Shown here: piece after piece, positions 1 through 64,000 of the stretch | Numbering within the stretch: position 1 is the first letter of the stretch | Layout: every line of letters begins with the position of its first letter | Assembly: GCF_011046535.1 (NCBI RefSeq) | Contig: NZ_CP049257.1 | Span: 3,410,001 to 3,474,000 of the forward strand | DNA length: 64,000 nucleotides | Reading direction: 5' to 3' | Source of the DNA: Nocardioides anomalus | Lineage (GTDB): Bacteria; Actinomycetota; Actinomycetes; Propionibacteriales; Nocardioidaceae | Translations under genes and position numbers: made by a program | Notes under the pieces: generated by a model | The model's input: only the letters and a program-made list of their open reading frames with translations | What the model was told of the DNA's origin: nothing | Databases searched by the model: none

Positions 1-245
1 CGCTGATGGAGGCCTGGGGCGGCTGCGCCTACTGCGGCGGCGACGGCGCCGCGCTGCAGAAGGACTGCCTGCTGCCGGTCTCGCGCGGTGGTCGCTACAC
101 GCTGCTGAACGTCGTCCCGGCCTGCGGCTCGTGCAACGCCAGCAAGTGCAACACCGAGGTCACCACCTGGCTGCGCCGCAAGCGCATGGACGAGCGCGCG
201 TTCCTCGTCCGGCAGGCCGAGGTCGCCCGGCTGCTCACGCCCTGA
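1..245 (+). CDS. HNH endonuclease, C-terminal part (cut by window start)
   Basis: The reading frame is open from the first bases and ends at a TGA, so the gene begins upstream of the window. The visible 80 or so residues carry two zinc-binding CxxC pairs (CAYC and CGSC) separated by about 30 residues. Between and after them are NVVPACGSC and NASK, the usual beta-beta-alpha/zinc-knuckle arrangement of HNH nucleases. Catalytic residues upstream cannot be assessed. It could be a restriction-type HNH protein or a repair-associated nuclease; nothing visible decides. Confidence 0.75.
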   Translation, partial: LMEAWGGCAYCGGDGAALQKDCLLPVSRGGRYTLLNVVPACGSCNASKCNTEVTTWLRRKRMDERAFLVRQAEVARLLTP

Positions 246-278
246 GGTTTCACCGGCGGCCGCCCCAGGAAGGCTGCT

Positions 279-839
279 GTGGTGAGCATCAAGTCGCCGA
301 TCGAGGCGATGTACGTGGCCGGGAAGCAGGACATCCCGGCCGAGGCCGAGCTGGTCTCGGGCATCGCCAACCGCCTCTACGACCACCTGCAGAGCCTCGA
401 CGTGCAGGCAGCGCGCGCCGGCGACCCGGCGATCATGCGCTCGATGCTGAGCATCGGCGGCCAGGTCTACGACGTGATGCGCGGGACCGTCGTCTCCCTC
501 GACCACTGCGCCTCGTCGATCATCAAGACCGCCGACGACTTCGTGGCCACCGACGAGGACGCCGCCTCCGACTACCAGCACCTCGGGACCGGGCTCAAGA
601 CGCTCGATGTACCCACCCACCAGGTGCCACCCGCGCTCCCCGACCCGTCGCAGCCCGGCGCGGTCGACCCGAACCAGCCGACCCGCATGGGGCAGGGCGA
701 CTTCCAGCCGCACGACCCGGTGGTCATCGGCTCGACCCCCGACCCGGTCGACCCGGACACCGACCACGACCAGCGCGACCAGACCGAGCAGCAGGACCAG
801 CAGCAGACGCCCGTCGTGCCTCCGGTGGTGGAGCGGTGA
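279..839 (+). CDS. EspC/WXG-like small helical protein with acidic, Q/D/P-rich tail
   Basis: The 186-residue product has an alpha-helical N-terminal half of about 105 residues. It is followed by a disordered tail very rich in Pro, Asp, Gln and Thr. The helical part (GTVVSLDHCASSIIKTADDF and around it) resembles type VII secretion EspC/WXG-superfamily proteins in size and in the pattern of hydrophobic heptads. An AGGAAGG ribosome site lies 5 bases before GTG 279, and a second GTG at 282 is equally possible. The stop overlaps the start of the next gene, so the two are probably made together. No ESX membrane component is in view, so export is inference. Confidence 0.6.
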   Translation: MVSIKSPIEAMYVAGKQDIPAEAELVSGIANRLYDHLQSLDVQAARAGDPAIMRSMLSIGGQVYDVMRGTVVSLDHCASSIIKTADDFVATDEDAASDYQHLGTGLKTLDVPTHQVPPALPDPSQPGAVDPNQPTRMGQGDFQPHDPVVIGSTPDPVDPDTDHDQRDQTEQQDQQQTPVVPPVVER

Positions 840-2023
840 GCTTCGACAAGGCCCACCTCCGCTCGGTCTTCGCCGACGTCGAGACCTACCTGGGCCACCT
901 CAAGGGCAACGAGCTCGCGGCCGACTACCTGTGGCAGACCGTCAACTACTTCGGGAACCACGACCAGTCGCCCGGCCCGGACACCTTCACCGTGGACCTG
1001 GACCACTACCCGAGCCGCTACGAGTTCCCGTGCCCCGACGGCCAGTACGCCGTGCACCCGAGGCTGTCCAGCTTCACCGTCGCCTACGACCGCCACAGCA
1101 TCGACCCGAACGGCCCCGACCCGTTCGCGGCCCTGGCCAAGGACATCCGCGACCAGACCGACCAGGCCTGGCGCAACGGCGCGAGCTGGGCCAGCGGCCT
1201 CGGCGACTACCTCTACAGCCTCTGCGCGCAGTTCACCGAGCCCGACGTACCCGCCCTGGCCGAGACCATCCGGGCCATGCAGCGCGACGTGGTCGCGGGC
1301 CTCGACGTCGGCGCCCGTGACGACTGGGCCAACATCGGCGCCCTCCTGAGCGGCTGGGAGGGCCACGCGCAGTACGCCTTCAGCACCTTCTACGACAACT
1401 ACAACGACACGGTGGCCCAGCTGGCGGTCTTCAGCGCCTACGTGACGGCCGGCTTCGCGGCCGCGACCAAGATCATCAACGGCACCCAGCTGGGCGTGAC
1501 CAAGTACGCCGAGAGCCTGCGCGCGGCCGCGGAGGAGCAGCTGGGGGCCTGGGTCCGCGCCGAGGAGCAGCCCGCGGACACGCCGCAGGACCCGGCCTGG
1601 ATCGCCAAGGTCGAGGAGATCGCGAAGGACGCCTACGGGCTCCTGGACCACATCCCGGTCGTGAGCGTGGCCAAGGGGCAGGTCGACAAGGCCATCTCGA
1701 TCGGCAACTCGCTCAAGGACATCGCCGAGGACATCGGCATCGACGTCGAGCCGCCCCACGAGGAGCGCCCGTTCAAGGCGCGCACCGCAGACGAGCTCTA
1801 CACCGACGCGACCAGCACCCTCGAGGACGACTACTACCGGCCCTTCGACACCGCCATGAACCGGCTGCAGGCCGGCGACGGGCCCACCGACCCGAACGCC
1901 GCCGACCAGGTGCCGCTCAGCGGCCAGGCGGTGCAGCAGCTGCTGCAGTCGCTCAAGGACCGCTACGACTGGGGGCTGCCGAGCGTCCCCGACGAGAGCA
2001 TGGCGCCCGGCAACCACTACTGA
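836..2023 (+). CDS. Large WXG-like protein of unknown function, partner of the preceding gene
   Basis: The GTG start overlaps the stop of the upstream gene (GTGA), giving 395 residues. No signal peptide or membrane span is visible. Around residues 170-215 a W-E-G motif (W174, G176) is followed by a long amphipathic helix, as in WXG100/LXG proteins. Residues 225-300 are also helical. The C-terminus is acidic and ends without any recognisable toxin domain. The pairing with a small EspC-like protein suggests a secreted or peripheral complex, but no catalytic motif supports an effector activity. I do not recognise the family beyond this. Confidence 0.6.
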   Translation: MSFDKAHLRSVFADVETYLGHLKGNELAADYLWQTVNYFGNHDQSPGPDTFTVDLDHYPSRYEFPCPDGQYAVHPRLSSFTVAYDRHSIDPNGPDPFAALAKDIRDQTDQAWRNGASWASGLGDYLYSLCAQFTEPDVPALAETIRAMQRDVVAGLDVGARDDWANIGALLSGWEGHAQYAFSTFYDNYNDTVAQLAVFSAYVTAGFAAATKIINGTQLGVTKYAESLRAAAEEQLGAWVRAEEQPADTPQDPAWIAKVEEIAKDAYGLLDHIPVVSVAKGQVDKAISIGNSLKDIAEDIGIDVEPPHEERPFKARTADELYTDATSTLEDDYYRPFDTAMNRLQAGDGPTDPNAADQVPLSGQAVQQLLQSLKDRYDWGLPSVPDESMAPGNHY

Positions 2024-2040
2024 GCGGTCGGACCACCCGC

Positions 2041-2505
2041 CTAGAGCACGCTCAGCGGCAGCTGGGTCACCGGGACCACGTCCACCCACACCTCGTCGAG
2101 CCCCGCGCTGCGGAGGTGCTCGGCGCTCACGACCAGACGGTGACGCGGCGAGCCCTCGACCTCGATGGCCACGGCACCGCTCCCGTCCCCGAGGCTGAGC
2201 TTGCCCGACGGCGTCTCCAGGACGACGTCGCACAGGGTCGTCCGACCGGTCGCCTCCACCCGGTCCAGCACCCGCACGTGACAGGTTGCCGTGGCCAGGC
2301 TCGCCTCGCCGTCGACGACCTCGACGTCCTGGGCGTGCCGCAGCCGCAGCACCACGGCCCCCGTCCCGATGGTGACCAGGGCCTCGGTCGGCGCCGGCGG
2401 CGCCGCACCCGGGTCGCCCACCACCGCCGCACCCCAGGGCCAGGAGCGGCTCACCGTCGTCTCGCCCAGTGCCACCCGACGATCATCGCCGAGCCTCGGG
2501 CACAC
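2041..2505 (-). CDS. Hypothetical protein, predicted beta-rich
   Basis: This 154-residue protein starts at GTG and has no signal peptide, membrane span or known motif. Residues 40-150 alternate short hydrophobic strands with Asp/Gly turns, suggesting a beta-sandwich. It lies 12 bases downstream of the DUF2510 gene on the same strand, so the two could be cotranscribed. The start is uncertain because the first 30 residues look poorly conserved. Function unknown. Confidence 0.5.
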   Translation of the reverse strand: MCPRLGDDRRVALGETTVSRSWPWGAAVVGDPGAAPPAPTEALVTIGTGAVVLRLRHAQDVEVVDGEASLATATCHVRVLDRVEATGRTTLCDVVLETPSGKLSLGDGSGAVAIEVEGSPRHRLVVSAEHLRSAGLDEVWVDVVPVTQLPLSVL

Positions 2506-2517
2506 CCGGGCCGCGGG

Positions 2518-2898
2518 TCAGGTCAGGCGCTCGAACACCATCGTGGCCTGGATCCGGTCGCCCCCGCCGAGCCCCTTGCTGCCCGACGAGGAGGTGGTGA
2601 TGGTGTGCAGCCGGTAACCGAGCGCCGCCTGGGCGTTGATGGCCTTCTCCAGCTCGGGCAGGTTGCCGGAGCCCGTGCCCCACAGCTTCTCCTTGAGGAT
2701 CACCTGGAGCACGACGTAGCTGGCCCCCCGCGCCGCCGGCCGCGGCTGGCCCCCCGAGACCGCGGCCGCCTCGATCCGGTTCAGCGCCCCGCCCAGGCCC
2801 GGCTCGGCCGGCTCGAGGTGGTCGGTCCAGCCCTGGCCGTCCCAGTAGCGCCGGCGTCCGCTGCCGTCGTCGTACCAACCCGCCTCGGTGCCGCTCAC
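2518..2898 (-). CDS. DUF2510/DUF4177 domain protein
   Basis: An ideal GGAGG lies five bases before GTG 2898, which is preferred over the ATG 33 bases upstream. The protein is then 126 residues. The first 30 contain the DUF2510 signature GWYDDGSG-RRYWDG-GWT, a small Trp-rich module at the ends of many actinobacterial membrane-associated proteins. Residues 55-125 (VLQVILKEKLW ... LHTITTSSSGSK ... MVFERL) match the DUF4177 fold. No transmembrane segment is present. The biological role of either domain is not established. Confidence 0.7.
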   Translation of the reverse strand: MSGTEAGWYDDGSGRRRYWDGQGWTDHLEPAEPGLGGALNRIEAAAVSGGQPRPAARGASYVVLQVILKEKLWGTGSGNLPELEKAINAQAALGYRLHTITTSSSGSKGLGGGDRIQATMVFERLT

Positions 2899-2955
2899 GC
2901 GCGCCTCCGTCCCTCGCCGCCGAGCCGTCATGCTAGCCCTGGCGGTCGACCGTGT

Positions 2956-3327
2956 TCACCCTTCGCGGTGCTCGAGGTACGCCGCGACCGCGGCGGCGAA
3001 CGCACCGTCCGGCAGGCGCACCCGGGCCGGCTCGGGCGCGCGCCCCGCGAGGCCGTCCTCGATGAGGTCGAGCTGGGTCTGGATGCTGCGGACCTCGGCC
3101 GAGAACAGGCTGGCGCCCTCGTCGGTCAGCTCCAGGGTCCAGTCCTCGTACACCCGGGCCAGCCCGGACCCGACCAGCCGGCCGAGCGCGCCGGACACCT
3201 CGGGCTCGGTGAGGACCGCGTGGTTCATCCAGTCGCCGGCCGCGACCAGCTCGGTGAGCGTGCACGGGCGCTGGAACACGCCGATCGAGGCGAGCACCCA
3301 GCCGTCGGCGGGCTCCCAGCCGGTCAC
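2956..3327 (-). CDS. Conserved hypothetical protein, winged-helix-like, coupled to ychF
   Basis: The GTG start overlaps the ychF stop (GTGA), so the 123-residue product is probably translationally coupled to ychF. The sequence begins with a helix-turn-helix-like stretch (TLTELVAAGDWMNHAVLTEPEVSGAL in outline) and a short strand pair (YEDWTLELTDEG), the pattern of a winged helix. The C-terminal third is helical. Annotations of similar actinobacterial proteins are only hypothetical, and DNA binding is an inference from predicted secondary structure. Confidence 0.55.
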   Translation of the reverse strand: MTGWEPADGWVLASIGVFQRPCTLTELVAAGDWMNHAVLTEPEVSGALGRLVGSGLARVYEDWTLELTDEGASLFSAEVRSIQTQLDLIEDGLAGRAPEPARVRLPDGAFAAAVAAYLEHREG

Positions 3328-4400
3328 ACGTTGAAGCGGAACTCGACGACGTCGCCGTCCTGCATGACGTAGTCCTTGCCCTCCATGCGCACCTGGCCCA
3401 GCTCCTTGGCCTTGAGCATGGAGCCGGCCGCCATCAGGTCGTCGTACGACACGATCTCGGCCTTGATGAAGCCGCGCTGGAAGTCGGTGTGGATGACGCC
3501 GGCGGCCTCGGGGGCGGTGGCGCCCTTGCGGACGGTCCAGGCGCGCGACTCCTTGGGGCCGGCGGTGAGGTAGGTCTGCAGGCCGAGGGTGTCGAAGCCG
3601 ACGCGGGCGAGCACGTCGAGGCCCGGCTCGTCGACGCCCATCTCGGCGAGCATCGCGCGGGCCTCGTCGTCGTCGCCGAGCTCGACCAGCTCGGCCTCGA
3701 ACTTGGCGTCGAGGAAGATCGCCTCGGCCGGCGCGACCAGCGCGCGCATCTCGTCCTTGAGGGCTTCGTCGGAGAGCTCGTCGGCGTCGCAGTTGAAGAC
3801 GTAGATGTACGGCTTGGCCGTCAGCAGCGACAGCTCGCGGATCAGCGTGCGGTCGACCTTGGTGGCGATGATCGGGGTGCCGGCCTCGAGGGCCTCCTTG
3901 GCCTCGCGCACGGCGGCGGCCCTGGGCTGGGTCTCCTTCTTGATCTTCGCCTCCTTCTCCAGCCGGGGCAGCGCGTTGTCGACGGTCTGGAGGTCGGCGA
4001 GGATCATCTCGGTCTGGATCGTGGAGATGTCGTTGCCCGGGTTGACCTCGCCGTCCACGTGCGTCACGTCGGCGTCGCGGAAGACGCGGGTCACCTGGCA
4101 GATGGCGGCCGACTCGCGGATGTGGGCCAGGAACTTGTTGCCGAGCCCCTCCCCCTCCGACGCACCACGCACGATGCCTGCGATGTCCACGAACTCCACC
4201 GTCGCCGGCACCACCCGCTCGCTGGCGAACAGCTCGGCCAGCCTCGGCAGCCGCTCGTCGGGTACGCCGACCACGCCGACGTTCGGCTCGATGGTGGCGA
4301 ACGGGTAGTTCGCCGCGAGCACGTCGTTCTTGGTCAGCGCGTTGAAGAGCGTGGACTTCCCGGCGTTGGGGAGTCCGACGATGCCGATCGTGAGAGCCAC
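3324..4400 (-). CDS. ychF: Redox-regulated ATPase YchF (Obg family)
   Basis: The 358-residue protein starts at GTG 4400 and matches the usual YchF length of about 363. The P-loop GLPNAGKS is at residues 9-16, switch II DIAGIVRG at 72-79, and NYPFATIEPNVG follows the P-loop as in all YchF proteins. Residues about 200-270 form the helical insert, and the C-terminal TGS domain contains the VIHTDFQRGFIKAE motif. YchF/OLA1 hydrolyses ATP rather than GTP and associates with ribosomes and the oxidative-stress response. The gene anchors synteny with M. tuberculosis Rv1112. Confidence 0.95.
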   Translation of the reverse strand: MALTIGIVGLPNAGKSTLFNALTKNDVLAANYPFATIEPNVGVVGVPDERLPRLAELFASERVVPATVEFVDIAGIVRGASEGEGLGNKFLAHIRESAAICQVTRVFRDADVTHVDGEVNPGNDISTIQTEMILADLQTVDNALPRLEKEAKIKKETQPRAAAVREAKEALEAGTPIIATKVDRTLIRELSLLTAKPYIYVFNCDADELSDEALKDEMRALVAPAEAIFLDAKFEAELVELGDDDEARAMLAEMGVDEPGLDVLARVGFDTLGLQTYLTAGPKESRAWTVRKGATAPEAAGVIHTDFQRGFIKAEIVSYDDLMAAGSMLKAKELGQVRMEGKDYVMQDGDVVEFRFNV

Positions 4401-4506
4401 GACCGACAAGCCTAGGACCGTCCACAGGCCCGTCCCGCATCCGCGTTGTCCACAGGTCGCGGTCGGGGCGGTCGCGGGCGTCGGCGTCCTCGCGCAGCAT
4501 GGCGGC

Positions 4507-5228
4507 ATGTCGACCTCCCGCTCGGGCGCAGCGCTGCTCCTGGCCCTGCTGGCCCTCGCCGCCTGTGGGGCGCCCGAGGGTGTGGCGAGCCGGGTCCCGG
4601 AGCCACCGGCGCCCACCAAGGCGGCGCCGGCCCCATGGACGCCGACGACGCCGGGCGACCTGGCGGCGGCCCTGCCGGGGGCGTCGGATCTCCACCCCTG
4701 GCGCGTCGTCCACCGGTGCGCCGGCCGCGACCCGTGCACCCGGGCCGACGACGGGCGCACGGCCTTCGTCCTCGCCGCGGGCGCGCGCCCGGGCGAGACG
4801 GTCCTGGTCGGCGCCACCCGGTGGCCGAGCACCGAGCGGGCCGCGGCGGTGCCGGTCCGCGCCCTGATCGGCGGCCGGTTCCGCACCCCGGTCCAGCGGA
4901 CCGCTCCGCGCAGCTGGCGACTCGGCGAGGCGGGTCGGGCCACGGTCGCGGCCTACGACGCGGACGGGTGGGTCGATCGCCGGCGCGAGGCGGTGCTGCG
5001 GCTGCTCCAGCCGGGCGGCCGGCGCTCGCCACCCTGCACGAGGTGGGGCTGGTGCTGGCGCGCGAGCGCCTCACCGTCCAGGTGACCGTGCGGTCGCGGT
5101 CGGCCCGCGCGGCCAGGAGCGAGGCCGCCGAGCGGCTCAGCCGGCTCCTGACGGCGCTGGCCGCCCGAGCAGCTCCTCGCGCCGCGTCCACGCCCAGCGC
5201 AGCACCGTCACCGAGAAGACCGCCGTGA
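4507..5228 (+). pseudogene. Small lipoprotein, reading frame broken near 5011-5024
   Basis: From ATG 4507 the product has a lipoprotein signal with lipobox LAAC (Cys20) and a low-complexity Pro/Ala linker, then a folded region with a Cys pair (HRCAGRDPC). In this frame the protein turns into Trp/Pro-rich nonsense after about residue 172 and stops at 5085. One base away the coding texture resumes at 5019 (ALATLHEVGLVLARERL, then an Arg/Ala helix) and runs to 5228. One missing base in the GC-rich run at 5011-5024 would restore a protein of about 240 residues. The restored end overlaps the convergent membrane-protein gene by 92 bases. Function unknown. Confidence 0.55.
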
Positions 5229-5565
5229 GCGTGACGATCCCGGCCTCGACGGCGCCCCCGCCGCCCCGGGCGAAGATCCCGTGCTCGAGGTCGTAGAGGA
5301 GGTCCATGCCGAAGAGGTAGAGACCGGCCGAGCCGGCGCACAGCAGCCAGAGCAGCGCCGTGGGCCGCCCACGCCGCAGGGAGAGGAGGGCGAGCAGGCA
5401 GGTGAGGCCGAGCCAGGCGTCGGCGAGCGGGAAGGCGTTCTCGAACTCGTAGTACGCCGGGCGGTGCTCGCTGGCCAGCGTGTCGCGCGAGGTCCACCAG
5501 ATCGACCAGTAGGCCACGTCCACGACCAGCGCGATCACCAGGAAGACCTCGATCGTGCGCTTCAT
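5137..5565 (-). CDS. Four-helix integral membrane protein, unknown function
   Basis: Starting at ATG 5565 (MKRTIEVF) gives 142 residues with four hydrophobic segments: about residues 6-26, 50-62, 72-92 and 105-124. Residues between the first two contain a conserved-looking Trp/Tyr/Glu-rich loop (WWTSRDTL, YYEFENAFPLADAW). The upstream GTG extension adds a segment unlike a start region and would overlap the divergent thioesterase gene. No transporter or enzyme motif is recognised. Confidence 0.65.
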   Translation of the reverse strand: MKRTIEVFLVIALVVDVAYWSIWWTSRDTLASEHRPAYYEFENAFPLADAWLGLTCLLALLSLRRGRPTALLWLLCAGSAGLYLFGMDLLYDLEHGIFARGGGGAVEAGIVTLTAVFSVTVLRWAWTRREELLGRPAPSGAG

Positions 5566-5611
5566 GCCCGCACCGTAGAGCCCGGGGAGGGCAGGTCCTA
5601 GGGTCAGCGGC

Positions 5612-6106
5612 ATGGACACCCCCACCTACGAGCAGCTGGTCGGGCTGCCGGCGTACGCCGTGCAGACGGTCCCCATGGCCTTCGAGGACAACAACGGACA
5701 GCTCAACGTCCGCCACTACCTCGGGATCGGCAGCGAGGGGCTCGACGAGTCCCTCGAGGGCGTGGGCATCCCCCACAACTGGCCGGTCCGGGCGGGGCTG
5801 GCCTGCCTGGCCGCCGAGCACCACCTCACCTACCTGCACGAGCTGCACACCGGCGAGCGGATGTCGGTGCGGGTGCGGCTGCTCGGCCGCTCCGAGCGGG
5901 CGGTGCACGGGCTGGTCTTCGTGCTGGACGACACCCGCGAGCGGCTGTCGACGATGATCGAGGAGATCAGCCTGTGCGTGCGGCTCGAGCCGCGCGGCAC
6001 CGAGCCGTGGCCCGAGGAGATCGCCCGCAACCTCGACGCCCGGATCGCCGAGCACGCCGCCCTGGACTGGAGCGCCGACACCTCCAGCTGCCTGCACCTG
6101 CGCTGA
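5612..6106 (+). CDS. Thioesterase-like (hot-dog fold) protein
   Basis: The 164-residue product has the length and pattern of the 4HBT/thioesterase-like superfamily. The line FEDNNGQLNVRHYLGIGSEG holds the position of the D-x-N-x-H-x-N active-site loop, and the long central helix SEGLDESLEGVG follows. The next strands (ERMSVRVRLL, VHGLVFVLDD) fit the beta-sheet. Substrate is probably an acyl-CoA or other thioester, but this cannot be told from sequence. It stands alone, divergent from the membrane-protein gene. Confidence 0.7.
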   Translation: MDTPTYEQLVGLPAYAVQTVPMAFEDNNGQLNVRHYLGIGSEGLDESLEGVGIPHNWPVRAGLACLAAEHHLTYLHELHTGERMSVRVRLLGRSERAVHGLVFVLDDTRERLSTMIEEISLCVRLEPRGTEPWPEEIARNLDARIAEHAALDWSADTSSCLHLR

Positions 6107-6223
6107 GGTCGCCGCCCACGACGGACACGCCGCGGAGGTGCGGCCCCGCGGCGGACCAGGTCGCGGAGCCGCACCCCGGTTCCCCGGGTAGCGGGTCTGG
6201 TGGGTGCGGGTCGCCGGCAGCCG

Positions 6224-6325
6224 TCACCTGCCCGCACCGGCACCGGTGACGACCGTGTCGCGACCGGCGATGGTGAGCACGCCCTCGACGGACACCGGGA
6301 ACGGCTCGCGGAAGGCGCGGACCGG
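6224..6325 (-). pseudogene. Fragment resembling EF-Tu domain II, in an otherwise empty gap
   Basis: The gap 6107-6419 contains no convincing complete gene. On the minus strand, one frame reads FREPFPVSVEGVLTIAGRDT followed by VVTG. This closely follows the first strands of EF-Tu/IF2 domain II (PFxMPVEDVFxIxGRGTVVTG), and the frame then stops at 6224. Small stand-alone EF-Tu-domain-II proteins exist in actinobacteria. Here no start or downstream part is in frame, so it looks like the remnant of one, or a frameshifted copy. The rest of the gap is GC-rich with no clear signal. Confidence 0.4.
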
Positions 6326-6419
6326 CCTCGGGCGCGCCGGGGTCAGGTCCGCGCGTCGGGGACCCGCACGTGCGCGTGGGCGCACGCGGTGCGGGGAGCG
6401 TCGAACGAGGTCATGCCGA

Positions 6420-7142
6420 TCATGGTGCGGGGTCGACAGCGGGAGCCGCCACCGGATTCCCGGTCCGCACGGTCAACCAGATGCTCACCGCGACGTAGTA
6501 GGCCAGGTAGGCCAGGGACAGCCCGGTGAGCACGACCGGGACGTCGGGGAGCTGTGAGGTGATCGCGCCGAAGAGCACCAGGAACAGCGACGCGAGCGTC
6601 ATGTTGGTGTACCAGAGCTTCTCGGTGCGCGAGGGGTAGATGTACTTCACCGGCACGAAGACCAGCACCACCAGGGCCAGCAGCACGGCGGTGGTCGCGA
6701 CCTCGCCCAGGGTGAACACGACGACGTAGAAGGCGACGATGTTCCAGTACGACGGGAAGCCGAGGAAGAAGTGGTCGTCGGTCTTCGCGTCGGCCCGGCA
6801 GAACTGGTAGCAGGAGGCCACCAGCGGCGCGGCCGCGACGAAGCCGCCCCAGACCCCGTCGGGCAGGTAGCCGGTCTCCCACAGCAGCACCATCGGCGCG
6901 AAGGCGTAGGTGATGTAGTCGACGATGTTGTCCAGCAGGGCGCCGTCGAACTCCGGCGCCAGCTCCTTGACCCGCCACCGCCGCGCGAGCATCCCGTCGG
7001 TGCCGTCGACGAACATAGCGGCGAGGAACAGCCACAGCACCGTGCGGACCTCGCCCTGGTAGGCGAAGTGGACCATCAGCAGCGCCAGGACCACGCCGGT
7101 GGCCGTGTAGGCGTGCACCAGCCACGCCCAGACCCGCTCCAT
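6420..7142 (-). CDS. pcs: Phosphatidylcholine synthase (CDP-alcohol phosphatidyltransferase)
   Basis: The 240-residue polytopic membrane protein has about seven or eight hydrophobic segments. It carries the CDP-alcohol phosphotransferase motif D46-x2-D49-G-x2-A53-R54 ... G67-x3-D71-x3-D75. The wording FDGALLDNIVDY and the length match bacterial Pcs, which condenses CDP-diacylglycerol with choline to give phosphatidylcholine and CMP in the cytoplasmic membrane. PgsA and PssA have different flanking sequences. The gene is transcribed alone towards the thioesterase gene. Choline supply genes are not adjacent. Confidence 0.85.
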   Translation of the reverse strand: MERVWAWLVHAYTATGVVLALLMVHFAYQGEVRTVLWLFLAAMFVDGTDGMLARRWRVKELAPEFDGALLDNIVDYITYAFAPMVLLWETGYLPDGVWGGFVAAAPLVASCYQFCRADAKTDDHFFLGFPSYWNIVAFYVVVFTLGEVATTAVLLALVVLVFVPVKYIYPSRTEKLWYTNMTLASLFLVLFGAITSQLPDVPVVLTGLSLAYLAYYVAVSIWLTVRTGNPVAAPAVDPAP

Positions 7143-7184
7143 GTGGGGCCACGCTACGGGGTCGGCCGGGGTGACTAGGTTGAG

Positions 7185-7964
7185 GTGGTGCGGCTCGCCA
7201 CCTGGAACGTCAACTCCCTGCGCTCACGCATCGACCGGGTCGAGCGGTTCCTGGAGCGCCACGAGGTCGACGTGATCGCGCTCCAGGAGACCAAGGCGCG
7301 CGAGGACCAGCTGCCCCTGATGGGGCTGCAGTCGATGGGCTACGAGCTCGCCTACAGCGGCACCAACCAGTGGAACGGCGTGGCGCTGCTCTCCCGGGTG
7401 GGCCTCGAGGACGTCCAGGTGGGGTTCGAGGGCATGCCGGGGTACGGCGAGCCGGTGGCCGCGGAGGCCCGCGCCATCGGCGCGGTCTGCGGCGGGGTGC
7501 GGGTGTGGTCGCTCTACGTGCCCAACGGCCGCAAGGTCGACGACCCGCACTACGTCTACAAGCTGGACTGGCTGGCCCGGCTGCGCGAGGCCGCGCACGG
7601 CTGGCTGGGCGAGGACGCCGCCCTGGTCGGCGACTGGAACATCGCCCCGCGCGACGAGGACGTCTTCGACATGGCGGCCTACGCCACGTCCACCCACGTC
7701 ACGGCGCCCGAGCGCGCGGCGTTCCAGGCCTTCCTGGACGACGGCTGGGTCGACGTGGTCCGCCCGCACGCGCCGGGGCCGGAGGTCTTCACCTACTGGG
7801 ACTACTACCGCCAGCGCTTCGAGCGCAACCGCGGCATGCGCATCGACTTCATCCTCGGCTCGCCGTCCCTGGCCGGGCGCGTCGTGCACGCCGCCATCGA
7901 CCGCGAGGAGCGCGCCGGCCAGGGCGCCTCCGACCACGCGCCCGTCCTGGTCGACCTGGACTGA
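7185..7964 (+). CDS. xthA: Exodeoxyribonuclease III
   Basis: The 259-residue enzyme has all Exo III/AP-endonuclease landmarks: WNVNSLRSR at residues 8-16, metal-binding Glu35 in LQETK, GDWNIAP with Asp150 and Asn152, and the terminal SDHAPV with catalytic His251. It removes nucleotides 3' to 5' and cleaves abasic sites in base-excision repair. GTG 7185 and GTG 7188 are both possible starts. Three bases separate its stop from the TetR gene that follows. Confidence 0.95.
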   Translation: MVRLATWNVNSLRSRIDRVERFLERHEVDVIALQETKAREDQLPLMGLQSMGYELAYSGTNQWNGVALLSRVGLEDVQVGFEGMPGYGEPVAAEARAIGAVCGGVRVWSLYVPNGRKVDDPHYVYKLDWLARLREAAHGWLGEDAALVGDWNIAPRDEDVFDMAAYATSTHVTAPERAAFQAFLDDGWVDVVRPHAPGPEVFTYWDYYRQRFERNRGMRIDFILGSPSLAGRVVHAAIDREERAGQGASDHAPVLVDLD

Positions 7965-7967
7965 GCC

Positions 7968-8546
7968 GTGGCCACCCGTACGTCGAGCGCCCGGCCCTCG
8001 CCGGCCCGCGACCGGCTGCTGCAGACGGCCAGCCGGATCTTCTACACCCGCGGCATCCACTCCGTGGGGGTCGAGGAGGTCATCGCCACGGCGGGCGTGA
8101 CGCGGTCGACGATGTACCGCCACTTCCCCGGCAAGGAGGAGCTGGTCGTGGCCTACCTGGAGGCGGCGAGCGCCGCCGAGCGCCAGCGGCTCGAAGAGGC
8201 CCTGGCCAGGTCCGACGGTCCCGAGGCCGCGGTCGCCGCGCTGGCCGGCGCGGTGGTGGCCCAGCTGAGCGACCCGGCCTACCGCGGCTGCGCGTTCCTC
8301 AACGCCGCGGCGGAGTACCCCGACGTCGACCACCCCGTCCACCGCGCGGTGCTGGAGCACCGGCGGTGGTACGCCGAGACGGTGGCCGCCACCCTCCAGC
8401 CGCTGACGGGCCGGCGCACCGGGGCCGCCGCGGAGCTGTTCGTGCTGCTCCGCGACGGCGCGATGGCCGCGGGCTGCCTGAGCGACCCGGCCGAGGTCGG
8501 CCGGGTCTTCCGGCGCGGCGTGGACGGGCTGCTGGCCGGGGCCTGA
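7968..8546 (+). CDS. TetR/AcrR family transcriptional regulator
   Basis: This 192-residue regulator has a classic TetR N-terminal HTH (residues about 14-60: LLQTASRIFYTRGIHSVGVE then AGVTRSTMYRHFPGKEELV). An all-helical ligand domain containing a CAFLNAAAEYPD stretch, common in the YcdC/TetR_C group, follows. It may be cotranscribed with xthA. The next gene is convergent. An ATCGGTCCGAT inverted repeat sits in front of that gene (9128-9138) and is a plausible target of this regulator. Confidence 0.9.
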   Translation: MATRTSSARPSPARDRLLQTASRIFYTRGIHSVGVEEVIATAGVTRSTMYRHFPGKEELVVAYLEAASAAERQRLEEALARSDGPEAAVAALAGAVVAQLSDPAYRGCAFLNAAAEYPDVDHPVHRAVLEHRRWYAETVAATLQPLTGRRTGAAAELFVLLRDGAMAAGCLSDPAEVGRVFRRGVDGLLAGA

Positions 8547-8550
8547 GGCC

Positions 8551-9102
8551 TCAGCCGCGCGCGCCGCGCCCCTGGCGCAGGGCCGAGACGAGGAAGAAGA
8601 CGCCGCCGAGCGCGGCGTACCCGGCGATGCCCACCAGCGAGCCGTGGCGCGACGACGCGGCGAAGCCGGCGCCGGCCAGGACCGAGAGGCCGCCGCTGAG
8701 CACGACCGCGCCCTGGCCGCCCAGGCGGCGGCGCCGCGCCAGACCCGTGCCGAGCTGCAGGGCGCCGGCGACCAGCGCCCACAGACCCCAGACCAGCAGC
8801 ACGTCGCCGCGGTCGCCCGTGCCGACGGCGGCCAGGGCCACGGCGGTCACGGTGCTCACCGCGACGTTGACCTGCAGCAGCCGGCTCGGCCGGTCGCCGG
8901 GGGTGGCCGCGTCGACGAGCGTCGCCGCGGCGTCGACCGCGGCGTACAGGACCGCGAGGACCAGCGCTGCGGTGCCGAACGGGGACGCCACGGCGGCGAA
9001 GGCGCCGGCCCAGAGGAAGGCGAACACCGCGCGGGCGGCGTACAGCCGGCGCAGCGGCGTGGTCGGGAGGGTGGTGCGGGTGGGGACGTCGACGGTGCTC
9101 AC
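8551..9102 (-). CDS. Six-helix integral membrane protein (HdeD/DUF308-like)
   Basis: The 183-residue protein starts at GTG 9102 behind a strong GAGGAG ribosome site. It has six short hydrophobic helices connected by small loops, the pattern of HdeD/DUF308 membrane proteins. No enzymatic motif is visible. It converges on the TetR gene with a four-base gap, and an operator-like palindrome lies just upstream of its start, so it is probably the regulated partner of that TetR protein. Confidence 0.75.
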   Translation of the reverse strand: MSTVDVPTRTTLPTTPLRRLYAARAVFAFLWAGAFAAVASPFGTAALVLAVLYAAVDAAATLVDAATPGDRPSRLLQVNVAVSTVTAVALAAVGTGDRGDVLLVWGLWALVAGALQLGTGLARRRRLGGQGAVVLSGGLSVLAGAGFAASSRHGSLVGIAGYAALGGVFFLVSALRQGRGARG

Positions 9103-9122
9103 AGAACTCCTCTAGAAAGACA

Positions 9123-9140
9123 GAACGATCGGTCCGATAC
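9123..9140 (-). promoter_or_regulatory. Candidate TetR operator
   Basis: GAACGATCGGTCCGATAC contains the perfect inverted repeat ATCGG-T-CCGAT (9128-9138), with a CGATCG core next to it. It lies about 20 bases upstream of the membrane-protein start at 9102. Palindromes of this type are common TetR operators in actinobacteria, and the TetR gene at 7968 is the nearest candidate regulator. Confidence 0.45.
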
Positions 9141-9191
9141 TCGCGCAGGACGTTGACCGCGTCAACCTCCGGCAACGCCTACGCTGGACCG

Positions 9192-9545
9192 GTGGCACGG
9201 GACGAGGACGGGCTCCGCTCCCTCGAGGAGTCGCTGTGGCGGGCCGAGACGCGCTACGACGCCGCGCACGTGGCGGCGACGTTCCACCCCGACTTCTTCG
9301 AGTTCGGCCAGTCGGGCGCCACCTGGACCCGCGACACCATGGCCCTGGACGGCGGACCCGTCGAGGTCGAGCTCCCCCTGCCGGAGCTGCGGGTCCACGA
9401 GGTCGCCGACGGCGTGGTGCTGACCCACTACGTGAGCCGCAAGCTCGACGGCTCCGGCGCCGCCAACCGGACGTCGCTGTGGTTGCGCACCGGGGACGGG
9501 TGGCGGCTCCGCTTCCACCAGGGGACGCCGCGCCCGGAGGGATGA
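9192..9545 (+). CDS. DUF4440/SnoaL-like NTF2-fold protein
   Basis: Starting at GTG 9192 gives 117 residues. The sequence runs LEESLWRAETRYDAAHVAAT (helix 1), FHPDFFEFGQSGATW, then strands ending in WRLRFHQGTP. This is the order of the DUF4440/NTF2-like fold found in small enzymes and ligand-binding proteins. No catalytic residue can be named. It stands alone between the operator region and rmuC. Confidence 0.7.
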   Translation: MARDEDGLRSLEESLWRAETRYDAAHVAATFHPDFFEFGQSGATWTRDTMALDGGPVEVELPLPELRVHEVADGVVLTHYVSRKLDGSGAANRTSLWLRTGDGWRLRFHQGTPRPEG

Positions 9546-9582
9546 GCCGGCCGCTGTCGGTGCCGACCGCCACCCTGGACGG

Positions 9583-10647
9583 GTGGACGTCCTCGAGATC
9601 CTGCTGGTGCTGACCGTGGGCCTCGCGCTCGGCCTCGGCCTGGGTGCGGTGCTCGGGGTGCTCTGGGCGCGCTCGCGGACGGCGTACGTCGACGAGCGGC
9701 TCGACCAGGCCGAGCTGGTCCAGGGCCTGGACCGGCTGAGTGACCAGATGCGCGACCTGGACCACCAGCGCGCCAGCTGGCAGGGACAGCTCAACGAGCA
9801 GGTGCTCGGGATGCGCGCGGCCCACGAGGACCTGCGCCGCGAGACCCGGGCGCTGTCCACGGCCCTGCGCAAGCCGCAGGTGCGCGGGCGCTGGGGCGAG
9901 CTGCACCTGCGGCGGGCGGTCGAGCTGGCCGGGCTGGTCGACCGGTGCGACTTCACCGAGCAGGTCCACCTCGACGACGGCGCCAAGCGGCCGGACCTCG
10001 TCGTGCACCTGGTCGGCGGCCGCTCGGTCGTGGTCGACGCCAAGGTGCCGCTCGACGCCTACCTCGACGCGACCACCGCGAGCGACGACGAGGAGCGGAC
10101 CGTCCACCTGCGCCGGCACGCGCGCCAGGTGCGCAGCCACGTCGAGCTGCTGGCCGGCAAGGCCTACTGGCGCTCGCTGCCGGAGACACCGGAGTTCGTG
10201 GTCCTGTTCCTGCCGGCGGAGTCGTTCCTGGCCGCGGCGCTCGAGGCCGACCCCGGGCTGCTCGAGCACGCCGCCGACCGCCAGGTGGTGCTGGCCACGC
10301 CCACCACGCTCATCGCCCTGCTCCGCACCGTGGCGCACGGGTGGAGCCACGAGGCGCTGGCCGACCAGGCCCGCGAGGTCCACCGCCTGGGCCGCGACCT
10401 GCACGGCCGGCTGGCCACCATGGTCGGCCACCTCGACCTGGTCGGCCGCTCGCTCAACGCCGCCGTCGGCCACTACAACCAGACCGTCGGCTCCCTGGAG
10501 TCCCGGGTCCTGGTGGCCGCGCGGCGGTTCTCCGACCTGGCCGTCACCGACGACGACCTGCCCTCGCCACGCTCGGTCGAGCTGCACGCCGTCGAGCGGC
10601 GTGGGTCCGACGACGGGCCGCCCGGCGGGCATACCGTGGCGGTGTGA
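9583..10647 (+). CDS. rmuC: DNA recombination protein RmuC
   Basis: The 354-residue protein begins with a membrane anchor (residues 5-30), followed by a coiled coil to about residue 95. The RmuC nuclease-like domain then begins: RGRWGELHLRRAVELAGL, with PDLVVHL, VVVDAKVPL and a PAESFLAAA stretch. RmuC limits rearrangements between inverted repeats in E. coli. The protein is shorter than the E. coli form (475), as is common in actinobacteria. Its stop overlaps the start of the DUF6542 gene. Confidence 0.92.
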   Translation: MDVLEILLVLTVGLALGLGLGAVLGVLWARSRTAYVDERLDQAELVQGLDRLSDQMRDLDHQRASWQGQLNEQVLGMRAAHEDLRRETRALSTALRKPQVRGRWGELHLRRAVELAGLVDRCDFTEQVHLDDGAKRPDLVVHLVGGRSVVVDAKVPLDAYLDATTASDDEERTVHLRRHARQVRSHVELLAGKAYWRSLPETPEFVVLFLPAESFLAAALEADPGLLEHAADRQVVLATPTTLIALLRTVAHGWSHEALADQAREVHRLGRDLHGRLATMVGHLDLVGRSLNAAVGHYNQTVGSLESRVLVAARRFSDLAVTDDDLPSPRSVELHAVERRGSDDGPPGGHTVAV

Positions 10648-11045
10648 GCGAGGCTCGCACCCTCTGGGAGGAGGGTCACGAACTGGGCCACCAGATGGTG
10701 TCCCTGGGCTTCGCGCTGACCCTCACCGTCGCCTCGCTGGACACCACGCTCGGCGGCGAGGTGGGCCACGTCTTCGACGTCGCGTTCGTCCTGGTGTGCG
10801 TCCTGGTGGCCCTGCTGGTCCGGCCCCAGGACTTCTTCATGGTCGGCGTGCTGCCCCCGCTGGTCATGCTCGTCGTCTTCGCCCTGGTCGCACTGGCCCG
10901 CCCGCGGGCGCTGGGAGAGCGCGGCGACAGCACCCTGCAGGTGGTCATCAGCGGCCTGGCCCACCACGCCGGCGCACTGGCCGTCGGCTACGCCCTGTGC
11001 CTGGCCGTGCTCGGCGTCCGCGACCAGTTCGTCGGCGACCGCTGA
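10644..11045 (+). CDS. DUF6542 integral membrane protein
   Basis: The GTG start overlaps the rmuC stop (GTGA), giving 133 residues with three or four membrane helices. A fully hydrophobic run around residues 65-85 (MLVVFALVALA) and a terminal helix LAVGYALCLAVLGV are clear. DUF6542 proteins lie between ispH and ychF in mycobacteria, and this position between the same anchors agrees. The upstream spacing suggests cotranscription with rmuC. Function unknown. Confidence 0.6.
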   Translation: MSEARTLWEEGHELGHQMVSLGFALTLTVASLDTTLGGEVGHVFDVAFVLVCVLVALLVRPQDFFMVGVLPPLVMLVVFALVALARPRALGERGDSTLQVVISGLAHHAGALAVGYALCLAVLGVRDQFVGDR

Positions 11046-11075
11046 GTCTGCCCGCCCCGACGGGTCTGACCTGTC

Positions 11076-11615
11076 GTGCGCGAGGTGGTCGAGAACACGC
11101 TGGTCTCCGCCGACGGCATCACCGGCTCACCCCCGAGCTGGACCGGCGGGCTGTTCGCGGCCGAGGCCGCCGCGATCGCGCTGCGGCAGCTGGAGCGCAC
11201 GGACGCCATGCTGATGGGGCGGGCGACCTACGAGCTCTTCGCCCGGCTGTGGGGCTCACCCACCGACCCCTACGGCCAGGCCCTGTACGACGTGGACAAG
11301 TACGTCTTCTCCTCCACCCTGGAGCGCGTCGACTGGCACGGCGCCCGGCTGGTGCGCGGGGACGTGACCGAGACGGTCCGCGAGCTCCGCGAGACCGGCG
11401 ACGGCGACCTGCTGGTCTACGGCCACGGTGGGGTGGCCCGCGAGCTGCTCTCCGCCGGGTTGGTCGACCGGCTCCGGCTGTGGGTGTTCCCGGTCCTCGT
11501 GGGAGAAGGCGAGCGGCTCTCCGACGCGTGTCTGCGCCAGCCGCTCGAGCTGGTCGGCACCGAGCAGCTCGAGCACGGCGTGGTCGTGCACACCTACCGG
11601 CCAGGGGCGAGCTAG
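11076..11615 (+). CDS. Dihydrofolate reductase family protein (RibD C-terminal domain-like)
   Basis: The 179-residue protein matches the RibD-C/DHFR-like NADPH-binding family. It starts with a VxExTLVSADGI strand-turn, has DAMLMGRATYELF, then the nucleotide loop LLVYGHGGVARELLSAGLVD and the terminal strands (LRLWVFPVLVGEGERLF type). Members are often annotated as dihydrofolate reductases but mostly reduce other heterocycles. Gene order gives no pathway. Its stop overlaps the convergent YciO gene by four bases. Confidence 0.85.
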   Translation: MREVVENTLVSADGITGSPPSWTGGLFAAEAAAIALRQLERTDAMLMGRATYELFARLWGSPTDPYGQALYDVDKYVFSSTLERVDWHGARLVRGDVTETVRELRETGDGDLLVYGHGGVARELLSAGLVDRLRLWVFPVLVGEGERLSDACLRQPLELVGTEQLEHGVVVHTYRPGAS

Positions 11616-12238
11616 GCGACGAAGCGCGACGCGTCGCCTGCGCCGTACCGCACGACCTCGGGGGCACCCTCGGACCAGTCGATGACGGTGGTCGGCTCGG
11701 CCGGGGTCTCGCCGGCCTCGATGACGACGTCCACGACGTGGTCGAGCTCCTCCTTGACGTCCCAGCCGTTGGTCCGGGGCTCGGTCTCGCCGGGCAGGAT
11801 CAGGGTGCTGGACAGCAGCGGCTCCCCCAGCAGCTCGAGCAGCGCCTGGACCACGCGGTGGTCGGGGATGCGGACGCCGACGGTGCGCTTCTTCGGGTGC
11901 AGCAGCCGCCGCGGCACCTCGGGCGTCGCGGGGAGGATGAACGTGTAGGGCCCGGGCGTGGCCGAGCGGATGGCCCGGAACGCCGCGTTGTCGACGTGCA
12001 CGAGCTGGCCGAGCTGGCTGAAGTCCTTGCAGACCAGCGTGAAGTGGTGCCGCTCGTCGAGGCCGCGGATGCGCAGGATCCGGTCGCGGCCGTCGCGGTT
12101 GCCGACGCGGCAGCCGAGCGCGTACCCGGAGTCGGTCGGGTAGGCGATGAGGGCGTCGTCGTCGCGCAGGGCGTCCACGACCTGCTGCAGCAGGCGCTGC
12201 TGCGGGTTGTCCGGGTGGATGTCGACGTACCTCGCCAC
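11612..12238 (-). CDS. YciO/Sua5/YrdC family protein
   Basis: This 208-residue protein has the YrdC-fold signatures. These are ALIAYPTDSGYALGC near the N-terminus, the LRIRGLDERHHFTLVCKD basic patch that binds threonine/ATP in Sua5, TPGPYTFILPAT, and VGVRIPDH. The PTDSGYALGC form instead of PTDTVYGLG marks the YciO branch. Sua5/YrdC makes threonylcarbamoyl-AMP for the t6A tRNA modification; YciO activity is weaker or different. A separate tsaC copy cannot be excluded elsewhere. Confidence 0.88.
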   Translation of the reverse strand: MARYVDIHPDNPQQRLLQQVVDALRDDDALIAYPTDSGYALGCRVGNRDGRDRILRIRGLDERHHFTLVCKDFSQLGQLVHVDNAAFRAIRSATPGPYTFILPATPEVPRRLLHPKKRTVGVRIPDHRVVQALLELLGEPLLSSTLILPGETEPRTNGWDVKEELDHVVDVVIEAGETPAEPTTVIDWSEGAPEVVRYGAGDASRFVA

Positions 12239-12299
12239 ACCACCGAGCCTAAGTCCCGGACTGCCGGACCGGCTCCCGGCGGCCCATTAGGGTGCCTAC

Positions 12300-14843
12300 G
12301 TGCGGGGGGCGACGAGGGTGCGGGCACGGCGCGTGGCGGCGTGGACGCTGCTCAGCGCCCTCCTGGCCGTGCCGGCGACCCTGCTGCCGGGCGCTCCGGC
12401 CAGCGCCGACGCGACCAGCGTCCCCGGCACCCTGTCGACCGCGGCGCAGAACACCAGCACGCTCCAGGTGCCCGTCCCCGCCGGCGTCCAGGTGAGCGCG
12501 ATCGACGCCGTGGTGACGCAGTCCGAGGTGACCGAGGGCACCGTCATCTCGTTCCTCGTCAACGGCGCGGTGCGCCTCCAGGTGCCCTCGGCGCTCTACC
12601 AGAAGGTGAGCGTCCCGGTGACCCCGGCCGACGTGGTCGCCGACGGCACCATCGCGTTCAGCGTCCTCACCTCGGCCACGCCGGCCGCGGGCGCGACCTG
12701 CGCACCCGCCGGCGGTGTCGCGGCCCTGCGCAAGATCGAGCTGCAGTACACCGGGGCGGAGACGCCACCGACCACGCTGGCCGGCTTCTTCCCGGCCTCG
12801 TCGTCGGGGATCACGGTCGTCATCCCGAGCGACGCCGACGACGACATGATCACCGCCGGGCTGACCGCCGTGGCCGCGCTGGCCTACCGCTACGACGACA
12901 CCACCCCGGTCAACCTCAGCCTGAACGTCCCGGACGCGGCCACCGCGACGGCCAGCCAGCGGGTGGTCGCCCTCACGCCCGGCCGGGCCGGCGAGGTCAC
13001 CACCGCGGTGTCGACGACGTCGGGCATCCCGCTGCTGACCTTCGCCGGCGAGGGCGACGACCTGGTCGACGCGGTGCGCACCCTGTCCACCGACACCCTC
13101 GGCCTCTCCGGCACCGACGCCGTCGACCCGTCGCTGCAGACCAAGCCGCGCAGCACCGAGAAGACCCGCAGCCTCGAGGACCTCGGCGTCGACCCGGTCG
13201 CGCTGACCGGCTACGGCTCGGTCACCCAGCAGATCGAGCTGCGCCAGGACTCGTTCGGCGAGCCGGTCGACGCCATGGCCCTGCACCTGGAGGGCACGCA
13301 CACGGCGTTCGCCAGCACCAGCGGCGCCCGGCTCGACGTGCGCGCCAACGGCACGCTCGTCGGCTCCACCGTGCTGGGCGACGAGGCCCGCTTCGACCTC
13401 GACGTGGAGCTGCCGGCCTCGGCGATCCGCTCGGTCAACGACATCACCATGACCCTCACCGCGGTCGCACCCGACGGCTCGGCCTGCACCCCGCCCTCGA
13501 TCCCCGCGGCCGAGGTCGACGTGGACGGCGACGCCTCGACCGTCACGGTCGGGCACGGCACGGGCAAGACCCAGGGCTTCCAGCTGTTCCCGCAGATCTT
13601 CGAGGGCACGCTCCCGGTCGCCCTGCGCGCCACCGAGGGCCGCAAGGCCAGCGCGGCCGTCAACGCCGCCGCCCTGATCTCGGCACTGCAGCGGGCCGCC
13701 GGAACGCCGCTCACGATCCAGCTGATGGACCCCGACGCCTTCCTGGCCGACGACCGCTCCGGGCTCATGGTCGGTGCGCTCGCCGCCGACTCCGAGGCGC
13801 TCGACGCCCCGCTCAAGCTCTCCTCCACCCGCCTGCTGGACCGCGAGGACTCCGTGCAGGAGATCACCTCGCAGGACCCGTACGCCGTCCTGGAGTCCAT
13901 CGACCGCAACAACCGTCTGGTCCTCATGCTCGGCAGCTGGGCGCCCTCGGACAAGGCCGCCCCCGGCGAGCTGGCCCGCAAGGTCGTCGACGCCGTGGTC
14001 AACACCGGCTGGGCCGACCTCGACGGCGACCTGGTCATCGCCGACGCCGCCAACCCCGCCTTCGTGACCGCGAGCCGATCGCTCGCCCCGCACCAGACGG
14101 TCGAGGAGGAGAAGTCCTACGCCAAGTGGTTCGTCGTCGTCATCGCCGTGCTGCTGCTCCTGCTGGCCCTGCAGGTCGTGGTCGCGATCCGCCGCGACCG
14201 CCAGCTCTCGCGCGAGCGCGACGAGGACGAGCTCGGCTACGACACCGACGGCCCGGCGTACGTCGAGGACGAGGACTGGGACGAGCACACACCCGAGACC
14301 TACGAGGTCGACGCCCTGGGCGACGTGGACGACCTCGAGGTGCACGACCACACCGACGAGGCCCGTCCCGACGAGGAGGGCGAGCCCGACGACGCCTACG
14401 GCGACCTCGACCCGGACGCCGCTCCCGAGGACGCCGAGGCCGACGTCGACGAGGACCTCGAGGACGACGACCTCGAGTGGGACGAGGACGACGAGCTGGA
14501 CGAGCTCGACGACGACTGGGACGACGGCGAGGACGACGACTGGGGCGACTGGGGCGAGGAGGCCGAGGAGATCGGCCCCGACCCGGACCCGGCGGCGTCC
14601 GAGCCCCTGGACGAGCCCGAGGACGAGCCCGAGCTCGCGGACGAGCCCGAGACCGCGGACGAGCCCGAGACCGCGGACGAGGAGCCGGACGAGCAGGCGG
14701 ACGAGCCGCCGCGCCGGCGCTGGTCGGACCAGCAGCAGGCCACGACGTCCGGGCCGGCCGAGCCGGCCGAGCCCCTGGAGCCGCCGACGACCCCGCCCGC
14801 GACGCCGTCGAGCAAGCGCACCCGGCGCCGCCGCCGCCGCTGA
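12300..14843 (+). CDS. BcsB-like secreted/anchored protein with acidic cytoplasmic tail
   Basis: The 847-residue product begins with a Sec signal (cleavage near ASA-DA, residues 35-38). It has a large extracytoplasmic region of beta-sandwich and alpha/beta modules resembling the cellulose synthase subunit BcsB. A single membrane span lies at about 611-631 (WFVVVIAVLLLLLALQVVVA), next to RRDRQLSRERDEDE. After it comes a tail of roughly 150 residues composed mostly of Asp and Glu, with a short tandem repeat, ending in a run of Arg. BcsB anchors the glycan synthase complex, but no GT2 synthase gene is adjacent. It could instead be a lone surface or glycan-associated protein. Confidence 0.7.
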   Translation: MRGATRVRARRVAAWTLLSALLAVPATLLPGAPASADATSVPGTLSTAAQNTSTLQVPVPAGVQVSAIDAVVTQSEVTEGTVISFLVNGAVRLQVPSALYQKVSVPVTPADVVADGTIAFSVLTSATPAAGATCAPAGGVAALRKIELQYTGAETPPTTLAGFFPASSSGITVVIPSDADDDMITAGLTAVAALAYRYDDTTPVNLSLNVPDAATATASQRVVALTPGRAGEVTTAVSTTSGIPLLTFAGEGDDLVDAVRTLSTDTLGLSGTDAVDPSLQTKPRSTEKTRSLEDLGVDPVALTGYGSVTQQIELRQDSFGEPVDAMALHLEGTHTAFASTSGARLDVRANGTLVGSTVLGDEARFDLDVELPASAIRSVNDITMTLTAVAPDGSACTPPSIPAAEVDVDGDASTVTVGHGTGKTQGFQLFPQIFEGTLPVALRATEGRKASAAVNAAALISALQRAAGTPLTIQLMDPDAFLADDRSGLMVGALAADSEALDAPLKLSSTRLLDREDSVQEITSQDPYAVLESIDRNNRLVLMLGSWAPSDKAAPGELARKVVDAVVNTGWADLDGDLVIADAANPAFVTASRSLAPHQTVEEEKSYAKWFVVVIAVLLLLLALQVVVAIRRDRQLSRERDEDELGYDTDGPAYVEDEDWDEHTPETYEVDALGDVDDLEVHDHTDEARPDEEGEPDDAYGDLDPDAAPEDAEADVDEDLEDDDLEWDEDDELDELDDDWDDGEDDDWGDWGEEAEEIGPDPDPAASEPLDEPEDEPELADEPETADEPETADEEPDEQADEPPRRRWSDQQQATTSGPAEPAEPLEPPTTPPATPSSKRTRRRRRR
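14637..14690 (+). repeat. 18-bp in-frame tandem repeat in the acidic tail
   Basis: The unit GCGGACGAGCCCGAGACC, encoding A-D-E-P-E-T, occurs twice in direct succession. Degenerate copies flank it on both sides. It lies inside the acidic tail of the BcsB-like protein and is a site where length variation by slippage would keep the frame. Confidence 0.7.
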
Positions 14844-14861
14844 CGGCGGTGCTGCGCGGGG

Positions 14862-15863
14862 CTAGCCGCGGCCCGCGGCCTTGAGGTCGCGGCGCAGCTC
14901 CTTGGGGAGCGCGAAGATCAGGCTCTCCTCGGCGCTGTGCACCGCGCGGGCGTCGGGGTAGCCGCGCTCGCTGAGGTAGGCCAGGACCTCCTCGACCAGC
15001 GACTCCGGCACGGAGGCGCCCGAGGTCACCGAGACGGTGCGCACCCCGTCGAGCCAGGCCTCGTCGATCTCGGAGGCGTCGTCCACGCGGTACGACGCGC
15101 GCGCGCCGGCCTCGAGGGCCACCTCGACCAGGCGCACGGAGTTCGAGGAGTTGCCGGAGCCGACCACGATGAGCAGGTCGCAGTCCTGGGCGATCTCCTT
15201 GACCGCGAGCTGGCGGTTCTGGGTGGCGTAGCAGATGTCGTCGCTGGGGGGGTCGAGCAGCTCGGGGAACCGCTGCCGGATGGCGGCGACGGTCTCCAGC
15301 GTCTCGTCGACCGACAGGGTCGTCTGGGAGAGCCAGGCGACCTTGCTCGGGTCGCGGACCACGATCGCGTCCACGTCGCCGGGGCCCTCGACCAGCTGGA
15401 TGTGCTCGGGCGCCTCACCGGCGGTGCCCTCGACCTCCTCGTGGCCGGCGTGGCCGATGAGCAGGATGTCGTAGTCGTCGCCCGCGAACCGCTTGGCCTC
15501 GTGGTGGACCTTGGTCACCAGCGGGCAGGTGGCGTCGATGGTCTTGAGGTCGCGCTCGAGGGCCTCGGCGTGCACCGCGGGCGAGACGCCGTGGGCGGAG
15601 AACACCACGGTCCGGCCCTCGGGGACCTCGCTCAGCTCCTCGACGAAGACCGCGCCGCGGGCCTCGAGGTCGGCGACGACGTGCTTGTTGTGGACGATCT
15701 GCTTGCGGACGTACACGGGGGCGCCGTAGAGGTCCAGCGCCTTCTCCACGGTCACCACCGCGCGGTCCACGCCGGCGCAGTAGCCGCGGGGCGCCGCCAG
15801 CAGCACGGCGCGCTCGGCCTCGTCGGGGGCCAGCACGCGGGGGGTGCCGAGGTCGGTGCTCAC
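14862..15863 (-). CDS. ispH: 4-hydroxy-3-methylbut-2-enyl diphosphate reductase
   Basis: The 333-residue enzyme has the three iron-sulfur cysteines of IspH: Cys29 in [11 protein letters not shown], Cys113 in DATCPLVTK and Cys211 in [10 protein letters not shown]. It also has the substrate-binding [25 protein letters not shown] and TSGASVPE motifs. It makes IPP and DMAPP in the last step of the MEP pathway in the cytoplasm. The GTG start is 47 bases from the divergent xseA start. In mycobacteria the same ispH/xseA head-to-head order is kept. Confidence 0.96.
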
Positions 15864-15910
15864 GCCTCCCAGCGTACGGGCGTCGGTGTGCTGCTCTAAA
15901 GTCGGCGAGC

Positions 15911-17149
15911 GTGGCTCTGGAGACCTCGGCGCAGTCCCCCGCGCCGGTCCGTCAGATCGCCAACCTGATCAGCCAGTACGTCGACCGCCTGGGCCCGGTC
16001 TGGGTCGAGGGCCAGATCGCCCAGATCAACCGCCGGCCCGGCCTGCAGACGGTGTTCATGGTGCTGCGCGACGCGGTGGCCGACATCTCGGTGCCGCTGA
16101 CCGTGCCCCGCGACCGGGTGGACTCGCTGGCCACCCCGCTGGTCGAGGGGGCCAGCGTGGTCGTGCAGGCCAAGCCGTCGTACTACGCCAACCGCGGCTC
16201 GTTCTCCCTGGCCGTCCGCGAGATCCGGATGGTCGGCCTCGGCGAGCTCCTGGCCCGGCTCGAGCGGCGCCGGCAGCTGCTGGCCGCCGAGGGGCTGTTC
16301 GCCCGTGAGCTCAAGCGCTCGCTGCCGTTCCTGCCCCACCGCGTCGGGCTGGTCACCGCCCCGCAGTCCGCGGCCGAGCGCGACGTGCTGGAGAACGCCC
16401 GCCGCCGCTGGCCCAACGTGGCCTTCGAGACCTGCTACGCCACCGTCCAGGGCCCCCGCGCGGCCGCGGAGGTGATGGCCGCGCTCGACAAGCTGGAGCG
16501 GAACCCCGACGTGGACGTCGTCGTGGTCGCCCGCGGCGGCGGCTCGGTGGAGGACCTGCTGCCGTTCTCCGACGAGGCCCTCGTCCGCGCCGTGCACCGG
16601 ATGCGCACCCCGGTCGTCTCCGCGATCGGCCACGAGCAGGACCAGCCGCTGCTCGACCTGGTCGCCGACGTCCGCGCCTCCACCCCCACCGACGCCGCCA
16701 AGCTGGTCGTCCCCGACGTGGCCGAGGAGCTGCGCCTGGTCGACGCGGCCCGCCGGCGGCTGCGCCACACCCTGTCCGACTGGCTGCACCGCGAGCAGGC
16801 CGGCCTCGACGCCCTGCGCTCGCGTCCGGTCCTCGGCGACCCGCGCGGCATGCTCGACGAGCGCGCCGCCGAGCTCGAGGCCCTGCGCGACCGGGCCCGC
16901 CGCACGCTCGTCCACCGCCTCGACCGCGCCGCCGACGACATCGCCCACCACCGCGCCCGAGCCCGGGCGCTCTCGCCGCTGGCCACGCTGGAGCGGGGGT
17001 ACGCCGTCCTCCAGGACGCCGACGGCCACGTCGTGACCTCGGTGGCCGGCGTGGCCGCCGGCGCCGACGTGAGCGTCCGGGTCGCCGACGGCCGGGTCCA
17101 CGCCACCACCACGAGCACCGAGCGCCTGGAGGACCACGCCGATGGCTGA
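15911..17149 (+). CDS. xseA: Exodeoxyribonuclease VII large subunit
   Basis: The 412-residue protein begins with the OB-fold domain ([17 protein letters not shown] through [13 protein letters not shown]) and continues into the catalytic domain. That domain includes [41 protein letters not shown] and [22 protein letters not shown] long coiled coil (about 260-350) and the C-terminal LERGYAVL module complete it. With XseB it degrades single-stranded DNA to oligonucleotides. It overlaps xseB by eight bases. Confidence 0.96.
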
Positions 17150-17366
17150 GAACAAGGAGCCCGAGCAGGAGCTCTCCTACGAGGCCGCCCGCGAGGAGCT
17201 GGTCGAGACCGTGCGCCGCCTCGAGGCCGGCGGCACCACCCTGGAGGAGTCGTTGGCCCTCTGGGAGCGGGGCGAGCAGCTGGCCACGATCTGCCAGCAG
17301 TGGCTCGACGGGGTCCGCCAGCGCCTCGACGAGACCCTCGAGGCCGACGCGGACGGCGAGGGCTAG
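17142..17366 (+). CDS. xseB: Exodeoxyribonuclease VII small subunit
   Basis: This 74-residue helical protein shows the XseB pattern [20 protein letters not shown] followed by [15 protein letters not shown] and a C-terminal helix. It starts inside the end of xseA (ATG 17142), so the two subunits are translationally coupled. Several XseB copies coat the coiled coil of XseA. The stop overlaps the convergent hypothetical gene by four bases. Confidence 0.94.
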
Positions 17367-18094
17367 AGCGGCAGCAGTCCCTCAGTCAGCCGGCGGCGCA
17401 GCTCCCACGGGGGCTGGGCGTCACCGTGGCCGAGGAAGCCGCCGCCGGCGAAGACCGCGTTGAGGTGGTCGACGAACGGCGTGGCCACCTCACCCACGAA
17501 GAGCGCGTCGACGCTGCCGTCCGGCAGCCGGAAGCCGTACGCCGGCCCGCCGCTCACGTTCGCCTTGTGCAGCGCGTCGGGAGCGACGGGCAGCACGAAC
17601 ACCTCGCCGTCGCTCCCCTCGGCCTGCGCCTCGGACTCGCCGGCGAAGAACTCGCGCATCGACGCCCCGGGCCACCGCAGCCCCTCCAGCTCGACCACCA
17701 GCGGATCGGCGGCCGCGGCGTCCGGCCAGGTGGGGTGGGTCCCCACGAACCAGACGTCGCCGACCAGCCGCAACCAGGACGCGACGGTCAGCGGGACCGG
17801 GCCGAAGCGCTCCTCGAGCCACCCGAGCAGGGCCGGCGCCTCCTCCGAGGCCGGGCGGAAGGGCTCGACGGGCTCCCGCTCGTCGTCGTTGGTGTGGAAG
17901 CGGTAGCCCTCGGAGCGCAGCCGCGCGACCACCGTCTCGACGTTGGACCGGGCCCGACGGGCCATCTCGTCGCAGACCGCCGCCGCGACGGCCTGCTCGG
18001 TCTCCTCGAGACGCGCCCCGCACTGCCGCAGCTCGTGCCAGACGCGGTCGCGGTCCCCGGCGCGGTAGCGCTCCAGCCAGTCGGGTGCCGCCAC
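17363..18094 (-). CDS. Hypothetical cytoplasmic protein
   Basis: Starting at GTG 18094 gives 243 residues without signal peptide or membrane segments. The N-terminal third is helical (RYRAGDRDRVWHELRQCG and following). It includes a conserved-looking ARLRSEGYRFHTNDDE. The middle resembles a SMI1/KNR4-type alpha/beta fold (FGPVPLTVASWLRLVGDVWF; DPLVVELEGLRW). The C-terminus is Gly-rich and ends in HLNAVFAGGGFLGH. Similarity to SUKH proteins is only an impression, and no toxin gene lies next to it. Confidence 0.6.
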   Translation of the reverse strand: MAAPDWLERYRAGDRDRVWHELRQCGARLEETEQAVAAAVCDEMARRARSNVETVVARLRSEGYRFHTNDDEREPVEPFRPASEEAPALLGWLEERFGPVPLTVASWLRLVGDVWFVGTHPTWPDAAAADPLVVELEGLRWPGASMREFFAGESEAQAEGSDGEVFVLPVAPDALHKANVSGGPAYGFRLPDGSVDALFVGEVATPFVDHLNAVFAGGGFLGHGDAQPPWELRRRLTEGLLPL

Positions 18095-18125
18095 GGTGGC
18101 AGCCTGCCGCACGCGTCGGCCGGGC

Positions 18126-19679
18126 TCAGCCCCGCCGCAGCCCGCGCTCCCCGTCGGCCAGCGTGAACGTCGCCGCGGTCGAGACCGGAGCGCCCGGGCG
18201 ACGCACGAACGGCAGGGTCCGGAAGTCCGCGCGCAGCCGGTCGGGCGCGAGCCGCAGCACGACGTACCCACGCCGGCTGTCGACCCAGCGCAGGTGCGGG
18301 TTCTCGGCCAGCTGGACGTCGGTCAGGGCGGTGCGGACCGAGCCGTCACCGCCGCTGCTCACCGAGGTGGTGACCAGCTCGGCGGCGACGGTGGTGGCGT
18401 CGAGGAGCAGGTCGTTGGCGTAGTGGCGGTGCACGTCGCCGGTGAGCACGACGGGGTTCCGGACGTCGGTCAGCGACCGCAGCAGCCGGCGGCGGGCCGC
18501 GGGGTAGCCGTCCCAGGCGTCCATGGCGAACTCCTCCAGCGGCCCCGGGAAGCTGTCCTTGGGCGCCACGAACACCTGCTGGGCCAGCAGGTCCCGCCGG
18601 GCGGGCGAGGCGCGCAGCCCGTCGCCCAGCCACCGCTCCTGCGCGCCGCCCAGCATCGTGCGGTCGGGGGCGAGCCGTGCGGTGCAGCCGATGACGCGGG
18701 TGTCGCCGCAGGCCTGGTCGTAGCGGTACTGGCGGGTGTCGAGCAGGTGCACGGTGGCCAGGTCGCCCCAGGCGAGCCGGCGGAAGACCGGCATCGTGGC
18801 ACCGCGCGGCAGCGAGGAGCGGCGCAGGGGCATGTGCTCGTAGTACGCGCGGAAGGCCGCGGCCCGGCGCCGCAGGAAGTGCGGCTGTGGGGTCTGGGGC
18901 GTGGCGCCGGCCCAGTTGGCGTCGACCTCGTGGTCGTCGGGGACCACCGCCCACGGCGCGGCCGCGTGGGCGGCCTGGAGGTCGGGGTCGGTCTTGTACT
19001 GCGCGTGCCGTTGCCGGTACGCCGCGAGCGTGCGGGTCTCCCGGCCGAGGTGACCGCGCACGTGGCCGGCGCCGGTGGTCGCGTCGGTTCCCGGGTCCTC
19101 GGGACTCTCGTAGAGGTAGTCGCCGAGGTGGAGCACCAGGTCGGGCTCCTCGGCGGCCAGGTGCCGGTAGGCAGTGAAGAAGCCCTCCTCCCAGTTCGCA
19201 CAGGACACGACCCCGACGGTGGCCGACGCCGGGAGCGAGCCGCCGGCCGGCGCGGTCCGGGTGCGGCCCACCGGCGAGAGGTGCCCCTCGGCGCGGAACC
19301 GGTAGAAGTACGGCCGGTCCGGGCGCAGCCCGGCCACCTCGACGTGCACGCTGTGTGCCCAGGCCGGCTCCGCGACGGCGTACCCGCCGCGCAGCCCGGT
19401 CCGGAACGCCTCGTCCTCGGCCACCTGCCACTGCACGACGACCGGACGTCGCGGCATCGCGCCGAGGCCGTCGTCGGCCAGCGGCTCGGGCGCCAGCCGG
19501 GTCCACAGCACGACGCTGGTCGGCCAGGGGTCGCCGGAGGCCACGCCGAGCGCGAACGGGTCGCGCAGGACCGCGGGCCGCAGCGCGGGCACGCCCGGCA
19601 GGAAGGGCACGGCCGGCACGACGGGTGCGGCCAGGCCCGCGAGCAGGTGCCGGCGGGACAGGGACGGGTCGAGGACCAC
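18126..19679 (-). CDS. phoD: Alkaline phosphatase D (PhoD family), Tat-exported
   Basis: The 517-residue protein starts with a Tat signal (SRRHLLAGLAAP), as expected for PhoD, and an N-terminal Fn3-like domain (FALGVASGDPWPTSVVLWTRL). The metallophosphoesterase core contains the Fe/Ca ligand motifs VVSCANWEEGFF, LHLGDYLYE, VPDDHEVDANW and VLTGDVHRHYAND. PhoD releases phosphate from mono- and diesters outside the cell and is normally induced by phosphate starvation. No Pho box was identified. Start is GTG 19679. Confidence 0.93.
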   Translation of the reverse strand: MVLDPSLSRRHLLAGLAAPVVPAVPFLPGVPALRPAVLRDPFALGVASGDPWPTSVVLWTRLAPEPLADDGLGAMPRRPVVVQWQVAEDEAFRTGLRGGYAVAEPAWAHSVHVEVAGLRPDRPYFYRFRAEGHLSPVGRTRTAPAGGSLPASATVGVVSCANWEEGFFTAYRHLAAEEPDLVLHLGDYLYESPEDPGTDATTGAGHVRGHLGRETRTLAAYRQRHAQYKTDPDLQAAHAAAPWAVVPDDHEVDANWAGATPQTPQPHFLRRRAAAFRAYYEHMPLRRSSLPRGATMPVFRRLAWGDLATVHLLDTRQYRYDQACGDTRVIGCTARLAPDRTMLGGAQERWLGDGLRASPARRDLLAQQVFVAPKDSFPGPLEEFAMDAWDGYPAARRRLLRSLTDVRNPVVLTGDVHRHYANDLLLDATTVAAELVTTSVSSGGDGSVRTALTDVQLAENPHLRWVDSRRGYVVLRLAPDRLRADFRTLPFVRRPGAPVSTAATFTLADGERGLRRG

Positions 19680-19755
19680 GTTCCGCGACGCTCACGCAGT
19701 CACGCGACCGGACAGGGCCCCGGACCCGACGCGGGCGCGAACGGCGGGCGAAGGC

Positions 19756-20343
19756 TCAGCAGCCCTGCGTGGAGCCGGTGCTGAGCCGGCCGACGAGCTC
19801 CTCCTGCTGGGCCACCGAGGCCGAGCCGTAGACGAGGAGGGTCTGGCCGTCCAGCGGCCCCGCGAGGGTGGTCGAGAAGGCGTGGTCACCGCCGTCGTCG
19901 GACCAGGTCTGCCAGGTGGAGACGCCGAGGGAGTTCTCCGGCGAGGCGTCCTCGCCCTCGTCGGCGCTCTTGTCGACGTAGGTCTCGAGCAGGTCGTCGA
20001 CGTCGGACTGCTCCTGCCGGACCCCGACGAACTCGTCGTCGTCGGTCACGAAGCCGATCCCCCAGGTGGGCGGGTCGCCGCGCTCGAAGTCGGTGCTCGT
20101 GGCCCGCCAGCCGTCGGGGAGCCCGCACGGGAAGACGACGGTGACGTCGGCCCCCTGGAGCTCGGAGACCTGGGCGAGGTAGTCGACGTCCTGCTTGACG
20201 TCGGGCTGGTCGCGGGTGACGGCCCGGAACGCGACGTACCCGGCGATGAAGACCACCGTGACGACCATCGCGCCGATGAGACCACCGAAGCTGCGGGTGT
20301 AGCGGCTGGGCCGCTCGCGTCCCTGCTCCGGCGTGTCGCTCAC
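19756..20343 (-). CDS. DUF4245 membrane-anchored protein
   Basis: From GTG 20343 the product is 195 residues: a short cytoplasmic N-terminus, one membrane helix (GLIGAMVVTVVFIAGYVAF, residues about 20-40) and an extracytoplasmic domain with a pair of Cys. DUF4245 proteins are found in almost all actinobacteria, usually beside glpX (M. tuberculosis Rv1100/Rv1099c). Here the glpX neighbour has been pushed 5 kb away by the TIR-STAND and permease genes. Function unknown. Confidence 0.85.
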   Translation of the reverse strand: MSDTPEQGRERPSRYTRSFGGLIGAMVVTVVFIAGYVAFRAVTRDQPDVKQDVDYLAQVSELQGADVTVVFPCGLPDGWRATSTDFERGDPPTWGIGFVTDDDEFVGVRQEQSDVDDLLETYVDKSADEGEDASPENSLGVSTWQTWSDDGGDHAFSTTLAGPLDGQTLLVYGSASVAQQEELVGRLSTGSTQGC

Positions 20344-20440
20344 CTCCCCATCTTCCCAGGCGGCCCGAGAGTGGTGATGATGGCCCGGCCGCGCGACTCG
20401 GGCGCGCTGGTCGACGACGAGCCGTCCGGCGGAAGGGGAA

Positions 20441-23400
20441 GTGGTGGCGCAGCTCTTCGTGTCGCACTCCTCGGCCGACAACGCGCTCGCCGCGGAGGTC
20501 AAGGACGCACTGGCGGACCTGGGCTACGGCTCGGTGTTCCTGGACTTCGACCCGACCGGCGGGCTGGTGCCCGGACAGGCCTGGCGCGACCAGCTCTTCA
20601 CCAACCTCGACGCCTGCGACGCGGTCGTCTTCATCACCACGCCCCAGTCCGTGGCCAGCCAGTGGTGCCACTCCGAGCTGGCGCTCACGCGCTGGCTGCG
20701 CAAGCCCGTGCTGGCCCTGCTGGTCGACGGCGCCGACCCGCACCCGCTCATCGCCGACCTCCAGGGCCTCAAGATCAGCGCCGGCCAGATCGACCGCGAC
20801 CGGGTCCGCGCGGCGCTCGGCGCCCTGGGCCTGGAGCAGGAGGCGCGCTGGGACGCCGGCCGCTCGCCGTTCCCCGGACTGCGCGCGTTCGACGAGTCCT
20901 ACGCCGCGGTGTTCTTCGGGCGCGACCGGCAGATCGACCAGCTCCGCCAGCTCGTCGACCCGCCGAGCCGCAGCCGCGAGGGCGCGATCATCCCGGTCCT
21001 CGGCCCGTCCGGCAGCGGGAAGTCCTCGCTCGTGCGCGCCGGCCTCGTGCCCGCGCTCCGGGTCTCCGACGACTGGGTGATCACCGACCCGTGGACGCCG
21101 TCGGACGTGCCGCTGGCCGAGATGTCGCTGGCCCTGGCCCACGCGGCCAAGCTGCGCCAGGCCGAGCTCGACGCCGACCGGTGCGCCGAGCTGCTGCGCA
21201 CGCCGGGCGGGATGGCGGAGTACGTCCGGGCCATCCGCGCGTCCGGCCAGGCCTCGGCCGAGACCAAGGTGCTGGTCGTGGTGGACCAGGCCGAGGAGCT
21301 GGTCACCATGACCGGGGAGGCCGAGCGGACGGCGTTCCTGCAGGCGCTGACCACCGCCTGCACCGCCCCCTCCCCGCTGCGCGTGGTCATGACGGCCCGC
21401 ACCGACATGTGGGACCGGGTCGCCGCCGAGACCGGCAAGTCCGCGCTGCAGGTCGCCCCGACGGTGCTGCACGTGCCGCCGCTGTCGCGCAGCGACCTGG
21501 CCGAGGTCATCAGCCAGCCCGCCCGCCGCTCGCACCTCACGCTCGAGGACGGGCTGGTGCAGCGCCTGGTCGACGACACCGGCGGTGGTGAGGCACTCCC
21601 CCTGTTGGCCTTCACGCTGGCCCGGCTGGCCGCCGAGTCCCAGGACGGCCGGCTCACGCACGCGGCGTACGACGCGATCGGCGGGGTGCGCGGCGCCATC
21701 GCCTCCCGCGCCGGCGAGGTGGTCACCGCCGGTCGCACCGAGCAGGACGTCGCCGAGGCCGTCCTGCACCTGGTCAACCTCACCGACGCGACCCCGCACA
21801 AGCGGCTGGCCCGGGCCGCGGACGTCCCGCCGCGGCACCGCGAGATCCTCGACGACCTGGTCGACGCCCGGCTCGTGGTCATCAACGAGGTCAACGACCA
21901 GCAGGTCTACGCGCCGGCGCACGAGTCGCTGTTCTCGGCGTGGCCGCCCCTGGCCGCGCTCATCGAGAAGCGCCGCGACGACCTCGTCCTCCGCGCGCGC
22001 CTCGAGCGCCGGGCCGGCGACTGGCGCGAGGGTGGCGCCACCCAGTCCGGGCTGCTCGCCGGGCTCGAGCTGGCCCAGGCCCGCGCCTGGCGCTCGCGCA
22101 ACCCCGACATGGGCACCGCCGACGTCACGGCGTACGTCGACGCCTCGGCGGCCCGCCAGCGCCGCGGCCGCCTGGTGCGCGCCGGCGTGGGCCTGGTCGT
22201 CGCCGCCCTCGCCGTCACGCTGGTCGTGGTGCTGCTCGTCAACGCTCGCGCCGACCGCCGACGCGCCGAGCAGGCGCGGGTGGGCGAGCTGGCCGCCATC
22301 GCGCAGCGCGAGCTGACCCACGACCCCGCGGCCGCGGCGGCGGCGCTGCTGCGCGGGCTCGAGATCAACGGCTCGGACCGCGAGCTGCGCACCGCGGCCC
22401 GGACCCTCCTGCGCTCCCCGGCCCGTGACGTCTACCGCTCGCCCGAGCAGGACTCCTTCTACAACATCGGCGTCGGCGGGTCGGTGGGCGCCGTGACCAC
22501 CGGCGCCGGCCGTGCCCTGGTCTGGGACACCGCCACCGAGCGGGTGCTCGACCTCCCGGAGTCGGGCGCTCTGGCCGTGCGCCCCGACGGCCGGGTGCTG
22601 GTCTCGGTGGACAGCAAGGCCGGGATCCACGCCTACGACCTGGCCGCCGACCTCCCGGCCGGCGGCACGCCGACCCCGCTCTCGACGTTCAGCCCGGACG
22701 ACGGCTCGGTGCCGGTGCTGGCGTTCTCCCACGACGGCTCGCTGCTCGCGGTGGCCCGCACGAGCTGGGTCACCCTCTGGGACCTGCGCGACCCGGCCGC
22801 GCCCCGCGAGCTGACGTCCTGGCACAGCCCGAAGGGCGACCCGACCGCGCTGGCCGTGCTCGACGACGGCCGGGTGCTCTCCGCCTCGGTCTCCTCCCAG
22901 CTGGTCGTGTGGAACGCCCTCGGCGACAACAGCACCGCCGAGCTGGTGCCCGGCCGCAGCGACTCCGGCGTGCAGCACCTGACCGCGGACGCCGCGGGCG
23001 AGCACGTGCTCATCGACTTCCCGACCTTCGAGGACGTCGCGCTGGTCGACGTGGCCACCGGTACGCCGGTCGGCAGCTTCCGCGCCAGCCTCCCCGACGC
23101 GCCGCCCACCGGCCTGCCGCCGGTGAGCTGGACCTCCAGCCTGTCCCCCGACGGCCACACCGTGGCGACGTTCGACCTGGCCGGCCGCGGCTACGTCTTC
23201 GGCGCCGAGGACGGCGCCTACCTCGGCGGGCTGACCGGCGGGCACACGTCGCTGGTCTCCGAGTCGCTGTTCGACGACGACGGCATGCTGCTCTCGGCCA
23301 GCGTGGACGGCTCCCTGCGCCTGTGGGACCCGCGCTCCTCCGAGCTGGAGCTGTCCGACGACCCCCGCGCCGACCTGTGCCGGGTCTTCGGCGACCGCAT

Positions 23401-24073
23401 CGACGACGACAGCTGGCGCCTGGCCTTCGAGGACGACGACCGCGAGGCGCTCTGCCCGGGCCACGAGCGCGCGGCACCGCCCCCGCTCAAGGTCTCGAGC
23501 TCCGCCGACATCGGCGCCCTGCCCGAGGTGGCCGCGCCCGGCACCGTGGTCTTCACCGACGGCTTCGACGGCGCCACGCCGTTCGGCACCGGCCCGCAGC
23601 CGGTGTCCACCGGCACGGTGACCGCGTCGGTCAAGGGCGGCCGCTACCGGATGGAGTCCGCCGGCCTCGGCCCCGACTACACCGCGTGGCGGACCGCGCC
23701 CGTCTCGGGCGCCGGGGCGACCTGGTCGGTGCGGGTCACGCCGGGCCGGACCCGCGGCGCCTGCGGGCTGTACGCCGGCGACGGGGCGACCCAGCTCGTC
23801 GTCACCCTCGACCGCGACAGCGGCGAGGGCCGCGCCGAGTGGTTCAGCGGCTCCGGCAGCACCCACGTGCTGCCGTTCACCGCGCCACCCGGGAGCGCCG
23901 GACCGCTCGCGCTGGTGGATGATCAGGGCGTGATCGCGGTCTTGCTGGGCGGCCGCCGGGTGGCCACGACCGTGGACCCGGTCCTCCGCCCGCCGACGAC
24001 GATCGGCATCGCCACCCGCGGCGACACCGCCAGCTGCGACGTCGACGACATCACGCTCACCACGGCCCCTTGA
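20441..24073 (+). CDS. TIR-STAND NTPase with membrane span, WD40 repeats and concanavalin-like C-terminus
   Basis: This 1210-residue protein opens with a TIR domain (residues 3-125: LFVSHSSAD, FLDFDP, and QWCHSEL with putative catalytic Glu79). A STAND-type NTPase follows, with FPGLRAF, FFGRDRQ, Walker A GPSGSGKSS at 188-196, Walker B VLVVVDQAEEL at 277-287 and AHESLFSAWPPL near 493. One membrane span lies at about 581-600. Arg-rich helices, then WD40-like blades (VWD, LWD, VWN, LWD at roughly 690-965) and a beta-sandwich with several Cys (1000-1205) complete it. Nucleotide-driven activation of a TIR NADase by a ligand-sensing propeller, as in defence STAND proteins, is the obvious model. GTG 20444 has better spacing from the AGGGG site than GTG 20441. 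Topology beyond the span is unproven. Confidence 0.9.
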   Translation: MVAQLFVSHSSADNALAAEVKDALADLGYGSVFLDFDPTGGLVPGQAWRDQLFTNLDACDAVVFITTPQSVASQWCHSELALTRWLRKPVLALLVDGADPHPLIADLQGLKISAGQIDRDRVRAALGALGLEQEARWDAGRSPFPGLRAFDESYAAVFFGRDRQIDQLRQLVDPPSRSREGAIIPVLGPSGSGKSSLVRAGLVPALRVSDDWVITDPWTPSDVPLAEMSLALAHAAKLRQAELDADRCAELLRTPGGMAEYVRAIRASGQASAETKVLVVVDQAEELVTMTGEAERTAFLQALTTACTAPSPLRVVMTARTDMWDRVAAETGKSALQVAPTVLHVPPLSRSDLAEVISQPARRSHLTLEDGLVQRLVDDTGGGEALPLLAFTLARLAAESQDGRLTHAAYDAIGGVRGAIASRAGEVVTAGRTEQDVAEAVLHLVNLTDATPHKRLARAADVPPRHREILDDLVDARLVVINEVNDQQVYAPAHESLFSAWPPLAALIEKRRDDLVLRARLERRAGDWREGGATQSGLLAGLELAQARAWRSRNPDMGTADVTAYVDASAARQRRGRLVRAGVGLVVAALAVTLVVVLLVNARADRRRAEQARVGELAAIAQRELTHDPAAAAAALLRGLEINGSDRELRTAARTLLRSPARDVYRSPEQDSFYNIGVGGSVGAVTTGAGRALVWDTATERVLDLPESGALAVRPDGRVLVSVDSKAGIHAYDLAADLPAGGTPTPLSTFSPDDGSVPVLAFSHDGSLLAVARTSWVTLWDLRDPAAPRELTSWHSPKGDPTALAVLDDGRVLSASVSSQLVVWNALGDNSTAELVPGRSDSGVQHLTADAAGEHVLIDFPTFEDVALVDVATGTPVGSFRASLPDAPPTGLPPVSWTSSLSPDGHTVATFDLAGRGYVFGAEDGAYLGGLTGGHTSLVSESLFDDDGMLLSASVDGSLRLWDPRSSELELSDDPRADLCRVFGDRIDDDSWRLAFEDDDREALCPGHERAAPPPLKVSSSADIGALPEVAAPGTVVFTDGFDGATPFGTGPQPVSTGTVTASVKGGRYRMESAGLGPDYTAWRTAPVSGAGATWSVRVTPGRTRGACGLYAGDGATQLVVTLDRDSGEGRAEWFSGSGSTHVLPFTAPPGSAGPLALVDDQGVIAVLLGGRRVATTVDPVLRPPTTIGIATRGDTASCDVDDITLTTAP

Positions 24074-25315
24074 CGGCCGTCCTCGCCGACGCCGTCGCGC
24101 TGGTCGCCCTCGCGGGGCTCCTCGTCGCGGCCACGCTGCACCTGCCCTGGCGCCGGGAGGCCGGCGTCGCCGTCCTGGCCACCGTGGTCGTGCTGGCCAC
24201 CGGCCTGGTCGACCGCGACGCCCTCACCGACACCCTCGGCGAGCTGCTGCCCGTCGTGGTCTTCCTCGTCACGATCCTGGTCGTCTCCGACGTCTGCGCC
24301 CGCGCCGGGCTGTTCCGCGCCGCCGCCCGGATCGTCGGCGGGGCCAGCGGGGGGCCGCCCGGACCGGCTGCTGCTCGGCGTCTTCGTGCTGGCCGCCCTG
24401 GTGACCGTGGTCCTCAGCCTGGACGCCACCGTCGTGCTGCTCACCCCGATCGTGGTCGGCGCGGCGGCCACGCTCGGCACCTCCGACCGGCCCGGCGCCT
24501 TCGCCTGCCTGCGGATGGCCAACTCCGCCTCGCTCCTGCTCCCGGTCTCCAACCTCACCAACCTGCTGGCCCTGCCCCACCTGGACCTGGACTTCCTGGG
24601 CTTCGCGGCCCGGATGGGGCCGGTCTGGGTGGTCGTGCTCCTCGTGGAGTACGTCCTGCTCCGCCTGCTGTTCCGCCGCGACCTGGCCGCCGCCCCGCGC
24701 GACGGGCACGACCTCACCGGCCCGCCGGTGCCGCTGGTCCCGGTGCTCGTGCTGGTCCTCATGCTCGCGGCGTTCACGGTGCTCTCACGCTGGGACGTCG
24801 CGCCCGCGTGGGCGTCGTCCGCCGCCGCCCTCGTGCTGGTCGTCTGGGCCGGCGCACGCCGCGAGGTCACCCCGCGCCAGGTCGTCGCCGCGGCGAACCT
24901 GTCCTTCGCCCTGCTCGTCCTGGCCCTCGGCGTGACCGTGGCCGCCGTGGCCTCCGGGTTCCTCGGCGACGTCGTGGCGGACCTGGTCCCCTCGAGCACC
25001 TCGCTGGCCGCGCTGCTGGCCATCGCGGTCCTGGCCACGGTCCTGGCCGCCCTGCTCACCAACCTGTCGGCCACGATCCTGCTCGTGCCCCTGGTCGCCC
25101 CGCTCGGCACGACCGCCGTCCTGGCCGCGCTGCTCGGGCTCAACATCGGCTCCGGCCTCACCTGGACCGGCTCGCTGGCCAACCTGCTGTGGCGCCGCAC
25201 GCTCACCGGCGCCGGCCGCAGCGTCGGCACCGCGGCGTTCCACCGCGTCTCGCTGGTCATCACCCCGGTGTCGCTCTGCCTCGGGGTGGTCACCCTGTGG
25301 GCGGTGTCCGGCTAG
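24070..25315 (+). pseudogene. ArsB/NhaD (ion transporter superfamily) permease, frameshifted
   Basis: A TTG start at 24070 overlaps the stop of the TIR-STAND gene (TTGA). The first 95 residues give three hydrophobic helices ending in RIVGGASGG. The frame then breaks in a six-G run (24349-24354), and the correct sequence resumes one base over as RPDRLLLGVFVLAALVTVVL. Total length after removing one G is 414 residues with about eleven membrane helices and the LSLDATVVLLTP and NLTNLLALP motifs of ArsB/NhaD permeases. Substrate (arsenite, Na+/H+ or dicarboxylate) cannot be told. The break is probably a sequencing error. Confidence 0.8.
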
Positions 25316-25325
25316 GGTCTGGCTC

Positions 25326-26345
25326 ATGGAGCCCGAGCGCCTGGTCCCCTCCCCCCAAGCCCCGGACCGCAACCTGGCCCTGGAGCTCGTCCGGGTCACC
25401 GAGGCGGCCGCGATGGCCGCAGCGCGGTGGGTCGGCCGCGGCGACAAGAACGGCGCCGACGCAGTCGCGGTCAACGCGATGCGGGTGATGATCTCGACCA
25501 TCCAGATGGACGGCGTCGTGGTCATCGGCGAGGGCGAGAAGGACAACGCGCCCATGCTCTACAACGGCGAGCGGGTCGGTGACGGCACCGGGCCGGAGTG
25601 CGACGTGGCCGTCGACCCCATCGACGGGACCACGCTGACGGCCAAGGGCATGGCCAACGCCGTGGCCGTGCTGGCCGTGGCGCCGCGCGGCTCGATGTAC
25701 GACCCGTCCGCGGTCTTCTACATGGAGAAGCTCGTCACCGGGCCCGAGGCGGCCGACGTGGTCGACATCCGCAACCCCGTGGCCGAGAACATCCGCCAGG
25801 TGGCCAAGGCCAAGGGCACCGAGCCCGAGGACGTCACCGTCGTGCTGCTGGACCGGCCCCGCCACGAGAGGCTGGCGGAGGAGATCCGGGCCACCGGCGC
25901 GCGGATCCGCTTCATCGTCGACGGAGACGTGGCCGGCGCGATCGCGGCCGCGCGGCCCGGCAGCGGCGTGGACCTGCTGCTCGGCATCGGCGGCACGCCC
26001 GAGGGCATCATCGCGGCCTGCGCGGTCAAGTGCATGGGCGGCGTCATCCAGGGCCGACTGTGGCCGCAGGACGACGACGAGCGGCAGCGGGCGCTGGACG
26101 CCGGCCACGACCTCAGCCCGGAGGCGGTGCTCACCACCGACCAGCTGGTCACCGGCGACGACTGCTTCTTCGTGGCCACCGGCATCACCGACGGCGACCT
26201 GATGAGCGGGGTGCGCTACCGCCCCGGCGGGTGCACCACCGACTCGCTGGTCATGCGCTCGCGCAGCGGGACGATCCGCTCGATCCGCAGCGAGCACCAG
26301 CTGTCGAAGCTACGCGCTTTCGCTGCTGTCGACTTCGAGCACTGA
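25326..26345 (+). CDS. glpX: Class II fructose-1,6-bisphosphatase
   Basis: The 339-residue enzyme carries GlpX signatures: [20 protein letters not shown], the metal-binding [27 protein letters not shown] and [18 protein letters not shown]. Class II FBPase is the sole gluconeogenic FBPase in most actinobacteria. It converts fructose-1,6-bisphosphate to fructose-6-phosphate in the cytoplasm. It starts at ATG 25326. Its end overlaps the convergent hydrolase gene by 36 bases. Confidence 0.96.
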
Positions 26346-27200
26346 GTCGAGCGACCGCAGCCCACGGCGTCCGGACGCCGGGCGCTGCAGCGCCGCGGTG
26401 ACCACGTCGACGACGTGCGGGTCGAGCGCCATCCCCACGTGGGAGGTGGTGACCTCGACGGCGTGGGCGGTCGGGTCGACGCAGGCCCGCCAGTCGACGA
26501 TGCCGTCGCGCCGGGAGTAGACCGCGGTGAAGGCGACGTCGCCGGCCAGCGGCTCGCGGCTCTCCTCGAAGCTCTGCCGCGCGCAGCGACCGCGCACGCA
26601 CTCCTCGGCCATCAGCCCGGGCACGCCGGCCCGGCTCAGCCGGACCAGCAGGTCGACGCTCGAGGTGAGCAGCACGTGGTGGGCGCCGGGCGCGAGCATC
26701 GGGCTGCCCATGGTGACGATGCCGCTGATCAGGTCCGGGCGGCGTACGGCCAGACCGCGGGCCAGCATCCCGCCCAGGCTGTGCCCGACGATGCGGACCC
26801 GGCTGTCGCGCTTGATCGCGATCGACTCGATCCGCGACTCCAGCGCGTCGGCCGCCTCGAGCGTGCAGCCGACGTTGGCGCTGATGTGGGAGGAGTAGGT
26901 GCGGAAGCCTCGCCCGCGAAGCGTCCGGCTCATCGCGTGCAGGCTCAGGTCGCCGGCCATGAAGCCCGGGACCAGGACGACGGGCTCGTCGGTGACGACC
27001 GCGCCCCGGGTGGCGTACGGCGCACGCCAGCGGCGGCGGCGCTCGTCCAGCGAGCTGGCGGCGTACCGGCCGGCCTCGAGGACCACGCTGCCCTCGCGGA
27101 GCACGTCGCGGACCCGCGGGCGGGCGAAGCCGTCGGGCAGCAGGAACGAGCCCAGGCTCGGGTTCTCCCGCCTGGAGCTCGTCGACGCTGACTGGCCCAC
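26310..27200 (-). CDS. Alpha/beta hydrolase (lipase-like)
   Basis: The start at GTG 27200 gives 296 residues and leaves room for a promoter in front of the divergent gene; an earlier GTG at 27266 is possible. The fold is read from [15 protein letters not shown] (oxyanion strand), the nucleophile elbow [13 protein letters not shown], and the C-terminal ...[14 protein letters not shown] (Asp) and [10 protein letters not shown] (His). The sequence is closest to triacylglycerol-lipase-like hydrolases with a PGFMAGD entry. There is no signal peptide, so it acts in the cytoplasm or at the membrane. Substrate unknown. Confidence 0.8.
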
Positions 27201-27267
27201 GTCCCTGAGGTTACGGACCGGTGACCCGTGAACGGCGGACTTCCGCCCCTTTGGTTGACTCTTCACC

Positions 27268-28173
27268 GTGTCGGTCCCCGTCTCTGAGGAGCTCTTCGCC
27301 CCCGTCGGACGCGAGGTGGAGCTCGCCTATCAGACGTTCGGTACCCCCGACGGGGATCCACTCCTCCTCGTCATGGGCCTCGGCGGCCCGATGACCTGGT
27401 GGGACCCCGAGCTGTGCCGGATGCTGGCCGAGCGCGGGTTCTACGTCATCCGCTACGACAACCGCGACGTCGGCCGCTCCAGTCGCGCCCAGGGCCGGGT
27501 CACCCGCGCCACCCTCGTGCGCGCCTTCACCGGCCGTCGCGTGCGGGCGCCGTACTCCCTCCTCGACCTGGCCGAGGACGCCGTCGGGTTGCTCGACCAC
27601 CTCGGCGTCGAGTCCGCGCACGTGTGCGGCGTGTCGATGGGCGGGATGATCGCCCAGACCCTGGCCATCGCCCACCCCGACCGGGTCCGCTCGCTGGTCA
27701 GCATCATGTCGACCACCGGCAAGCGCACCGTCGGCTGGCAGCACCCCTCGCTCCTGCCCAGCCTGCTCGGCTCGCGGGCCGGCAAGGAGGGCTACGTCGA
27801 GATGAGCGTGCGCACCTGGAAGCTGATCGGCTCCCCGGCGTACCCCACGACGGAGGAGGCCACCCGCAAGCGCGCGGGCGAGACCTGGGACCGCGGCGTC
27901 ACGGCCAGCGGCACGATGCGCCAGATGGTCGCCATCCTGACCCAGCCCAACCGCGCCGAGAAGCTGCACGCCGTGCGCGTCCCCGCCCTGGTCGTGCACG
28001 GCACCGCCGACAAGATGGTCCACGTCTCCGGCGGCCGGGCCACCGCCGCCGCCATCCCGGGCGCCGAGCTGCTGCTCGTCGACGGCATGGGCCACGACCT
28101 GCCCGAGGCGCTGTTCGAGACCTTCGCCGACGGCATCCGTCGCACGGCGGACCGCGCGAGCGCCCGGCGCTAG
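27268..28173 (+). CDS. Alpha/beta hydrolase
   Basis: The 301-residue protein is a standard alpha/beta hydrolase. It has PLLLVMGLGGPMTWW, YDNRDVGRSS, the nucleophile Ser123 in CGVSMGGMIAQ, Asp in VVHGTADKMV and His in DGMGHDLP. This is the subfamily often annotated as aclacinomycin methylesterase RdmC-like hydrolases. No secretion signal. The GTG start at 27268 is divergent from the other hydrolase gene. Its TAG stop overlaps the end of the convergent FAD oxidoreductase gene. Confidence 0.88.
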   Translation: MSVPVSEELFAPVGREVELAYQTFGTPDGDPLLLVMGLGGPMTWWDPELCRMLAERGFYVIRYDNRDVGRSSRAQGRVTRATLVRAFTGRRVRAPYSLLDLAEDAVGLLDHLGVESAHVCGVSMGGMIAQTLAIAHPDRVRSLVSIMSTTGKRTVGWQHPSLLPSLLGSRAGKEGYVEMSVRTWKLIGSPAYPTTEEATRKRAGETWDRGVTASGTMRQMVAILTQPNRAEKLHAVRVPALVVHGTADKMVHVSGGRATAAAIPGAELLLVDGMGHDLPEALFETFADGIRRTADRASARR

Positions 28174-29534
28174 TGCACGCGCACCCCTTGGCGGTCCAGC
28201 TCGCGCTGGACGGCGCCGAGGTCCACCTCGGTCAGCTCGCGGCCCTGGTGGAGTGAGAGCGCGGCGGCCACGCCGGCGCCCTGACCCTGCACCGCGCAGC
28301 ACGACATGTTGCGCGTCGAGGCGTGGGCGATCCGGTCGCCGCCGCTCGGCCGCCCCGGCACGAGCAGGTTGCGCAGGCCGCGCGGCACCATGCTGCGGAA
28401 CGGCACCTCGTAGTAGCGCCCGGTCGTGGGCAGCACCAGCACGCCGTACCCGTCGATGAACTCGGGGTAGATCCCCACCGAGTCCTCGAACCGCGCCTGC
28501 CCGCGCACGTCGGCCTCGGTCAGGTCGTAGGCCGCCACGATCTTGCGCGAGTCGCGGATGCCGATGGTCATGCCGAAGTTGCGCAGCCGGGCGTGCTCAC
28601 AGCCGCGGGTGTAGCGGCGCAGCGCCGCGATGGCGTGCACCGCCTGCCGCCGGCCCTCGATCTCCCCGCGGGTGAGGTCGTCGGGGTCGGTGCCGTCGAC
28701 GCCGGGGAGGTGGACGATGTTCAGGTACGTCAGCTCGCCACTGTCGTGGACCGCGCCCCACGTGCCGCCGAGGGTGGTCAGCCCGGCCGGGACGACGCCG
28801 TCGCGGACCGCGGCGGCGAACGGCTTGCGGAGGTACGGCGAGAACAGGGCGTCCTCCTTGCCGTCGGTCTCCACCTCCCAGTCCGCCTCGCTCCAGTCGG
28901 CGTAGGTCTGCGGGTCCGCGCGCACCCCGGCCAGGAACTCCGCCTTGTCCACCCCGGCCAGGTGGAACATCACCGACGCCGCCAGCATCTCCTCGCGCGG
29001 CGTCGTCCTCGTCGGGGCGCCGGCCCGGAAGGCCAGGTCCGCGTCGCCCGTCGCGTCCACCACCCGCCGGGCCAGGATCGCCTCCCGGCCGGCCTTGGAC
29101 TCGGTCAGCACCCCGATCACCCGGTCGCCGTCCAGCAGGGGCGCCACCACCTGCCGGTGCAGCAGCGGCCGCACCCCGGCCTCCTCGACCAGGACGTCGG
29201 CCACGACCTTGAACGCCTCGGCGTCGATCTCCATCGACAGCGACTGGCTCTCCGGGGTCGCCGCCCCCATCGCCGCCGCCCGGTCCTCGAGCTCGCGCCC
29301 AATGCCTCCGGCCTCGACCGTGGCCTCGTGGCGGTACCACGCCATCCCCTCGACCCCGACCGCCGTGATGTTGCCGCCGAAGCACCCGAACCGCTCGACC
29401 AGCGCCGTCTCCGCGCCCGCCCGCGCCGACGCCAGCGCCGCAGACAGCCCCGCCGGTCCCGACCCCACCACCAGCACGTCGGTCTCGAGCACGACGTCCA
29501 CGTCCCGCGCCGGCTCGCGGATGGTCTTCGGCAC
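28170..29534 (-). CDS. FAD-dependent oxidoreductase (FAD_oxidored family)
   Basis: The 454-residue protein has an N-terminal Rossmann motif LVVGSGPAGLSAALASARAG (G24, G26, G29), followed by ERFGCFGGN. The body reads VVDATGDADLAFRAGAP, RNFGMTIGIRDSRKIVA and, near the end, NLLVPGRPSGGDRIAHAS, all typical of the PF12831 group. Members oxidise or reduce varied small molecules, and the substrate is unknown here. There is no signal peptide. A pair of cysteines (NMSCCAVQGQG) lies close to the flavin end. Confidence 0.88.
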   Translation of the reverse strand: MPKTIREPARDVDVVLETDVLVVGSGPAGLSAALASARAGAETALVERFGCFGGNITAVGVEGMAWYRHEATVEAGGIGRELEDRAAAMGAATPESQSLSMEIDAEAFKVVADVLVEEAGVRPLLHRQVVAPLLDGDRVIGVLTESKAGREAILARRVVDATGDADLAFRAGAPTRTTPREEMLAASVMFHLAGVDKAEFLAGVRADPQTYADWSEADWEVETDGKEDALFSPYLRKPFAAAVRDGVVPAGLTTLGGTWGAVHDSGELTYLNIVHLPGVDGTDPDDLTRGEIEGRRQAVHAIAALRRYTRGCEHARLRNFGMTIGIRDSRKIVAAYDLTEADVRGQARFEDSVGIYPEFIDGYGVLVLPTTGRYYEVPFRSMVPRGLRNLLVPGRPSGGDRIAHASTRNMSCCAVQGQGAGVAAALSLHQGRELTEVDLGAVQRELDRQGVRVH

Positions 29535-29628
29535 GGCGCCACGCTATGACAGGCGGGTGGTCCTCAGGTGCCGCCGTCCGGCACCTGCGACCGATGGATC
29601 CGGCGCCCGCCGCCGCCACCGTGGAGCC

Positions 29629-30187
29629 GTGACCCTCCGCCTCGTCCTGCCCGCGGCCGTGACCGCCGCCCTCGCCCTGCTCGTCGCCGGCTGCGGCGCC
29701 GCCGGCGACCAGACCGACCGCACCGTCCCCGCGACCCACCAGGCCGCCGCCCGCACGCTGCCCGCCACGCCACCCGACGCCCCTCCCCCGGACGGCGACC
29801 CCGCCTCGGTCAGCCACCTCGACCCCGACCTCCTCGCCGCCGTCGAGGCCGCCACCCGCGACGCCCGGCGCGACGGCGTCGAGCTCCGCATCACCAGCGG
29901 CTGGCGCAGCCGCGCCCACCAGCAGCGCCTCTTCGACGAGGCCGTCGCGAAGTACGGCAGCGAGGACGAGGCCCGCCGCTACGTCTCCACCCCCCGACAC
30001 CTCCCGCCACGTCACCGGCGACGCCGTCGACATCGGCCCCACCGACGCCGACGACTGGCTCGGCCGGCACGGCGCGGCGTACGGCCTGTGCCAGGTGTTC
30101 GCCAACGAGATCTGGCACTTCGAGCTGGCCACCACCCCCGGCGGCAGCTGCCCCGACCAGCTGCCGGACAGCAGCTACCGCCAGTGA
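29629..30187 (+). pseudogene. VanY/M15-type D,D-carboxypeptidase lipoprotein, frameshifted
   Basis: From GTG 29629 the protein has a lipobox (LVAGC), a linker and the M15 core ELRITSGWRSRAHQQRLFDE. In the six-C run 29990-29995 the frame breaks. Reading on with one C fewer gives SRHVTGDAVDIGP (zinc His and Asp) and NEIWHFEL (catalytic Glu and zinc His), ending at 30187 after 185 residues. Restored, it is a normal extracytoplasmic LAS metallopeptidase that trims peptidoglycan stem peptides. The one-base error is probably technical, since every catalytic residue survives. Confidence 0.85.
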
Positions 30188-30191
30188 CGGC

Positions 30192-30920
30192 TCAGGCCTT
30201 GAAGAAGGCCAGCTGCTCGTGGACCCGGGGGTAGAACTCCTCGGCGGGGGTGCCGAGCTGGACCTTGAGCCCCCGCGTCTCCTCGTCGGCCAGGACCTCG
30301 AGCGCGCCGTTCACCACCCCGTCGTAGGCCTGGTCGACCACCGAGGCCGCGGTGACCTTGGCGACGTCCCAGCGCTGCGACATCGGGGTGTCGACCATGC
30401 CCACCAGCAAGCTGACCACGTGCGTGCCCTGGCCCTCCAGCGCCAGGCGCAGCCCATTGCTGGCCGACCACAGGGCCGCCTTCGACGCACCGTAGACCGT
30501 GGGGACGCTGACCCAGGCCGCGGACGAGATCACGTTCAGCATCGTGCCGCCGCCGTGGGAGGCCAGGACCGGGGCGAAGGCGTTGGCGACCTGCAGGGTG
30601 CCGAAGAAGTTGGTCTCGAACACGCGGCGGGCGTCCTCGACCGAGCCGGTGATGCTGTCGCCCTCCGGGGCGATGGCGGCGTTGTTGACCCGCAGGTCGA
30701 CGTCGCCCGCTCGGGCCGCTGCGGCCGCGATGCTCTCGGGGCCGGTCAGGTCGAGGTGCAGGGGCTCCACGAGCGGGCTCTCCCAGCTCCGCGGCGTGCG
30801 CGCGGCGGCGTACACCTTCGCCGCGCCGCGGGCGAGTGCGCCCGCCACGAACTCCTGCCCGAGGCCGCCGTTGGCCCCGGTGACGAGGACGGTGCGTCCG
30901 GCCAGTGGTGTGGTGCTCAT
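30192..30920 (-). CDS. Short-chain dehydrogenase/reductase
   Basis: The 242-residue classical SDR has the cofactor loop TGANGGLG (residues 14-21), NNAAIA (position of NNAG), the catalytic triad Ser near 132 with Tyr143 and Lys147 in VYGASKAAL, and a VGMVDTPM strand. The basic residues after the Gly loop (AARTPRSW) favour NADP(H). It is divergent from a TetR gene across two matching operators, so that regulator very probably represses it. Substrate unknown. Confidence 0.93.
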   Translation of the reverse strand: MSTTPLAGRTVLVTGANGGLGQEFVAGALARGAAKVYAAARTPRSWESPLVEPLHLDLTGPESIAAAAARAGDVDLRVNNAAIAPEGDSITGSVEDARRVFETNFFGTLQVANAFAPVLASHGGGTMLNVISSAAWVSVPTVYGASKAALWSASNGLRLALEGQGTHVVSLLVGMVDTPMSQRWDVAKVTAASVVDQAYDGVVNGALEVLADEETRGLKVQLGTPAEEFYPRVHEQLAFFKA

Positions 30921-30937
30921 CTAGACTCCGTTCTGAA

Positions 30938-30983
30938 GTGGGGACCATCCCCACAACGACCGACTATATGGGGACACTCCCCA
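30938..30983. promoter_or_regulatory. Two identical-type inverted repeats between SDR and TetR genes
   Basis: Two copies of TGGGGA-N3-TCCCCA occur, at 30939-30953 (extended by one pair to 30938-30954) and at 30969-30983. Their centres are 30 bp apart, about three helical turns. They fill the divergent promoter region of the SDR (start 30920) and TetR (start 31005) genes and are the natural operators of that TetR protein. A TATAT stretch between them is the only AT-rich part of the spacer. Confidence 0.75.
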
Positions 30984-31004
30984 CTTGCCGCTGGAGGGTG
31001 CTCG

Positions 31005-31628
31005 GTGGTTGGGAAGCCACGAGAACGCGCCGGAGCCGTTCGGCCGCTCCGCGCCGACGCCCAGCGCAACCGGGACGCGGTGCTGACCGCGGCACGGGAG
31101 GTCTTCGCCGAGGACAGCGTGCTCGCCCCGCTCGACACCATCGCGGTGCGGGCCGGGGTCGGCAACGCGACGCTCTACCGCCACTTCCCGACCCGCGAGG
31201 ACCTGCTCTCCGCGGTGATGGCGAGCAGCATCACCGACGCCGTGGCCCTCGGCGAGGAACTGGCCCGCACCGAGGACCCGAGCGCGGCGCTGCGTGAGTG
31301 GCTGGTCCACCTGGCGTGGCTGCTGCGCATCTGGCACGACCTGCCCTACTGCCTCGCCGACGCGCACGTGGACCCGAGCTCGCCCGTCGCCCCGTCCACG
31401 GCGTGCCTCGTCGCCCAGACCCGGCTGCTGCTCGACGGCGCGCGGACCGTCGGTGCGGCTCGGCCGGACGCCGCCGCGGACGAGGTCTTCGAGCTGGTGA
31501 CCGCCCTGTCCTGGGCCATCGACCGCTTCGGCGACGACGAGGGCGCCGCCCGCCGGCGGGTGCTCCTCGCCACCGCGGGCCTGACCGGCGGCGGCTGGCC
31601 GGAGGACGACGACGGCCCCACCGCGTGA
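31005..31628 (+). CDS. TetR/AcrR family transcriptional regulator
   Basis: GTG 31005 sits six bases after a GGAGGG site and gives 207 residues. The HTH domain ([17 protein letters not shown] ... [16 protein letters not shown]) is canonical. The helical ligand domain is of the TetR_C type with a [16 protein letters not shown] end. It is divergent from the SDR gene and very likely autoregulates and represses the SDR through the paired TGGGGA/TCCCCA sites. Confidence 0.92.
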
Positions 31629-31655
31629 GCGGTAGGGCCGTCGGGGTGGAGCAGG

Positions 31656-32739
<1,084 letters not shown>

Positions 32740-32757
32740 GCTGAACCATTCCCTTCA

Positions 32758-32804
32758 CCGGCAGGTACGTGCCGGACGATCCGTAGTGAAGTGACGCGCG
32801 TCAC
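32758..32804 (-). promoter_or_regulatory. Palindrome and hairpin upstream of the second sugar ATPase
   Basis: A perfect 14-bp palindrome GTGACGCGCGTCAC (32791-32804) lies 50-65 bases upstream of the ATPase start at 32739. A second inverted repeat CCGGCA-N6-TGCCGG (32758-32775) lies between. The first is a good operator candidate. The second could be a leader hairpin. Their presence suggests that this ATPase has its own promoter rather than relying on the importer operon. Confidence 0.5.
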
Positions 32805-32885
32805 CCTACCCACGCCGCGCGTACGCCGCGAAGGCGGTCCACGGGTGGGCAGGGTGCGCGCAGGGGCCGGAGCCCCCGGTTCGGC

Positions 32886-34094
32886 TCAGGCGGTGACGGC
32901 CTGCCGGTCGGCGCGACCGGGGATGTCGCCGGCGTTCTCGGCGTCCATCGTGAGGTTCTCGCCGGTGGACGGGTCGAACAGGTGCATCTGCGAGGTGTCG
33001 ACCCAGATCTCGGCGTCGTCGCCGGCGGCGATGCGGGTCGCACCGGACAGGCCGACGACCAGCTGGGTGCGCAGCGTCTCGCCGTCGAGGTCGCGCTCGA
33101 GCTCCTCGAGCTGCTTGCGGACCTCGGGCGGCGCCTCGAAGGGGATGTAGGCGTAGGCCTCGTTGCCCAGCCACTCGACCACGTCGACGGTCGCCCGGAA
33201 CGTCGAGCCGCCACCGGACTGGTCGGCGACCGAGGCGTCCTCGAACGCCTCGGGTCGGATGCCGGCGATGAGCAGCCCCTTGCCGGCGGCGGCCTCGGCC
33301 TTGGCCGCCGGGATCTCGACCGAGCCGAACGGCAGCTGCACGGTCGTGCCCTCGACGGTGGCGGGCAGGAAGTTCATCGGCGGCGAGCCGATGAAGCCGG
33401 CCACGAACAGGTTGGCCGGGTTGGTGTAGAGCTGCCGCGGCGTGGCCAGCTGCTGGAGCAGGCCGCGCTTGAGCACGGCGACGCGGTCGCCCAGCGTCAT
33501 GGCCTCGGTCTGGTCGTGGGTGACGTAGACCGTGGTGATGCCGAGCTTCTTCTGCAGCCGCGCGATCTCGCTGCGCATCTGGCCGCGGAGCTTGGCGTCC
33601 AGGTTGGACAGCGGCTCGTCGAAGAGGAAGGCGTCGGCGTCACGCACGATGGCGCGACCCATGGCCACGCGCTGGCGCTGGCCACCCGAGAGGTTGCCGG
33701 GCTTGCGCTCGAGGTGCTCGTCGAGCTCGAGCGTCTTCGAGGCCTCGCGGACCTTCTGGTCGACGGTCTTGTCGTCGACGTTGGCCAGCCGGAGCGGGAA
33801 GGCGATGTTCTCGTAGACGCTCAGGTGGGGGTAGAGCGCGTAGTTCTGGAACACCATGGCCAGGTTGCGCTCGCGGGGAGCGAGGTCGTTGACGACCTTG
33901 CCGCCGATGATCATCTCGCCGTCGGTGATGTCCTCGAGCCCGACGATCATCCGCAGCAGCGTCGACTTCCCGCAGCCCGAGGGCCCGACGAGGATCACGA
34001 ACTCCCCGTCGGCGACGTTGATGCTCACGTCGTTCACGGCCGGGAAGCCGTCACCGTACTTCTTGACGATGTTCTTCATCTCGATGGAAGCCAC
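32886..34094 (-). CDS. ugpC: ABC transporter ATP-binding protein, SugC/UgpC type
   Basis: The 402-residue ATPase has Walker [25 protein letters not shown], signature LSGGQRQR and [12 protein letters not shown], followed by the C-terminal OB/TOBE regulatory domain (FIGSPPMNF, IAGIRPEAF). It is the ATPase of the adjacent sugar importer: it starts three bases after the permease stop. The C-terminal domain is longer than in MsiK (about 20 extra residues with an ERDLDGETLRTQ insert). SugC of M. tuberculosis is the closest functional parallel. Confidence 0.92.
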   Translation of the reverse strand: MASIEMKNIVKKYGDGFPAVNDVSINVADGEFVILVGPSGCGKSTLLRMIVGLEDITDGEMIIGGKVVNDLAPRERNLAMVFQNYALYPHLSVYENIAFPLRLANVDDKTVDQKVREASKTLELDEHLERKPGNLSGGQRQRVAMGRAIVRDADAFLFDEPLSNLDAKLRGQMRSEIARLQKKLGITTVYVTHDQTEAMTLGDRVAVLKRGLLQQLATPRQLYTNPANLFVAGFIGSPPMNFLPATVEGTTVQLPFGSVEIPAAKAEAAAGKGLLIAGIRPEAFEDASVADQSGGGSTFRATVDVVEWLGNEAYAYIPFEAPPEVRKQLEELERDLDGETLRTQLVVGLSGATRIAAGDDAEIWVDTSQMHLFDPSTGENLTMDAENAGDIPGRADRQAVTA

Positions 34095-34097
34095 GAC

Positions 34098-34929
34098 TCA
34101 ACCCTTCACTGCGCCGGAGGTGAGGCCGGCGACGATCTTGCGCTGGAAAAATGAGGACGATGATGATGATCGGGATCGTCGAGACGACCGCTCCTGCCGC
34201 CAGCAGCGAGGCCGGCCGGTTGAACGGGTCGGCGCCGACGAAGAACGACAGGGCCGCCGGGATCGGGCGGGCCCGCTCGGTCGAGGTCAGCGAGATCCCG
34301 AAGACGAAGTCGTTCCACGCGAAGAAGAACGTCAGGATCGCCGCGGTGAAGACCCCGGGCGCGGCCAGCGGGACGATGACCTTGCGGAAGGCCTGCCACG
34401 ACGTCGCGCCGTCGACCTGGGCCGCCTGCTCCATCTCCCACGGGATCTCCCGGAAGAACGCCGACAGGGTCCAGATCGCCAGCGGCAGCGTGAACGACAT
34501 GTAGGGGATGATCAGGCCCGGCCAGGTGTCGTACAGGCCGAAGGCCCGCCACATGTCGAACAGCGGCCCGACCAGCGAGACCACCGGGAACATGGCGATG
34601 ACCAGCGCGGTGGTGAGCACGAACTTCTTGCCCTTGAACTCCAGCCGCGCGATGGCGTACGCCGCCAGGGTCGCGATGATCACCGACAGCGCGGTCGCGA
34701 TCAGGCTGATCCCGATCGAGTTGAAGATCGCGCGGCGGAACTGCTCGTTGTCGAGCACGTCCTTGTAGTTCTGCCACCCGGCGCTGTCGCCGGAGGCGGG
34801 CAGGAACCCGGGACTGCCGTTGGTGATGGCCGTCTGGGACTTGAAGGAGAGCGAGACGATCCACGCCACGGGCAGCAGGCACCACAGCAGGATCAGCAGG
34901 CAGCCGAGGGCTGTTCCAACCTTGCGCAC
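34098..34929 (-). pseudogene. sugB: Sugar ABC permease, SugB-like, frameshifted at the 3' end
   Basis: The first 255 or so residues are an intact MalG/SugB permease with six membrane helices and the EAA-loop wording QAAQVDGATSWQAFRKVIVPL. At the five-A run 34147-34151 (five T in the gene) the frame breaks. Removing one base gives LIFQRKIVAGLTSGAVKG and a stop at 34098, 276 residues. This ending is the one I recall for mycobacterial SugB. The gene begins one base after the SugA-like gene ends. Confidence 0.88.
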
Positions 34930-34930
34930 G

Positions 34931-35869
34931 TCAGCCCTCCTGCCTCGCCGCAGCGAGATCGACTCTGAACACCTTGACGATGAGCCCCGCGATCACCAGG
35001 ACCGAGAGGAACAGCAGCACCGACAGCGCCGAGCCGATGCCGAGCTGGAACTGCTCGATGGTCTGCCGGTAGGTCAGGAACGAGATCGACTCGGTGTTCA
35101 CCGCCCCGGCGGTCATCACGAAGATGTTGTCGAAGATCCGGTAGGCGTCGAGCGCCCGGAACAGGACCGCGACCATGATCGCCGCGCGCATGTTCGGCAG
35201 GATCACCCGCCACAGCCGTTGCCACCACGTGGCGCCGTCGACCTTGGCCGCCTCGATCATGTCCTCCGAGACCTGCGCCAGCCCGGCCAGCAGCAGCAGG
35301 GACATGAACGGCGTGGTCTTCCAGATCTCCGAGACGCAGATCGCGATCACCGCCGGCGTCGTCTGGCCGAACCAGTTGAAGTCGGAGTCGATGAACGGCA
35401 GCCAGTTGTTGATGAAGCCGTTCTGGAAGCTGAACGCGAACTGCCAGGCGAAGCCGGAGACCACGGTGATGATGCCGTAGGGGATCAGGATCGAGGTCCG
35501 GATCACCCCGCGGGCGAAGATCACGCGGTGCATCACCATCGCGAAGGCGAAGCCGATGACCAGCTCGATGCTGACCGTGACGACCATGTAGAGCACGGTC
35601 ACCCCGGTCGTCTTCCAGAACAGCGGGTCGGTCAGGGCGGTGAGGTAGTTGCTGAGCCCGACGAAGTCGCGGTCCTCGGGCGCGGTCAGCGAGTAGTTGA
35701 ACAGCGAGAGGTAGAGCGCCCGCAGCATCGGGAACGCGGTGACCACCAGCATCAGGATGATGGCCGGCGCCACCAGCCGCTGACCGAGCCGGGTCTCGGC
35801 CTTGGCCCGGTCGCTGACGTGGACCTCGCGCTCCTGGCGGCGCTGAGGTGCTTCTGCGAGGGTCGTCAC
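34931..35869 (-). CDS. sugA: Sugar ABC permease, SugA-like
   Basis: The 312-residue MalF/SugA-type permease has six membrane helices after a cytoplasmic N-terminus. Its EAA loop reads EDMIEAAKVDGATWWQRLWR, and the later segment has FRALDAYRIFDNIFVMTAG. Its GTG start overlaps the stop of the binding-protein gene. With the SugB-like partner it forms the membrane channel of the importer. Confidence 0.92.
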   Translation of the reverse strand: MTTLAEAPQRRQEREVHVSDRAKAETRLGQRLVAPAIILMLVVTAFPMLRALYLSLFNYSLTAPEDRDFVGLSNYLTALTDPLFWKTTGVTVLYMVVTVSIELVIGFAFAMVMHRVIFARGVIRTSILIPYGIITVVSGFAWQFAFSFQNGFINNWLPFIDSDFNWFGQTTPAVIAICVSEIWKTTPFMSLLLLAGLAQVSEDMIEAAKVDGATWWQRLWRVILPNMRAAIMVAVLFRALDAYRIFDNIFVMTAGAVNTESISFLTYRQTIEQFQLGIGSALSVLLFLSVLVIAGLIVKVFRVDLAAARQEG

Positions 35870-37197
35870 AGCAGTGCCTTCCCGTCGAGGACGTCCCGGA
35901 GGAACTTCGCCGACTTCTCAGGGGTGGTGTCCGGGTTGACCGAGGTCGGCGAGTGCCACACGCTCTGCACCGCCGCCGAGATGGTCGCGTAGTAGGCGCT
36001 CTTGGGCCGCGGCCCGCCGTCCTCGACGCTCTGGCTGAACAGCTGGAGCAGGTCGGCCGGGTAGGCCTCGGTGAGCTTCGGGTCCTGGTACGCCGACGTG
36101 CGTGACGGCATCAGCCCCTCGTTGACCGCGAGGTCCACCTGCGCCTCGGAGGAGGTCACGCACGCCGCGGCCTCGAGCGCGTAGTCGGGGTGCTTGGAGT
36201 AGGCCCCGACGCCGATGTCGATGCCACCGATCGGCGGGCGGGAGTCCTCGCCCTCGACCGTCGCGGGGTAGCGCGCCCACCCCAGGTCGCTGAAGTCGTC
36301 CTGGGTGATGTCGCCGCTGTCCACCAGGCCCTTGTAGTTCTGGTAGACGAAGGTCCAGTTGGTCATGAACTCGCCCGCGCCGGCGTACATCTGGCCCAGG
36401 CTGGTGCCCTCGTTGGACGTGGTGAGGTCGGGCTGCGCGGCCTTGGAGTCGGCCAGCTTCTGGATCACCGCTGCGGCGTCCTTGCCCGCGTCGGAGTCGA
36501 TGTCGATTTTGGCGTCCTTGCCGGCCTCGTTGTCGGAGATGATGTCGCCGCCCGCGCCCTGGATGAGGGCGTTGATCCACACGACGTACGCCTCGTACTT
36601 GTTGGCCTGCACCCCGACCGTCCCGCCGTTGTCGGCGGCGGCGTCGATGACCTGGTCCCAGGTGACCGGCTGGCTCATGTCGAGCCCGGCGGCCTCCGCG
36701 AGCGACTTGCGGTACCACAGCACCTGGGTGTTGGCCCACTGCGGGAACGCGTAGACCCCGTCGTCCCAGGTGACCGTCTCGGCCGCGCCCGAGAGCACGT
36801 CGTCGTCGGTGGCCTTGGCCGCCACGTCGTCGGGCAGCTGCTCGAGCCAGTTGGCGTTGGCGAACTCCGCGACGAAGACCGGGTCGAGGCTCATCAGGTC
36901 GGTCGAGGAGTCCTTGGCCGCCAGGCGCCGGGCCAGCTGGGTGCGCTGGTCGGTCGCGCCCGAGGGCAGCAGCTGGATCGCGATCTTGTACTGGTCGGTG
37001 CTGCAGGACTTCGCCAGCGCCGTCAGGGTGTCGACCCCGTCGGGGTTGACGTACCAGTTCAGCGTGGGCGGTCCGTCGTCGCTGCCGCAGGCGCTCAGCG
37101 CGGTCGCGGCCAAGGCCGCCACCAGCCCCGAGGCCCACGCGCGTCGGACCCGCCCGCGCCTCGATCCCTCCGCTCGCCGTGCATCTGGCCCACCCAT
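35866..37197 (-). CDS. Extracellular sugar-binding lipoprotein of the ABC importer (LpqY-like)
   Basis: The 443-residue protein has an Arg-rich lipoprotein signal with lipobox LSAC (Cys37), preceded by a strong GGGAGGG ribosome site. The mature part is a cluster B/D solute-binding protein with LNWYVNPDGVDTL at its start and GGIDIGVGAYSKHPDYALEAAA in the C-lobe. Gene order binding protein-permease-permease-ATPase equals lpqY-sugA-sugB-sugC, the mycobacterial trehalose importer. Trehalose or another oligosaccharide is the likely ligand, but the ligand is not proven by sequence. Confidence 0.9.
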   Translation of the reverse strand: MGGPDARRAEGSRRGRVRRAWASGLVAALAATALSACGSDDGPPTLNWYVNPDGVDTLTALAKSCSTDQYKIAIQLLPSGATDQRTQLARRLAAKDSSTDLMSLDPVFVAEFANANWLEQLPDDVAAKATDDDVLSGAAETVTWDDGVYAFPQWANTQVLWYRKSLAEAAGLDMSQPVTWDQVIDAAADNGGTVGVQANKYEAYVVWINALIQGAGGDIISDNEAGKDAKIDIDSDAGKDAAAVIQKLADSKAAQPDLTTSNEGTSLGQMYAGAGEFMTNWTFVYQNYKGLVDSGDITQDDFSDLGWARYPATVEGEDSRPPIGGIDIGVGAYSKHPDYALEAAACVTSSEAQVDLAVNEGLMPSRTSAYQDPKLTEAYPADLLQLFSQSVEDGGPRPKSAYYATISAAVQSVWHSPTSVNPDTTPEKSAKFLRDVLDGKALL

Positions 37198-37227
37198 ATG
37201 CCCTCCCGGATCGAGTGTCGTACGTCA

Positions 37228-37256
37228 CGTCTAGTCCCTCTGGGCTCGTCTGTCCA
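37228..37256 (-). promoter_or_regulatory. Candidate sigma-70 promoter of the sugar importer operon
   Basis: On the minus strand TGGACA (37251-37256) is followed after exactly 17 bases by TAGACG (37228-37233). The expected start of transcription near 37221 leaves a leader of about 24 bases before ATG 37197, including the ribosome site. The spacing is ideal, and the two hexamers match the -35 and -10 consensus at four or five positions each. Confidence 0.5.
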
Positions 37257-37285
37257 GCCCGCACCGCGTGACGACTGGTGCCTCG

Positions 37286-38998
37286 TTACCCAGCCGAGTG
37301 ATCCCGGTCACCTGTCGTCTCACCTGTCGTCTCGCCCGTCGTCTCGGCGGCCCGGGTGGCCGTGAGGTGGGCGTGCACGGCCGAGACGACCACCGAGCCC
37401 TCTCCCACCGCCGAGGCCACGCGCTTGACCGAGCCGGAGCGCACGTCGCCGACCGCGAACAGCCCGGGAAGCGAGGTCGCGAAGCCGTCGTGGGTCACCA
37501 CGAAGCCCTTCTCGTCCAGCTCCACGCCCGAGCCCGCCAGCCAGGCGGTGCCGGGCTGCGCGCCGATCATCACGAACACCGCGGCGACGTCGGTGCGCGT
37601 CTCCTCCCCGCGCTCGTCGCGCCACGTCACGGCGTCGAGCCGGTCGGCGCCGTGGACGGCGGTGAGCTCGGTGCGGGGGTGCACGGTGACGCGCTCGTGG
37701 TGGAGCAGCCGCTGGGTCAGGTAGTTCGACATCGTCTCGGTGAGGTCGGCCCGGCGGATCAGCACGTGCACGTGCCCGGCGTACCGCGCGAGGAAGAGGG
37801 CGGCCTGGCCGGCCGAGTTCGCGCCGCCCACGACGACGGCGGAGCGGCCGGCGACCAGCGGCGCCTCGAGCTGGCTCGCGGCGTAGTGCACGCCGCGGCC
37901 CTCCAGGTCGGCCACGCCGGGCAGGTCGAGGCGGCGGTAGCGCACGCCGCTCGCGACCACGACCGACCCGGCGTGGAGGTCGACCTCGTCGTCCAGCCGG
38001 ACCCGGAAGCCGCCGTCGCCCGCGGCGAGCGAGGTGACCGAGCGCGGCGAGACCAGCCGGGCTCCGAACTTCACCGCCTGGAGCATCCCGGCGCGGGCCA
38101 GCTCGCTCCCGGAGACGCCTCGGTAGGACCCGAGGTAGTTCTCGATGCGCGACGAGCGGCCCGCCTGCCCGCCGATGGCGACGTCCTCGACGACCACGAC
38201 GTCGAGGCCCTCCGAGGCGCCGTACACGGCCGCGGCGAGACCGGCCGGACCGGCACCGACGACGAGCAGGTCGCAGCGGGCCTGCTCGCCCAGGCCCCAG
38301 AGGTCGATGCCGAGCGCGGTGGCCAGGTCGCGCGTGGACGGCGCGGTCAGCACCCGGCGGTCGCCGGTGACGACGGCCGTGCCGCTCGCCGGCAGCGCGC
38401 TGGTCCGCGCGAGCTCGGCCCAGGCGTCCGGGTCCGCGCGGAGCACGGTGCGGTACGGCAGCTGGTTGCGCTCGGCGAAGTCCTGGATGCGGTGCAGGTC
38501 CGGGTCGCCGGCGTCGCCGGCCAGGACCATGCCGCCCTCGCCGGTGCGCGTCAGCAGCCCGCGCCGGGCGTCGAACGCCGCGAGCAGCACGTCGCTCAGC
38601 TCACCGGAGATCTCCACCAGCCGGCGCAGCGCCGGCACCGGCACCCGGAGCAGCCGCGTGCCCGCGGCGGCCAGGCCCGGCAGGAACGCGGCCTGGCCCA
38701 TGAGCGACCCGAGCTCGCCCACGAAGTCCCCGGGCTCGACCACGAACACGACCCGGTCGTCGCGGCGGTCGACCAGGTGCACGGAGCCGGCCAGCACGAC
38801 GTACACGTCGTAGGGGTCGCCCGCCTCGAACAGGACCTCACCGGCGGCCGGCTCCAGGACCTCACCGGCCTCGCGCAGCAGCGCCCAAGCCGCCTCGGAG
38901 AGCTCCGGGAACGCCTGCGGGTCCGCCTCGCGCAGGCGCGAGGTGTGGACGGTCCGCTCGTCGGGTGCGGGGCTGTCGCTGCGGGGTCCCGTGGCCAC
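37286..38998 (-). CDS. Cyclic nucleotide-binding domain fused to thioredoxin-reductase-like flavoprotein
   Basis: The 570-residue protein begins with a cyclic-nucleotide-binding beta-barrel (residues about 25-145: EVLFEAGDPYDVYVVLAGSV, GDFVGELGSL). Next comes a thioredoxin/glutaredoxin-like spacer (160-230), then an FAD/NADPH reductase of the TrxR fold (G248AGPAG253; second Rossmann VVVGGANSAGQAA at 388-400; GLFAVGDVRSGSVKRVASAVGEG near the end). The redox CxxC of true TrxR is replaced by Y372-A-A-S-Q, so it is not a thioredoxin reductase. The C-terminus carries a TTGE repeat. Function unknown, probably a nucleotide-controlled NADPH flavoenzyme. Confidence 0.85.
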   Translation of the reverse strand: MATGPRSDSPAPDERTVHTSRLREADPQAFPELSEAAWALLREAGEVLEPAAGEVLFEAGDPYDVYVVLAGSVHLVDRRDDRVVFVVEPGDFVGELGSLMGQAAFLPGLAAAGTRLLRVPVPALRRLVEISGELSDVLLAAFDARRGLLTRTGEGGMVLAGDAGDPDLHRIQDFAERNQLPYRTVLRADPDAWAELARTSALPASGTAVVTGDRRVLTAPSTRDLATALGIDLWGLGEQARCDLLVVGAGPAGLAAAVYGASEGLDVVVVEDVAIGGQAGRSSRIENYLGSYRGVSGSELARAGMLQAVKFGARLVSPRSVTSLAAGDGGFRVRLDDEVDLHAGSVVVASGVRYRRLDLPGVADLEGRGVHYAASQLEAPLVAGRSAVVVGGANSAGQAALFLARYAGHVHVLIRRADLTETMSNYLTQRLLHHERVTVHPRTELTAVHGADRLDAVTWRDERGEETRTDVAAVFVMIGAQPGTAWLAGSGVELDEKGFVVTHDGFATSLPGLFAVGDVRSGSVKRVASAVGEGSVVVSAVHAHLTATRAAETTGETTGETTGDRDHSAG

Positions 38999-39016
38999 GG
39001 CCGTACGGTACGGCGC

Positions 39017-39667
39017 CTAGAGGTGCTTGCGCTCCACGCTCACGCCGCCCCAGATGGCCACGCCCTTGATGCGCACGACCGGCGAGGTCTCGTCGAGGTG
39101 GCCCTCGACCAGGCCGGACGGGCCGGAGTAGCCGCCCATGATGCCGGTGCCCTCCATCCGCACGCGGGTGTGCGGCCCCACGATGACCTGGGCGCCACCC
39201 ATGAACGCGTTGATGGTGATGGTGACCTCGTCCGCGGCGAACTTCGCGCGCCGCAGGTCGAGCTCCGCGCCGCCCATGAGGGCCAGGATCGTCAGGTGCC
39301 GCGGGACCACCCACAGGCCCTTGCGGCTCAGGCCGCTCATGATCGCGAAGTGGCTCTCGCGCTCCGGGCCGGGCACGACGTCGGCCGACACCGCCCGCGG
39401 GGTCGCGGGAGCCGTGGTCGGCGGGGCCGCCGGGCGCAGGTGCTGCGGATGGCTCGGGAGGTCGAGGGTGATCGGGACGAGGTCGGCGTAGGTCCGCGCG
39501 GCGTACGTCGCCTCGAGCCGCTGGTCGAGCTCGTCGAGGTCGAGCCGGCCCTCGCCGGCGGCCTCGCGGAGCAGCTCGGCGACCTGGTGCCGCTCCGCGT
39601 CGGAGATGCGCAGCCGCGTCGGGTCACCCGCGCCCGGTGCCGCGCCCGGTGTCAGCTCGCCCGCCAT
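39017..39667 (-). CDS. DUF1707 / LiaF-like (DUF2154) protein
   Basis: The 216-residue protein starts with DUF1707 (residues about 17-67, RISDAERHQVAELLREAAGE ... LEATYAARTYADL), a short helical module of actinobacterial membrane and regulatory proteins. It ends with the beta-helical LiaF/DUF2154 domain (ILALMGGAELDLRRAKF, VGPHTRVRMEGTGIMGG, VRIKGVAIWGGVSV). The linker is Pro/Thr-rich. LiaF domains sense or damp cell-envelope stress signalling, but no kinase is adjacent. Confidence 0.85.
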   Translation of the reverse strand: MAGELTPGAAPGAGDPTRLRISDAERHQVAELLREAAGEGRLDLDELDQRLEATYAARTYADLVPITLDLPSHPQHLRPAAPPTTAPATPRAVSADVVPGPERESHFAIMSGLSRKGLWVVPRHLTILALMGGAELDLRRAKFAADEVTITINAFMGGAQVIVGPHTRVRMEGTGIMGGYSGPSGLVEGHLDETSPVVRIKGVAIWGGVSVERKHL

Positions 39668-39767
39668 GCGGCCAGCCTAGTTCCGGCCGGGCGCGGGGCC
39701 AGAGGACGGAACGTTCCGGGTGTCCGGGCGTTCCCCGCGGGTACCACGACGATGGACCGTGTGGGCC

Positions 39768-40442
39768 ATGCGCCTCCTCGGACGGGCCGCCTCGGCCCTG
39801 GCCACCGTCCTCGCCGTCCTCGCCGTCGCTCTGTCGCTCCAGCTCGCCACCGCCGGCGCCGCCCGCGCGGACAGCCAGTGGAGCGGCACCCTCACCCAGG
39901 CCATCGACCACATCCCGGTCGCCGGCGAGGGCCGCACCGGCTACAGCCGCGACGCGTTCCGGCTGTGGGTCGACGCCGACGGCGACGGGTGCGACACCCG
40001 CGCCGAGGTCCTCCTCGCCGAGGCCGAGGACGCACCGAGCGTCGGCTCGGGCTGCTCGCTGTCGGGCGGGCGCTGGTACTCCTACTACGACGGCGTCTCG
40101 GCGACCGCGGCCGGCGACCTGGACATCGACCACGTCGTGCCCCTGGCCGAGGCCTGGGACTCCGGCGCCTCGGCGTGGAGCGCCTCGCGGCGGGAGGCCT
40201 ACGCCAACGACCTCGGCGACAGCCACACCCTCGTCGGCGTCACCGCCTCGCTCAACCGGAGCAAGCGCGACCAGGACGTCGCCGAGTGGCTGCCGCCCAT
40301 CAACGACTGCCGCTACGTCAAGGACTGGGTCGTCGCCAAGATCCGCTGGGGCCTCGAGCAGGACGCCGCCGAGAAGGCCGCGCTCGAGGACGTCGCCGCC
40401 GGGTGCGCGGACTCGTCGCTGTCGGTGAGCGTCGTCGGCTGA
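39768..40442 (+). CDS. Secreted HNH nuclease (DUF1524 family)
   Basis: From ATG 39768 the 224-residue product has a clear Sec signal (cleavage near ARA-DS, residue about 34). The mature part has the secreted HNH nuclease motif GDLDIDHVVPLAEAWDSGAS, ANDLGDSHTLVGV and NRSKRDQD with WLPP, and a pair of Cys that could be oxidised outside the cell. Proteins of this type are exported nucleases that recycle DNA or act on competitors. An earlier in-frame start would add about 16 residues before the signal. The gene is divergent from the DUF1707 gene. Confidence 0.88.
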   Translation: MRLLGRAASALATVLAVLAVALSLQLATAGAARADSQWSGTLTQAIDHIPVAGEGRTGYSRDAFRLWVDADGDGCDTRAEVLLAEAEDAPSVGSGCSLSGGRWYSYYDGVSATAAGDLDIDHVVPLAEAWDSGASAWSASRREAYANDLGDSHTLVGVTASLNRSKRDQDVAEWLPPINDCRYVKDWVVAKIRWGLEQDAAEKAALEDVAAGCADSSLSVSVVG

Positions 40443-40489
40443 CCGGCCCGACACGGAACCCCGCACCCGCCCCCGGTCGTTGTCCGGGC

Positions 40490-40789
40490 ATGCAGTGCCC
40501 CACCGACCAGGCCACCCTCGTCATGAGCGAGCGCAGCGGCATCGAGATCGACTACTGCCCGACCTGTCGCGGCGTCTGGCTCGACCGCGGCGAGCTCGAC
40601 AAGATCATCGAGCGCTCACTGCTCCAGCCACCGGCGGCCGCAGCACCGCCGCTGCCGCCGGCCCACCCGCAGCAGCAGGGGTACCAGCAGCCCTACCAAC
40701 AGGGCCACCAGCCGGGCTACCAGCAGGGCTACCAGCAGCCGCACCAGCGCAAGCGCAAGGAGAGCTGGCTCAGCGAGCTGTTCGACTGA
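40490..40789 (+). CDS. zf-TFIIB domain protein with Y/Q-rich tail
   Basis: ATG 40490 gives 99 residues. The N-terminal zinc module MQCPTDQATL ... DYCPTCRGVWLDRGELDKI is the zf-TFIIB pattern, although only one Cys of the first pair is present. It is followed by a low-complexity tail of about 45 residues made of repeated YQQGYQQP units and a terminal KRKESWLSELFD. Bacterial proteins of this kind are common but uncharacterised. It lies 47 bases after the nuclease gene. Confidence 0.75.
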   Translation: MQCPTDQATLVMSERSGIEIDYCPTCRGVWLDRGELDKIIERSLLQPPAAAAPPLPPAHPQQQGYQQPYQQGHQPGYQQGYQQPHQRKRKESWLSELFD

Positions 40790-40813
40790 GGGCGCTCGTC
40801 GGGGCCGCCGGGG

Positions 40814-41011
40814 TCAGTCGTGGACCGGCTCGCCGGTGCTGTCGCCGGCGTTGGTGTTCGCGTTCGGTCCGGCCGGCCCCTCGTCGGGCTCCCCGGACTC
40901 GCTCTCGGGGTAGCCCGCCACCGCCTGGTCGTCGGCGATGGGCGTCGTGCCGTCGTCCTTGCTCAGGTCCTGGGTCTCCGACACCTGGCCGCCCTCGTCT
41001 GATCCGGTCAT
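40814..41011 (-). CDS. Small acidic hypothetical protein
   Basis: From ATG 41011 the frame encodes 65 residues rich in Asp, Glu, Gly, Pro and Ala, with no predicted fold (ESESGEPDEGPAG). Coding texture is plausible and the frame is placed between two well-supported genes. It could be an intrinsically disordered small protein. No homologue is recognised, so it is a tentative call. Confidence 0.45.
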   Translation of the reverse strand: MTGSDEGGQVSETQDLSKDDGTTPIADDQAVAGYPESESGEPDEGPAGPNANTNAGDSTGEPVHD

Positions 41012-41069
41012 GGCTGTCCGGTGCCCGGACGGGGCACCGCCACACGTGAGCGTGGCGACGAGCGTGAGG

Positions 41070-41765
41070 ATGGGCGGCGTGGAGCCCGAGGTGGAGTACG
41101 TCGAGGTGGCGCGCGCGGAGAGCGAGCGCGGCGAGCTGGTGCTGCGCGAGCGCCGGCCGGTGGACGGCGGGCCGTCGGCGCTGGAGCTGCGGGCCAACGG
41201 CGTGTTCGTGATGGACACCCTCGAGGTGAGCACCGAGCGGGCGATGGCGCAGACCGCGCTCGCGCTGGTCGAGGACCCGCGGGCCGTCGTGGTCGGCGGG
41301 CTGGGGCTGGGGTTCACCATGCACGAGGTGCTCGCCGACTCGCGCGTGGAGAAGGTGGCGGTGGTCGAGATCGAGCCGGCGATCGTCGACTGGATGCGGA
41401 CGGGGCAGGTGCCGCACGGGCCGGCGCTGCTGGCCGACGAGCGGGTGACGGTGGTCGAGGCGGACGTGGCCGTGGCGCTCCAGGAGGGCCGCGACGCGAC
41501 GTACGACCTGGTGCTGCTCGACGTGGACAACGGGCCGGGCTACCTGGTGCACGCGACCAACGCGGCGCTCTACGAGGCGCCGGCGCTGACCCACGCGCGG
41601 CGGGTGCTGCGGCCGGGCGGTGCGCTGGTGGTGTGGTCGGCGGCGCCGTCGCCCGAGCTCGAGGCGGCGCTGGGCGAGGTGTTCGGCGCGGTCGAGGCGC
41701 AGCGGCACGACGTCACGCTGCAGGAGCGCGAGGAGGAGTACTGGCTCTACGTCGCCCGCGCCTGA
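41070..41765 (+). CDS. Spermidine-synthase-like methyltransferase-fold protein
   Basis: The product is about 231 residues from ATG 41070; upstream GTG codons at 41046 and 41064 are alternatives. The fold is that of spermidine synthases. It has FVMDTLEVSTERAMAQ, the nucleotide loop VVVGGLGLGFTMHEVLAD, acidic VEIEPAIVDWM, VVEADVAVAL and the strand LVLLDVDNGPGYLVH. In true spermidine synthase a Tyr/Asp pair recognises putrescine. Such residues cannot be assigned here, so it may transfer aminopropyl or simply bind SAM. Confidence 0.75.
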   Translation: MGGVEPEVEYVEVARAESERGELVLRERRPVDGGPSALELRANGVFVMDTLEVSTERAMAQTALALVEDPRAVVVGGLGLGFTMHEVLADSRVEKVAVVEIEPAIVDWMRTGQVPHGPALLADERVTVVEADVAVALQEGRDATYDLVLLDVDNGPGYLVHATNAALYEAPALTHARRVLRPGGALVVWSAAPSPELEAALGEVFGAVEAQRHDVTLQEREEEYWLYVARA

Positions 41766-42403
41766 ACCAGCTCGAGGAACGCCTCGGCGCCGACGACCTC
41801 GACGTCGCACGGCGGCCGGACCAGGTCCTCGGGCCGCAGCACCAGCTGGACGTTGGTCGCGAGGACGCCCTCGCGGGCCAGCCGCTGCTCGCCGTTGGGC
41901 CGGTAGCCGACCTTGCGGCTCACGGCGAGCGAGGAGGGGTTGTCGCTGAACGCCGCCGAGGTCACCTCGTCGAAGCCGAGGTGGTCCAGGCACAGCACGC
42001 AGACGGCCTGGCGCATGAGCGTGCCGATGCCCTGACCGTGGAACTCACGACCCAGCCAGGACCCGGTCTCCCCGGTCCTCGTGACCGGGAAGTGCGAGGT
42101 GGTGACGCCCTGCATCCCCACGAACCGACCGGAGTGCCACACGCCGAGGTCGAGCTGCCAGGCGTCGGGGGCGAGGGCGGCCCGGTTGCCCCAGTGGTAC
42201 TGCAGGAACCGCCGCTCCAGCTCCGCCCCGGACGGCCGGGTCCAGGGGACGTAGAACGGCATCCGGTCCGGGTCGTGCACGCCGCGGTGCAGCACCGCGA
42301 AGACGTCGGGGAAGTCGGTGTCGCGCACGGGCCGCAGCACGAGCGGACCGCAGGTGACGCGGAGGCCGAACGGGGGCCAGAGGTCGGCGAGAGGATCGGG
42401 CAC
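41747..42403 (-). CDS. GNAT N-acetyltransferase
   Basis: The 218-residue protein is a GNAT enzyme of the RimJ/RimL-like group: LRPVRDTDFPDVFAVL, SWLGREFHGQGIGTLMRQAV (acetyl-CoA pyrophosphate loop GQGIGT) and SRKVGYRPNGEQ near the C-terminus. It starts at GTG 42403 and its end overlaps the convergent spermidine-synthase-like gene by 19 bases. The acceptor amine is unknown. Confidence 0.88.
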   Translation of the reverse strand: MPDPLADLWPPFGLRVTCGPLVLRPVRDTDFPDVFAVLHRGVHDPDRMPFYVPWTRPSGAELERRFLQYHWGNRAALAPDAWQLDLGVWHSGRFVGMQGVTTSHFPVTRTGETGSWLGREFHGQGIGTLMRQAVCVLCLDHLGFDEVTSAAFSDNPSSLAVSRKVGYRPNGEQRLAREGVLATNVQLVLRPEDLVRPPCDVEVVGAEAFLELVQARAT

Positions 42404-42424
42404 GGCTCAGGCTAGGTTCGGAGC

Positions 42425-43819
42425 ATGGTCGACGAGCAAGGTGATTTCCGGATCGAGCACGACTCGATGGGTGACGTCCAGGTGCCCCGCGAGGCGCTCT
42501 GGCGGGCGCAGACCCAGCGCGCCGTGGAGAACTTCCCCATCAGCGGTACGCCGATCGAGCCCGCCCTCATCCACGCCATCGGCGAGGTCAAGGCGGCCGC
42601 GGCGCAGGTCAACGGGGCGCTCGGCGTCCTCGACCCGGCGCACGCCGAGGCCATCGAGACCGCGGCCCGCGAGGTGGCCGTCGGTCAGCACGACGCGGCG
42701 TTCCCGATCGACGTCTTCCAGACCGGGTCCGGCACCAGCTCCAACATGAACGCCAACGAGGTCATCGCCTCGCTCGCCTCCCGCGCCGGCACCGACGTGC
42801 ACCCCAACGACCACGTCAACGCCTCGCAGTCCTCCAACGACACCTTCCCCACCGCGATCCACGTGGCCGCCTCGCTCGCGGTGACCTCCGACCTGGTCCC
42901 CGCGCTCGACGTGCTCGCCACCTCGCTCGAGGCCAAGGCCGAGGAGTTCGCCGGCCTGGTCAAGAGCGGCCGCACCCACCTCATGGACGCCACGCCGGTG
43001 ATGCTGGGCCAGGAGTTCAGCGGGTACGCCGCCACCGTGCGCTACGCCGCCGAGCGGCTCGACGCCGTGCTCCCCCGCGTGCGCGAGCTGCCCCTGGGCG
43101 GCACCGCGGTCGGCACCGGCATCAACACCCCGGCCGGCTTCCCCGAGCAGGTCATCGCCGCGCTGTCGGAGTCGACCGGCACGACCTTCACCGAGGCCCG
43201 CAACCACTTCGAGGCGCAGGGCACCCGCGACTCGCTGGTCGAGCTGAGCGGCGCGCTCAAGACCTACGCGGTCGGCCTGACCAAGATCTGCAACGACCTG
43301 CGCTGGATGTCCTCGGGCCCGACGACCGGCCTGGCCGAGATCCACCTCCCCGACCTCCAGCCGGGCTCGAGCATCATGCCCGGCAAGGTCAACCCGGTCC
43401 TGCCCGAGGCCACGCTCATGGTCTGCGCGCAGGTCGTCGGCAACGACGCCGCGGTGACCTTCGCCGGGGCCTCGGGCGCCTTCGAGCTCAACGTGGCAAT
43501 GCCGGTCATGGCCCGCAACGTCCTCGAGTCGGTCCGCCTCCTGGCCGCGGCCTCCCGCGTCCTGGCCGCCCGCTGCGTCGACGGCATCACGGCCAACGCC
43601 GAGCGGATGCGCGCCTACGCCGAGTCCTCGCCCTCGGTGGTCACCCCGCTCAACAAGCACATCGGCTACGAGGCCGCCGCCAAGGTGGCCAAGCAGGCCC
43701 TGGCGGACGGCGCCACCATCCGCGAGACCGTCATCAGGCTCGGCTACGTCGAGCGCGGCGAGGTCACCGAGGAGCAGCTGGACGAGGCGCTCGACGTCGA
43801 GTCCATGACCCACCCGTGA
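42425..43819 (+). CDS. fumC: Fumarate hydratase class II
   Basis: The 464-residue protein has the class II fumarase landmarks: [62 protein letters not shown] and the signature [15 protein letters not shown]. It hydrates fumarate to malate in the TCA cycle. Starting at ATG 42425 gives the normal length. Its stop overlaps the start of the methyltransferase gene. In mycobacteria fum and glpX are adjacent; here they are 16 kb apart. Confidence 0.97.
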
Positions 43820-44529
43820 ACGATCCCGAGCACGTCCGGGCGCAGTACGCCACCGAGGACCGGCTCCGGACCCGCGAGTCGGTCTGGCGGGCCGGCCCGT
43901 CCGGGGTCGACCCCGCCGACCTGGTCCTCGACGCGGTCCGCGCCGCACTGCCCACCCGCGGCGGCATGCCCGACGTCCTCGAGATCGGCGCCGGCACCGG
44001 CGCCTTCGCCGAGCGGCTGGCCGCCGAGCACCCCGGGCTGGCCCTGCTCACCACCGACCAGTCCCACCGCATGGTCGAGCTCCAGCGCGAGCGCGGCCTG
44101 ACCGCCCAGGTCCAGGACGTCGAGCACCTGCTCGCGCCCGACGCGGCGTACGACGTGGTGCTGGCGCTGTGGATGCTCTACCACATCCCGGACCTGGACC
44201 GCGGCCTCGCCGAGGTCCGCCGCGTGCTCCGCCCCGGCGGCACGTTCATCGCCGTCACCAACGGCGACGAGCACGTCGCCGACCTGCGCCGCGCGGCCGG
44301 CGGCAAGGCCGTGCGCACCCGCTTCAGCCGCGAGAACGGCGAGGCGGCGCTGCGCCGGCACTTCGCCACCGTCACGCGCGCCGACGTGGAGACCAGCGCG
44401 GTGTTCCCTGACCGGGACACCGCGCTGGCCTACCTCGACTCCTCCGGCGAGGACGTCTCCTGGGACCCGCCGCAGGACGGCTGGCCCCGGGAGTACGCCG
44501 GCCACGTGACGGTCTTCACCGCCGCTTGA
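43816..44529 (+). CDS. SAM-dependent methyltransferase (class I)
   Basis: The GTG start overlaps the fumC stop (GTGA), giving 237 residues. SAM-binding motif I is [16 protein letters not shown], followed by [11 protein letters not shown] and [14 protein letters not shown] with [13 protein letters not shown], the type-11 methyltransferase order. The acceptor is unknown. Overlap with fumC suggests coexpression without a clear functional link. Confidence 0.88.
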
Positions 44530-44543
44530 GCATCGGCGCACGA

Positions 44544-44861
44544 TCACCGCTGACTGGACGGACGCTTTCCAGCTGCGCGGGAGGGAGTCGTCCATCCCGC
44601 TCCGGGCGTGAACGAAGCGGCCAGGCAGCCGCGATTGGTACCGCCGTCCGCGGACAGGTGAGTCACGAATTCATCGTTCACCAGGACGGACCTCCTGCAG
44701 CGCCGGCACACGTCGGTGCTCACGGGCGGCGCCGGCTGGTGCGCCGATTCGAGCCGCGTGAGCATCGCCTGTGCGCTCTCGCCTGGATGCGCCGTGACCT
44801 CCTCGCGCAGCCGCTCGACGAAGAACTCGTTCAGCCCGGCAGCCAGGTCGTCGAAGGTCAT
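44544..44861 (-). CDS. Hypothetical protein with a C-x2-C metal-binding pair
   Basis: The 105-residue product starts with a helix (FDDLAAGLNEFFVERLREEV). Its centre holds a zinc-ribbon-like segment VCRRCRRSVLVNDEFVTH with a later single Cys (GCLAA). The C-terminus looks disordered and Arg-rich. Coding potential is moderate and the codon texture is less GC-biased than its neighbours. It may be a small regulatory protein; no homologue is recognised. Confidence 0.5.
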   Translation of the reverse strand: MTFDDLAAGLNEFFVERLREEVTAHPGESAQAMLTRLESAHQPAPPVSTDVCRRCRRSVLVNDEFVTHLSADGGTNRGCLAASFTPGAGWTTPSRAAGKRPSSQR

Positions 44862-44895
44862 CCAGGCGGAGGCTACGGCACCCCGGCGAGTCGGC

Positions 44896-45672
44896 TCAGT
44901 AGAAGCCCTGGGCCTGACTGTGGCCCCAGGCGCCGCACGGCGAGCCGTAGCGGTCCTGGATGTAGCCGAGGCCCCAGCGGATCTGGGTGACGGGGTTGGT
45001 GGCCCAGTCGTCGCCCTCGCTGGACATCTTGGAGCCGGGCAGCGCCTGCGGGATGCCGTAGGCGCTGGAACTCGGGTTGTCGGCGTAGACGTTCCAGCCG
45101 GACTCGCGCGTCCACAGCGAGTCGAGGCAGCCGAACTGGCTCTCGTCCCAGCCGTACGACGCGAGCAGGGCGCGGGCGATGTCGCGCGGGTCCTCGTCGG
45201 AGAGGTCCTCGGTGCGGGCCATCGTGTTGCCGGCGCCCAGGGACAGCGCGTCCTTCTTGAGCGGGTCGGCCGCGGCGCGGCTGTCGGAGCGGGTGACGAC
45301 CTGGGTGCGGTCGGCCAGCACCTTCGCGGCGCTGGCGTCGGCGGCGTCCGGGTCGCTGGTCGCGGTGTCGTCGCTCGGCTCGGAAGCGGTCTCGGCCTTG
45401 GCGTCGGCGGCCGCGGTCACCGGGGTGACCGGGGCGAGCGCGTCGGCGACCTGGGCGGAGGAGGCCGGGCCGTCGGTGCCGCCGTCCGCGCCGAGGGACA
45501 GCGCGCCGCTGCCCACGGCGATGACCGTGCCCGCGACCGCCATCGACGACAGGGTCAGCGAGGTCTTCAGCGCGGCCCGGGACGCGACCCTCGGTGCGCG
45601 GTGGGGCTTCGCGGCACGGTGCTTACCGGCCTGCGGCTTGGACGACGACACGATCGAGTAGGGACCTTCCAC
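44896..45672 (-). CDS. Transglycosylase-SLT-like secreted protein
   Basis: The 258-residue protein has a long basic N-terminus (KPQAGKHRAAKPHRAPRVAS), a hydrophobic export helix (residues about 37-62) and a disordered Ala/Asp/Thr spacer. The C-terminal domain contains WTRESGWNVYADN ... AYGIPQALPGSKMS. This is the lytic transglycosylase-like pattern (catalytic Glu in ESGWN, then YGIPQA) of small actinobacterial SLT proteins that cleave peptidoglycan. The domain ends at GHSQAQGFY. GTG 45672 lies behind GC-rich DNA, and GTG 45651 is a possible later start. Confidence 0.85.
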   Translation of the reverse strand: MEGPYSIVSSSKPQAGKHRAAKPHRAPRVASRAALKTSLTLSSMAVAGTVIAVGSGALSLGADGGTDGPASSAQVADALAPVTPVTAAADAKAETASEPSDDTATSDPDAADASAAKVLADRTQVVTRSDSRAAADPLKKDALSLGAGNTMARTEDLSDEDPRDIARALLASYGWDESQFGCLDSLWTRESGWNVYADNPSSSAYGIPQALPGSKMSSEGDDWATNPVTQIRWGLGYIQDRYGSPCGAWGHSQAQGFY

Positions 45673-45808
45673 GGGTGACGAGGGCGCTCGGGAATCCTGG
45701 CTACCTTGCCTGACGCGCCAGGTGGTTGCAAACCGAACGACGCCAAGCCTGGGCGAACGGATGACTCATCAGTCACAGCGGCCACACCGGCCCCGCGAGG
45801 TGGCAAGA

Positions 45809-45828
45809 TTCACCGGCCAGCCGGTGAA
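45809..45828 (-). terminator. Stem-loop between PhoH and transglycosylase-like genes
   Basis: TTCACCGGC-CA-GCCGGTGAA is a 9-bp perfect inverted repeat with a two-base gap. It lies 39 bases beyond the end of the PhoH gene and well upstream of the next gene on the same strand. The minus-strand sequence then runs TCTTGCC without a real T-run, so it is a hairpin of possible terminator or processing function rather than a textbook intrinsic terminator. Confidence 0.5.
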
Positions 45829-45866
45829 ACTGGACCGCCCCGCCGGGCCGGCGGTGGCCAGCAGGC

Positions 45867-47207
45867 TCAGAGTGTGACGTTCTCCAGCATCTCGGTGACC
45901 AGGGCCGCGATCGGGCTCCGCTCGGAGCGGGTGAGCGTGACGTGCGCGAAGAGCGGGTGGCCCTTGAGCTTCTCCACCACCGCGACGACGCCGTCGTGCC
46001 GGCCCACCCGCAGGTTGTCGCGCTGGGCGACGTCGTGGGTGAGCACGACCTTGGAGTTGGCCCCGATCCGCGACAGCACGGTGAGCAGGACGTTGCGCTC
46101 CAGCGACTGGGCCTCGTCGACGATGACGTAGGAATCGTGCAGCGAGCGGCCGCGGATGTGGGTGAGCGGCAGCACCTCGAGCATCCCGCGGGCCAGGATC
46201 TCCTCGATCACCTCGCGCGAGGTGACGGCGCCGAGGGTGTCGAAGACCGCCTGGCCCCAGGGGCCCATCTTCTCGGCCTCGGAGCCGGGCAGGTAGCCGA
46301 GCTCCTGGCCGCCGACCGCGAACAGTGGCCGGAAGACCACGACCTTCTTGTGCTCGTTGCGCTCCAGGGTCGCCTCGAGGCCGGCGCACAGCGCCAGCGC
46401 GGACTTGCCGGTGCCGGCCCGGCCACCCAGGGAGACGATCCCGACCTCAGGGTCGAGGAGCAGCTCGAGGGCGATCCGCTGCTCGGCGGAGCGGCCGTGG
46501 ATGCCGAAGGCGTCCCGGTCGCCGCGCACCAGGTGGACCTGCTTGTCCGCGCCCACGCGGCCCAGCGCCGTACCCCGCTCGGAGAGCAGCACCAGCCCGG
46601 AGTGGCACGGCAGGTCGCGGGCTGCCTCGAGGTCGAGGGTGCCGTCGTCGTACAGCTCGTCGAGGTCGCCGGCCGCCACCTCCAGCTCGGCCATCCCGGA
46701 ATAGCCGGGGTCGGACTCGCTGATGGTCTCGCCGCGGTACTCCTCGGCGTCCAGACCCACCGCCGAGGCCTTGATGCGCAGCGGCAGGTCCTTGCTGACC
46801 AGGGTCACCTGGTAGCCCTCGGCGGCCAGGTTGTGGGCCACCGCGAGGATCCGGGTGTCGTTGTCGCCGAGCCGGAAGCCCGAGGGCAGCGTGTCGGCGT
46901 CGGTGTGGTTGAGCTCGACGCGGATGGTGCCGCCGTGCTCCCCCACCGGCACCGGCTCGTCGAGGCGGCCGTGGGTGATGCGGAGCTCGTCGAGTACGCG
47001 GAGCGCCGTACGGGCGAAGTACCCCAGCTCCGGGTGGTGCCGCTTGCCCTCGAGCTCGGTGATCACGACCACCGGGAGGACGACCTCGTGCTCCTCGAAG
47101 CGCCGCAGCGCCCCGGGGTCGGCCAGCAGGACGCTGGTGTCGAGGACGTAGGTGCGGACACCCGTCGGAGCGGGAGCCTGGCTGGACGAGCTGGCCTTGA
47201 TCGGCAC
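45867..47207 (-). CDS. PhoH family protein with N-terminal PIN domain (PhoH2)
   Basis: GTG 47207 is chosen because GAGGGG lies five bases before it; this gives 446 residues. The N-terminal PIN RNase domain ([53 protein letters not shown]) carries the acidic cluster. The C-terminal PhoH P-loop ATPase has [16 protein letters not shown] (Walker A) and [12 protein letters not shown] (Walker B). PhoH2 proteins are RNA helicase/ribonucleases in mycobacteria. The counterpart there (Rv1095) also sits near fum and the isoprenyl transferase. Confidence 0.94.
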
Positions 47208-47493
47208 GGTCACCCCTCGCTGACCGGCGCGCGCACTCCTCGCCCCGGTCCTGGACTCAGCTGCTGCTGTCGGACCGGGAGGGAGCCCGAAGGCCGGAGT
47301 GCCGGCCCCCACCCACCGCCGGCGCGCGGCCGGTCGTGGTGTGGATCTTCGCTAGCGCCAAGGTTCGGGCCTCCCGATACGGCGGGCTTCCCCACCCGCC
47401 GATGGCCCAGAACGTACGCCGGGCGACGGGTCCGTCCGGTGCGACACGCCCGGCCGCGAGGTGAAGAGCGTGTGACGTCCAGACGTCGGGCGG
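47208..47493. other. Non-coding gap between isoprenyl transferase and PhoH genes
   Basis: This 286-base spacer lies between two minus-strand genes. A GC-rich inverted repeat around 47379-47402 (CGGCGGG ... CCCGCCG) could end the isoprenyl transferase transcript. GCTAGC occurs at 47351-47356 without promoter-like hexamers at ideal spacing. I see no open frame with coding texture. Confidence 0.4.
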
Positions 47494-48264
47494 CTACGCC
47501 CCGTAGCGCCGCTCGCGCAGGGCGTACGCGCGGATGGCGCGCAGGAAGTCCACGCGCCGGAAGTCGGGCCAGTAGGCCTCGCAGAAGTAGAACTCGCTCT
47601 TGGCGCTCTGCCACAGCAGGAAGCCGCCGAGCCGCTGCTCACCGGAGGTGCGGATCACCAGGTCCGGGTCGGGCTGACCCTTGGTGTAGAGGTGCTCGGC
47701 GATGTGCTCGACGTCGATGATCTGGGCCAGCTCCTCCAGCGAGGTGCCGCGGCTGGCGTGCTCGCTGAGCAGGGAGCGGACGGCGTCGGCGATCTCGCGG
47801 CGCCCGCCGTACCCGACGGCGACGTTGACGAGCATCCCGTCCACGTCGCGGGTGGCCTCCTCGGCGGCCTTGAGCTTCTCGGCGGTCGAGGACGGCAGCA
47901 GGTCCAGGGCGCCGACCGGGTGCAGCCGCCAGCGGCGCCGCTCGGCCAGCGACTCCACCGTGGCCTCGATGATGTCCATGAGCGAGGCCAGCTCGTCGGA
48001 GGGCCGGTTGAGGTTGTCGGTGGACAGCAGCCAGAGGGTGACGACCTCGATGCCGACCTCGTCGCACCAGCCGAGGAGCGGCTCGATGTTGTCGGCGCCG
48101 GCCTGGTGGCCGTGGGCGGTGTCGCGGCCCACCGAGCGGGCCCAGCGGCGGTTGCCGTCGAGCATCACGCCGACGTGCTTGGGCAGGCTGTCCGGCATCC
48201 GGCGCAGGACGCGGGCCTCGTAGGCGGGGTAGACGACCCGCCGCAGGCCACGCTTCCAGTCCAC
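47494..48264 (-). CDS. uppS: Isoprenyl transferase (short-type cis-prenyl synthase, UppS family)
   Basis: The protein is about 256 residues from GTG 48264; GTG 48267 is the alternative. Catalytic motif VGVMLDGNRRWARSVGRD contains the Asp of all cis-prenyltransferases. WLLSTDNLNRPSDEL, NVAVGYGGRREI and DLVIRTSGEQRLGGFLLWQS complete the family. The wording is closer to M. tuberculosis Rv1086, which makes Z-farnesyl diphosphate, than to the long decaprenyl synthase. It may therefore make a short primer for polyprenyl phosphate. Hemolysin III is divergent next door, as in mycobacteria. Confidence 0.9.
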   Translation of the reverse strand: MDWKRGLRRVVYPAYEARVLRRMPDSLPKHVGVMLDGNRRWARSVGRDTAHGHQAGADNIEPLLGWCDEVGIEVVTLWLLSTDNLNRPSDELASLMDIIEATVESLAERRRWRLHPVGALDLLPSSTAEKLKAAEEATRDVDGMLVNVAVGYGGRREIADAVRSLLSEHASRGTSLEELAQIIDVEHIAEHLYTKGQPDPDLVIRTSGEQRLGGFLLWQSAKSEFYFCEAYWPDFRRVDFLRAIRAYALRERRYGA

Positions 48265-48370
48265 CACTCTCCGATGGTAACGACGATCGGGCGTGACGTT
48301 CCCCGCACGGGCCGCGCACCTTCGCCGCACCTTCATCCGACCCTCAGGGAAGACCGGTACCTTCACGGAC

Positions 48371-49090
48371 ATGAGCAACCCGGTCTCCGACGCCGTCCGC
48401 GCGGGCATCGAGGAGCTGAGGGACGACCTCCGAGAGCTCAAGCCCAAGCTGCGCGGGTGGCTGCACCTGTCCACCGCACCCCTGACCCTGGCCGGCGGGA
48501 TCGTGCTGATCGCGCTGTCGCCGACCACCACCACCAAGATCGGCTCGGCGGTCTTCACGCTGTCCGCGCTGGTGCTGTTCACCGTCTCGGCGATCTACCA
48601 CACCGGGACCTGGTCACCGCGGGTCTGGGCGTTCCTGCGCCGCTTCGACCACTCCAACATCTTCCTGCTCATCGCCGGCTCCTACACGCCGTTCAGCCTG
48701 CTGCTGCTCCACGGCACGGCCGAGGTCGCCCTGCTGACCACGGTGTGGACCGGCGCCGTGCTCGGCGTGCTGTTCCGGATCTTCTGGACCGACGCCCCGC
48801 GCTGGCTCTACGTCCCCATCTACATCGCGCTCGGCTGGGCCGCGATCTTCTTCATCCCGGCCTTCTTCGAGGGCGCCACGGCGCTCGGCCTCGGCGTGGG
48901 CATCGCGGTCTTCGTGCTGATCCTCACCGGCGGCGCGCTCTACACGCTGGGCGGCGTGGTCTACGGCCTCAAGCGCCCCGACCCCTCACCGCGCTGGTTC
49001 GGCTTCCACGAGGTCTTCCACTCCTTCACCGTCGCCGCCTTCGCCAGCCACTACGTCGGCGTCAGCCTGGCGACGTACGCCCTGCGCTGA
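48371..49090 (+). CDS. Hemolysin III family (PAQR-like) membrane protein
   Basis: ATG 48371 gives 239 residues with seven membrane helices. The family signatures are SAIYHTGTW, RFDHSNIFLLIAGSYTPF and, at the end, FGFHEVFHSFTVAAFASH with the conserved His residues that bind a metal in the membrane. Members are called TrhA or hemolysin III and influence membrane lipid homeostasis. The neighbour order with the isoprenyl transferase mirrors M. tuberculosis Rv1085c-Rv1086. Confidence 0.92.
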   Translation: MSNPVSDAVRAGIEELRDDLRELKPKLRGWLHLSTAPLTLAGGIVLIALSPTTTTKIGSAVFTLSALVLFTVSAIYHTGTWSPRVWAFLRRFDHSNIFLLIAGSYTPFSLLLLHGTAEVALLTTVWTGAVLGVLFRIFWTDAPRWLYVPIYIALGWAAIFFIPAFFEGATALGLGVGIAVFVLILTGGALYTLGGVVYGLKRPDPSPRWFGFHEVFHSFTVAAFASHYVGVSLATYALR

Positions 49091-49100
49091 CCCACACGCC

Positions 49101-50600
49101 CTAGGGCTTGCCGATCGTCGTCCCGCGCCCGTGCAGGACGGTGAGCAGCGAGGCGAGCTGCTGGTCGGCCTGGGCCGTCCGGTTGAACGTCGTGAGCGCG
49201 AGCAGCGGCTTGAACCGCTGCCGGGCGATGGCCTTGGCGAAGGTGAACTCCTTGAGCCCGTCGGCGCCGTGGATGCGGCCGAAGCCGGAGTCGCCGACCC
49301 CGCCGAACGGCAGCGAGGGGACCGCGGCGAAGGTGATGACGCCGTTGACCGCGGTCATGCCGGAGCGGATGCGTGAGGCCAGCTCCATGCCGCGCGCCTT
49401 GGAGAACACGGTCGAGCCGAGGCCGTAGCGGGTGGAGTTGGCGAGCCGGACGGCCTCGTCCATGTCCGCGACCTTGCGGACGGTGACGGTGGGCCCGAAG
49501 GTCTCCTCCTGCACGGCCTCGGACTCCTCCGGGACGTCGACCAGGACCGTCGGCTGCACGAACCGCTCCCCCACGGCGTCGGCGCCGCCGACCAGGGCCC
49601 GGCCGCCGCGGGCCAGGGCGTCGGTGATGTGGCGGCGGATGACGTCGAGCTGCTTGGGCATGGTGATCGGCCCGATGGGGCTGTCGTCGCCGTCGTGGGC
49701 CTCGAGTCGCGAGGCGGCGCGGGTCAGCTCGTCGAGGAACGTGTCGTAGACGCGCTCGTGCACGTAGACCCGCTCCACGCCGGTGCAGGTCTGCCCGGCG
49801 TTGGCGGCCGCACCCCACAGGGCGGCGTCGGCCGCGGCCGCCACGTCGGCGTCCTCGTCGACGAGCAGCGCGTCCTTGCCGCCGGCCTCGATGACCACCG
49901 GGGTGAGGGTGGCGGCGCAGGCGGCCATCACCTTCTTGCCGGTGGCGGTGGAGCCGGTGAACGCGACCTTGTCCACGCCGGCGGCGCACAGGGCCGCGCC
50001 GGTCTCGCCGAAGCCGGTGACGACCGAGAGGACCGGCCGTCCGACCGACTCCAGGAAGGTCCGGGCCAGCCACTCGGCCACGCCGGGGGTGTACTCCGAC
50101 GGCTTGAAGACCACGGCGTTCCCGGCCGCCAGCGCGTAGCCGATCGAGCCCATCGGGGTGAAGACCGGGTAGTTCCACGGGCCGATCACGCCGACGACGC
50201 CGAGCGGCTGGTACTCGAGGTACGCCGCCTGGTTGGCCATCAGCAGCCCGCTGGGGACCTTGCGCCGCTTGAGCACCTTCTCGGCGTGCGAGGCCGCCCA
50301 CGCGAGGTGGTCGATGGCCAGCGCGCACTCGAGCATGGCGTCGCCGTGCGGCTTGCCGGTCTCCTGGTGCATCAGGTCGGCCAGCTGCGCGACCCGGCGG
50401 GTCATCGCGCCCTTCCAGGTCTGCAGGTGCCGCTCGCGCTCGTCGAAGCCCAGCGCGCCCCACCAGGCCGCCTCGGTCCGGGCGCGCTCGACGGTGGCGT
50501 GCACCTCCTCGGCGGTGTGCACCGGGTGGGTGCCGACGACGTCGCCGGTGCGCGGGTCGAGCGACTCGAAGGTGGTGGCCGGGGCCTCGGTGGTGGTCAC
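49101..50600 (-). CDS. Aldehyde dehydrogenase family protein (NAD(P)+)
   Basis: The 499-residue enzyme starts at GTG 50600 behind an AAGGAG site, overlapping the oxidoreductase stop. It has the ALDH marks GVIGPWNYPVFTPMG, FKPSEYTP, FTGSTATGKKVMAAC, the catalytic Glu in VIEAGGKDALLV and the catalytic Cys in ANAGQTCTGVERVYV. NSTRYGLGSTVFS and PFGGVGDSGFGRIHG complete it. Together with the GMC oxidoreductase just upstream it forms an alcohol-to-acid route (alcohol to aldehyde to acid). The substrate is not fixed by sequence. Confidence 0.93.
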   Translation of the reverse strand: MTTTEAPATTFESLDPRTGDVVGTHPVHTAEEVHATVERARTEAAWWGALGFDERERHLQTWKGAMTRRVAQLADLMHQETGKPHGDAMLECALAIDHLAWAASHAEKVLKRRKVPSGLLMANQAAYLEYQPLGVVGVIGPWNYPVFTPMGSIGYALAAGNAVVFKPSEYTPGVAEWLARTFLESVGRPVLSVVTGFGETGAALCAAGVDKVAFTGSTATGKKVMAACAATLTPVVIEAGGKDALLVDEDADVAAAADAALWGAAANAGQTCTGVERVYVHERVYDTFLDELTRAASRLEAHDGDDSPIGPITMPKQLDVIRRHITDALARGGRALVGGADAVGERFVQPTVLVDVPEESEAVQEETFGPTVTVRKVADMDEAVRLANSTRYGLGSTVFSKARGMELASRIRSGMTAVNGVITFAAVPSLPFGGVGDSGFGRIHGADGLKEFTFAKAIARQRFKPLLALTTFNRTAQADQQLASLLTVLHGRGTTIGKP

Positions 50601-52186
50601 GCGCTCTCCTTGATCAGGTCGGCCGCCTTCTCGGCGATCATGATGGTCGGGGCGTTGGTGTTGCCGCGCACGACGGCCGGCATCACCGAGGCGTCCACGA
50701 CACGCAGCCCCGCGACGCCGCGCACCTCGAGCGTCGGCGAGACGACCGCGTCCTCGCCGGAGCCCATCGCACACGTCGAGGTCGGGTGGTAGAGCGTCTG
50801 CGCCCACGTCCGGGCGTGCTCGACCAGGTCCTCGTCGGACGGCGACTCGGGCAGCTGCCACGGCTTCCCGACGTACGCCGCCAGCGCGCCCTGGGTGCAG
50901 ATCTCGAAGGTGCGCCGCAGCCCGGCCAGCATGGCGTCGAGATCGGCCTGGTCGTCGAAGTACGCCGCGTCGATGGCGGGCTGCCACGACGGGTCGGCCG
51001 AGCGCAGCCGCAGGGTGCCGCGCGAGGCGACCGAGACCAGCGTCGGCGCGGCGGTGACCATGGCGTGGTGGGGCTCGTGCAGGCCGTTGTCGTAGAAGCC
51101 GGCCGGAGCCATGTGGATCTGCAGGTCGGGCGCGGCCAGGCCGTCGCGGGAGGCGAAGAACGCGCCGGCCTCGCCGATGTTGGAGGCCAGCGGGCCGGTG
51201 CCCCGCGCCTTCCAGCGCACGAAGTTGCGCAGGTTGTTGAGCTGGGCCAGGTCGGTGACGCCGTGGGTGTGCCAGATCAACGGCACCGCGGGGTGGTCCT
51301 GGAGGTTGGCGCCGACCCCGGCCAGGTCGACGCGGGACTCGACCCCGACGTCGCGCAGGTGCGCGGCCGGGCCGATGCCGGAGAGCATCAGCAGCTGCGG
51401 GCTGTTGACGGCGCCGCCGCAGAGCAGGACCTCGCGGCGCGCGGAGACGGTGTGCGTGCCTGCGCCCTGCCGGAAGGTCACGCCGGTGGCCCGGTCGCCG
51501 TCCAGCACCAGCGCGGTGGCGAAGGCCCCGGTCGCGACGGTGAGGTTGCTCCGTGACCGCGCCGGCTTGAGGTAGCCCTCGTCGGTCGACCAGCGCCGCC
51601 CGCCCTTGCACGTGACCTGGTACTGCCCCGCGCCCTCCTGGCTCACGCCGTTGAAGTCGTCGGTCGGCTTGAGCCCAGCCGAGACCGCGCTGTCCACGAA
51701 GGCCGAGCTCAGCTCGTGGGTGTAGACGCGGTCCTCCACCCACAGCGGCCCGTCCTGGCCGTGCAGTGGCCCGCCCAGCCGGGCGTTGTGCTCGGCCCTG
51801 GTGAAGTAGGGCAGCACGTCCTCGAAGCCCCACCCGGTCGCGCCGTACTGGTCGCGCCAGGTGTCGTAGTCGAGCCGGTTGCCGCGGATGTAGATCATCG
51901 CGTTCATCGACGAGCAGCCGCCCAGGGCCTTCATCCGCGGCCAGTACGCCGCGCGCCCGTGCAGCTGCTTCTGCTCGGTGGTCGTGTAGTTCCAGTCCCA
52001 CCGCGTCTTGAACAGCGACGCGAACGCCGCCGGGATGTGGACCTCGTCGACGTCGCACTCGCCGCCGGCCTCGAGCAGCAGCACCGAGCGGCCCGGGTCC
52101 TCGGAGAGTCGGGCGGCCAGCACCGCCCCGGCGCTGCCCGCCCCGACGATCACGTAGTCGTAGCTGTCGGCCCGCTCACCCGCCAT
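50597..52186 (-). CDS. GMC family FAD oxidoreductase (choline/alcohol dehydrogenase-like)
   Basis: The 529-residue flavoprotein has the FAD loop IVGAGSAGAVLAARLSED, the GMC signature GRAAYWPRMKALGGCSSMNAM and GAVNSPQLLMLSGIGP. The active-site segment LYHPTSTCAMG carries the catalytic His, and the C-terminus has NTNAPTIMIAEKAADLI. It oxidises a primary alcohol to an aldehyde in the cytoplasm or at the membrane. Sequence resembles BetA but the substrate cannot be named. Its end overlaps the aldehyde dehydrogenase start, so both steps are coexpressed. Confidence 0.93.
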   Translation of the reverse strand: MAGERADSYDYVIVGAGSAGAVLAARLSEDPGRSVLLLEAGGECDVDEVHIPAAFASLFKTRWDWNYTTTEQKQLHGRAAYWPRMKALGGCSSMNAMIYIRGNRLDYDTWRDQYGATGWGFEDVLPYFTRAEHNARLGGPLHGQDGPLWVEDRVYTHELSSAFVDSAVSAGLKPTDDFNGVSQEGAGQYQVTCKGGRRWSTDEGYLKPARSRSNLTVATGAFATALVLDGDRATGVTFRQGAGTHTVSARREVLLCGGAVNSPQLLMLSGIGPAAHLRDVGVESRVDLAGVGANLQDHPAVPLIWHTHGVTDLAQLNNLRNFVRWKARGTGPLASNIGEAGAFFASRDGLAAPDLQIHMAPAGFYDNGLHEPHHAMVTAAPTLVSVASRGTLRLRSADPSWQPAIDAAYFDDQADLDAMLAGLRRTFEICTQGALAAYVGKPWQLPESPSDEDLVEHARTWAQTLYHPTSTCAMGSGEDAVVSPTLEVRGVAGLRVVDASVMPAVVRGNTNAPTIMIAEKAADLIKESA

Positions 52187-52265
52187 GGACCGAACCTACT
52201 CCGGGTGTCGAGGGGCCCCGCCGGGTCGGTGGCGGCGCGTGGAACGTGTTCCTAGTCTGGGCTCC

Positions 52266-53387
52266 GTGACCGTCTCCGGGAGCTGTCAGGACGCCTTCGA
52301 GCCGCTGCGCGAGCTGCTCGCCGCCCACCTCGCCGACGGCACCGATCTCGGCGCCTCGGTGGCGGTGGTGCACGACGGCGAGCTGGTCGTCGACCTCTGG
52401 GGCGGCGAGGCCCGACCCGGTGTCCCGTGGGTCGAGGACACCCTGGTCATGGTGTGGTCGGTGAGCAAGACGATGGCCGCGCTGACCACGCTGCTGCTGG
52501 TCGACCGCGGCGACCTCGACCTCGACGCCCCGGTCGCGTCGTACTGGCCGGAGTTCTCCAGCCCCGACGTGCTGGTGCGCCACCTGCTCGCGCACACGTC
52601 CGGGTACGCCGGGTGGAGCGAGCCCCTCGACGTGCCGGCCCTGCTCGACCTCGAGCGGGCGGAGGCGGCGCTGGCCGCGCAGCAGCCGTGGTGGCCGCCG
52701 GGGCAGGGGTCGGGCTACCACATGATCAGCTACGGCCACCTGCTCGACGGGCTGGTGCGTGCGGCGACCGGCGTCCCGCTGGCCGAGCAGTTCCGCACCC
52801 TCCTCGCCGAGCCGCTCGGCGCCGACTTCCACCTCGGCGCGGGCCCGGACGTGCTGGCCCGGGTCGCCGACCTGGTGCCGCCCACGTCGTCCTCGCTGGA
52901 CGTGGCCGCCCTGCCGGAGGGCAACCACCTCATCGCCACCATCACCAACCCGCTGCTGTCCGAGCCCGACTTCAACGGCGCGGCGTTCCGCGGCGCCGGG
53001 CTCGGCGGAGTCGGTGGGCTGGGCAACGCGCGCTCGATCGCGCGGATCCAGTGCGCGGTCTCGCACGGCGGCGCGGTCGACGGCGTCCGGCTGCTGTCCG
53101 AGCACACCCTCGACCGGGTCCTCGAGGTCCAGGCCGACGGGCTCGACCAGGTGCTGGCCGTGCCGCTGACGTGGGGCACCGGCTACGCACTGCCCAGTCC
53201 CGGCGCCGCCCCCGCGGTGCCCGAGGGCCGGGTGTGCTGGTGGACCGGCTGGGGCGGCTCGATCGTGGTCAACGACCTGGACCGGCGCACGACCTTCGCC
53301 TACGCCATGAACCGGATGGAGGACCACATGACCTCCTCGGCGCGGACCGACGCCTACGTCCGCACCGCCTTCGCCTGCTTACCGTGA
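52266..53387 (+). CDS. Serine hydrolase / class C beta-lactamase-like esterase
   Basis: The 373-residue protein from GTG 52266 has the SxxK motif SVSKTMA with nucleophile Ser, DLWGGEARPG and HTSGYAGW, and later the YHMISYGHLL segment occupying the Tyr-x-Asn box. GWGGSIVVNDL lies near the C-terminus. This is the EstB/beta-lactamase-like serine hydrolase family (esterases, D-peptidases, degradative enzymes). No signal peptide, so it is cytoplasmic. Substrate unknown. Its stop overlaps a remnant flavin monooxygenase start. Confidence 0.87.
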   Translation: MTVSGSCQDAFEPLRELLAAHLADGTDLGASVAVVHDGELVVDLWGGEARPGVPWVEDTLVMVWSVSKTMAALTTLLLVDRGDLDLDAPVASYWPEFSSPDVLVRHLLAHTSGYAGWSEPLDVPALLDLERAEAALAAQQPWWPPGQGSGYHMISYGHLLDGLVRAATGVPLAEQFRTLLAEPLGADFHLGAGPDVLARVADLVPPTSSSLDVAALPEGNHLIATITNPLLSEPDFNGAAFRGAGLGGVGGLGNARSIARIQCAVSHGGAVDGVRLLSEHTLDRVLEVQADGLDQVLAVPLTWGTGYALPSPGAAPAVPEGRVCWWTGWGGSIVVNDLDRRTTFAYAMNRMEDHMTSSARTDAYVRTAFACLP

Positions 53388-53855
53388 GCGCACCGGTCAC
53401 CGGCTGCGTCATCGGCGCCGGCTGCTCGGGCAGCACCACGGCCAAGCGGCTCCGGGGCCACGGCGTCGCCTACGACCAGTTCGAGCTCTCCGGGCGACGC
53501 CGGCGGGAGCTGACGTCCGCAGCCACCGACCCCGGCACGACCACGCCGAGGGGCAGGCGCTGGCCGCCTCCCGCGGGCCGATCCGGACCCTCGCCGGGAC
53601 CATGAGCCCTACGGGTTGCCCGAGCCCGACCGCGAGCCGCTCGCGGCGCACCCGTCGGTCTCGGCGGACTTCCTCACCGAGGCCGATTCGTGCGCCATCC
53701 GCATGGTTCCGGAATCGTTTCGTTCCAGAACCGAACCGTTCAGCTCGTGAACGGCTTACGACGCCGCCCCGCGCCACACCCTGCAGATCGACGTCGGCCG
53801 CTACGGCGTGGACCTCGTGGCCGAGCTCGAGGCGGGCCGGGAGCGGGCGATGTCC
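53384..53855 (+). pseudogene. Wreck of a flavin-containing monooxygenase gene
   Basis: Three separate pieces of an FMO-like protein are recognisable. From GTG 53384, APVTGCVIGAGCSGSTTAKR gives the FAD loop and FELS. Around 53598-53684, EPYGLPEPDREPLAAHPSVS matches the middle of bacterial FMOs. At 53755-53850, [20 protein letters not shown] matches their C-terminus. Roughly two thirds of the normal gene is missing and the pieces are not in one frame. Reading-frame loss plus large deletions make this a genuine pseudogene, unlike the single-base breaks elsewhere. The rest of 53388-53800 holds no other gene. Confidence 0.7.
53705..53732. repeat. Inverted repeat inside the FMO remnant
   Basis: GGTTCCGGAA (53705-53714) and TTCCAGAACC (53723-53732) are a near-perfect inverted repeat, one mismatch in ten, around an eight-base loop TCGTTTCG. 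It is markedly AT-richer than its surroundings. It occupies the place where the middle of the FMO gene is deleted, so it may mark a rearrangement junction, a regulatory site or a transcription end signal. Confidence 0.5.
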
Positions 53856-55780
53856 TCGGGCTCGGTGACCGGTCGCTCGCAGACGAACCCGCGGCAGACG
53901 TAGGCCGCGGCCCTCCCCTGCACGGGCGTGCGCCCCTCGAGGAGGGGCACGTCGGACCGCGGGCCGTCGGCGACCAGCACCACGGCGCCGGGGAGGGCGC
54001 GCGCCGCGACCTCGAGCGCGTCGCGGTCCGGGCCGGCCGGTCCGACCACCGCCACCTCGAGCGGGCCGCCGTCGACCAGGGTCTGCGCGGCGGCCAGCGA
54101 CCACCCGGCGAAGCGCGGCGCGCGCTCGGCCAGCGTGGCCACCGTGGCCAGCGCCTCCTCGGCGGCGTCGCGGTAGCGGCCCTCGCCGGTGACCGCGTGC
54201 GCCGTGACCAGCGCGTGGACGATGGACGACAAGCCCGAGGGTGAGGCGTTGTCGCTCGGGTCGCGGGGCCGGGCCACGAGCGCCTCGGCGTCGACCGCGG
54301 TGTCGAAGAAGCCGCCGTCCGGCGCCCGGAACCGCTCCAGCGCGTCGTCCAGCAGGTGCCGCGCGCGCTCCAGCCAGACCGCCTCGCCCGTCGCCTGGAG
54401 CAGCGCGAGGAACCCCGACGCCACGCACCCGTGGTCCTCGAGCACGCCGGCCGGCGTACCGACCACGCCGTCGCGCGAGACCCGCCGCAGGCGCCCGTCG
54501 ACCACGTGCACGCCCCAGAGCAGCTCGCCCGCCTCGACCGCCGGCGCGACCCAGCGCCGGTCGTGGAGGGCCGCGTCGCACAGCCCGGCGATGGCCAGGC
54601 CGTTCCAGGCCGCGACCACCTTGTCGTCGCGCGCCGGCCGGACCCGCGCGGCACGGGCCTCCAGCAGGGCGGCCCGGACCCGCTCGAAGCGCTCGGGGTC
54701 GTCCGGCTCGACCAGCCGCTGGAGGACCGACGAGCCGTGCTCGAAGGTGCCGCCCTCGGTGACCTCGAACGCGCTCGCCGCCCAGGCGCCGTCGTCCGGG
54801 CCGAGCACGTCGGCCAGCTCGGCCGGCGTCCAGACGTAGAACCTGCCCTCCACGCCCTCGCTGTCGGCGTCCAGCGCCGAGGCGAACCCGCCCTCGGCCG
54901 TCCGCAGCTCGCGGACCAGGAACTGCGCGGTCTCCTCGGCGATGCGCGTGCCGAGCGGACCGCCCCACCGCGCGTACAGCCCGAGCAGCTGGGCGTTGTC
55001 GTAGAGCATCTTCTCGAAGTGCGGCACCACCCAGGCGTCGTCGACCGAGTAGCGCGCGAAGCCGCCGGCCAGCTGGTCGTAGATGCCGCCCCGGGCCATC
55101 GCCTCCAGCGTGTGCGGCAGCGCGCGGTCCTCGCCGCGGCGGCGCAGCCACTCCAGGACCATCGACGGCGGGAACTTCGGCGCGCCACCGAACCCACCCC
55201 GCACCGCGTCGTGCTCCGAGACCAGCAGCGCGGCCGCCGCGTCCAGCGTCTCGGCCGTGATCGTCCCGGCGGCCAGCGCCACCCCCCGCCCCAGGTGCTC
55301 GCGCAGCCGCCCCGCCACCTGCTGCACCTCCTCGGGCCGCGTGGTCCACGCGTCGGACAGCGCCTCGAGCACCTGCCGGAAGCTCGGCTGCCCCATCCGC
55401 GGCCGGTCCGGGAAGTAGGTGCCCGCGAAGAACGGGCTGCCCTCGTGGTCCAGCACGCACGTCATCGGCCACCCGCCGTGCCCGGTCATCGACGTGGTCG
55501 CGTCCATGTAGACCGCGTCCACGTCCGGCCGCTCCTCGCGGTCGACCTTGATCGAGACGAAGTGCTCGTTGAGGTACGCCGCCGTCGCCTCGTCCTCGAA
55601 CGACTCGTGCGCCATCACGTGGCACCAGTGGCACGCGGCGTACCCCACGCTCAACAGCACCGGCACCCCCCGCCGCCGAGCCTCAGCGAACGCCTCCGGC
55701 CCCCACTCCCACCAGTCGACCGGGTTGTCGGCGTGCTGGAGGAGGTACGGCGAGGTCGCGTCCCGGAGGCGGTTGGCCAT
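53801..55780 (-). CDS. DUF255/thioredoxin-domain protein (spermatogenesis-associated-protein-20-like, YyaL family)
   Basis: The 659-residue protein begins [20 protein letters not shown], followed by the thioredoxin-like [19 protein letters not shown] with a CxxC pair. The alpha/alpha-toroid glucosidase-like part contains [30 protein letters not shown] and a later [10 protein letters not shown] stretch. The family is widespread from bacteria to man and has unknown activity, possibly N-acylglucosamine epimerase-like. Synteny with M. tuberculosis Rv1084 is recalled. The last residues are Ser/Ala/Arg-rich and overlap the FMO wreck. Confidence 0.88.
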
Positions 55781-55917
55781 GGCCCCAGCGTGTCAGGGGT
55801 GAGGTGAGGGGTGAGTGCGCGGCCGGTGCGGGCACCGGGCCGGCGTGGCCGGTGACCTCGCGTCACCGCAGCATGCGGGACTTCCGTCGCACGCCCACGT
55901 CGGCCGAGCTCTGGAGG

Positions 55918-56805
55918 TCAGATCGCAGACCAAGGCGCCAGCGGCGCCTCCGGCTCGAGGAAGTACGCCAAGCGCGTGCGCACCTCCTCCTCGACCTGTG
56001 GCGTCCGTTGCAGTGTCAGCAGCCAGCTGAACATGAACATCGCGCGCAGCTTGAGCAGCTCGGTCCAGGGTCCCCATTCCCTGAGGTCGTAGCCGTAACG
56101 GTGGGCGAACGTGAGCCATTCAGCGTCGTCCTGACCGAACAGCACGACTCCCGCCAGCGGCTCGACGAGGTCCCACTCGCGGGGTCCGCGTGCGATCCGG
56201 TCGAAGTCGATGAGGTGCGGGCCCGAAGAGTCGACCAGGACGTTCCCCTCGTGGATGTCTCCGTGGATCGGTCCCCGCGGCAAGACGAAGTCGACGTCGC
56301 GGACCTGGTTGACGAGGTGGTCCTTGACCTCTCGCAACTGGGCCAGCGCCTGCTCGGTGATGACACGGTCCGGCTCCATCTGGTCCATGCGCACGCCGAG
56401 CCGACCCAGCGGCTCCCACTCGGGCAGGGAGCCGTCGTAGTCGGCTGTCACGTCGTGGAACCGGCGCGCGAGCTCGGCGAGGTCCGCCATCGTCGGCTCG
56501 CGCACCTCGGCGATGCGCTCCCACACGGTCACCGGCTGACCGTCCACGACTCCCTGGTGCAGCAGGCGCGCCGTCGGGAAGGCCCGCGATCTCAGCCAGA
56601 TCGCCAGGTCGACCTGTTGCTGGAGGAGATCGGTGTCGTAGTCACTGTCGGCCAGGCGCACGACGGTGTCGGCGGTCCGGAAGACCGCGTTGGTCCCCCA
56701 CCGGACGAGGTGGAGCCCCTCGGCCGGCCGCTCCGCCTGGGCCAGCGCACGGAGCGCGAGGCTCTCGGCGCGGGCGACACCTGCGGACTGCGAATCGCCA
56801 CTCAT
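55918..56805 (-). CDS. Aminoglycoside phosphotransferase (APH) family kinase
   Basis: The 295-residue protein has the APH/ChoK kinase signature: IHGDIHEGNVLVD with the catalytic Asp and Asn in HGDxHxxN, then HLIDFDRIARGPREWDL for the Mg-binding Asp. FHDVTADYD and the early nucleotide loop TNAVFRTADTVVRL also fit. The ATG overlaps the stop of the upstream CorA-like gene (ATGA), so it is the second gene of a two-gene operon. Members phosphorylate antibiotics, choline, homoserine or unknown small molecules. Codon texture differs from the neighbouring genes. Confidence 0.8.
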   Translation of the reverse strand: MSGDSQSAGVARAESLALRALAQAERPAEGLHLVRWGTNAVFRTADTVVRLADSDYDTDLLQQQVDLAIWLRSRAFPTARLLHQGVVDGQPVTVWERIAEVREPTMADLAELARRFHDVTADYDGSLPEWEPLGRLGVRMDQMEPDRVITEQALAQLREVKDHLVNQVRDVDFVLPRGPIHGDIHEGNVLVDSSGPHLIDFDRIARGPREWDLVEPLAGVVLFGQDDAEWLTFAHRYGYDLREWGPWTELLKLRAMFMFSWLLTLQRTPQVEEEVRTRLAYFLEPEAPLAPWSAI

Positions 56806-58208
56806 CCCAACAGCGCTTCGCGCACGTGTCGCCGCTCGCGAGCGCGTTCGACGCGGTACCAGAGGTGGAGGATCACGGCGATGACGACCGCTGCCCCGAT
56901 GACGGTCCCCAGCGCGACGTAGAAGACCCAGTAGAACTGCACGTCCGTGATGGAGCGGTCGCTGTGCACCTCCGAACCGTTGATCCCGAAGAACCCGAAG
57001 ACGATGCCCAGCGGCAGCGCGATCGTGGTGATGACGCCGAACGCCACGGATCGGACGACGCGGTTCCGCTCGTCGGCCCGACGTTCAGCAGCATGTCGGC
57101 GAGCCGCTTCAGCGCTCAGCGCCGAACCCAGCCTCTCCAGGATGGCCCCGACGGTCTGCACCTCGTTGGTGATGGACGCGCTCTCGAAGAGGTCCTCGTG
57201 GAAGTCGGTCACCCGCAGCGACGGAACGGTGGACGCGACGCGCTGGAAGGCCTCGACCCCGGCGCTGAGGTCCAGCTGGAGGCGGGCCATCCCCTGAGCG
57301 GACACCGCGAGGAGGGTCTGCTGGCGTCGCGTCGCAGTGGGACTCGAGTCGTGCTCAGGGGCGAGGAACCGGCGCGCTCGCATGAGTTCGGCGAACGCCT
57401 GCTCTCGCACGGCTCGCAGGGTCATCAACGCACCGACGAACAACATGCACGAGGTGAGGACGGCGTTCTCCACGTAGCCCTGGTTCCGCACCGTCACACC
57501 GACGTACGGACCGGTCGCCGCGAACGCAGCGCCGCGATTCGACTCGGGCGGCAGCTTGATGCGGTCCGAGAAGGCGGCGTAGGGCTCGTCGAAGCGGTAG
57601 ATGAGGCTCGAGACCAGCTGCACGTTGACCCGGCCGTTGCCGCGCACCTGGTCCCACAGCCGCTCGTCGAGGTGGACGAGGTTGTACGTCTCGAGCCCCA
57701 AGCCGTCGAGCACCGGGGCGACGGCGTCGGGTGCGTACGTGAGCACGCCTTCCCACAGCGACTTCCCGTCGATGCGCACCCTGCGGTGGTGGAGGTCCTC
57801 CAGCAGCAGGATGAGCGCCGCGGGATCGCACTCGACCTCGACGGTGAGGGCCACCTCGACGAGGTTGTTGGGCAGGCGGATCAGCCAGAAACGGTTGCGC
57901 TGGACCAGCCCGTCGAAGTGCTCGAACTCGAGCGACTCGACCCGACTGCGGGCCAGGACGAAGGGGAACTGTCGCTGGCTGGCCCGGTAGGAAGCCTCCA
58001 GCCGGTCGAACTTCAGCGACGACCAGACCGGCGAGCCCAAGCCGTGCGATGCGGAGGCCACCGCGTCCTCGCTGGCCTCCACCGCGTACAGCACGGTCAC
58101 CCGGTGGTGCGTGCGTGTGGCGATCGGGTCGTAGTCGAGCGGCGCGCGCCGCGGCTCGGGCTCAGGCGGTCCGGCCGTGGCTGCGACGACCGTCGGGTCC
58201 GCGGTCAT
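56802..58208 (-). CDS. CorA-like C-terminal membrane protein of unknown function
   Basis: ATG 58208 follows GGGGAGGAA and gives 468 residues. A large soluble N-terminal region (residues 1-400) has alternating strands and helices. It is followed by two C-terminal membrane segments separated by FGFFGINGSE, the place where CorA Mg2+ channels carry GMN, then a basic tail RVERARERRHV. GIN replaces GMN, so cation transport is uncertain. The N-terminus has no known motif. It is translationally coupled to an APH-type kinase, so the pair may act together. Confidence 0.65.
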   Translation of the reverse strand: MTADPTVVAATAGPPEPEPRRAPLDYDPIATRTHHRVTVLYAVEASEDAVASASHGLGSPVWSSLKFDRLEASYRASQRQFPFVLARSRVESLEFEHFDGLVQRNRFWLIRLPNNLVEVALTVEVECDPAALILLLEDLHHRRVRIDGKSLWEGVLTYAPDAVAPVLDGLGLETYNLVHLDERLWDQVRGNGRVNVQLVSSLIYRFDEPYAAFSDRIKLPPESNRGAAFAATGPYVGVTVRNQGYVENAVLTSCMLFVGALMTLRAVREQAFAELMRARRFLAPEHDSSPTATRRQQTLLAVSAQGMARLQLDLSAGVEAFQRVASTVPSLRVTDFHEDLFESASITNEVQTVGAILERLGSALSAEAARRHAAERRADERNRVVRSVAFGVITTIALPLGIVFGFFGINGSEVHSDRSITDVQFYWVFYVALGTVIGAAVVIAVILHLWYRVERARERRHVREALLG

Positions 58209-58357
58209 GCTTCCTCCCCGTGAGGACCTCGTAGACCGCAGCATCGTAGGCGACGGGTCGCAGGGCTGCCCGTGCGCGGGCCTGGAGTCGCGAGAGGGAT
58301 CTCGCGCCTGGAGCATGCCGGCACGGTCCCCGGTCGTCACTGAGGGATGCTGGGCTC

Positions 58358-58777
58358 GTGGCCCAGCGAGACGACGAGACCCAGATCGCCGCGGCGGTGC
58401 GCACGTTCTTCGATGCCTTCACCTCCGGCCCGGCGCCGGACGTCGCCCGACGGATGGTCGCCCTGCGCGAGGTGCTCCTGCCTCAGGCGCTGGTCGTCCG
58501 GACGTGCGGCGGCGAGCCGACGGCGTACGACGTGGAGGGGTTCATCGCCCCGCGCGAGGCCCTGCTCACCGACGGGACGCTGAGCGAGTTCCGTGAGTGG
58601 GAGGTCGAGGGGCGCACCGAGGTGTACGGCGACATCGCGCACCACTGGTGCACCTACGCCAAGGAGGGTGTGCAGGGCGGCGCGCCGATGAGCGGCCGCG
58701 GCGCCAAGACGCTGCAGCTGGTGCGGACCGGCGCCGGGTGGCGCATCAGCGCGGCGGCCTGGGACGACGAGCGGTGA
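58358..58777 (+). CDS. SnoaL/NTF2-like protein
   Basis: The 139-residue product from GTG 58358 starts with helix AAAVRTFFDAFTSGP and continues through LREVLLPQALVVRTCGG, ending in strands KTLQLVRTGAGWRISAAAWDDE. This is the NTF2-like alpha+beta cone of SnoaL/DUF4440 proteins. No catalytic residue can be assigned. Its stop overlaps the start of the thioesterase gene, so the two are coupled. Confidence 0.75.
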   Translation: MAQRDDETQIAAAVRTFFDAFTSGPAPDVARRMVALREVLLPQALVVRTCGGEPTAYDVEGFIAPREALLTDGTLSEFREWEVEGRTEVYGDIAHHWCTYAKEGVQGGAPMSGRGAKTLQLVRTGAGWRISAAAWDDER

Positions 58778-59571
58778 ACCTCCCCGAGGCCTACTACCTC
58801 CCGGTCGGGGACGACACGTTCGAGTCGACCGCGGCCACGACCAGCCCCTGGGACCTGGCGGCGCAGCACGGCGGGCCGCCGTCGGCGCTGCTGGCGCGGG
58901 CCGTGGACCGCACGACCGACGACCCGGGGTTCACCATCGCGCGGCTCACCGTGGACATGCTGGGCGCGATCCCGCAGGGGCGGGTGCGGACCGAGGCCGA
59001 GGTGGTGCGGCCCGGGCGGCGGGTCGAGATGGTCGCCGCTCGGCTGTACGTCGACGAGCGGCTCGCGTGCACCGCCACGGCCTGGCGGGTGCGGGAGGAC
59101 CGCGAGTCGACGCGCCACCTGGTCGAGCCGCCCGCGGAGCTGCCACCCCTGCCCGAGGCCGAGGAGACGGCGTTCTTCGAGGGCGTGCCGCCGGAGTGGG
59201 GCTACGGACCGTCCGTGGACTGGCGCTTCGTCGAGGGCGGGTTCGCCGGTCCGGCCACCGGGCGGGCCCGGCTCTGGACCCGGGTCCGCATCCCGCTCGT
59301 CGCCGGCGAGGAGACCGCACCGCTGCACCGGCTCGTGGTCGTCGCCGACTCGACGAACGGCGTCTCGGCCCGCCTGCCGCTGCAGGAGTGGTGGTCGATC
59401 CCGAACACGCTCACCGTCACCGTGGAGCGCGTCCCCGACGAGGAGTGGATGTTCCTCGACGCCGCGACCGACCTGAGCCCGCACGGCCGCGGAGCCGCCC
59501 ACGCCACCATGTCCGACCGGCACGGGGTGCTGGCGCACGTGGCCCAGCCACTGCTGGTGAGTCCTCGTTGA
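58774..59571 (+). CDS. Acyl-CoA thioesterase-like double hot-dog protein
   Basis: GTG 58774 overlaps the SnoaL-like gene stop. The 265-residue protein has the pattern of the TesB/thioesterase-like superfamily with two hot-dog units. PWDLAAQHGGPPSALLARAV marks the first and LQEWWSIPNTLTVTVERVPD plus GRGAAHATMSDRHGVLAHVA the second. Substrate is probably a CoA thioester. The last bases overlap the promoter of the next small gene. Confidence 0.8.
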   Translation: MNLPEAYYLPVGDDTFESTAATTSPWDLAAQHGGPPSALLARAVDRTTDDPGFTIARLTVDMLGAIPQGRVRTEAEVVRPGRRVEMVAARLYVDERLACTATAWRVREDRESTRHLVEPPAELPPLPEAEETAFFEGVPPEWGYGPSVDWRFVEGGFAGPATGRARLWTRVRIPLVAGEETAPLHRLVVVADSTNGVSARLPLQEWWSIPNTLTVTVERVPDEEWMFLDAATDLSPHGRGAAHATMSDRHGVLAHVAQPLLVSPR

Positions 59572-59596
59572 CTTAAGTTGATTGACTAACTAGACT
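59568..59596 (+). promoter_or_regulatory. Consensus-like promoter for a leaderless small gene
   Basis: TTGACT (59568-59573) and TAGACT (59591-59596) are separated by exactly 17 bases in an AT-rich stretch unique to the window. With the usual distance, transcription would begin at about 59603, the A of the ATG of the next small gene. The mRNA would then carry no leader. An 8-bp palindrome ACTTAAGT (59571-59578) overlaps the -35 region. Confidence 0.7.
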
Positions 59597-59602
59597 TTGA
59601 TC

Positions 59603-59770
59603 ATGCTCGCGCCAGAGGTCGACACCGTCCAGGCCCGTGAGGAGCGCCGCCGGCAGGCCGTGCTCCGCTACCGCCGCCACGTGCAGGAGCTGCTGCAGCG
59701 CCGCGAGGACCTGGCCGGCGTGTCCAAGCTGGCCGACCTGATGTCCGACGCGACGCGCTGGGCGGCCTGA
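59603..59770 (+). CDS. Small helical protein, probably leaderless
   Basis: This frame encodes 55 residues, MLAPEVDTVQAREERRRQAV and onward, through a charged helix (RRHVQELLQRREDL) to LADLMSDATRWAA. The Arg/Glu/Leu pattern fits one or two amphipathic helices. The strong promoter directly in front and the lack of a ribosome site make it a likely leaderless gene. I recognise no family. Confidence 0.6.
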   Translation: MLAPEVDTVQAREERRRQAVLRYRRHVQELLQRREDLAGVSKLADLMSDATRWAA

Positions 59771-59808
59771 GTCCCCGGTGCTGACCCGCGCGGGTCCCCG
59801 CGAGTCGC

Positions 59809-59868
59809 GTAACCGCGAACTTACGCGCTGAGCCGCGCTTCGTCTTCCCCGCGAAACCAACCGGAAAC
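59809..59868 (+). promoter_or_regulatory. Candidate GlnR boxes upstream of the Nit1C cluster
   Basis: Two 5-6-5 motifs precede the amidohydrolase start (59893): GTAAC-N6-CTTAC (59809-59824, within the inverted repeat CGCGTAA-N8-TTACGCG) and GAAAC-N6-GAAAC (59853-59868). Actinobacterial GlnR binds sites of the form gTnAc-n6-GaAAc. The match is partial, but the spacing and the location ahead of nitrogen genes fit nitrogen control. Confidence 0.5.
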
Positions 59869-59892
59869 GGCGCACCGGGATCGTTCTGGGGC

Positions 59893-60717
59893 ATGGCCCG
59901 CCCCGTCCTCGACGCCCACCGCCACATCGGCGTGCTGCCGGCGTACCCCTTCTACGGCGGGCCGGCCATCAGCGCCGACGTGACCGCGAAGGCGACGGTC
60001 GCCGAGCTCCTGGCCACCCTGGACGACGAGGGCGTCGAGCGCGCGCTCGTGCTGCCCAACTACGGCGTGCCGGACCCCGACGTCGCCTTCGCGCTCAACC
60101 ACCTCGCCCTCGAGGCGGCCCAGGACGACGACCGGGTCCGCTGCGGGCTCTGGCTCTCGCCGAAGCAGTCCGACGCCGCCCGCAACGACGCGGCGCTCGC
60201 GCTGGCGGGCGAGGAGGGCGTCGCCGCGCTCAAGACCAGCTTCCTGCTCGGCGGCAGCCCGACCGACCCCGACTGTGCCGAGCAGTTGGACCGGATCTTC
60301 ACCACTGCGGCCGAGCGCGACCTGGTGGTGCATGTGCACACCAGCCCCGGGGGCGCCTCCGACGTCGACCAGGTCGGCACGCTCGTCGAGAGGTACGGCG
60401 ACGCCACCAAGATCCACCTGGTCCACCTCGGCGGCGGGATGAGCGGGCACATGAAGCTCATCGGCCACCGGCTCTTCGACTGGATCGAGGCCGGCAAGCG
60501 GGTCTACACCGACGCCAGCTGGTCGATCGGCTTCGCCGCCGGCTGGCTGGTCCAGGAGATCGAACGACGGGGGGTCGGCCACGACCGCGTGCTGTTCGCC
60601 ACCGACACCCCCTGGGGCGACTTCGCCGGCGAGCACGCCCGCCTGGCCGCGGCCGCCGGCGACGGCGCGTTGGCCCAGGCGTTCTTCCACGACAACTTCT
60701 CGGCCCTCTACGGCTGA
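59893..60717 (+). CDS. TIM-barrel amidohydrolase-like metal-dependent hydrolase
   Basis: The 274-residue protein is an amidohydrolase_2-type TIM barrel. VLDAHRHIG at the N-terminus supplies two metal His, HVHTSPGG and LVHLGGGMSGH the later ligands, and FATDTPWGD the final Asp. The reaction is hydrolysis or decarboxylation of a small substrate. It is the first gene of the right-hand nitrogen cluster and lies 38 bases before the MSMEG_0572-like gene, probably in the same operon. Confidence 0.82.
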   Translation: MARPVLDAHRHIGVLPAYPFYGGPAISADVTAKATVAELLATLDDEGVERALVLPNYGVPDPDVAFALNHLALEAAQDDDRVRCGLWLSPKQSDAARNDAALALAGEEGVAALKTSFLLGGSPTDPDCAEQLDRIFTTAAERDLVVHVHTSPGGASDVDQVGTLVERYGDATKIHLVHLGGGMSGHMKLIGHRLFDWIEAGKRVYTDASWSIGFAAGWLVQEIERRGVGHDRVLFATDTPWGDFAGEHARLAAAAGDGALAQAFFHDNFSALYG

Positions 60718-60755
60718 GCAGCAGCACCACCCACACACCGACCCGAGGAGAAGAG

Positions 60756-61280
60756 ATGTCCGTGTTCGACGACGAGATCCTGGCCAACATGGAGAAGTCG
60801 GTGGCCGAGATCCCGCACCCCTCGCAGCCGAAGGGCACCAATCTCTACGGCTCGACCAAGCTCTTCCCCGACTACCAGGCCAGTGAGGGCCAGGCCTGGC
60901 TGACCCTGGTCCACGGCATCCCGCACGAGAGCTCGGTCAGCTTCGTCGCGGTGCTGCAGACCACGCGGGCGCTGCGCAAGGGCTTCGACGCGACGCTCTA
61001 CTTCTACGGCCCCGGCGCCCTGGCCTGCGCCGACACCCGCGGCTTCCCGACGACCGGCGACACGGCGTTCCCGGGCAACCAGAACATGAACGAGGCGATC
61101 AAGACCTTCATCGCGGAGGGCGGCACCGTGCTCTGCTGCCGCTTCGGCATGGCGCTGCACGGCCAGCGCGAGGAGGACCTCATCGAGGGCGTCATCCCCT
61201 GCCACCCGCTGGACGTGCAGGACGCGGTCATCCACTTCGCCAACAAGGGCGCGATCATCAACAGCGTCTACAACCTCTGA
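60756..61280 (+). CDS. MSMEG_0572/Sll0783 family nitrogen starvation response protein
   Basis: A GAGGAG site before ATG 60756 gives 174 residues matching the MSMEG_0572/Sll0783 family. The strings KGTNLYGSTKLFPDYQ, FYGPGALACADTRGFP and FGMALHGQREEDLIEGVIP are strongly conserved in memory. Members sit in the Nit1C cluster, found from cyanobacteria to actinobacteria, and respond to nitrogen starvation. The biochemical role is not known. Its stop overlaps the radical SAM start (TGATG). Confidence 0.92.
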   Translation: MSVFDDEILANMEKSVAEIPHPSQPKGTNLYGSTKLFPDYQASEGQAWLTLVHGIPHESSVSFVAVLQTTRALRKGFDATLYFYGPGALACADTRGFPTTGDTAFPGNQNMNEAIKTFIAEGGTVLCCRFGMALHGQREEDLIEGVIPCHPLDVQDAVIHFANKGAIINSVYNL

Positions 61281-62338
61281 TGTCCAGCTCGACCCGGGTG
61301 GACGTCGCCATCCAGGGCATCCGCCTGCTCGACGCGCCGGTGGCGCGTCGGGCGGGCGCCGGCCCGAGCGACGACGGACACGTGCTCCTCGACGGCGTCG
61401 GCGCGGCGATCCCGCTCAACCCGCGCAGCCCGTACACCGTCAGCGGCGGCCGGCTGCTGCTGGACGGCGCGGACACCGGGATGGGCGTCGAGGCGGTGGC
61501 GCGGCCCCGCTTCTACGACCTGCGCACCGCCGACGGTGTGCCGTACGAGCAGATCGCCCGGCTCCACTCCGCCCGGGTGCTGGCCACCACGGTCGTGCAG
61601 ACCTGCGTGCGGTACGACGAGGCCGAGCGCTGCCGCTTCTGCGCCATCGAGGAGTCCCTGCGCCAGGGCTCGACCATCGCGGTGAAGACGCCGGCCATGA
61701 TCGCCGAGGTGGCGCGGGCGGCGCACGAGCTCGACGGCATCACCCAGATGGTGATGACCACCGGCACCAGCAACGGTCGCGACCGCGGCGCCACCCACCT
61801 CGCGCGGTGCGTGCGTGCGGTCCGCGAGGTGCTGCCCGACCTGCCCATCCAGGTGCAGTGCGAGCCGCCGGCGTCGTTGGAGACCATCCAGGAGCTGTAC
61901 GACGCGGGCGCGCGCTCGATCGGCATCCACGTGGAGTCGCTCGACGACGGCGTGCGCCGGCGGTGGATGCCGGGCAAGGGCTCGGTCCCGCTGGCGGAGT
62001 ACCGCGCGGCGTGGGTCGAGGCGGTCCGGGTCTTCGGCTGGAACCAGGTCTCGACCTACCTGCTCGTCGGCCTCGGCGAGGACCCCGACGAGCTGGTCGC
62101 CGGCGCGGAGGAGCTGATCGCGATGGGCGTGTACCCCTTCGTCGTGCCGTTCCGTCCGCTGGCCGGCACGCTCGCCACCGACGTGGACCGGGTGCCCGCG
62201 CCGCCGAGCGACGTGCTCCACCACGTGACGGCCCGGGTCGCGGCGGCACTGCGCCGGGCCGGGATGCACGGCGCCGGCCAGGCGGCCGGCTGCGCGGCCT
62301 GCGGCGCCTGCTCGGCCCTGTCCTGCGAGGGGGCGTGA
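61280..62338 (+). CDS. MSMEG_0568 family radical SAM protein
   Basis: The 352-residue enzyme has an unusual iron-sulfur motif C109-x8-C118-x2-C121 (QTCVRYDEAERCRFCAIE) in place of CxxxCxxC. The TIM-barrel core has ITQMVMTTGTSNG, VQCEPPASLETI and YLLVGLGEDPDEL. The C-terminus has a second cluster, C338, C341, C344 and C349. This is the Nit1C radical SAM subfamily. It overlaps the 0572-like gene by one base and lies one base before the GNAT-AIRS fusion, so the cluster is one operon. Confidence 0.93.
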   Translation: MSSSTRVDVAIQGIRLLDAPVARRAGAGPSDDGHVLLDGVGAAIPLNPRSPYTVSGGRLLLDGADTGMGVEAVARPRFYDLRTADGVPYEQIARLHSARVLATTVVQTCVRYDEAERCRFCAIEESLRQGSTIAVKTPAMIAEVARAAHELDGITQMVMTTGTSNGRDRGATHLARCVRAVREVLPDLPIQVQCEPPASLETIQELYDAGARSIGIHVESLDDGVRRRWMPGKGSVPLAEYRAAWVEAVRVFGWNQVSTYLLVGLGEDPDELVAGAEELIAMGVYPFVVPFRPLAGTLATDVDRVPAPPSDVLHHVTARVAAALRRAGMHGAGQAAGCAACGACSALSCEGA

Positions 62339-62339
62339 G

Positions 62340-63740
62340 GTGAGCGAGCTGGTCGAGGACGTCGTCCTCATCGGGTCCCGCCGGGTGCCGCCGAGCCTGG
62401 ACTCCTTCGTCGTCGTCGAGGCCGACGGTGCCGAGCTGGCGGCGTACCACCGGCTGCGGCAGGAGGTCTTCGTGGGCGAGCAGGGGCTCTTCGTCGGCAG
62501 CGACCGCGACGACACCGACGACGACCCGCGCACGGTGGTGCTCGTGGCTCGCGCCCACGACGGCGAGGTCCTGGGCGGCGTCCGGCTGCACCCCGCCCTG
62601 CCGGGCCACGACCTGGGCTGGTGGCGCGGCAGCCGGCTGGTCGTCGCGAAGGACGCGCGGATGCTGCTGGGCGTCGGCGCCGCCCTGGTCCGCGCGGCGT
62701 GCGCGACCGCCGAGGCGCGCGGCGCGCTGCGCTTCGACGCCACGGTCCAGGCCCAGAACGAACCGCTCTTCCGCCGCCTCGGCTGGGTCAGCCGCGAGCG
62801 GCTGCACCTGCACGGTCGCCCGCACGTGCTGGTCGACTGGCCCGTCGACCGGATCCAGCGCCTGGCCGAGGCGACCAAGGCCGCGCTCGGCGGGCTGCTC
62901 ACCGGCCTGGTCGACAGCGGCGACGGATTCCTCGGCGACGACGGCGCCCCGGTGCCCGGCACCGACGTGGTCGCGGCCTGCGACGCGATCCTCCCGGCCA
63001 TGGTCGAGCGCGACCCCGAGTGGGCCGGCTGGTGCGCGGTCCTGGTCAACCTCAACGACCTCTCCGCCATGGGCGCCCGTCCGGTCGGGCTGCTCGACGC
63101 GGTCGGCGCCCGCGACGCGTCCTTCGCCCGCCGCATCCTGCGCGGGCTGGGTGAGGCCGCCCGGGCGTGGGACGTCCCCGTGCTGGGCGGCCACACCCAG
63201 CTCGGCGTCCCCGCCGCCCTCAGCGTGACCGCCCTCGGTCGCACCGACCGGCCGGTGCCGGGCGCCGGCGGGCGCGCGGGTCAAGCGCTGCGGGTCACCG
63301 CCGACCTCGGCGGCGGCTGGCGACCCGGCTACACCGGTGCGCAGTGGGACTCCTCCAGCCACCGCACCGGGCCCGAGCTGCGGGCACTGGCCGACGTGGT
63401 GCCGGCGCTGGCGCCGACCGCGGCCAAGGACGTCTCCATGAGCGGCCTGGTCGGCACCACCGGCATGCTGGCCGAGGCCGGCGGCGTGCGCGCCGTGCTC
63501 GACGTCGAGTCGATCCCCGCGCCCGACGAGGCGGCGTACGGCGACTGGCTGACCTGCTTCCCCGGCTTCGCCGTCGTCACCGCCGAGCGCGAGCCCGCGG
63601 GCGCGGCCCTGCCCGGGTTCGTGACCACCGCCGTCTGCGGGGAGCTCGCCGAGGGCTCCGGCGTCGGGCTGCGCTGGCCCGACGGCGTGGTCACCGAGGC
63701 GGTCCGCGATTCCGTCACCCACCTGGGAGCCGCTTCATGA
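62340..63740 (+). CDS. MSMEG_0567-like GNAT and AIR-synthase fusion protein
   Basis: The 466-residue product is a fusion. Residues 20-160 are a GNAT acetyltransferase (YHRLRQEVFVGEQGLF, VVLVARAHDGEVLGGVRLHP, RFDATVQAQNEPLFRRLGW). Residues 165-455 are an AIR-synthase/SelD-like ATP-binding domain (WCAVLVNLNDLSAMGARPVG, VPVLGGHTQLGVPAALSVTA, KDVSMSGLVGTTGMLAE). In cyanobacteria these are separate genes (Sll0786, Sll0787); in mycobacteria they are fused as here. ATP-dependent activation is suggested by the second domain. The stop overlaps the nitrilase start. Confidence 0.92.
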   Translation: MSELVEDVVLIGSRRVPPSLDSFVVVEADGAELAAYHRLRQEVFVGEQGLFVGSDRDDTDDDPRTVVLVARAHDGEVLGGVRLHPALPGHDLGWWRGSRLVVAKDARMLLGVGAALVRAACATAEARGALRFDATVQAQNEPLFRRLGWVSRERLHLHGRPHVLVDWPVDRIQRLAEATKAALGGLLTGLVDSGDGFLGDDGAPVPGTDVVAACDAILPAMVERDPEWAGWCAVLVNLNDLSAMGARPVGLLDAVGARDASFARRILRGLGEAARAWDVPVLGGHTQLGVPAALSVTALGRTDRPVPGAGGRAGQALRVTADLGGGWRPGYTGAQWDSSSHRTGPELRALADVVPALAPTAAKDVSMSGLVGTTGMLAEAGGVRAVLDVESIPAPDEAAYGDWLTCFPGFAVVTAEREPAGAALPGFVTTAVCGELAEGSGVGLRWPDGVVTEAVRDSVTHLGAAS

Positions 63741-64000
63741 GCACGACCACCATCGCCACCGTCTGCGCGGGCTTCGGCCGCGACGTGGAGGAGAACCTCG
63801 CCCAGATCGCGGCCTACGCCGACCGCGCGCGCCAGCAGGGCGCCTCGCTCCTGGTGCTGCCCGAGGCGTGCCTGGGCGGCTACCTCTCCGTGCTCGGCCG
63901 CGGTCGCGACGGCAGCCACGACGAGCAGCCCGAGTCGCTGCCGCCGGTCATGGAGCTCGACGGCCCCGAGCTGGGCCGCGTGGCCGCGATCGCGCGCGAG
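63737..64000 (+). CDS. Nit1-type nitrilase, N-terminal part (cut by window end)
   Basis: Eighty-eight codons are visible from ATG 63737, overlapping the previous stop (ATGA). The sequence TIATVCAGFGRDVEEN ... GASLLVLPEACLGGY is the CN-hydrolase start with catalytic Glu43 in VLPEA. The catalytic Lys and Cys lie beyond the window. Its place in the cluster identifies it as the branch 1 nitrilase that gives Nit1C its name. Nit1C has been linked to growth on cyanide in other bacteria. Confidence 0.9.
   Translation, partial: MSTTTIATVCAGFGRDVEENLAQIAAYADRARQQGASLLVLPEACLGGYLSVLGRGRDGSHDEQPESLPPVMELDGPELGRVAAIARE

Follow-up and report, generated by a model that had tools for sequence, protein, structure and literature searches.

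A membrane-spanning TIR-nSTAND1-WD40 protein in Nocardioides anomalus, with a predicted external sensor that falls into two classes among its relatives

The window considered here is the whole analysed stretch of 64,000 nucleotides from the genome of the soil actinobacterium Nocardioides anomalus (one contig, 5.12 Mb). Between a divergent DUF4245 gene and glpX, it carries a large gene whose product joins a TIR domain, an nSTAND1 NTPase, a membrane span, a WD40 propeller and a predicted ConA-like domain, followed by an ArsB/CitMHS-family permease (Table 1). Many homologues start with MAQLFV, which corresponds to initiation at a second GTG codon, at 20444. The preliminary description covered the interval 20441..25315, of which the TIR gene itself (20441-24073) stands, whereas 24070-25315 is a separate, frameshifted permease. 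In the window, a run of G near 24350 marks the frameshift in the permease, which is open in one frame in N. halotolerans. The stop codon of the TIR gene overlaps the first permease codon (TTGA) in the window, and the permease frame of N. halotolerans, with an uncertain start codon, follows the TIR gene at the same point.

Table 1. Features of the locus (positions within the window; residues of the 1210-residue protein)
Feature	Position	Strand	Remarks
DUF4245 gene, divergent neighbour	19756..20346	-	
TIR-nSTAND1-TM-WD40-ConA-like gene, 1210 aa	20441..24073	+	GTG start
TIR_2, residues 6-115	20456..20785	+	Pfam 1e-15, 58.7 bits versus cut-off 28
Putative catalytic Glu79 (SQWCHSE)	20675..20677	+	kept in 48/48 family members
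nSTAND1 NTPase, residues 143-534	20867..22042	+	Pfam 7e-90, 302.8 bits versus cut-off 27.1
Walker A GPSGSGKS, residues 188-195	21002..21025	+	kept in 48/48 aligned relatives
Walker B LVVVDQAEE, residues 278-286	21272..21298	+	D282, Q283 and E286 invariant (52-row alignment A1)
Approximate 5' edge of the putatively exchanged ectodomain, residue ~550	22085..22093	+	between-class identity falls
Membrane span, residues 582-600	22184..22240	+	hydropathy; single span
Three-helix stalk, residues 601-657	22241..22411	+	AF2 model
Seven-bladed WD40 propeller, residues 658-968	22412..23344	+	predicted model
C980...C1005 pair 3' of the propeller, predicted disulfide	23378..23455	+	48/48
ConA-like beta-sandwich, residues 1035-1208	23543..24064	+	predicted model
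ArsB/CitMHS-family permease, two frames	24070 onward, then 24386-25315	+	separate gene
glpX, conserved right neighbour	25326..26345	+	profile matches

The domain reading made from the sequence at the outset, comprising a TIR domain with Glu79, a STAND NTPase with both Walker motifs, a span, WD40 blades and a Cys-containing beta-sandwich, was confirmed by Pfam, alignments and structure models. With a profile score above the family cut-off and both Walker A and Walker B in place, the NTPase belongs to the nSTAND1 group of STAND proteins. TIR NADases share the motif S-x-W-C-x-x-E, and the corresponding S73, C76 and E79 are invariant in the 52-row alignment A1; the TIR profile and the Glu within this motif are the sequence marks of a TIR NADase, and NADase activity is putative. 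In the outer part, Pfam recognizes WD40-type repeats from about residue 709 to 968, and the models of both the propeller and the ConA-like fold are confident, the latter predicting a C-terminal fold of the lectin/glucanase type. Its cysteines C1108 and C1199 are present in all 36 long and distant forms of the family; the sandwich is missing in the 12 short forms.

The genomic setting was also considered, since an inserted module had been proposed on the grounds that DUF4245 and glpX are normally adjacent. The glpX gene is present in 53 of 58 genomes searched, and the interval was examined in 20 hand-picked regions, namely 19 of the 29 glpX loci of other genomes plus that of G097, a genome of the same genus whose match values equal those of the N. 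halotolerans record; some of the genomes were picked for a permease or TIR gene known beforehand. The interval holds the TIR gene and the permease in one region (G097), the permease alone in three, a 3-kb block in ten and the permease plus this block in four, the block giving ModA, ModB and ModC matches in 14 of 14 cases. Adjacency is therefore far from the rule in these hand-picked regions, where the interval is empty in 2 of 20 and contains modABC in 14 of 20. The DUF4245-glpX interval is thus a variable slot for mostly metabolic genes rather than a defence island, and because its usual occupants are modABC and/or the permease, the adjacency argument for an inserted module is weak.

Patchy presence, which had been proposed as a check, was borne out. 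At E ≤ 1e-60, the protein occurs in 2 of 215 genomes of the genus and 3 of 341 genomes of the family; for the order, a sample of 293 genomes contained it in 3 at E ≤ 1e-50. The own genome is included in each count. A loose threshold (E ≤ 0.001) returned 11 of 58 genomes, again including the own one; the matches in the other ten are partial, with 30-54% identity and a best E of 2e-25, and were excluded as orthologues. The window genome contains a single match to the full protein, and its nSTAND1 search gave one strong hit (306 bits) and eight weak ones of about 26 bits or less, with no other strong nSTAND1 protein in that genome. G097 likewise has a single match at E ≤ 1e-60. In a plasmid search, 37 records matched, none covering 80% of the query.

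A Pfam scan of the ORFs between 14862 and 31628 identified ispH, xseA, PhoD, DUF4245, the permease, glpX, a hydrolase, an FAD oxidoreductase and TetR, together with four ORFs without a match. No defence or mobile gene of the kind that marks a defence island was found among these ORFs, and there are no tRNA genes in the whole window, so that the location, lacking defence neighbours in the scanned ORFs, gives a defence role no support. PADLOC returned no full-length match to a curated antiphage model, its matches being confined to the TIR range for ThsB/SAVED-TIR (ThsB at 5e-7) and to short stretches of the NTPase for mad models. Assignment to Thoeris fails as well, as the NCBIfam ThcB4 match to the TIR domain (4e-8, 32 bits) lies below the family cut-off of 220 and Pfam finds no effector among DUF4245, the permease, glpX and the housekeeping neighbours. 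Among three distant homologues (G321, G415 and G393; nine ORFs scanned), no common neighbour gene was found. A SLATT effector gene adjoins one distant homologue.

Proteins combining TIR and WD40 modules with nSTAND1 form a large class: 2800 of the 8000 scored candidates match at E ≤ 1e-20. Like the protein studied here, they consist of a TIR domain, nSTAND1, a span near residues 580-625 and a propeller. The distant members listed are mostly about 1300 residues long with about 33% identity to it; in 6 of 7 distant examples, two Cys spaced by about 25 residues lie near the end, and among class members the ConA-like domain was observed in the nearest families only. A membrane span between effector and sensor had been called unusual. 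Among the 120 matches listed, 111 have a Walker A motif and at least 700 residues after it, the other nine lacking a match to the motif or having insufficient sequence. The span lies at the same place in 106 of these 111 full-length homologues among the matches listed and is therefore standard for the class, so the claim of an unusual span is wrong.

The same 106 homologues among the matches listed provide information on orientation. Lys and Arg are more numerous in the 20 residues before the span than in the 20 after it in 74 cases, fewer in 4 and equal in 28. The number of cysteines after the span is even in 96 (none in 1, two in 58 and four in 37) and odd in 10, whereas before the span it is even in just 50. 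After the ectodomains were thinned at 40, 50 and 70% identity, even post-span counts persisted in 13/15, 25/29 and 54/62 proteins, with even pre-span counts in 4, 13 and 25. Positive-inside charge and Cys pairing thus point to a cytoplasmic TIR-STAND part and an external propeller, and uphold the earlier suggestion of sensing at or outside the membrane. A single span, positive-inside asymmetry and paired cysteines beyond it are the sequence traits of a transmembrane receptor whose C-terminus would lie outside.

Known systems provide the background for this arrangement. The antiphage STAND proteins Avs and bNACHT and the plant TIR-NLRs follow the same effector-STAND-sensor logic, but they are soluble and sense inside the cell, whereas the sensor of this protein is predicted outside. 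Unlike it, Apaf-1 (3sfz) is cytosolic, with CARD instead of TIR and two propellers. PkwA of Thermomonospora curvata, whose WD40 domain has been solved (5yzv), differs in being named a Ser/Thr kinase, and it is not known to have a TIR or STAND domain. An abortive-infection protein directed against phage, incidentally anchored in the membrane and sensing phage components with its propeller from the cytoplasmic side, would share the TIR-STAND logic of the known antiphage proteins and would suit both the patchy distribution and the SLATT effector gene beside one distant homologue; it is rather unlikely, given that positive-inside charge and Cys parity place the propeller outside, that the C-terminal domain has a lectin/glucanase-type fold and that no defence gene was found among the scanned window ORFs. 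The name nSTAND1 is taken from PMC8195603, the available part of which places such NTPases in counter-invader systems, and diversification of STAND sensors by retroelements in multicellular bacteria is described in the available part of PMC10907252.

Comparison of close relatives indicates that the two halves of the protein differ in behavior. For the family trees, 48 of the 120 matches listed were used, and 72 were left out: nine fragments or frameshifted copies (P0051, P0054, P0056-P0060, P0063 and P0064), P0055 for no special reason, and 62 rows (P0065-P0126) at 26-43% identity. A third class of engine-only proteins, for which P0051, P0056, P0057 and P0059 were candidates, was rejected, these being read out-of-frame after residue ~530-590. 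Before tree building, the rows were sorted by length into 26 long forms (F), 12 short forms (S) and 10 more distant forms (M); F proteins have 1204-1212 residues and carry the sandwich, which S proteins, of 996-1028 residues, lack. P0043 and P0044 have a third ectodomain type and were kept apart in pairwise comparison, leaving ten short forms (S10).

Across the TIR/nSTAND1 part, the engine, median F-S identity is 88/87%, equal to that within F or within S (88-89%), while in the propeller it is 39%, versus 68% within F and 61% within S. Identity over the C-terminal half shows no overlap between the two kinds of comparison, with 59.7-92.1% for F-F (n=325) and 59.1-79.7% for S-S (n=45) versus 37.3-45.8% for F-S pairs (n=260). 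As N-half identity of F-S pairs varies from 82.9 to 94.0%, their ectodomain identity stays flat, whereas within classes it rises with that of the engine; at an engine identity of 92-94%, the ectodomain median is 85.1% within classes (n=11, minimum 78.7) versus 39.9% between them (n=8, maximum 42.5). The lasting drop sets in around residue 550, some 30 residues ahead of the span, where F-S identity falls from 0.88 (residues 540-549) to 0.40 (550-559), after an early dip at residues 530-539 (0.74 for F-S versus 0.89 within F). The nearest engine relative is a long form for 5 of the 10 short forms, and the nearest ectodomain relative is a short form for all 10. As judged from these comparisons, the protein is composed of two evolutionary units, TIR-nSTAND1 and the ectodomain.

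Quick trees with SH-aLRT support only were built for the engine (columns 2-534) and the ectodomain (columns 601-1008), the latter with a long-branch warning for the three distant rows P0045-P0047. On the engine tree, the F label needs five changes, of which the starred branches force at least two, and a branch with SH-aLRT 97 unites 14 F with all 10 S; for the engine data, the AU test rejects a single F clade (p 0.034) but leaves a single clade of the ten S standing (p 0.082). On the ectodomain tree, F and S10 each form one clade (100 and 99), and the AU test on the ectodomain data rejects the 24-row engine grouping (p 0.0009) and does not reject a clade uniting F and S10 (p 0.21). Because the trees of the two halves conflict, engine and ectodomain most likely have different histories, and we infer exchange of the ectodomain between classes. 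Fast divergence along one branch, with no recombination, could instead have produced the two classes, given that propellers diverge faster than the engine in every comparison made and that the N-half leaves an S10 clade standing; this is unlikely and already disfavoured, because F-S ectodomain identity stays at 37-46% across engine identities of 83-94% as within-class identity climbs, because half of the short forms have long-form engine neighbours but short-form ectodomain neighbours throughout, and because the C-half rejects the N-half grouping.

TraA, a surface receptor of myxobacteria, is not known to be a TIR or STAND protein. In the available part of PMC6372800, its variable domain and its full sequence are described as grouping differently, with possible allele shuffling, a polymorphism pattern in a surface receptor that resembles the conflicting engine and ectodomain groupings found here; TraA differs in governing outer membrane exchange and in having more than 60 predicted recognition groups versus the two main classes in this family (PMC6372800).

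The window (F) and N. halotolerans (S) carry the gene at the same chromosomal place, and the single match in each of these genomes means that the F and S classes are not paralogues there. DNA identity between them is 84% over residues 1-534, 57% in the propeller and 79.5% in the larger permease piece. Identity at four-fold sites is 57-68% in flanking genes, engine and propeller alike, with GC3 at about 0.95-1.00; synonymous sites are thus near-saturated, which makes dN/dS useless and the exchange neither datable nor testable at the DNA level. These data provide a strong lead, rather than proof, that the long and short forms are allelic, because the chromosomal place is known for two homologues and most others lie on short contigs that are probably metagenomic, some of which could be misassembled.

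A search with the ectodomain alone recovered 54 proteins, 32 within the family and 22 (P0130-P0151) outside it. According to database names and hydropathy, related propellers are joined to a caspase (P0133), to HTH domains (P0142 and P0148) and to kinases (P0140 and P0143), and in P0147 to a TIR domain with a span already at residue 207, which leaves no room for nSTAND1 before it. A Cys pair 24-25 residues apart ends P0130, P0137 and P0147; kinase P0140 has 14 cysteines after its span, and Cys patterns vary among the 22. None of the 12 short forms appears among the 54 matches, probably because the proteins scored were the 8000 candidates sharing most words. The outer part thus seems to be a sensor in wide use, combined with several switches. 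The span-propeller layout with HTH and kinase N-termini, together with the overlap, in the window, of the TIR stop codon with the permease frame, which follows at the same point in N. halotolerans, might suggest a stress or envelope regulator in which TIR serves as a scaffold instead of an NADase, perhaps coupled to the permease. This is improbable, as E79, C76 and S73 never vary across the 52 aligned rows, 7 of the 20 hand-picked regions have the permease but no TIR gene, and in the window the permease is frameshifted and the TIR gene intact.

Taken together, the preliminary observation is partly confirmed and its interpretation partly supported, and the explanation modestly favoured is a TIR-NLR receptor anchored in the membrane, in which recognition of a variable surface cue would set off NAD-based arrest or death. 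In STAND and TIR biology, a cue frees the NTPase, which oligomerizes and clusters TIR domains, leading to NAD-based arrest or death. For the present protein, TIR and nSTAND1 would be cytoplasmic, and the span would carry the stalk, the propeller and the ConA-like, probably sugar-binding domain outside. An external cue, possibly a glycan in view of the ConA-like domain, would bind there, and its signal would pass through the stalk and the span to release the NTPase for nucleotide exchange and then oligomerization. TIR domains brought together in this way could consume NAD+ or produce an ADP-ribose or cyclic ADP-ribose signal, with cell arrest or death as the end point.

The presence of two sharply different outer halves on the same inner half suggests recognition of something variable. 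On sequence comparison, the ectodomain, from residue ~550 to the end, would recombine as a unit against the conserved engine, so that each strain would have, at possibly one chromosomal place, either of two highly dissimilar sensors; this would fit a cue that changes from one encounter to the next, for example surface molecules of phage or of non-kin. A bolder version, tentative and doubtful at present, describes a bacterial cell-surface NLR wired directly to NAD-based suicide. Its ectodomain would exist as two deeply diverged alleles that can replace each other at one fixed place and are maintained by selection for recognition of variable non-self (phage or competitor surface glycans), and homologous recombination, with the conserved engine and the conserved downstream permease as flanks, could swap the outer half. 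In the accessible parts of the literature searched, a scope that excluded most subscription papers, neither a TIR-nSTAND1-span-WD40 receptor with an externally placed propeller nor exchange of the ectodomain in such a receptor was found described.

To our knowledge, sensing by the NLR-like proteins known from bacteria takes place within the cell. If the sensor is outside, a TIR-NLR would link an external cue directly to NAD-based arrest within a single protein chain, and members of the large TIR-nSTAND1-TM-WD40 class would count as surface receptors. With two ectodomain classes sharing one engine, the family may provide a simple handle for asking whether the trigger follows the ectodomain.

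Among the 20 hand-picked regions around glpX from relatives, 14 carry modABC between DUF4245 and glpX, whether the ArsB/CitMHS-family permease is present or absent (L065-L068, L070-L076 and L078-L080). The permease copy of N. halotolerans has an open reading frame, unlike the window copy, which is frameshifted at a run of six G, reflecting either a sequencing error or decay. Frame loss also affects four close homologues of the TIR-nSTAND1 protein (P0051, P0056, P0057 and P0059), in which it falls near residue 530-590 and leaves ~680-736 aa without the ectodomain; here, either assembly errors or real decay may be responsible.

Domains similar to the C-terminal ConA-like domain (residues 1035-1208) occur in tail fibres and receptor-binding proteins of mycobacteriophages (8zdp, 9n6a), a likeness that probably reflects how widespread this fold is.

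Coordinates of features in the window and in other sequences
Feature	Position	Strand	Remark
ConA-like domain	23543-24064		
Permease frameshift	24340-24390		
msiK cis-regulatory RNA	32743-32802	-	Rfam RF01747, 58.5 bits
Second TIR_2 protein, window's genome	G000:C1:5063160-5063411		46.9 bits
SLATT_3+SLATT_1 protein	L085:11077-11961	-	

At locus L085 of another genome, the genes of a SLATT_3+SLATT_1 protein and of a distant homologue of the TIR-nSTAND1 protein converge, with 20 bp between them; the SLATT protein could possibly serve as a nucleotide-gated effector partner in that lineage.
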